A stretch of DNA of 23,184 nucleotides from a virus: the IMG/VR virus record IMGVR_UViG_3300047095_001770, positions 1 through 23,184 of that record; one strand, 5' to 3'. Under the pieces are notes generated by a model. It ran no database searches, was not told the DNA's origin, and was given only the letters and a program-made list of their open reading frames with translations. Within the stretch, counting starts at the first letter, position 1, and each line of letters starts with the position of its first letter. Shown piece after piece: positions 1 to 23,184 of this stretch. Both the position numbers and the translations under genes were made by a program.

Positions 1-1056
1 GATGCACATGGTACCTCAACTTATGTTAAATACACTGGAGCTGATAAAATTAGAGAATTACTTCTAGAAATTCACAAAGTAGTTTGTGGACATGTTAATT
101 CTAAAAAAGGTAAAGAAGAGCCTGCCAAAAACGAAGCACTAGAGCTTCCAGCAGGTGGATCGAATTTACCTGCAGTTCAAGGAAGTAAGGAAGTTGCAAC
201 TATTCAAAAGCCAGGTTTGCCGGCAGTAGCACAAAAGGCTGGTTTACCAGCAGTTACGCAAAAACCAGGATTGCCTGCAACTATTCCATATGATGCAACT
301 CAATATGCAAAGGAAGTTGAGCCAGAAGATCAAAAACTTTTACCTGCACCAAACGAATCTCTTTTTTATTGTTTAACAATGGAAGACGATTCTAAAGTAA
401 TACATACAGTTGAAGTTAAAGCTGGAACCGAACAGCCTACTGCTGAATCTCTAGTTGGAACCCAAATTGAAGAAAAAGGAAAGGTAAAGCTTGCGGCTGG
501 CCCATTTAAAACTCTAGAAGAGGTTGAAAAAGAATGTGTAGCCGAAGAAAAGCCAGAGGAAGATTGCTGTAATTATTACGTAACGATTAAGACTGATAAA
601 TTACGAATGATTGAAGAAGGTTCTGGCGAAAAGAATATTAGATTTAGATACCTAATGTCTAATAATATGTTAAAGGATTTAGGTGAAGAAAAGGTATCAA
701 ACGCTGATAAATTTACAATCACTATTACGCCAGCTTCAACTGGATTAGCTAAATTATTTGGAGCAGGATTTAATATGAAGTTGGAAGATTTTCAAGTTGA
801 TAATCCAAGTTATCCAGGTAATCTAATTGTTGCAATTATTCCAACTCTAGATTTAGAATTATCTGGTAATGAGTCCTTACCATCAACTCAAACTGCAAAA
901 ACTTATAATGAAGTTAGTGCTAGAGAGTTAAAGCGTAGAATAAGTGAATTGGAGTTTAGCGATAGAGCAAAAACCATGACACAAGAAGAAAAAGATGCTG
1001 AATTTAGAAAACTTCTTACCAAATGGGAGGAAGATGAACGTCGAGATAAAGCATAA
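1..1056 (+). CDS. Unknown probable structural protein, 5' end outside window
   Basis: The reading frame is open from the first base, so at least 351 residues of a longer protein are present and the true start is missing. A TTG at 217 could act as a start, but the frame upstream of it is open and codes normal-looking protein. Visible parts are an N-terminal segment, a Gly-Leu-Pro-Ala repeat linker at residues 69-95, a central region with alternating beta-like strands and a CC pair (DCCNYY), and a charged helical C-terminus rich in Glu, Lys and Arg. I do not recognise the family. It lies 35 bp upstream of the tail tube gene on the same strand, which suggests a virion or tail role by context only. 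The coding call is confident and the function is not. Confidence 0.8.
   Translation, partial: DAHGTSTYVKYTGADKIRELLLEIHKVVCGHVNSKKGKEEPAKNEALELPAGGSNLPAVQGSKEVATIQKPGLPAVAQKAGLPAVTQKPGLPATIPYDATQYAKEVEPEDQKLLPAPNESLFYCLTMEDDSKVIHTVEVKAGTEQPTAESLVGTQIEEKGKVKLAAGPFKTLEEVEKECVAEEKPEEDCCNYYVTIKTDKLRMIEEGSGEKNIRFRYLMSNNMLKDLGEEKVSNADKFTITITPASTGLAKLFGAGFNMKLEDFQVDNPSYPGNLIVAIIPTLDLELSGNESLPSTQTAKTYNEVSARELKRRISELEFSDRAKTMTQEEKDAEFRKLLTKWEEDERRDKA
205..285 (+). repeat. Three tandem 27-bp units coding QK(P/A)GLPA repeats
   Basis: Three consecutive in-frame nine-residue units read QKPGLPAVA, QKAGLPAVT and QKPGLPATI. The DNA copies differ mainly at third codon positions, so the repeat is being kept at protein level. 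A partial match (NLPAVQ) lies just upstream. It probably forms an extended Pro/Ala linker between two domains. Confidence 0.8.
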
Positions 1057-1063
1057 ATCAATG

Positions 1064-1072
1064 AATAAATAA
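1064..1072 (+). promoter_or_regulatory. Candidate T4-type late promoter box before tail tube
   Basis: The octamer AATAAATA (1064-1071) differs at one position from the T4 late -10 box TATAAATA. It ends 20 bp before the tube ATG. The same octamer ends 22 bp before the tail sheath ATG. A purine-rich AAGGT follows at 1078-1082 as a weak ribosome site. In an AT-rich genome this could arise by chance; the similar placement in front of two structural genes is the support. Confidence 0.45.
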
Positions 1073-1091
1073 ACAAAAAGGTCCAATATAA

Positions 1092-1685
1092 ATGGCAGGT
1101 TTACCACATTTTAAAAATTCCGCAGTAGGTCGTAATCTATTTGAACCGTTATACCTTAACCAGTTTACGGTAATTATTACACCACCTGCATCAATCAACA
1201 ATAATGCGATTACTCCATTAATAGTTGAACACGTAAAAGAACTTAGCGGCTTACCAGAACAAGCAGGTACAGGTACGGTTGCTGAACAGAAATACAGATT
1301 CTCTAAAAGATATTTTGCAGCAGCTGCTCCTAAAGAGACTGGTGCAAAGCTTGCAATTACATTTGAAGTCAACTTAAACGATGCAAATGAAATGTATATC
1401 TACAACCAATTTAGAGCATGGGCAAACTTAGTATATGATCCATTGACTGGTCGTCAAGGTCTTAAAAAAGATTATGCTCCAAACGGTGCTAATATCTATG
1501 TTGGTATTCACAACAGAGCCGGAGACATTTACAGAGAGTTTACATTTGCTCCAGTATTTGTTTATGCAACTGGTGATAATTTAACTGAGGAAATGGCATT
1601 GAATTATACTGATGACAAAATCTACACAGCTAAATTCAACTTTATTGCTGATACTTACACTGAAACACGAAACGGCCAATTCTAA
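1092..1685 (+). CDS. 19: Tail tube protein, T4 gp19-like
   Basis: This 197-residue protein is predicted to form the inner tube of the contractile tail, stacking as hexameric rings under the sheath. It resembles T4 gp19 in pattern: an N-terminal NLFE segment followed by beta strands, a central LP-containing loop (SGLPEQ), a DANEMYIYNQF helix followed by a Trp, and a C-terminal series of strands ending in Phe. It is somewhat longer than T4 gp19 (163 residues). The ATG follows a candidate late promoter and a weak AAGGT site. The tail sheath gene, normally its neighbour, lies 12.6 kb away in this genome. The assignment is from pattern recognition of a divergent family and is moderately strong. 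Confidence 0.72.
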   Translation: MAGLPHFKNSAVGRNLFEPLYLNQFTVIITPPASINNNAITPLIVEHVKELSGLPEQAGTGTVAEQKYRFSKRYFAAAAPKETGAKLAITFEVNLNDANEMYIYNQFRAWANLVYDPLTGRQGLKKDYAPNGANIYVGIHNRAGDIYREFTFAPVFVYATGDNLTEEMALNYTDDKIYTAKFNFIADTYTETRNGQF

Positions 1686-1705
1686 AAATTTAAAACCTAA
1701 GCCAA

Positions 1706-2512
1706 ATGGATATTTTTAACCTAAAAAGTAATGATGTTAAAGACTTTAAGCGTTTTATGGACATGAAAGCGCCTGCGTTCGGTGGACCAAACGAAACTGA
1801 GTCTTTTGATAAATCTAAAAGAAAGTCACTAAAAGAGTGGACTAATATTGTAAAAAGAGACCCTAACTTTGAAAATGGTGGTAAAAACCATAATAATGAT
1901 GGTTACTGGAAAGCATTTCATAGCGATGTGCCAAGCCGTGCTGCCAAAGTTAAAATCGAAGAGCCTTTAAATACACCTCCAGCAATGGGAGTTACAATCG
2001 TAAAAGAAAGTCATGTTCCTCAATTTGAAAACTATATGTTCGAAGAAGAAGCTGATGAAATTAAAGACGCAGATCTAGAAGAAACTCCAGAAATCGACGA
2101 AGAAGCTCTTGAAATGTTTATGGAAGAGTTTAGTGATGAACTAAAAGAAATTTTAGAAATCGCTTGCGAAAAGATGGAAATTGAAAAAGAAGAATGCGTT
2201 GAAATATTTAAAGCTGCAATTCAAAAAGTTTCAGAAATGCCAGAAGAGGACGAATCTGATGAAGAATTAGATGAAGACTTTGATACTATTACCGAATCAG
2301 CCGAAGGTGAAGAAACTTATGCAACTTACGATTTTAGAAAAGATGGACATATGACAGTATTTGCATATCCTCATCACAACGGAAAAGATACAAAGGAAAG
2401 TTTACGTGATTGGAAAGATAAAGATTCTGATAAAAGAGCCGTAAAATTCGTAAACGATTACAAAGAAGCACAAGCTGGAGTTCTAAGATTAAAGAAAGCT
2501 AGCGAAGAATAA
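1706..2512 (+). CDS. Unknown acidic protein downstream of tail tube
   Basis: This 268-residue protein is not recognised. Residues 1-100 are mixed and carry a Lys/Asn-rich region. Residues 113-205 are extremely acidic with predicted helices full of Glu and Asp. The C-terminal 60 residues are mixed and Lys-rich. The segment VPQFENYMFEEE (104-115) resembles the aromatic, hydrophobic, Glu-ending pattern of T4 head-protein propeptides, though here it is internal. The gene starts 20 bp after the tube stop with no separate promoter visible, so it is probably cotranscribed, and it ends just before a terminator. A scaffold, core or assembly chaperone role is possible from the acidity and context, but this is inference. 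Confidence 0.8.
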   Translation: MDIFNLKSNDVKDFKRFMDMKAPAFGGPNETESFDKSKRKSLKEWTNIVKRDPNFENGGKNHNNDGYWKAFHSDVPSRAAKVKIEEPLNTPPAMGVTIVKESHVPQFENYMFEEEADEIKDADLEETPEIDEEALEMFMEEFSDELKEILEIACEKMEIEKEECVEIFKAAIQKVSEMPEEDESDEELDEDFDTITESAEGEETYATYDFRKDGHMTVFAYPHHNGKDTKESLRDWKDKDSDKRAVKFVNDYKEAQAGVLRLKKASEE

Positions 2513-2531
2513 TTAGAAATTAACTTAAATT

Positions 2532-2561
2532 AAAAAGGAGAACTTTATAGTCCTCCTTTTT
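2532..2561. terminator. Bidirectional Rho-independent terminator at convergent junction
   Basis: The arms AAAAAGGAG (2532-2540) and CTCCTTTTT (2553-2561) are perfect inverse complements around a 12-base loop. A run of seven T follows at 2557-2563 for the plus strand. The A-run on the left supplies a T-tract for the minus strand. The plus-strand gene ends at 2512 and the minus-strand gene has its stop inside the loop at 2545-2547, so one hairpin can serve both. Confidence 0.85.
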
Positions 2562-2946
2562 TTATGTCTTTTAGTACGGCTTGAAACTCTTTATCTGGAT
2601 CAATAACCGTAAAATCAAATTCTACCCAGCCATATGTAGTTTTTAGGAAATTAATAGAATTTAAAATACCAGTTGGAGAAAGCTCCGTATTTAAATAAAT
2701 TAGCCTGGAATATTTTTGATTCTTTATTTTAATTACCTTATCAATAAGTTTAGAAATTTCATAATTTAATAAAAATGCCTGAACTTTATTTGGAATAAAG
2801 ATTTCAGTTTGAAATTTCTCTTTTACGATCTTATTAATATTAAGAACGTAGTCACTTTTACATTTTTTAGAAAAGTGTTCAACGAATGTTTTATAATCTC
2901 TTACAAAAACAATAGTTAATTCTCTGGTTGCAATATCTTCTGTCAA
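2545..2946 (-). CDS. Unknown protein, last gene of minus-strand operon
   Basis: This 133-residue, Lys- and Ile-rich protein has no motif I recognise. The only standard start is TTG at 2944-2946; an in-frame stop at 2968-2970 limits any extension, and the codons between are ATA, AAA, AAT, TCC, ATT and CGT. An ATT start is possible but unusual. No strong Shine-Dalgarno sequence precedes it. It begins 17 bp after the dCMP deaminase stop and its own stop lies in the loop of the terminator, so it is the last gene of a long operon. The reading frame is clean and codon use resembles its neighbours. Confidence 0.65.
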   Translation of the reverse strand: MTEDIATRELTIVFVRDYKTFVEHFSKKCKSDYVLNINKIVKEKFQTEIFIPNKVQAFLLNYEISKLIDKVIKIKNQKYSRLIYLNTELSPTGILNSINFLKTTYGWVEFDFTVIDPDKEFQAVLKDIKKGGL

Positions 2947-2963
2947 AATACGAATGGAATTTT

Positions 2964-3410
2964 TTATTCAGATTCGGGTAGGATCTGAACTACATCAACC
3001 CCTGCCTTTTTTAAGAGGTCGAGACCGGCAGAATCTCTGTATGATTCCGAATAAACTACTCTTTTAATTCCTGCTTGAAGAATTAATTTGCTACACTCTC
3101 TGCAAGGAGACATTGTAACATAAAGAGTAGAACCCTCAGAAGATTGAGTAGATTTTGCAACTTTAGCTAACGCATTAGATTCAGCGTGCAAAACATACCA
3201 TTTTGTTTCATAGTCTAAAAAGTTACCATCTGCATCAAATAAAGGATTTTCACATTCATTTTCAAAACCAGATGGGGTTCCATTATAACCATCAGCTATA
3301 ATAGTGTTATTCTTAACTAAGAGCGCTCCAACTTTTTTACGACGAGCATTCGATAATTGTCCCCATTCTGAGGCCATTTTCATGTATACAAGGTCGTATC
3401 TAGTTATCAT
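2964..3410 (-). CDS. cd: dCMP deaminase
   Basis: This enzyme deaminates dCMP to dUMP, the precursor of dTMP. Counting from the ATG at 3408-3410 the protein has 148 residues. The zinc site is complete: HAE at 75-77 (zinc His and catalytic Glu) and PCREC at 102-106 (two zinc Cys). The conserved substrate-region motif GYNGTPSG lies at 41-48. A TTG two codons upstream could extend it by two residues, but the ATG is preferred. The start overlaps the end of the thymidylate-synthase-family gene by 11 bp, so the two are translated together and act on the same pyrimidine pool. T4 also carries both activities. The family assignment is secure. Confidence 0.95.
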   Translation of the reverse strand: MITRYDLVYMKMASEWGQLSNARRKKVGALLVKNNTIIADGYNGTPSGFENECENPLFDADGNFLDYETKWYVLHAESNALAKVAKSTQSSEGSTLYVTMSPCRECSKLILQAGIKRVVYSESYRDSAGLDLLKKAGVDVVQILPESE

Positions 3411-4284
3411 CGCCAAATTGATTTACGATCCAAGTTAGTAGATCTTCTTTTTCTTGTAATATTAAAATATCATCTTGATCATGTTCGATAAATTCAAAAA
3501 TGTCATTAAACTCTTGTGTAGGGTGGCCTGACATTGAAACAAGATTTGTTTTAATTGAAGGTAATCTAGATGGAACAAATTCTCCAAGCAGCATACGATT
3601 AACTAGATCGTAATGTCTATCATAAACATGGTATGAATTTGCATGATGAGTATAGGTCCCTAGTTCTAGTTCTGGATAAAATTCTTTAAGGTGAGCAAGA
3701 GCCTGCATTTGAAGAGAGCAGAAAAATGCAACATCAGTTGGTGTACCCCAAATAGCATCATTCGATCTCATATAGACACTAAAATTTAGTTTATTATGTC
3801 TAATATGGAAAATTCCATACATTGTGCAAACGAAATCTTTATTACCATTATATTGATGTTCTGGTGTATTAAAATGAAGAATTGCCTGTCTACTATCTTT
3901 ATCTTTAGCTAGGGACGCAACTGCCCATTCATATTGAGTAATTCCACCAAGAGACTTTGGTTTAAATATTAGATTGCCATATGCAGAGTTGGCTGTACCA
4001 TTTGGATTTTGAATCTGCTCCCAAAATTTTGCATATTTTGAAATAAATGCTACATCATTACGACCAGCGTAGTACCATAAAAATTCAGCTGCAATATATT
4101 TAGTCTGAGTAGACCTAGCCATATTAGTATACATGCACTGACTTGGATCAGTGATTTCTAGAGAAACATTTAATAATTCTCTACTTGTAGTTCCTCTTGT
4201 TTCGCACAAGTCACCATTGTCAATTAAATCAATTAATGACTTTTGGTAAGCTTCCGCAAATGATGTTCCTTTGTAAGTATGCAT
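3400..4284 (-). CDS. Thymidylate-synthase-family enzyme with dCMP-type active site
   Basis: This 294-residue protein has the thymidylate synthase fold landmarks: Glu67 in AEFLW, AYG at 101-103, DSRQ at 130-133, nucleophile Cys153 in FVCTMY, RSND at 173-176, Gly180, and HVY at 219-221 for the deoxyribose. In dUMP-specific enzymes an Asn lies 11 residues after that Arg (E. coli R166 and N177). Here the position is Asp184. T4 gp42, the dCMP hydroxymethylase, also has Asp here, with the same 31-residue spacing from its Cys, and shares the strings CT after the nucleophile and MRSND. The likely substrate is therefore dCMP, with the product 5-hydroxymethyl-dCMP or 5-methyl-dCMP. The second of the two phosphate-binding Arg of the DSRR motif is Gln here. 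The family is certain; the substrate is an inference from one key residue plus local resemblance. Confidence 0.85.
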   Translation of the reverse strand: MHTYKGTSFAEAYQKSLIDLIDNGDLCETRGTTSRELLNVSLEITDPSQCMYTNMARSTQTKYIAAEFLWYYAGRNDVAFISKYAKFWEQIQNPNGTANSAYGNLIFKPKSLGGITQYEWAVASLAKDKDSRQAILHFNTPEHQYNGNKDFVCTMYGIFHIRHNKLNFSVYMRSNDAIWGTPTDVAFFCSLQMQALAHLKEFYPELELGTYTHHANSYHVYDRHYDLVNRMLLGEFVPSRLPSIKTNLVSMSGHPTQEFNDIFEFIEHDQDDILILQEKEDLLTWIVNQFGDDN

Positions 4285-4293
4285 AGTTCTATA

Positions 4294-5958
4294 TTAATTT
4301 ACTCTTATATCAGAAAAATGGTCTTTGTTTTCGACAAATAACTTAATGTCAAAAAACTCTTCTGGCAGTGGATCATGGGAGATCACAAATACTGTCATAT
4401 TATGCTTTTTCGCAAATGTTTTTAATAAATCAACTACTTTGTAAATACTTACAGAATCCAAAGAAGAAAAGATCTCATCTAGGAAAAGTAAATTAATTTT
4501 ATTGTTTTTCATTTTAATTAACTCTAATATGCATAAAAGAACAATTAGATTCATTTTCTTTTGTTCTCCAGCCGACAGAGACTCTGGAGAAATCTGCATT
4601 CCTAGATGAGTAATAATTGGATTAAATTCTAAGTCAAACTCAAATGCAAATTTGAACTCAAGTAATTTAGAAGTTCTTAAAATATTTTTATTAAGAAGTG
4701 GAATAATTTGATTCATTAGGATCCTTTTCATTCCATTATCAGAAAGAATTACTTCAAGCTCTTGGTTGACTGAAAGTTCCTTTTCAAGTTCACCGATTTC
4801 TAATTTAGTAGATTCAATATCTTCATTTAATTGATCAATAATCTTTTGAAGATATTGTGTTTGTTTTTCAGAATCTTGAGATTGAGTTAGAGAATCCAAT
4901 TCGCGTTTTGCTGAATCTATAGCGGATGCTAATTTAGCATGATCGTTTCTAAATTTTTCCTGAGAAGATTCTAATTCTCTTGAGCTAGTCTCAATTTCAG
5001 AAATTTTTGTTGCGATCGGAGAAAGATCCTCTAGAAATCTATTTTTATTATCTTCAAGTTGTTGTTTAATTCCAATATGAACTGTATCAGTAAGGTCGCT
5101 TAAACAATGTGGACACTTATTTTTTGCATAGATTGAAAGCTTTTTATCAATTTCTGCAATATTAAATGTGCAAGAAGATTTAGATTCTCTAGCAGTCTTT
5201 AAATCATTTTTTGCTGAATCTAATTTAGTTTTAATCTCTGCATAAGAACCTTTAACTTCATCCTGCTTAGCAGACGCTCTAGTCAAAATATCATTTAATT
5301 GAACAATTCGCTGTTCTTTTTCTTGACTTAAGTCCTCTTGTAAATTAGATAACTGCTGAACCGATTGTTCTAATAGGTGCTGGTTTTTTAATAGTGCAGT
5401 TTGGCTCGATGACTGTTTTCCCTTTACTGTTTTTGCATCTTCTTTGACCAGTTGATTCATATCATTAACTAGGTCTAATCCAAAGATTTTATCGATAATT
5501 TTGCGTTTGTCTGCTGGACTTAACTTAACGAAACTTTTAAAATCATTTACTGAAAGAGAAATTGTATTTGAAAAAACATTAAATGGAATTTTAACTAGTT
5601 CTTCTTCAATAAATTCATCAACTCTTCTCTTATCTGGTAAATTATAGTCATTACCGTTAATTAAGATCTTTGAAAAGTTTGGCTCAATACCTCTTTCTAT
5701 TTCAACTTCATCTCCATTGTTTGCAACAAATTTAACTGAAGTATAGGCATTTTTATTAATTCGATTTGGAATCTCTTTAATTTTTCTAATACCAGACTTT
5801 CCATAAATCGATACTGTCAATGCATCAGAAATACTAGATTTCCCAGAGCCGTTTGTGCCCTGAACTAAAATTAAATTGGGATCTTCGGAAAACTTAAAAG
5901 TTTGTACCTTATTTCCATATGAACAAATATTCTTAAATGCAAATTCCTTTATCTTCAT
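4294..5958 (-). CDS. 46: Recombination nuclease ATPase subunit gp46 (Rad50-like)
   Basis: This is the SMC/Rad50-type ATPase that works with gp47 to resect DNA ends for recombination-dependent replication. The 554 residues match T4 gp46 (560). Walker A is GTNGSGKS (34-41). Two coiled-coil arms flank a zinc-hook CPHC at 281-284. The ABC signature SAGEQKK begins at 461, Walker B LLFLDE is at 489-494, and a D-loop SSLD follows at 497-500. The His of the switch region appears in VISHDP near the C-terminus. The start ATG overlaps the stop of the upstream SET-like gene as TAATG. Confidence 0.96.
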   Translation of the reverse strand: MKIKEFAFKNICSYGNKVQTFKFSEDPNLILVQGTNGSGKSSISDALTVSIYGKSGIRKIKEIPNRINKNAYTSVKFVANNGDEVEIERGIEPNFSKILINGNDYNLPDKRRVDEFIEEELVKIPFNVFSNTISLSVNDFKSFVKLSPADKRKIIDKIFGLDLVNDMNQLVKEDAKTVKGKQSSSQTALLKNQHLLEQSVQQLSNLQEDLSQEKEQRIVQLNDILTRASAKQDEVKGSYAEIKTKLDSAKNDLKTARESKSSCTFNIAEIDKKLSIYAKNKCPHCLSDLTDTVHIGIKQQLEDNKNRFLEDLSPIATKISEIETSSRELESSQEKFRNDHAKLASAIDSAKRELDSLTQSQDSEKQTQYLQKIIDQLNEDIESTKLEIGELEKELSVNQELEVILSDNGMKRILMNQIIPLLNKNILRTSKLLEFKFAFEFDLEFNPIITHLGMQISPESLSAGEQKKMNLIVLLCILELIKMKNNKINLLFLDEIFSSLDSVSIYKVVDLLKTFAKKHNMTVFVISHDPLPEEFFDIKLFVENKDHFSDIRVN

Positions 5959-6464
5959 TATTCGGTTGGTTTAGGTAGGTTAATTATTTGATTTGGTAAG
6001 ATTTCAGTAATAGCAACAACTTGCCATGTACTCAAAGAATCATTCCATTGTACATCTGCATTAGGGTAATCTGATACTGTATAAAGAGAAACATTACCTG
6101 CTAAAAAGTCCATCCACTTATATGAATTTAGTTTATTTGAAAACCGTTCACTATTTGAAATATTATCAATATCTTCTTGTGTAACAAGCTTATCTGACTC
6201 TAATAATTCAGTTCGCATTTGATCAAATAGCTCAGTTAATTCCTTGTCCATTTGCTTGGCCTTAACTGGATTACCCTTTAAACAGTTTGCAAAGGCACTA
6301 GAAATCTTAAATAAAATAGATCCTTCGACAATAGTTATATCATGTGAACAAACTGTTTCAATAGGTTCTCCTTGTAAAATTCGATTAACTGAAATTATCT
6401 TTGGAAAACCTTCCTTTGGATCTACTTGAACTTTTACTTTATTTGAAATTCCAATATTAAGCAT
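5958..6464 (-). CDS. Degenerate SET-domain-like protein between gp47 and gp46
   Basis: This 168-residue protein is placed between the two recombination nuclease subunits. It resembles small SET-domain proteins at both ends: an N-terminal VNRILQGEPIE that fits the usual (I/L)xxGExIE strand, and a C-terminal region GNVSLYTVSDYPNADV followed by AITEILPNQII, which fits the SET pattern (G)SLYNHSxxPNA... then AxxDIxxGEEI. The NH pair needed for cofactor binding is TV here, and the final catalytic Tyr region is missing, since the chain ends INLPKPTE. If the fold is right it has probably lost methyltransferase activity. I prefer the ATG at 6464 to an upstream start at 6500 because an AGGAGA ribosome site lies 6 bp before it. 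The stop overlaps the gp46 start as TAATG. The gene is certain; the fold is a tentative reading by eye. Confidence 0.55.
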   Translation of the reverse strand: MLNIGISNKVKVQVDPKEGFPKIISVNRILQGEPIETVCSHDITIVEGSILFKISSAFANCLKGNPVKAKQMDKELTELFDQMRTELLESDKLVTQEDIDNISNSERFSNKLNSYKWMDFLAGNVSLYTVSDYPNADVQWNDSLSTWQVVAITEILPNQIINLPKPTE

Positions 6465-7578
6465 AGTCTTTCTCCTGTTTTGCTCTTTCTTGTATTTCAA
6501 AGAATTTGGTAACCAGATCCTTTTTCATACTTTGAGTGTATTGTTTTGAATTTAAGTAAGTTTTAAAAATTTCAAATGCATCAAATTTATCAGAGCTTGA
6601 TAAGTCTAACGAAATATCTGCGGGTTGGGTCTCTGATGCATCGCTCGTATAGGTAAAAAATTCAATTTTTCTATACTTAACTTGTTCTAGAACTGTTAAA
6701 AACTGACTAATTGGAATTTTGTTTGATAGGTTAATTTCAATCATAACATCAACAAAATTATTGGTTAATAAACTTCTTAATTGATCTAAATTCATATCCA
6801 ACAATTCACAAATATCGTACTTAACATAGTTTGGTGATGCCAGGTTTTCAATAAAGGTTTCTTTATAATTATCTTTAGCATCTATTATATAGTAGCCCTT
6901 AGTGTTCCCACGATCACCCCTGTCCATCTGGTAAGGAGTTCCAGTATACAATATATTATCTTGTTCTTGTCTATGATGGATGTGACCAGAGTAAACCCTG
7001 TCATACTGGGATAGCGCTGTAATTTCTAATCCATGTTCAACTTTAGTCCATCGATTAAACTTTAGTCCTTTGATATCTGCATGACATACAATTCGCTTAC
7101 ACATATTTGCATAATCTGCAACATAATTACCTAACGTCTTAGTATCTTCAACCCAAGGTAACATTAACCAATTTTCAGTATCGTTAATAGTTAAGATTTC
7201 TGGACTTTCAAATACATGAATATTTTCGGCTAAGTGTTTAAGGTGTCTAACTGAATTAACTTGGTTAGAATCTTTATAATAAACATCATGGTTTCCTAAT
7301 ATAATGAAAATTCCTCTCTTAAATACTTTAGATAACTTTTCGAAAATTTCCATAGAATCGTTTTGTATTCTAACATTAATTGATTCTCTAGAGTGAAAAA
7401 TATCGCCTTCTAAAATAAGAATATCTGTATCTGGGTTAAAACCATTTTCTTGAGCAGTCTTTGGCAAAACTTCCAAAAGAAAGTCTTTTTGGATATCGGC
7501 CCACTCGACTGAATTATTTCTAATTCCTAAGTGTAAGTCGCCTACTAAGAATATTTTGTTTATATTGTTTAACTTCAT
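6457..7578 (-). CDS. 47: Recombination nuclease subunit gp47 (Mre11-like)
   Basis: This 373-residue calcineurin-type metallophosphoesterase is the nuclease partner of gp46. The metal-binding motifs appear in order: GDLH (13-16), GDIFH (58-62), GNHD (95-98), CH (165-166) and GHIHH (198-202). The C-terminal region is more variable and would contact gp46. The start overlaps the stop of the upstream gene as TAATG, and its end overlaps the SET-like gene by 8 bp. Gene order gp47, small gene, gp46 parallels T4, where two small genes lie between 47 and 46. Confidence 0.95.
   Translation of the reverse strand: MKLNNINKIFLVGDLHLGIRNNSVEWADIQKDFLLEVLPKTAQENGFNPDTDILILEGDIFHSRESINVRIQNDSMEIFEKLSKVFKRGIFIILGNHDVYYKDSNQVNSVRHLKHLAENIHVFESPEILTINDTENWLMLPWVEDTKTLGNYVADYANMCKRIVCHADIKGLKFNRWTKVEHGLEITALSQYDRVYSGHIHHRQEQDNILYTGTPYQMDRGDRGNTKGYYIIDAKDNYKETFIENLASPNYVKYDICELLDMNLDQLRSLLTNNFVDVMIEINLSNKIPISQFLTVLEQVKYRKIEFFTYTSDASETQPADISLDLSSSDKFDAFEIFKTYLNSKQYTQSMKKDLVTKFFEIQERAKQEKDYA
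6471..6476 (-). promoter_or_regulatory. Strong ribosome binding site deciding the SET-like gene start
   Basis: The minus strand reads AGGAGA, six bases before the ATG at 6462-6464. It lies inside the last codons of gp47. It favours this ATG over the in-frame ATG at 6498-6500 and shows that the host recognises Shine-Dalgarno sequences. Confidence 0.75.
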
Positions 7579-8243
7579 TAAAATAGTTTTTTAAATCTAA
7601 CTTTACCGTCTAGTATTCCAAATTTGTTATTAAGTTCCAATAGAAGAACCTCTTTATGTTCATATTCAAGAGATTCGAATAGTCGCTTAAAATCCATTTG
7701 GGAAATCATTGAAACAAAATCTAATACATCAATTGGTCCAATAAAGGTGGTTTTATTATTTTCTCTAACCAAGTCACATAGTCTAGAAAAAGCTAAATTA
7801 AGTTCAGGTTTAGTAAACTTTCGACCTTCTGTTGAAATGTTCATTAGTTTAATTAGTACTTCATCATTAGTTGCAATATTATTTAGATCTCTCTCAATAA
7901 TAACTTTATCCATGTACTTATCATAAGATGCGCCATCTAGTAGGTGGCTATCTGTATGACCTGGATCCAATCTAATTCCAGTGTTATGATACATTTCATC
8001 GCTAACGCCTTCTCCGCTATTCCACGAATTATTAAAGATTTTATCTTCTCTCTTTAATTTTAAGTGTTGCTGGTATCGGGCTTCATCTTCATCATCAATA
8101 GATTCAGTATCAACCTGTCCAATTTCATCCTCTTCATCACCTTCAAATTGATCTAATCCTTCAAAATCTTCTCCGTCTAAAGCTGACCAATCATCGCCTT
8201 CATTAATGAATAGGTCTTCTTCTTTAGTTTTTTTCTTCCACAT
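7578..8243 (-). CDS. Unknown protein with acidic N-terminal tail
   Basis: This 221-residue protein begins with a short basic stretch (KKKTK). Residues 8-58 are very rich in Asp, Glu and Gly and probably disordered. The C-terminal half (about 105-221) looks helical and folded, ending VRFKKLF. I do not recognise the family. It lies between gp41 helicase (15 bp upstream) and gp47 (TAATG overlap), so a replication or recombination role is suggested by context. The hydrophobic C-terminal end could be a partner-binding tip such as those that bind sliding clamps, but this is speculation. Confidence 0.8.
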   Translation of the reverse strand: MWKKKTKEEDLFINEGDDWSALDGEDFEGLDQFEGDEEDEIGQVDTESIDDEDEARYQQHLKLKREDKIFNNSWNSGEGVSDEMYHNTGIRLDPGHTDSHLLDGASYDKYMDKVIIERDLNNIATNDEVLIKLMNISTEGRKFTKPELNLAFSRLCDLVRENNKTTFIGPIDVLDFVSMISQMDFKRLFESLEYEHKEVLLLELNNKFGILDGKVRFKKLF

Positions 8244-8258
8244 AATATTGTAGTTTTT

Positions 8259-9746
8259 TTATAAATCTCCTAAAATATCTTCGTGTTCGCCAAACTGCTT
8301 GATACTAGGAGCAACTGTCAACTGTGGTTTAACTTGGACGTTTGCATATTGTTGACGCAAATCGTCTTCAATTGAAGAAATATCATCGTCATCAGAGTAG
8401 TATTCGCTTGCTGGATCAGTTTCTTCTACAAGTCTAGAGAAATCATAGAACATTCGATACATTTTAAAGCTTTCTGTGTAGCCTTCATCACGGTTAGCAA
8501 TAACCTTGATTTTAATTCTTTTTTCCATAGGGCCTCTCATTAGACCATATAGAGAATCCACTGTGTGCACAAGACCAAAGGATTCAGCAATATCTGACAT
8601 TCCAATATCTTGGTCATCTACTGCATCGCGTTTAATTTGAGTCGCAGTAATAATGGTCCATTCATTACGTTGAGCTACTGCGCGTAATTCCTCAGAAATT
8701 ACTTTGATTTTCTCATAAGTATTTCCTTGTTCGCGCATAGGTCTCATTAAGTTAATATAATCTACGACTACAACTTGAAGACGCTTTCCTGTGCTTTCTT
8801 GAACTTTTAAAAAGTAGTTTTCAATATCAACTGCAGTTGCACTACCTGTTGCAAATTCTTTAACCCATAGTTCTCCAGGTTGAGATCCGCTTTGTCTAAA
8901 TTGTTCAATTTTGGCTTCAATTAGTTGAGTACGATCTTTTGACGTAATCTCATTATATTGATTGTATGGAATATTTAAGATATTAGATCCTAACCGCTTC
9001 ATATATTTAGTATCAGCTAATTCCAAAGTTGCAACACCAGTTTGACACCCTGACATAAATGCACGAGCTGCAATATTTGAAAGAACCATTGATTTACCAA
9101 CCTTAGGACGACCTTGGAAAACCACTAGAGTTTTTGGATTCCAACCTCCACCTAATGTCTTATCAAAGAATGGAAACCCAGTTGGAGTTCCAGTTTTAGA
9201 AACTTGAACGTGATCGACTGCATTAAAGAAATTTAAGCCAGACTCAGCATTACTAAAGGAAACATTTAAGTTTGTATTAAGCTTAGTTCTAACTTGATCT
9301 GTAATAATATTAACATTTTCTGGACTTATTTCACTCGTCTTTAAGAAAGATAAAATATCAACAATTGATGAATTAAGGTTCTTAATTAAGATAAATGATT
9401 TTGTATACTTGGTTAAGAACTCATAATTGTATTCTCCAAGATTTACACCAAGTAGAGTATTAAAAGTGTCATCTGAAATTTCATAACTGGTTAAGTTAAG
9501 CATTTCTCGAATTTCAGTTTTCGATGGAATCTTATGATATTCTTTATAATAGTTTTTTACAACTTTAAAGATATTTCCAAGATCATCGTTATTGAAATAT
9601 TGAGTCTTCATTTTTGGAATAACTTCCCTAATATCAAGGGCCTCCACGTTCTTTGGCCTGATTAGGGTCTCATTGTTGTCATCCATTAGAATAAAGTTAA
9701 GAATAACTTTTTCTAGCAACTCGATATTTTCTTTAAAGTCTATCAT
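8259..9746 (-). CDS. 41: Replicative DNA helicase gp41 (DnaB-like)
   Basis: This hexameric 5'-3' helicase unwinds DNA ahead of the polymerase. The 495-residue protein has an N-terminal helical domain (about 1-165) and a RecA-like C-terminal motor. Walker A is GRPKVGKS (212-219), the LELAD stretch at 241-245 carries the likely catalytic Glu, Walker B VVVVDY ends at 330, and the sensor TATQIKRD is at 367-374. The last 50 residues are acidic and probably disordered, ending DILGDL. Its length is close to T4 gp41 (475). It lies directly downstream of a small gene following UvsX, as in T4 (uvsX-40-41). Confidence 0.95.
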   Translation of the reverse strand: MIDFKENIELLEKVILNFILMDDNNETLIRPKNVEALDIREVIPKMKTQYFNNDDLGNIFKVVKNYYKEYHKIPSKTEIREMLNLTSYEISDDTFNTLLGVNLGEYNYEFLTKYTKSFILIKNLNSSIVDILSFLKTSEISPENVNIITDQVRTKLNTNLNVSFSNAESGLNFFNAVDHVQVSKTGTPTGFPFFDKTLGGGWNPKTLVVFQGRPKVGKSMVLSNIAARAFMSGCQTGVATLELADTKYMKRLGSNILNIPYNQYNEITSKDRTQLIEAKIEQFRQSGSQPGELWVKEFATGSATAVDIENYFLKVQESTGKRLQVVVVDYINLMRPMREQGNTYEKIKVISEELRAVAQRNEWTIITATQIKRDAVDDQDIGMSDIAESFGLVHTVDSLYGLMRGPMEKRIKIKVIANRDEGYTESFKMYRMFYDFSRLVEETDPASEYYSDDDDISSIEDDLRQQYANVQVKPQLTVAPSIKQFGEHEDILGDL

Positions 9747-9751
9747 ATTTT

Positions 9752-10096
9752 TTAGTTATACAGTTCGTTAAATACTGCTTTATTAATATACAAAAATTCT
9801 CCCTTTTTAACAAGAGTTTCTGCATCCATTAAATTTTTAATTACAATTCGGAGTTTGTCCTTAAATCCATGAGTTACCTCATTCTCATTAAATACATACT
9901 TAAGGGTTTTTGCTGAAAATTTTAAATCAGAAGGATTAAATTCTTTATTTTTTATCTCGCAAACCTTAATAATATATTGAATAATATCAACTACAAAATC
10001 TGTTTCAGTAGGGTAGCTTGGTAGTACCCTATGTAAACCTAATTCGTATTTAATTGGTAACTCTGGTTTAAGTTTATAATTAATCTTCTGATCCAT
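9752..10096 (-). CDS. Unknown small protein between UvsX and gp41
   Basis: This 114-residue Lys-rich protein starts at the ATG at 10094-10096; a TTG one codon upstream is less likely. The start overlaps the end of uvsX by 17 bp and the stop is 5 bp before the helicase gene. The C-terminal part (helices followed by a KKGEFLYINK strand pair) could be a winged-helix-like fold, but no motif is decisive. In T4 the gene in this position is 40. The shared position is noted without claiming homology. Confidence 0.75.
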   Translation of the reverse strand: MDQKINYKLKPELPIKYELGLHRVLPSYPTETDFVVDIIQYIIKVCEIKNKEFNPSDLKFSAKTLKYVFNENEVTHGFKDKLRIVIKNLMDAETLVKKGEFLYINKAVFNELYN

Positions 10097-11273
10097 CAAA
10101 TTCAGTCATTTCGTTTAATTCATCTGTTTCCATATCATCAATTCCATCCTGAGTTTCAGGGAACTTAAAGGTTGGCTTAATAATTTTTTCATCAAGTTGT
10201 TTTAGAACCTCATCAGTAAATAGTCTTGATGAGAAAAATTCCTTGACTGGAACAGCATCACCGTTATGACGAACGATATAAGATTTTCCGAGCTTTTTAG
10301 GATAGAAATAAACCTGCTCTCCATTTAATTCGAATGGTGACAGTATTTCCTGCTCGTCAGCTTTCATTTTTTCAAATTCCTTTTGTGTTACAATAACCCC
10401 ACGGCCAACTCCACATGTGTCCCAACTTACATATTGTTCCAATCCAACAAATGGATTCATGCCCTTATGGAATGAAATATGGAATTCAATATCAAGAGGA
10501 CGTGCTAAACGATTTTTCTTGGTTTTACTGCGAACAATAATACCGGTCGTTGTTTTGTTTTCATCGCGAAGAGTTCCTTTACTCAACATTAAGATAATTG
10601 AAGCAGAAAACTCTGGACCACCTCCACCTGACATTCCCTTTGGAGTATATTGATCCATTGACGCATAGGTATGGTTTGTAAAAATAAATGGAACTTTGTG
10701 ATTAGAAAGGTCTAGTGTTAGGGACTTAAATAGAGAACGCATCTCCTTTGCACGAAGACCCATATCTGCTGCATTTTTACCCTTGTCCATGTCAGTTTTA
10801 CTTTTATCAGTATCTAACATTCCAACAGAGTCAACAAATAGAGCGATTTTAAGACCTGGGTTTTCTTTGATTGTATCAATTAAATCGTTAACGAAGAATT
10901 TTACTTCGCTAATAAGACCCATACGAAGATACTTAAGTTTAGTTAAGTCAACTCCAAATTTTACATAATCCGAAGAGTCGATTGCACCTTCAGTATCAAT
11001 GTAAAATACCATGTAATCTTTTTTCTGTAATTCACGAACCGCATTTAAACATAAAAACGTTTTACCTGCACCTGAATCTCCAGCGATTCCAATACTTCTT
11101 GTGTTTGGATAACCACCAAATAGAGAGCCCGACATTTGGGCATTTAGTAGATAATTTCCGGTTGGAATATACTCCTCAATATCGGAGAAGCCACGAATTT
11201 CAATTTTAGATTTTACTTTCTTTTCAAGTAAATCATTAAACTTTGCGAATGCATCTAATGTAGATTTTGCCAT
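10080..11273 (-). CDS. uvsX: UvsX recombinase (RecA-like)
   Basis: This is the strand-exchange recombinase of recombination-dependent replication. The 397 residues match T4 UvsX (391). Walker A is GDSGAGKT (65-72), the catalytic Glu lies in DTEGAID (E95), Walker B FVDS is at 146-149, and the loop region TNHTYASMDQ is at 199-208. A GMSGGGG stretch (213-219) is followed by a RecA-like core strand. The C-terminal tail is acidic. An AAAGGAT sequence about 10 bp before the ATG may serve as ribosome site. The 55 bp upstream to the preceding gene hold no convincing promoter. Confidence 0.95.
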   Translation of the reverse strand: MAKSTLDAFAKFNDLLEKKVKSKIEIRGFSDIEEYIPTGNYLLNAQMSGSLFGGYPNTRSIGIAGDSGAGKTFLCLNAVRELQKKDYMVFYIDTEGAIDSSDYVKFGVDLTKLKYLRMGLISEVKFFVNDLIDTIKENPGLKIALFVDSVGMLDTDKSKTDMDKGKNAADMGLRAKEMRSLFKSLTLDLSNHKVPFIFTNHTYASMDQYTPKGMSGGGGPEFSASIILMLSKGTLRDENKTTTGIIVRSKTKKNRLARPLDIEFHISFHKGMNPFVGLEQYVSWDTCGVGRGVIVTQKEFEKMKADEQEILSPFELNGEQVYFYPKKLGKSYIVRHNGDAVPVKEFFSSRLFTDEVLKQLDEKIIKPTFKFPETQDGIDDMETDELNEMTEFDGSED

Positions 11274-11328
11274 AAATATTTAATCCTTTTGTTATACCCT
11301 TCTTTTACACAGTCGGGGATAAAGGATC

Positions 11329-11679
11329 TTAGGCAAAGTATGATATAGTTAAGAAGCTGGCTGCAAGTAATTTTGAATTGGAATAGTCACCTTGCATTAT
11401 TTTATAAAAAGGAATTCTTGTTAAATCTGTATCGTGTTTTAGTCCACTGATATTAACTGCAAAACAAATATCCTTATCTATTTTTCCTAACTTAAATATT
11501 CTAGATTGGTCTAAGTCTTCTACCCCCAGCTCCTGATACATTCTTTTAATTGCTGCAAAATTAGACGCATCCTTTGCATGATCGATTTTAATTGTAATCG
11601 GCTCATTTTCTGGAGTGCAGTAAATTGCTCTCAATTTCTCAGAATCAGAAACTTCAATTGGTAAGATAATTAGCTCCAC
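11329..11679 (-). CDS. Unknown protein, GTG start
   Basis: This 116-residue protein starts with GTG, which overlaps the previous stop as TAGTG. One helix, AAIKRMYQELGV (43-54), resembles the Nudix-box helix (AxxREL.EELG), but the upstream Gly and the paired catalytic Glu residues are missing. It could be a degenerate Nudix protein or an unrelated alpha/beta protein. It lies between the polymerase and uvsX, where T4 carries host-takeover and modification genes. No function is claimed. Confidence 0.75.
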   Translation of the reverse strand: MELIILPIEVSDSEKLRAIYCTPENEPITIKIDHAKDASNFAAIKRMYQELGVEDLDQSRIFKLGKIDKDICFAVNISGLKHDTDLTRIPFYKIMQGDYSNSKLLAASFLTISYFA

Positions 11680-12266
11680 TATTTAGAATCAAGTTTTTTC
11701 AACAGAGCATCTTTAATATGATCTGCTGTTATTTGATTATTTATATGGGTTGCTAATTCTGTTAAAAATTCTGATTTATTCTGTGAGCTTTTATACATCA
11801 TCTTTAATAGATTTAATGATGGTAGGTTAACTCGTAAATTTAAGTTCAATAGAGATTCTTCAGTGGCAAACATTTCAAAAATGCCAGCTGACTTTGGATT
11901 AGGTTGAACTACTACCTGTGCTGGTACTGGAGCTGCCGCTTGAGTTGTGTCTGGTTTAACTGGATCAATAATTGGTCCTCGAATAGACATACACTCAGCC
12001 TTAGTTAAAGGCTCTTGTCCATCCATAATCGCCATTAATCTAGTGTTAAGATCGTCTAGACTAACAACCATGCCATCTGCAAGTTTTACGGCCATTAAGC
12101 CGCCTCTACTAAATACATCAACTACTCTAGTAACTGTTGAAATTTTAGTATCATCTGGTGTATTTACCCATTGGTAATCTTTGCCCATAATAAAATCTCT
12201 AGTTTGGGCAAGTGCATCAATATCGTACATATATTTGTTTATTTTGTTTTTTATCCATTTTAGCAT
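11679..12266 (-). CDS. Unknown two-domain protein after DNA polymerase half
   Basis: This 195-residue protein has a basic N-terminus (MLKWIKNKINK), a first domain to about residue 105 that includes strands VKLADGMVVSLDD, an Ala/Pro/Gln/Val-rich linker around 108-128, and a C-terminal helical domain. It carries no polymerase motif, so it is not the missing half of gp43. Its ATG overlaps the polymerase stop as TAATG, so translation is probably coupled. I do not recognise the family. Confidence 0.8.
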   Translation of the reverse strand: MLKWIKNKINKYMYDIDALAQTRDFIMGKDYQWVNTPDDTKISTVTRVVDVFSRGGLMAVKLADGMVVSLDDLNTRLMAIMDGQEPLTKAECMSIRGPIIDPVKPDTTQAAAPVPAQVVVQPNPKSAGIFEMFATEESLLNLNLRVNLPSLNLLKMMYKSSQNKSEFLTELATHINNQITADHIKDALLKKLDSK

Positions 12267-13645
12267 TAGTTTGCTGCTTTTTTCGCTGCTTGTTTTAATT
12301 CGGTAATGTGACCTTTAATACTCATACGACGATCGTACATCGACTTTAAAATAACCCTTGCAGCAGAGTCTTTTTTCTTAGTAAAAAGGGTACCATTTTT
12401 TGTATAGATTTCATCTTCTTTAAGAACATGACCAGGTTTCATTTTACCTAAGTATGTATCAGGAGAAATATTGAACTGGATTTGAACGTTAGGGTACATT
12501 GATGAGAAGTCAAAGCACGAAACATATTTATGGTGACCTGGTACTGGTTTACTTACATAAGCGCCTTCATATGTTACTTGTTCAGCCAGATCTCTTTTAT
12601 CTGAAGCCATTTTCTTACCATCACGTAAAAAGTGGCGACACATTAGGGATTCGGTAATAAACACTGCACTAAAGACTTTTGATACATCAACTTGTGCAGT
12701 TTTGGAAATAGCAAATGCTACATCAAGAAGACTTAATTTGTCTTCAATTAGTTTAACTAGCATAACGTCAATTGCGTTATACTTTACGAAGTTTTCAACA
12801 TCTTGCTGAGCTTCCATCATTGATCCATACTCGTGATGTAATTTACTTACGCCAAGAACTAATTGTGAAATATAATCTAACTTATAGTTTTCAACAACTT
12901 TAATTGGTTTAAGGTTCATAAATACTTCAAGATAATCAAGAAGACCTAAGTGAACTGGAGATTGACCTTTACCGATAAGCTTATCACAAACCATAGATTC
13001 CATTGGTTTGATATTAAGGCGCTTACAGCGATTAATTAAGTATTTCCAGTCGAATTCAATTACATTCCAGCCAGTAATAAAAGGAAGTTTAGGAAGTATT
13101 CTATGAAAAAAGGTTGCCATTAAGTCTTCTTCTTTTTCAAAGAACATATACTTAATAGTAAATACTTGACCTTGTGCACTTAAATACTCATTGATTTCAG
13201 ATTCCATTTTAGAAATAGCTGCATCATCGAGCTTTTTCATAGTAGACAAAATGTAGGTCACATTATCTGGACCACAAAATGAAATTAAGTTTACTGGCAT
13301 GGCAGCCTTAGCTGGATCAGGGAACTCGTTTGAAGTTAACTGAATCTCGATATCGAGAAAGTATTTCTTAGGATTATGATCAGAATAGATTTGAGCAAGC
13401 TCTTCTTCAGAAAAACGGGTTTGAATAAGCTCTTCGATTCTGAATCGGCTAAGCCATTTACTTTTACTTTTGTCAACAAATTTATTATCCCAATTTCGAT
13501 ATTCTGATGGACGACCTGTCAATTTCCAATTGAATTGATCTGCATCGTGGATATGCTTTACTGCATATGCAACATTACCCGCTTCATCATAATATGAAAC
13601 TACTAATTTAGAATCGTCTTGCTTGAATTCTGAGCTTATTATCAT
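12266..13645 (-). CDS. 43A: DNA polymerase gp43, N-terminal and exonuclease half (split gene)
   Basis: This 459-residue protein is the first half of a family B replicative polymerase. The proofreading exonuclease is complete: ExoI DIE (D98, E100), ExoII NVIEFD (N194, D199) and ExoIII YNAID (Y289, D293). Polymerase motif A follows, DFSSMYPN (379-386). The chain ends KQAAKKAAN at the start of the fingers, before motif B (KxxxNSxYG) and motif C (DTDS). T4 gp43 has 898 residues. No reading frame in this window encodes the missing motifs, so the second half must lie elsewhere. Split gene 43 is known in some T4-like phages. The alternatives are an intron with a distant exon or a sequencing frameshift, but no continuation exists in any frame nearby. 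Confidence 0.92.
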   Translation of the reverse strand: MIISSEFKQDDSKLVVSYYDEAGNVAYAVKHIHDADQFNWKLTGRPSEYRNWDNKFVDKSKSKWLSRFRIEELIQTRFSEEELAQIYSDHNPKKYFLDIEIQLTSNEFPDPAKAAMPVNLISFCGPDNVTYILSTMKKLDDAAISKMESEINEYLSAQGQVFTIKYMFFEKEEDLMATFFHRILPKLPFITGWNVIEFDWKYLINRCKRLNIKPMESMVCDKLIGKGQSPVHLGLLDYLEVFMNLKPIKVVENYKLDYISQLVLGVSKLHHEYGSMMEAQQDVENFVKYNAIDVMLVKLIEDKLSLLDVAFAISKTAQVDVSKVFSAVFITESLMCRHFLRDGKKMASDKRDLAEQVTYEGAYVSKPVPGHHKYVSCFDFSSMYPNVQIQFNISPDTYLGKMKPGHVLKEDEIYTKNGTLFTKKKDSAARVILKSMYDRRMSIKGHITELKQAAKKAAN

Positions 13646-13674
13646 TTTTATCTTACTTTGGGTTAATATACCAA

Positions 13675-14163
13675 TTAATTTGTTCCAGTGGAACCAAATC
13701 CGCCAGAACCTCTTTCTGACTGAGCTGGAAATACTTCTTCTTCACTTTGGCATTCAATTAATTTGGCTTTAATAATTGGAGTAAGAATAAACTGAACTAT
13801 TTTATCCCCTGGCGAAATTAATTGATCGGTTGTTCCACAATTATAGTGGTGAAGGTGAATCTCTCCTTGGTAATCGCAATCTACTACTTGGGCGCCAACT
13901 TGGAGTCTCCTTTTTGTAGCAACACCGCTTTTATTAAATGCGATAAGGGCTGTATGCAGAGGAAGCCTTGCTCGAATGCCGCTTGGGATTAAAACCGATT
14001 CCCCCGGTTCAAGAAAAACTGATTCAAAATCATTTGGAACAAAAAAGTCAATTCCGGCTGATCCTGGAGTTCCATATTCGGGAGTTTTTACGTCACCGAT
14101 CTTAATAAATCTAATTAATTCTCCTCTAGATAGAGGTTTTGGAGTTCTTTTCATTGCATTCAT
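13675..14163 (-). CDS. dut: dUTPase
   Basis: This trimeric enzyme hydrolyses dUTP to dUMP, keeping uracil out of DNA and feeding thymidylate synthesis. All five motifs are visible, counted from the ATG at 14163 (162 residues): GSAGIDFF (34-41), NKSGVA (77-82), a motif III with catalytic D95 and Y98 in VVDCDYQG, PGDKIVQ (118-124), and the Gly-rich C-terminal RGSGGFGSTG (151-160). The open frame runs up to 14244, but the extra 27 residues are hydrophobic and AT-encoded and lie over the likely promoter, so the later ATG is chosen. An ATG at 14154 is also possible. It is the first gene of the 11.6-kb minus-strand operon. Confidence 0.93.
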   Translation of the reverse strand: MNAMKRTPKPLSRGELIRFIKIGDVKTPEYGTPGSAGIDFFVPNDFESVFLEPGESVLIPSGIRARLPLHTALIAFNKSGVATKRRLQVGAQVVDCDYQGEIHLHHYNCGTTDQLISPGDKIVQFILTPIIKAKLIECQSEEEVFPAQSERGSGGFGSTGTN

Positions 14164-14190
14164 GTTGAGTAATTGGATTTTTAGTAGAAT

Positions 14191-14216
14191 CTTATACTGT
14201 CTTAGATATACTAAGA
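14191..14216 (-). promoter_or_regulatory. Candidate promoter with 17-bp dyad before dUTPase operon
   Basis: On the minus strand a TATAAG box (14191-14196) lies about 28 bp before the dUTPase start. Three bases upstream of it is a perfect 6-bp inverted repeat with a 5-base spacer: TCTTAGATATACTAAGA on the plus strand, 14200-14216. No good -35 hexamer is found at 17 bp, which would suit a middle-type promoter that depends on a bound activator, or an operator. Confidence 0.4.
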
Positions 14217-14280
14217 TCTTTACGATGATAAATAATGATAGCAAAGGACAATCTAGACCAAAATCATGAGTCCTAAGTTA

Positions 14281-14288
14281 AATAAATA
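14281..14288 (+). promoter_or_regulatory. Candidate T4-type late promoter box before tail sheath
   Basis: AATAAATA, inside the longer TTAAATAAATAAC (14278-14290), ends 22 bp before the sheath ATG and matches the box before the tail tube. A ribosome site AGGA (14302-14305) lies 5 bp before the ATG. A second possible box, GATAAATA, lies at 14227-14234. Confidence 0.5.
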
Positions 14289-14310
14289 ACTTAAAAATAG
14301 TAGGACCGAA

Positions 14311-17300
14311 ATGGCACAAAAATTAAATCTCAATCGCTTTAAATCAAGTGGCGTCTACACAGTCGAAATCGATGAGAGTCAAAACGTTGCATTACCTCTA
14401 GGAACTGGCCGATTAGTTATCGGATCTAGCAAAAGAGGACCAATTAATACCGTTGTGGCTTTAAGCGACTTAAACAGTGCGCTAGCAGTTTATGGTGAAA
14501 GAGACACTAAACTTGAAAGCAAGGGCAGTTATTTCCATAGAACACTTGAAGTAGCGCTAAGAAAGGGCCCAGTTTATGCTTTGAACGTATTGCCAACTGA
14601 CGATACATTAGACAAAGTAACATTTGCAACATTTAACACTGAATCTGCATCATTCAATTCAGATTTTACTGCATCTGCATTCGAGCAACCACTTTCTAGC
14701 TTCTTTAACACACAGAAATTATGGTATGCTGACGAAGACCAGTTCAACAGAACTAAAAATAACGCGTTGAGTTCAGAAGATGACAATAAGATTTTTTCTA
14801 TTGTTAACTTAGGAAAGCGCCCAGTTACAGTTTGGGCAAAGCTAGCTGATGTTGCTGGATATGACGTAACCGTTAAAGAATATTATAAAATTACCGGAGG
14901 TGATAAAGTAACTATTCCTAGTTATCTTCACCCAGATGATATTGTTGCTGACTACTTAATCGAGTTGATTGCAGTAGAAGGTGATTGGACTGATAACGTA
15001 AGGTTAGCAAACGACCCAGTTTATAAAACTTACTTCAATGAAAGAGGTATTATCATGTCTAAAATTAACGGATTCTTAAACTTAAGAGAAGTTAAGAATA
15101 TCGCAAGAGTAAATGGTTCAATTATTCCTCAGTTTAAAGATGCATCTGGTGCAGACATTTCAATTGATAGAGTATTCAATAGATTATTCTCTCAAACTGA
15201 ATTATTTTGCGCGCTAGATGAAAACAAAATTGAATTAATCGATCTTGAAACTGCATTTGCAAATGCTTCAATGGATTCTCACAGAATTGATTTAGCTGGA
15301 CATGGTTACATGGATCTTATTGCAGCAGATTTCCAAGATTACTTTATCGATAATGGTTTTACCGGAGATTACACAGACGCTAATGCTAAATTAGATGTAC
15401 TTGGTTATAAAGCTCCTGTTAAAAATACAGCTGTATTTGAAGTTACAACTGGAGCAAGTGATTCTTGTAGAGTGGTAACTGAATCGGGTAATCAAATTAT
15501 TATTGCACGTGAAGGTAGTCAACTTTATAAAGCATGGTATGATGGTTTTATTGTAACTGGTAATGGATTTATTACTACGCAAAATGGAACAACTGCCTCT
15601 AAGTATATTAAAGTTGAGCCAGGTTATACTGAAGTAGTTAACTTAGTTACTAAAAGCTATATCAAAATTAAATGTTATGATAACGTTGCTTTAACTAACC
15701 AAAGTGCAACTATCCCAGTAATTACAGTAGTAGATACGTTTGTTAAAATCTCTCTTGATATACATGGAACAGCATCAACTACGAAAGTATTTGATTTTGC
15801 AACTGAACTTACTGCAAATAACTCTGGTTCTGAAATTACAACAACTAAAACTGCTCTTAATAAAATTGAGATGAAGGTTCTTAGTTCAACTTCAGTAACA
15901 GTAGGAAATGCTTCCCCTGTCGTAACTGCAAGCAATGCTTCTTACTTAGCTGATGTTGCAGAATTTGTAAAGCCTAATCACTATGTTAGAGCTAAAGCAA
16001 ATGGTGCAAGTCGTTCAAGATTCTTAAAGATTGTTTCAGTTGCTGGAACAGACGAAATTACAACAACTGCAGTCGTTACACCAGCTGTACCGGCAGTTAA
16101 TGAAAGTGGAATCGCAGTAGATGCATTTATTGCAGCTGCCGCTAGTATTACTCTAAGTGCAGCAAACGCAAACATTATTATTGGATGCGCAATTTCTGGT
16201 ACTGGTATTGCACCAAATACTACTGTAACAAATAAAGTAGGTTTAGTATTAACTCTATCTACACCAACTACAGGAGTTAGCGGTGGAACTTACACGTTTA
16301 CAAAAGCTTTAGTTCCAGCATTTACTACAACTACTGCAAAAACATATAAGAAATTCGTAGTTACAACTTTAGTACCTAGCGATGCAACAATTATTGGAAT
16401 TGATGTTGATACAAATATAATTTTCCACAAAGGAATTAGAAATTATATCGGTTCATCTAAAGGTGTTAAATTAAGCGGATTTACAATGAGAGATGCTCAA
16501 CTTCCTAATGGAACAGCATCACGTCAAGCAGATATCTTAGGATGGTTATATGAAAATACAAATATTGCAAGTACTTTAGCAGAAGGTCAAGCTGTAGATT
16601 TCAGATACATCATTGATACTTACGAAGGAGAAATCTCTGGTTCATCTAAATATTATTTAGCAAAAATTGCTGCAGATAACGGTCAGTGTTTAGCAATCCT
16701 AAATGCACCATCTTACAGACAATTAGAACTTTCAGTTGAGCCTTCATTCTCTGATATGACTACAAAATTAGTTTCAGCTAAGCACATTGCAGATGGTGGT
16801 AATTTGGATCTTAATCCAACTACAACTCTTAAATTTGTAGACGAAGAAGTTAATGGAGTTCCAATGGCATCTTATGCTGCATACTTTATGCCTAACTTAA
16901 TTGTAAATGATAACGGTAGAAACAAATCAGTTCCGCCTGCAGCTTATGTTGCAAATGCATTTATGAATAAGTTTGAAGCTGGAAGACCATTCTCAATTGT
17001 AGCTGGTAAAAATGGTATCTTAGGAGATCCAGAAATTGTTAACGTTGAATATGAATTATCTCAAGAAGATAGAGATTACTTAGAGCCAGCTGGTTATAAC
17101 TTAATCGTTCGTCGTAGAGGTTTTGGTATCATGGTATTTACAAATAATACTGCATATCAAAAAATTAATTCAGCTCTTAACAATACTCACGTTAGAGAAG
17201 CTCTTTCAACAATTGAAAAAGATATCGAAAGAATCCTATTCAACTTCTTGTTTGACTTTAATGACGAAATCACTCGTTTAAGAATTAAAACTCTAGTAGA

Positions 17301-17523
17301 AGGTTACTTAGAAAGAGCTAAAAATGCACAAGGTATTGCAAGTTACACAGTGGTATTCGATTCGACTAATAACGGTCCAGAGGTACTATCTGCAAACTCA
17401 GCAATTATCGATGTATTCTTAGATTTTCCAAGAGGTATTCACAAATTCATCAACCGTATTACAATTACAAGAGTTGGTGGAGGTCTTGCCTCAGAAGCAA
17501 CTGGATTTATTCCTTCATTCTAA
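14311..17523 (+). CDS. 18: Tail sheath protein, T4 gp18-like, with large insertion
   Basis: This is the contractile sheath subunit. It has 1070 residues against 659 in T4 gp18. The N-terminal part (GVYTVEIDESQ, then LVIGSSKRGPIN, then a YGERD segment) and the C-terminal 330 residues (KNGILGDPEIVNVEYELS, then NLIVRRRGFGIMVF, then LFDFNDEITRLRI and a final strand ending ITRVGG) carry the conserved sheath core that forms the inner ring and the handshake strands. Residues about 368-708 are an insertion rich in Thr, Ala, Val and Ser with beta-like strands, including the motif CAISGTGIAPNTTV (about 625-638), a pattern seen in Ig-like or decorative phage domains. The insertion should lie on the outer surface of the tail. 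The sheath is transcribed alone, against its minus-strand neighbours. Confidence 0.9.
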   Translation: MAQKLNLNRFKSSGVYTVEIDESQNVALPLGTGRLVIGSSKRGPINTVVALSDLNSALAVYGERDTKLESKGSYFHRTLEVALRKGPVYALNVLPTDDTLDKVTFATFNTESASFNSDFTASAFEQPLSSFFNTQKLWYADEDQFNRTKNNALSSEDDNKIFSIVNLGKRPVTVWAKLADVAGYDVTVKEYYKITGGDKVTIPSYLHPDDIVADYLIELIAVEGDWTDNVRLANDPVYKTYFNERGIIMSKINGFLNLREVKNIARVNGSIIPQFKDASGADISIDRVFNRLFSQTELFCALDENKIELIDLETAFANASMDSHRIDLAGHGYMDLIAADFQDYFIDNGFTGDYTDANAKLDVLGYKAPVKNTAVFEVTTGASDSCRVVTESGNQIIIAREGSQLYKAWYDGFIVTGNGFITTQNGTTASKYIKVEPGYTEVVNLVTKSYIKIKCYDNVALTNQSATIPVITVVDTFVKISLDIHGTASTTKVFDFATELTANNSGSEITTTKTALNKIEMKVLSSTSVTVGNASPVVTASNASYLADVAEFVKPNHYVRAKANGASRSRFLKIVSVAGTDEITTTAVVTPAVPAVNESGIAVDAFIAAAASITLSAANANIIIGCAISGTGIAPNTTVTNKVGLVLTLSTPTTGVSGGTYTFTKALVPAFTTTTAKTYKKFVVTTLVPSDATIIGIDVDTNIIFHKGIRNYIGSSKGVKLSGFTMRDAQLPNGTASRQADILGWLYENTNIASTLAEGQAVDFRYIIDTYEGEISGSSKYYLAKIAADNGQCLAILNAPSYRQLELSVEPSFSDMTTKLVSAKHIADGGNLDLNPTTTLKFVDEEVNGVPMASYAAYFMPNLIVNDNGRNKSVPPAAYVANAFMNKFEAGRPFSIVAGKNGILGDPEIVNVEYELSQEDRDYLEPAGYNLIVRRRGFGIMVFTNNTAYQKINSALNNTHVREALSTIEKDIERILFNFLFDFNDEITRLRIKTLVEGYLERAKNAQGIASYTVVFDSTNNGPEVLSANSAIIDVFLDFPRGIHKFINRITITRVGGGLASEATGFIPSF

Positions 17524-17546
17524 TAAGAAGACTCTTTATAAACAAG

Positions 17547-17569
17547 AAAAGCCGCGTAAAGCGGCTTTT
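17547..17569. terminator. Bidirectional Rho-independent terminator after tail sheath
   Basis: The arms AAAAGCCGC (17547-17555) and GCGGCTTTT (17561-17569) form a perfect 9-bp stem with loop GTAAA, followed by seven T on the plus strand and A-derived T on the minus strand. It lies between the sheath stop (17523) and the co-chaperonin stop (17591) and can end both transcripts. Confidence 0.92.
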
Positions 17570-17590
17570 TTTATGAAATTAGATTAGATA

Positions 17591-17905
17591 TTATCTTTCC
17601 CCTGGTTCAAGAAAAGTTGGAACCGAATCTGTTACAATTTTAGCAATAACTTCATGCGCAAGAACTACTAAATAGTTTTCGCCATTCCATTGCATATCAA
17701 TTCCAGCATGGCGTTGATAGATTACTTTATCGCCTGGTTCCAATGGAATAGGTCTTTCCATTCCGCCGCCTACTGAAATTACAGTTCCACTATTGGAACG
17801 CTTTCTGGTATCAGGCGGAAGAATTATACCAGTTTCAGTTTTTTTATTTTGTTCATCGGGTTGAATAACAACTCGATCATAAATTGGGATTATTGGTGAA
17901 TTCAT
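17591..17905 (-). CDS. GroES-like co-chaperonin (functional analogue of T4 gp31)
   Basis: This 104-residue protein is a heptameric GroES-type lid for the host GroEL chamber. It has the family start IYDRVVIQPDE, a mobile-loop region TETGIILPP (the IIL would bind GroEL) and the roof and core segments GTVISVGGG, PGDKVIYQ and YLVVLAHEVIAKI. About ten extra C-terminal residues (VPTFLEPGER) extend beyond the usual 95. T4 gp31 fulfils this role for capsid folding but is much diverged; this one is closer to bacterial GroES. The start overlaps the upstream gene as ATGA, indicating coupling. Confidence 0.9.
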   Translation of the reverse strand: MNSPIIPIYDRVVIQPDEQNKKTETGIILPPDTRKRSNSGTVISVGGGMERPIPLEPGDKVIYQRHAGIDMQWNGENYLVVLAHEVIAKIVTDSVPTFLEPGER

Positions 17906-19014
17906 TTTGTAGAATGATATTTTTTAAATGAGTTAATGTCAAATCTCTTTATAGAGTTAAAGTCAAACGACTCTCGGATTGAACCAGAGAGCTTCGCAGG
18001 GACATGATCTATTGAAAGACATATGATCTTAATATTAAAGTCTAAGGTCTTTCTGAATTGATCCTGTAGCTCTTGGGTAGTTAATTTAAGTTCCTTTGTA
18101 CTAGCTTCAACAATCATATCCTTTACATAAGGATCATTGGTTCTTAGTTTATGAACAAGGATTGACCAATCCCCTTCATTTTCTTTAAGTTTAGAAATTA
18201 CAGCTTCAATCTTAGACTTTGTCATCTTTGGATGGACTCTAGGAATTGCATCAGATGGATCGCCACCTAATACCTTTAACATAAGTTCCTCTGATGGATC
18301 TACTTCATATTTAACAAAATCTCTTTGAGTAAATTCTCTAAGAAGTTCGTCAATATTAGAATTATCAACAGCTGACTCAAAATTAAAAATATCAATTGTG
18401 GCTTCTTCTTGCTTCTTGTGCGCAACAAACACTCTTTTATTTTTAGTCATCATTTTTGGTGTAACTAATATAACTGAGCGCTTACCGCTTTCTAGCAATT
18501 GAATTAAATCCTTATCTACTGACCAAATACAAATGTCACCTTCAAAATTATCAACGATATGTGCAATTAAATCATCGCCTTCTGCTCCAAGTATTCTAGA
18601 AGACGCTGCTCCCATTTCCTTTAGATCCGATAGTATCTCATTTTGAAATAATTCAAAGAAAAGATAGATTTTATCGTCGTATTTTCGATTACCCTTGTAT
18701 TCAAATTGATCGTCTTTTCTGTCCTCTTCTGTAATAAAGAATTGTTTGATATATTCTTTTCTCCAGCTCTTTGAGTCAAAAACGAAAAAAACAGCTCCAG
18801 CGCTTCCCTTGAACGGAGAAACAATGGAGCTGAAGTAGTTGATAACAAAATTTCTAAATGTTACAGCAGCTTGCTGTTTTAGCATAAACTTGCTGTCATC
18901 CAATAAGTCATTGACAAAGTACTTTTCACCGATTCTTTTGTCTTTTTGTAACATGTTTTTGACAATAGAAGCGGATACGTTAAGAAAAGCATTTCCATCA
19001 ATTACTATATTCAT
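17902..19014 (-). CDS. rnh: 5'-3' flap exonuclease / RNase H (T4 rnh-like)
   Basis: This FEN-type nuclease removes RNA primers and 5' flaps from lagging-strand fragments. The 370-residue protein shows the acidic metal sites in order: D6 in VIDGN, D80 in FDSKSWRKE, EGDD (145-148), SVDKD with D167 and D169, and GDPSDAIP with D252 and D255. Between them is a Lys/Arg-rich helical arch region (YKGNRKYDD). It is longer than T4 RNase H (305). It is the third gene after gp32, agreeing with T4, where rnh lies downstream of 32. The start overlaps the upstream stop as TAATG. Confidence 0.88.
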   Translation of the reverse strand: MNIVIDGNAFLNVSASIVKNMLQKDKRIGEKYFVNDLLDDSKFMLKQQAAVTFRNFVINYFSSIVSPFKGSAGAVFFVFDSKSWRKEYIKQFFITEEDRKDDQFEYKGNRKYDDKIYLFFELFQNEILSDLKEMGAASSRILGAEGDDLIAHIVDNFEGDICIWSVDKDLIQLLESGKRSVILVTPKMMTKNKRVFVAHKKQEEATIDIFNFESAVDNSNIDELLREFTQRDFVKYEVDPSEELMLKVLGGDPSDAIPRVHPKMTKSKIEAVISKLKENEGDWSILVHKLRTNDPYVKDMIVEASTKELKLTTQELQDQFRKTLDFNIKIICLSIDHVPAKLSGSIRESFDFNSIKRFDINSFKKYHSTK

Positions 19015-19328
19015 TATTTAGCTTTTTTAGCAGTAGTTTTTGCTTTCTTAGGAGCTTCCTCTTCTGCAGGTTGTTCATTTTGAGAAGCAGATGGAGTTAT
19101 CTTACGAATTGCTTTTGCAATAAGTTCAGCCTCATCCAAATTATATGCTCCCTTAAGTTGTCCATGATTTGCTGCTGAGATTAACACGATTAGTGCATGC
19201 TCAGGAGACAAATTTTCCAAAAACTTATCATAATCTGCTTTATCTGTGTAAGAAATAGTAGACAATAAGTACGTTTTTTGTAAGTCCGGTTGAGGAGTTT
19301 CCTCAGTATTTACTTGTTCTTGTGACAT
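19014..19328 (-). CDS. Unknown small protein between gp32 and flap nuclease
   Basis: This 104-residue protein has a Gln/Glu-rich N-terminus, a compact helical middle (about 30-75) and a disordered C-terminus ending with Lys/Ala repeats (KKAKTTAKKAK), which could bind DNA. In T4 the genes between 32 and rnh are 59, 33 and dsbA. A weak resemblance to DsbA around the helical middle (an A..H..LK..YN pattern) is not enough to assign it. The basic tail argues against gp33, whose C-terminus is an acidic and hydrophobic clamp-binding peptide. It overlaps rnh as TAATG. Confidence 0.75.
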   Translation of the reverse strand: MSQEQVNTEETPQPDLQKTYLLSTISYTDKADYDKFLENLSPEHALIVLISAANHGQLKGAYNLDEAELIAKAIRKITPSASQNEQPAEEEAPKKAKTTAKKAK

Positions 19329-19348
19329 GTATTTAAATTATTTTAAGA

Positions 19349-20374
19349 TTAAAGATCTGCCAATAAGTCATCAAAGTCATTAGATGGAGCAGATTTCGCT
19401 GGAGCAACTGGTGCTGGAGCTGAATCAAACTCGTCAAATGCATTATTTGAAATTGGTTTAGATGGTGCAGCAAAGTCTAGATCATCTGCAACTACTCGAT
19501 TTACAGGTTGAGCAGATTTAATTGCTGAGAAATAAGGTTTAATTTTCTCATCTCTTGTGTTTGCTAAAACTGCATCAAGAATAGATTTGTGAGGAATAAT
19601 TGCCTTAATAAATTCAGCAACTTTTTCATAATCTGAGTCAGACCATTCTTTGTAGAAGTATTGACCTAGATCTGGAGAATTTTTCTCCAAGAATCCTTTT
19701 ACGTAGGTTTGAACTTTTTCTTCTCCATTTACTGGAAGTTCGCGACCGTCATCTAATTTAAGGATTAGCGGGCTTGTTTCTGACATAAATTTAGAAGAAG
19801 AATAATCTCTCCAGCTCTTAGTTTTACGCTTTACTACAAGTACCATGTCTTTTCCTTCTAACATTGAGTAAGGATTGATTTTCTTGATGTTCATCAATTC
19901 TGCTTCTGGACTCAATTCTTGCTGGATCAAATTATCGATGTTGTAGCCAAAGCTATACACTTTAATTTTTCCTTCAAGCTGTGGAAACTGAGGGTCTTTC
20001 TTAATGTAAACAAGAGAGTAGTAATTGTAAGCTCTCATGAAATTCTTTTGAATCTCTTTTACAATTTCTGGTTCTTCATTTGCTAATTTACGAAGCTCTA
20101 GATCAAGAGTCCATAAGATTGAAGATTTTCCTAATGAAGAAGGGCAATCGATTGTAAATCTTTCACCAGTCAAAGGGTTTGTCATTCGAGCATAGTACTT
20201 TTTGTACTTACTCTTAGCTGGATCCCCGATCCAAGGAATAAATCTGATTACTGAACGGTAAACTCCATTTTGAGCTTGATCTGGTCCAGGATTGTAGAGG
20301 TTTTCGTCTACTTTGCGTGCGGTGCCTGCTTTAGGGGCGGTAAAGTCGTCGGTGTTTAAATTGAATAAATCCAT
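19349..20374 (-). CDS. 32: Single-stranded DNA-binding protein gp32
   Basis: This protein coats ssDNA at the fork and organises the replication complex. The 341-residue protein (T4: 301) has a short N-terminal segment, an OB-fold core beginning YRSVIRFIPW (39-48), the KDPQFP...GKIKVY segment corresponding to KDPAAP...GKVFKY in T4, and an acidic, Ala/Pro-rich C-terminal tail ending DFDDLLADL, nearly identical to T4's DLDDLLNDL. The zinc ligands of T4 (His64, Cys77, Cys87, Cys90) are reduced to a single Cys77, so this version probably lacks zinc. A candidate strong promoter precedes it. Confidence 0.93.
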   Translation of the reverse strand: MDLFNLNTDDFTAPKAGTARKVDENLYNPGPDQAQNGVYRSVIRFIPWIGDPAKSKYKKYYARMTNPLTGERFTIDCPSSLGKSSILWTLDLELRKLANEEPEIVKEIQKNFMRAYNYYSLVYIKKDPQFPQLEGKIKVYSFGYNIDNLIQQELSPEAELMNIKKINPYSMLEGKDMVLVVKRKTKSWRDYSSSKFMSETSPLILKLDDGRELPVNGEEKVQTYVKGFLEKNSPDLGQYFYKEWSDSDYEKVAEFIKAIIPHKSILDAVLANTRDEKIKPYFSAIKSAQPVNRVVADDLDFAAPSKPISNNAFDEFDSAPAPVAPAKSAPSNDFDDLLADL

Positions 20375-20397
20375 TGTTACTTTGGTTTTTTAAGTTT

Positions 20398-20428
20398 ATT
20401 ATAGATATTTTACCCAATAAACTGCCAA
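20398..20428 (-). promoter_or_regulatory. Candidate sigma70-type promoter for gp32
   Basis: On the minus strand TTGGCA (20423-20428) and TATAAT (20398-20403) are separated by 19 bp. The -10 is a perfect consensus; the spacer is slightly long. Transcription would start near 20391, giving a leader of about 17 bases. It begins 5 bp after the stop of the upstream metallopeptidase gene. Confidence 0.5.
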
Positions 20429-20432
20429 AGTT

Positions 20433-21095
20433 TTACTCAAATTTGATATTATGTTGGATTGCCCAATTTTTCCAGGTGTTGAGAACAATATTGATTTGGT
20501 CCTGGGTAATAAATCCTAGTTCTAGGAATGGGGTTAAGTATTCAATTGCGCATTCTTTAACGGTTTGGCCAGAGTGCTGAGCTTCTTCAGCGAGTCCTCT
20601 AACTTGCGCAGGTATTTCATCGCTTAATATAAAATAACGATAATCTGACTTTGCAGATTCTCTAGTAATTGGTCTAGGTATTTTAACTTTATGTTCCGCT
20701 GAGAAATTCGGACCTCTTTGAACAATATGTTCAATTTCATGTCTAACTACATCGAGTAGTCTAGACTTTAGTTTTTGTGAATCTATTTGAGTTGGATCAA
20801 CTGCAACTGAAATTTCAATTTCTGCGCCATCTTCTGAATCTCCACCAAAAGAGTCTCCATCTATTGCATGGCCAAATCTTTCAAATTTTAAAACTTCAGA
20901 TGGAATATTCTTAAAATATAAATCCCTTGCTCCAAACAGAGTGTCGGTAATTTTGATATTAACCTTTAAATCAAAATAGAGAGGTTTAGTGTATTCTAAT
21001 GCAAAAGAACGATATCTTCCGACTTTTCCGGCGCTTTGCTGAATTAGTCGAATGATATCGTTTGTTACATTTTGAGAAATTTCACTAAGTTCCAT
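20433..21095 (-). CDS. Putative zinc metallopeptidase, HExxH type
   Basis: This 220-residue protein contains VVRHEIEHIVQ with the HExxH zinc motif at H119, E120 and H123. A Glu in SDEIPAQVRGL (E160), about 36 residues on, is a suitable third ligand, as in gluzincin-like minimal peptidases. The N-terminal 100 residues hold beta strands and an acidic, Gly-rich loop (about 79-92). No signal peptide or transmembrane segment is seen, so it would act in the cytoplasm or inside the virion. Its start overlaps the upstream gene as TAATG, so the two are probably made together. Substrate and role are unknown; a structural gene with a vestigial site is possible. Confidence 0.72.
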   Translation of the reverse strand: MELSEISQNVTNDIIRLIQQSAGKVGRYRSFALEYTKPLYFDLKVNIKITDTLFGARDLYFKNIPSEVLKFERFGHAIDGDSFGGDSEDGAEIEISVAVDPTQIDSQKLKSRLLDVVRHEIEHIVQRGPNFSAEHKVKIPRPITRESAKSDYRYFILSDEIPAQVRGLAEEAQHSGQTVKECAIEYLTPFLELGFITQDQINIVLNTWKNWAIQHNIKFE

Positions 21096-21526
21096 TATGC
21101 TAAAAATATCAAATTAATATCTTTTGTTGTTGGTTCTCCGTCTTTTGTAAAATCTACATCAATTACAGTTTGAGGTCTTCCAAATTCATTGGCTTGAACA
21201 GCTGCTGTAAATTTCTTATGAGCATCTTTAATTTCAACGTCTTTACCGTTTAAGTAATCCAAAATATCTTGTGAAGAATCTTTTGCATTCTTTTCAATCC
21301 ATTCTTTAACTCGGTCCATGTCTAAAACATATTCATTATATTGTTTAGTTACCATGTCACCAGGTCGATCTGCTGTGCCAATTGGATTGGATATTAAAAT
21401 TGCTCTAATTTGAGACTTTTCACCTGGGGCTGCTGGTGCAGCGGCTTCACCGCCGACTGCTGCCATTGGATCTGCTGCAAGAGGATCATCTTGTTCATTT
21501 AACCAGGAAGTAAAGTTCTTAAGCAT
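21095..21526 (-). CDS. Unknown protein with capsid-targeting-like N-terminus
   Basis: This 143-residue protein begins MLKNFTSWLNEQ, which resembles the T4 internal-protein targeting peptide MKTYQEFIAE: short basic start, aromatic, three-residue gap, aromatic, aliphatic, any residue, Glu. T4 gp21 cleaves after such a (L/I)xE. An Ala/Pro-rich linker (about 17-36) follows, then a compact domain (about 38-143) with strands and an amphipathic helix. I do not recognise the domain. It is on the strand of replication genes, which weakens a head-protein interpretation. It overlaps the metallopeptidase as TAATG. Confidence 0.75.
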   Translation of the reverse strand: MLKNFTSWLNEQDDPLAADPMAAVGGEAAAPAAPGEKSQIRAILISNPIGTADRPGDMVTKQYNEYVLDMDRVKEWIEKNAKDSSQDILDYLNGKDVEIKDAHKKFTAAVQANEFGRPQTVIDVDFTKDGEPTTKDINLIFLA

Positions 21527-21551
21527 AATAATTAGGTCTTTATTCTATTTA

Positions 21552-23184
21552 TTAAGAAGAGCAGGCAATGCAATCGTCTGGATTATCAAGCGAACAAACT
21601 AGATCACTTTGGATTTGTTCAGTAGATAGAGTTGACTGCTTTAGTGCAGCAGAGTCTACTCCAAGACCAGCAATAGCATCAACCGCAGATTCTGTTCTTA
21701 AATAATACATACCAGTCTTAAGGCCTTTTCTCCAAGAGTGAAAATGAGCAGAAGTTAATTTTGCAGCATTTGCATCCTTAATAAAAAGGTTAAGTGATTG
21801 AGATTGACAAATAAATTTACCACGGTCGGCGGACATATCAATTACTTCTCTTTGCTTTAATTCCCATACAGTTTTATAGATTTCTCTAATTTCAACTGGA
21901 ATTTCTGCAATATTTTGAATTGATCCCTTTTCAGTGATAATTTTATTTTTTAAATTATCTGACCATAGGTCTAACTCAACTAGGTCTCGTACTAGATGTT
22001 TGTTAACAATAACAAATTCTCCAGAAAGGGTTCTTCTAGTATACAAGTTTGAGGTAAATGCTTCAAACGCTTCATTATTACCCATGATTTGAGCAGTGGA
22101 TGCAGTCGGCATTGGAGCTAACAATAAAGAATTGCGAGCACCAGTTTTCATAACTTGTTTTCTAAGTGCTGACCAATCCCATCTGCCTGAAAGCTGAGAA
22201 TCTTCGAAGCCCCAAAGATTAAATTGGAATTTACCTTCACTTAATGGGCTTCCTTCAAATGATTCATATGCTCCAAGTTTTTTAGCAAGATCTGCTGAAG
22301 CTTTCATTGACGCAAAATAAATTGTTTCAAAAATATCTTCATTTAATTTCTTAGCTTCATCTGATGTAAAGGGTAAACCTAAAATTGCAAACGTATCTGC
22401 CATTCCCTGAATACCTATTCCAATTGGACGATGCTTCATATTAGAAGCTTTAGTCTCTGGAGTTGGATAGAAATTAATATCAATTACTTTGTTAAGATTT
22501 AGGGTAGTTTGATATGTAACATCGTATAGTGCTTGGTGATCGTACTCTGCATGGGCTCTACGCTGTTTTAAAGATCTTTTTTCTGGAAACTTAATAAATT
22601 GATTAACTGCAATTGAAGCTAAGTTACAAACAGCTTGTTCATCTTTACTTGTGTATTCCATAATCTCTGTACATAAGTTAGAAGACTTAATTGTACCTAG
22701 ATTTTTTTGGTTAGATTTCTCATTTGCTGCATCTTTATAAAGAATATAAGGTGTGCCTGTTTCAATTTGAGATTCTAATACCTTTTGCCAAAGAGCTCTT
22801 GCTTTTATTGTACGGCGACCCTTTCCTTCTCTTTCAAGTCTTTCGTAATTATCTTTAAATTCTTGACCGTGCATTTCCCAAAGTTCAACACCAATTTCGG
22901 CTGGACAAAATAGAGTCCAATCTGCGTCAGCTTCAACTCTTTCCATAAATAAATCTGGAGTCCATAGTGCTAAGAAAAGATCTCTAGCACGACGCTCTTC
23001 TTTACCATGGTTTTTACGAAGATCTAACCAATCCTCAACATCAGCATGCCAAGGTTCAAGATAAATTGCAAATGAACCTTTACGCTTTCCACCACCTTGA
23101 TCAACATATCTGGCGGTTTCGTTAAATACTTTAAGCATTGGAACAATTCCATTGGAAGTACCGTTTGTTCCTTTAATATAAGAA
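21552..23184 (-). CDS. nrdA: Ribonucleotide reductase large subunit, class Ia, 5' end outside window
   Basis: This catalytic subunit reduces ribonucleoside diphosphates to deoxy forms. The gene runs off the right edge; 543 residues are present and the frame is open upstream of the ATG at 23138 ([12 protein letters not shown] is a conserved NrdA stretch). Visible motifs are SNLCTE with the thiyl-radical Cys, the redox partner in AVCNLAS, PMPTAST for phosphate binding, SNLYTRR with a radical-transfer Tyr, and the C-terminal shuttle [14 protein letters not shown]. The C-terminus is of the eukaryote-like type (human ends CSLENRDECLMCGS). The small subunit is not in the window. The N-terminal cone and first redox Cys lie outside. 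Confidence 0.95.

Follow-up and report, generated by a model that had tools for sequence, protein, structure and literature searches.

Phage T4 divides the work between one enzyme for dTMP and another for cytosine, and enzymes of SPO1-like and Vi01-like phages have dUMP hydroxymethylase activity. For the T4 cytosine enzyme, gp42 (PDB 1b49, 1b5e, 6a9b), passages of PMC6400193 assign cytosine recognition and N3 protonation to Asp179, contrast Trp83 and Leu143 of E. coli thymidylate synthase (TS) with T4 Val85 and Asp145, and have Asp145, Ser94 and Tyr96 take part in the handling of water. According to passages of PMC5175136, enzymes for cytosine substrates have Asp at the base-recognition position and those for uracil have Asn, and K133 and A176 turn the CMP hydroxymethylase MilA (PDB 5jnh, 5b6d, 5jp9) toward CMP. 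A TS-superfamily 5-hydroxy-dCMP synthase is described in a portion of PMC13390438, and we infer that the phage dCMP hydroxylase AfhB (PDB 9iqu, 9iqc) is of the same kind. In the MetaGPA study, positions 177 and 147 were the top two markers of modified versus unmodified contigs among 433 TS sequences, Asp177 lying mostly in modified contigs (excerpts of PMC8670742).

Here we describe a TS-superfamily enzyme encoded in a virus fragment of 23,184 bases, the whole of which is called the window below. Judged from active-site residues, kinship, gene neighbourhood and predicted fold, the protein (294 aa from an ATG start; Table 1) is very probably a dCMP 5-hydroxymethylase like T4 gp42, and cytosines in the DNA of this phage are probably modified. 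Since Asp177 is already published as a mark of cytosine-modified phages, going by the same excerpts, the novelty is modest: the window enzyme is a well-supported new member, from a little-studied phage group without a close match in the phage collection. No publication describing this group was found among titles and abstract starts, nor was a close cultured phage; matches to the gp41-like protein amounted to 2,692 records, all below 60% identical (31-34% in the 15 matches listed).

Table 1. Coordinates of the features discussed, in window positions.
Feature	Position	Strand	Basis
dCMP deaminase	2964..3416	-	phrog_174, 1.7e-52; start codon taken mechanically
TS-superfamily enzyme, predicted dCMP 5-hydroxymethylase (T4 gp42 type)	3400..4284	-	Pfam, PDB matches, residues, tree, fold
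Asp184 codon, base recognition (E. coli TS N177 / T4 D179)	3733..3735	-	alignment
Cys153 codon, catalytic nucleophile (C146 / C148)	3826..3828	-	alignment
Asp150 codon (E. coli L143 / T4 D145), would activate water in hydroxymethylation	3835..3837	-	alignment and passages of papers
Arg132-Gln133 codons (E. coli R126-R127), partner-subunit phosphate site	3886..3891	-	alignment
Trimeric-type dUTPase	13675..14244	-	Pfam, PHROG; mechanical start, possibly further in

Active-site residues, conservation and kinship

The ORF matches Pfam Thymidylat_synt (81.9 bits, cut-off 24.3) and PHROGs 5131 and 160, the latter being the best PHROG for T4 gp42 itself; Pfam, alignment and fold comparison agree on a TS fold, common also to gp42, with the catalytic Cys and Glu present. 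The first-pass annotation had placed Asp184 at the position of the Asn that selects dUMP and had ascribed an Asp to T4 gp42 there. Both statements hold in an alignment of 31 rows that includes fetched E. coli ThyA and T4 gp42: Asp184, and no Asn, sits exactly on Asn177 of E. coli TS and opposite D179 of gp42 (RSCDVFLGLPFN versus RSNDAIWGTPTD, equal in length). The spacings it gave are likewise reproduced, at 20 residues from Cys153 to Arg173, 11 from Arg173 to Asp184 and 31 from Cys153 to Asp184.

At TS positions 92, 94, 143, 147 and 177 the window enzyme carries S, Y, D, T and D, which are the residues of T4 gp42, while the four canonical TS rows have P92, L143, H147 and N177; the last three are all missing from the window enzyme. 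Equivalents of the T4 water pocket (Asp145, Val85, Ser94, Tyr96) are D150, I91, S100 and Y102, and T4 Cys, Glu60 and Asp179 have counterparts too. Ile91, at TS position 83, is close to the T4 Val without being identical, and the position is a weak marker, canonical TS of three relatives carrying R, F and F there, not W. Overall identity to gp42 is about 28%, over proteins of 246 aa in T4 and 294 aa in the window. Enzymes of the gp42 kind lack the C-terminal tail with which TS closes over folate. In the alignment the window enzyme is without TS-type C-terminal residues, but its C-terminus continues for about 60 residues of a different sequence, which could be modelled and aligned to MilA.

The replacement of one phosphate-site Arg by Gln, also pointed out earlier, is real: R132-Q133 lie opposite E. 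coli R126-R127, so that of the two partner-subunit phosphate Arg of the T4 kind one is retained and the other, T4 R124, is Gln. Given that Q127 (TS numbering) occurs in 19 of 27 hydroxymethylase-like rows (11/11 in the window family, 8/16 elsewhere), including all four Asn177 phage rows, this Gln is a group trait and no defect, and a pair of phosphate Arg is not taken as defining the T4 kind; the Gln is common among such enzymes and without special meaning. Asp143 is present in 27 of the 31 rows, four Asn177 phage rows among them, and Leu143 in the four canonical ones. SPO1-like and Vi01-like dUMP hydroxymethylases share D143 with the window enzyme and differ from it in Asn177 and in their uracil substrate; the rows of Goe2 (SPO1-like) and S115 (Vi01-like) belong to what we take to be hydroxymethyl-dUMP phages. 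Because Asp143 extends to the Asn177 rows, it looks like a general mark of hydroxymethylase-like enzymes, with Asp177 marking those that act on cytosine, activity being documented, in the parts of the papers cited here, for T4 gp42 and MilA only among the 27 Asp143 rows.

A scan of viral contigs returned 271 related stretches, of which the best 80 (58-100% identical) were retained; together with the window and LR756500 they give 82 sequences, 53 of them distinct. Asp stands at the TS-177 position in all 53, and C153, R173, D176, D184, D150, S100 and Y102 are invariant in 25 aligned rows. The family is under purifying selection, with dN/dS of 0.02-0.06 in the five pairs computed, dS exceeding 1 in two of them. 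The 53 distinct sequences, the invariant column and the low dN/dS together argue that Asp184 is not due to chance.

Sequence matches in PDB are led by MilA (4e-24), T4 dCMP hydroxymethylase (dCH, 3e-18) and the best TS (1e-16), a mutant T4 dCH chain (6a9a, 3.7e-16) following just below the latter. An AlphaFold model of the window enzyme (pLDDT 90, pTM 0.91) has MilA as its top structural match (Z 30.4, 2.3 A, 276 residues), with TS at Z of about 22-23. Fold by itself brings T4 dCH no closer than TS (Foldseek rank 45, TMq 0.62), and it is not among the 50 VIA matches listed. In the tree, the window enzyme falls inside a 16-row branch (97/99), entirely D177, with T4 gp42 and Xp15, at whose T4 gp42 the program warns of long branches. 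D177 is also what the window enzyme shares with TS homologues of the cytosine-modified MetaGPA contigs (excerpts of PMC8670742) and with those of Xp15 and of Acinetobacter MD-2021a.

Predicted reaction and rival readings

We infer the following course of catalysis. Cys153 would attack C6 of dCMP, Asp184 would recognise the cytosine 4-amino/N3 edge and protonate N3, and Glu67 would aid the activation of methylene-tetrahydrofolate. A water activated by Asp150 would then attack the C5 methylene, in place of hydride, yielding 5-hydroxymethyl-dCMP. A phage or host kinase may carry this product on to the triphosphate for DNA synthesis, and genomic cytosine would be replaced, wholly or partly, by hydroxymethylcytosine (hmC), possibly with glycosylation next.

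A dCMP methylase of the Xp12 kind would recognise cytosine alike and transfer hydride to give 5-methyl-dCMP, and the N-to-D change alone is enough to turn TS into a dCMP methylase (Liu & Santi 1992, as reported in a passage of PMC8670742). The window enzyme nevertheless has Asp at L143, where T4 dCH uses Asp145 for water activation according to the passages cited above, and Ile at W83, where T4 has Val85, besides lacking the TS-type C-terminal residues; methylation is improbable on this comparison with TS and T4 dCH. The earlier suggestion that the phage may make modified cytosine and not dTMP is supported as regards the cytosine substrate, and is refined to hydroxymethylation over methylation. 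A flavin-dependent 5-hydroxy-dCMP synthase like AfhB, supplying glycosylated 5-hydroxycytosine, would have superfamily, D177 and cytosine substrate in common with the window enzyme, and 9iqu/9iqc do appear among its sequence matches (1.4e-5) and fold matches (Z 22.7 and 23.4). Yet the AfhB-type rows, PEi20 (E 4e-133 against 9iqu) and PWKp16, carry E143, N169, V173 and F209, a pattern absent from the window enzyme, which like T4 gp42 has D, D, G and Y; with MilA and T4 dCH being much better sequence matches, we regard such an activity as very improbable.

Pfam and PHROG names would make the protein an ordinary dUMP-using TS, for which dUMP could come from the dUTPase and dCMP deaminase within the window. 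This is scarcely credible in view of the loss of N177, H147 and L143, of a best NCBIfam TS model that scores 61.7 bits where the cut-off is 327, and of a separate canonical TS in seven of the 11 related records. These points, with the other active-site residues and the PDB and tree placement, bear out the warning against naming it 'thymidylate synthase'. MilA, the closest solved protein in fold and sequence, shares the equivalents of Asp143, Thr147 and Asp177 and might suggest a CMP hydroxymethylase acting on the ribonucleotide. At the places of MilA K133 and A176, however, the window enzyme has R126 and S167 (TS numbering), as in deoxy-specific enzymes, so dCMP, not CMP, is the predicted substrate; its neighbourhood is DNA metabolism, unlike the antibiotic pathway of MilA, and a CMP enzyme is hardly to be expected here. 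A dCMP 5-hydroxymethylase remains our preferred reading.

Neighbouring genes and nucleotide supply

The D-type enzyme is found in all 11 related records (ten from IMG/VR plus LR756500) and a second, canonical TS in seven of them, the three inspected showing L143, H147 and N177; as in T4, these relatives have a TS separate from the cytosine enzyme. Canonical TS was not found in the other four, of which three are 116-131 kb long and the fourth is LR756500, the only record in which ThyX was found. LR756500.1 is an uncultured phage of 462 kb whose D-type enzyme is 50.5% identical and which holds ThyX and no canonical TS match.

T4-like core genes surround the window enzyme, as in T4, and an adjoining dCMP deaminase sets the window phage apart from T4 and is shared with Xp15 and MD-2021a. 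Those two also have a carbamoyltransferase gene nearby, whereas a Pfam scan of 19 of the window's 25 ORFs showed none. The deaminase and hydroxymethylase genes overlap by up to 17 bases (mechanical start), and the deaminase would compete for dCMP, converting it to dUMP. It adjoins the D-type enzyme gene in 79 of 81 loci, the two exceptions being a cut locus (L067) and LR756500.

One slot, flanked by the N-terminal DNA polymerase gene on one side and the tail sheath gene on the other, is occupied by a trimeric dUTPase in the window and its near kin G002 and by a gp56-type enzyme in records G005 and G008, the neighbours being in identical order. Over the 81 loci, the polymerase-adjoining slot contains the gp56-type marker in 11, dUTPase in nine and both in none, while 48 loci end before reaching it. 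The remaining 13 show the polymerase gene and neither marker; because about 300 bases or less precede that gene in all of them, the slot is cut there, and two (L065 and L072) lie in gp56-holding records. Near relatives with the slot covered (four loci at 91% or more) have dUTPase and no gp56-type enzyme. The exchange is recent, as the hydroxymethylases of a dUTPase locus (L048) and a gp56 locus (L058) are 93% identical.

Family search places a gp56-type dCTPase/dUTPase in 6 of the 11 related records (phmmer matches of T4 gp56 in two relatives, 9e-23 and 3e-22) and PF00692 in four; PF08761, the dimeric dUTPase, has matches in five, none above cut-off. Unlike T4, the window phage and its near kin have no gp56-type enzyme in the slot: the 23-kb window, itself a fragment, showed none, and G002 has no phrog_173 match anywhere in its record, slot coverage being absent from G001. 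T4 gp56 cleaves dCTP and dUTP (database record note); the gp56-type proteins of the relatives may retain just the dUTPase activity, and the window's trimeric dUTPase is by eye an ordinary phage dUTPase sequence.

Relatives also differ from T4 in showing no match to a T4 gp1-type dNMP kinase (DNMK) in any of the 11 related records, which may be fragments. A guanylate-kinase-like core protein is conserved in the three relatives compared and could serve in its place.

The family B DNA polymerase itself is split into two genes, at 12266-13645 of the window (exonuclease and motif A, Pfam DNA_pol_B positions 30-147) and at L114:8705-10135 (positions 144-237). The second lies about 38 kb away in G002, and ORF matches put the halves 43-45 kb apart in G005 and G008; a split DNA polymerase is reportedly named in a paper on a Pseudomonas jumbo phage (PMC6892783). 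The window further contains a GroES-like gene (Cpn10, Pfam; 17591-17905), and an ORF of G002 (121702-123294) resembles GroEL by eye. A protein common to three relatives (L106:7339-8316) has a histone-deacetylase-type domain in G002 (PF00850, 2.5e-16).

Glycosyltransferase candidates and the dCTP question

Among the ORFs of three relatives, phmmer (E 0.01) found no T4 alpha- or beta-glucosyltransferase, gp1 or dam. Glycosyltransferases of family GT2 are present in 10 of the 11 records and GT4 in five, neither occurring in G002. A GT-B glycosyltransferase (L192:4001-5104; model pLDDT 79) is a core protein of the relatives, found in all five group records above 200 kb, of which G005 and G006 seem to be near-duplicates; it was not found in the five shorter records or in W01. 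Its best fold match is the glycosyltransferase 6eji (Z 15.9), followed by T4 beta-GT (Z 14.9, 4.2 A, 278 residues) and T4 alpha-GT (Z 14.6, 4.3 A, 300 residues), some matches, T4 beta-GT included, being tied within 1 with unrelated glycosyltransferases. The protein has no sequence link to T4 beta-GT (hhalign probability 0.2%), nothing in the phage collection searched, no PDB sequence match and no clear PHROG family, and its connection to hmC is speculative, that of a candidate.

A rather unlikely picture would have uncultured T4-like jumbo phages make hmC without the dCTPase on which T4 depends, either because the slot-swapping trimeric dUTPase-like protein removes dCTP or because their DNA is mixed C/hmC, with the GT-B glycosyltransferase perhaps decorating hmC. 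The exchange of dUTPase and gp56, close to the enzyme, opens a way to test how dCTP is excluded, if it is. With the predicted dCMP 5-hydroxymethylase, an uncultured group of T4-like jumbo phages joins those likely to carry modified cytosine, a modification that bears on restriction, CRISPR and the sequencing of such phage DNA.
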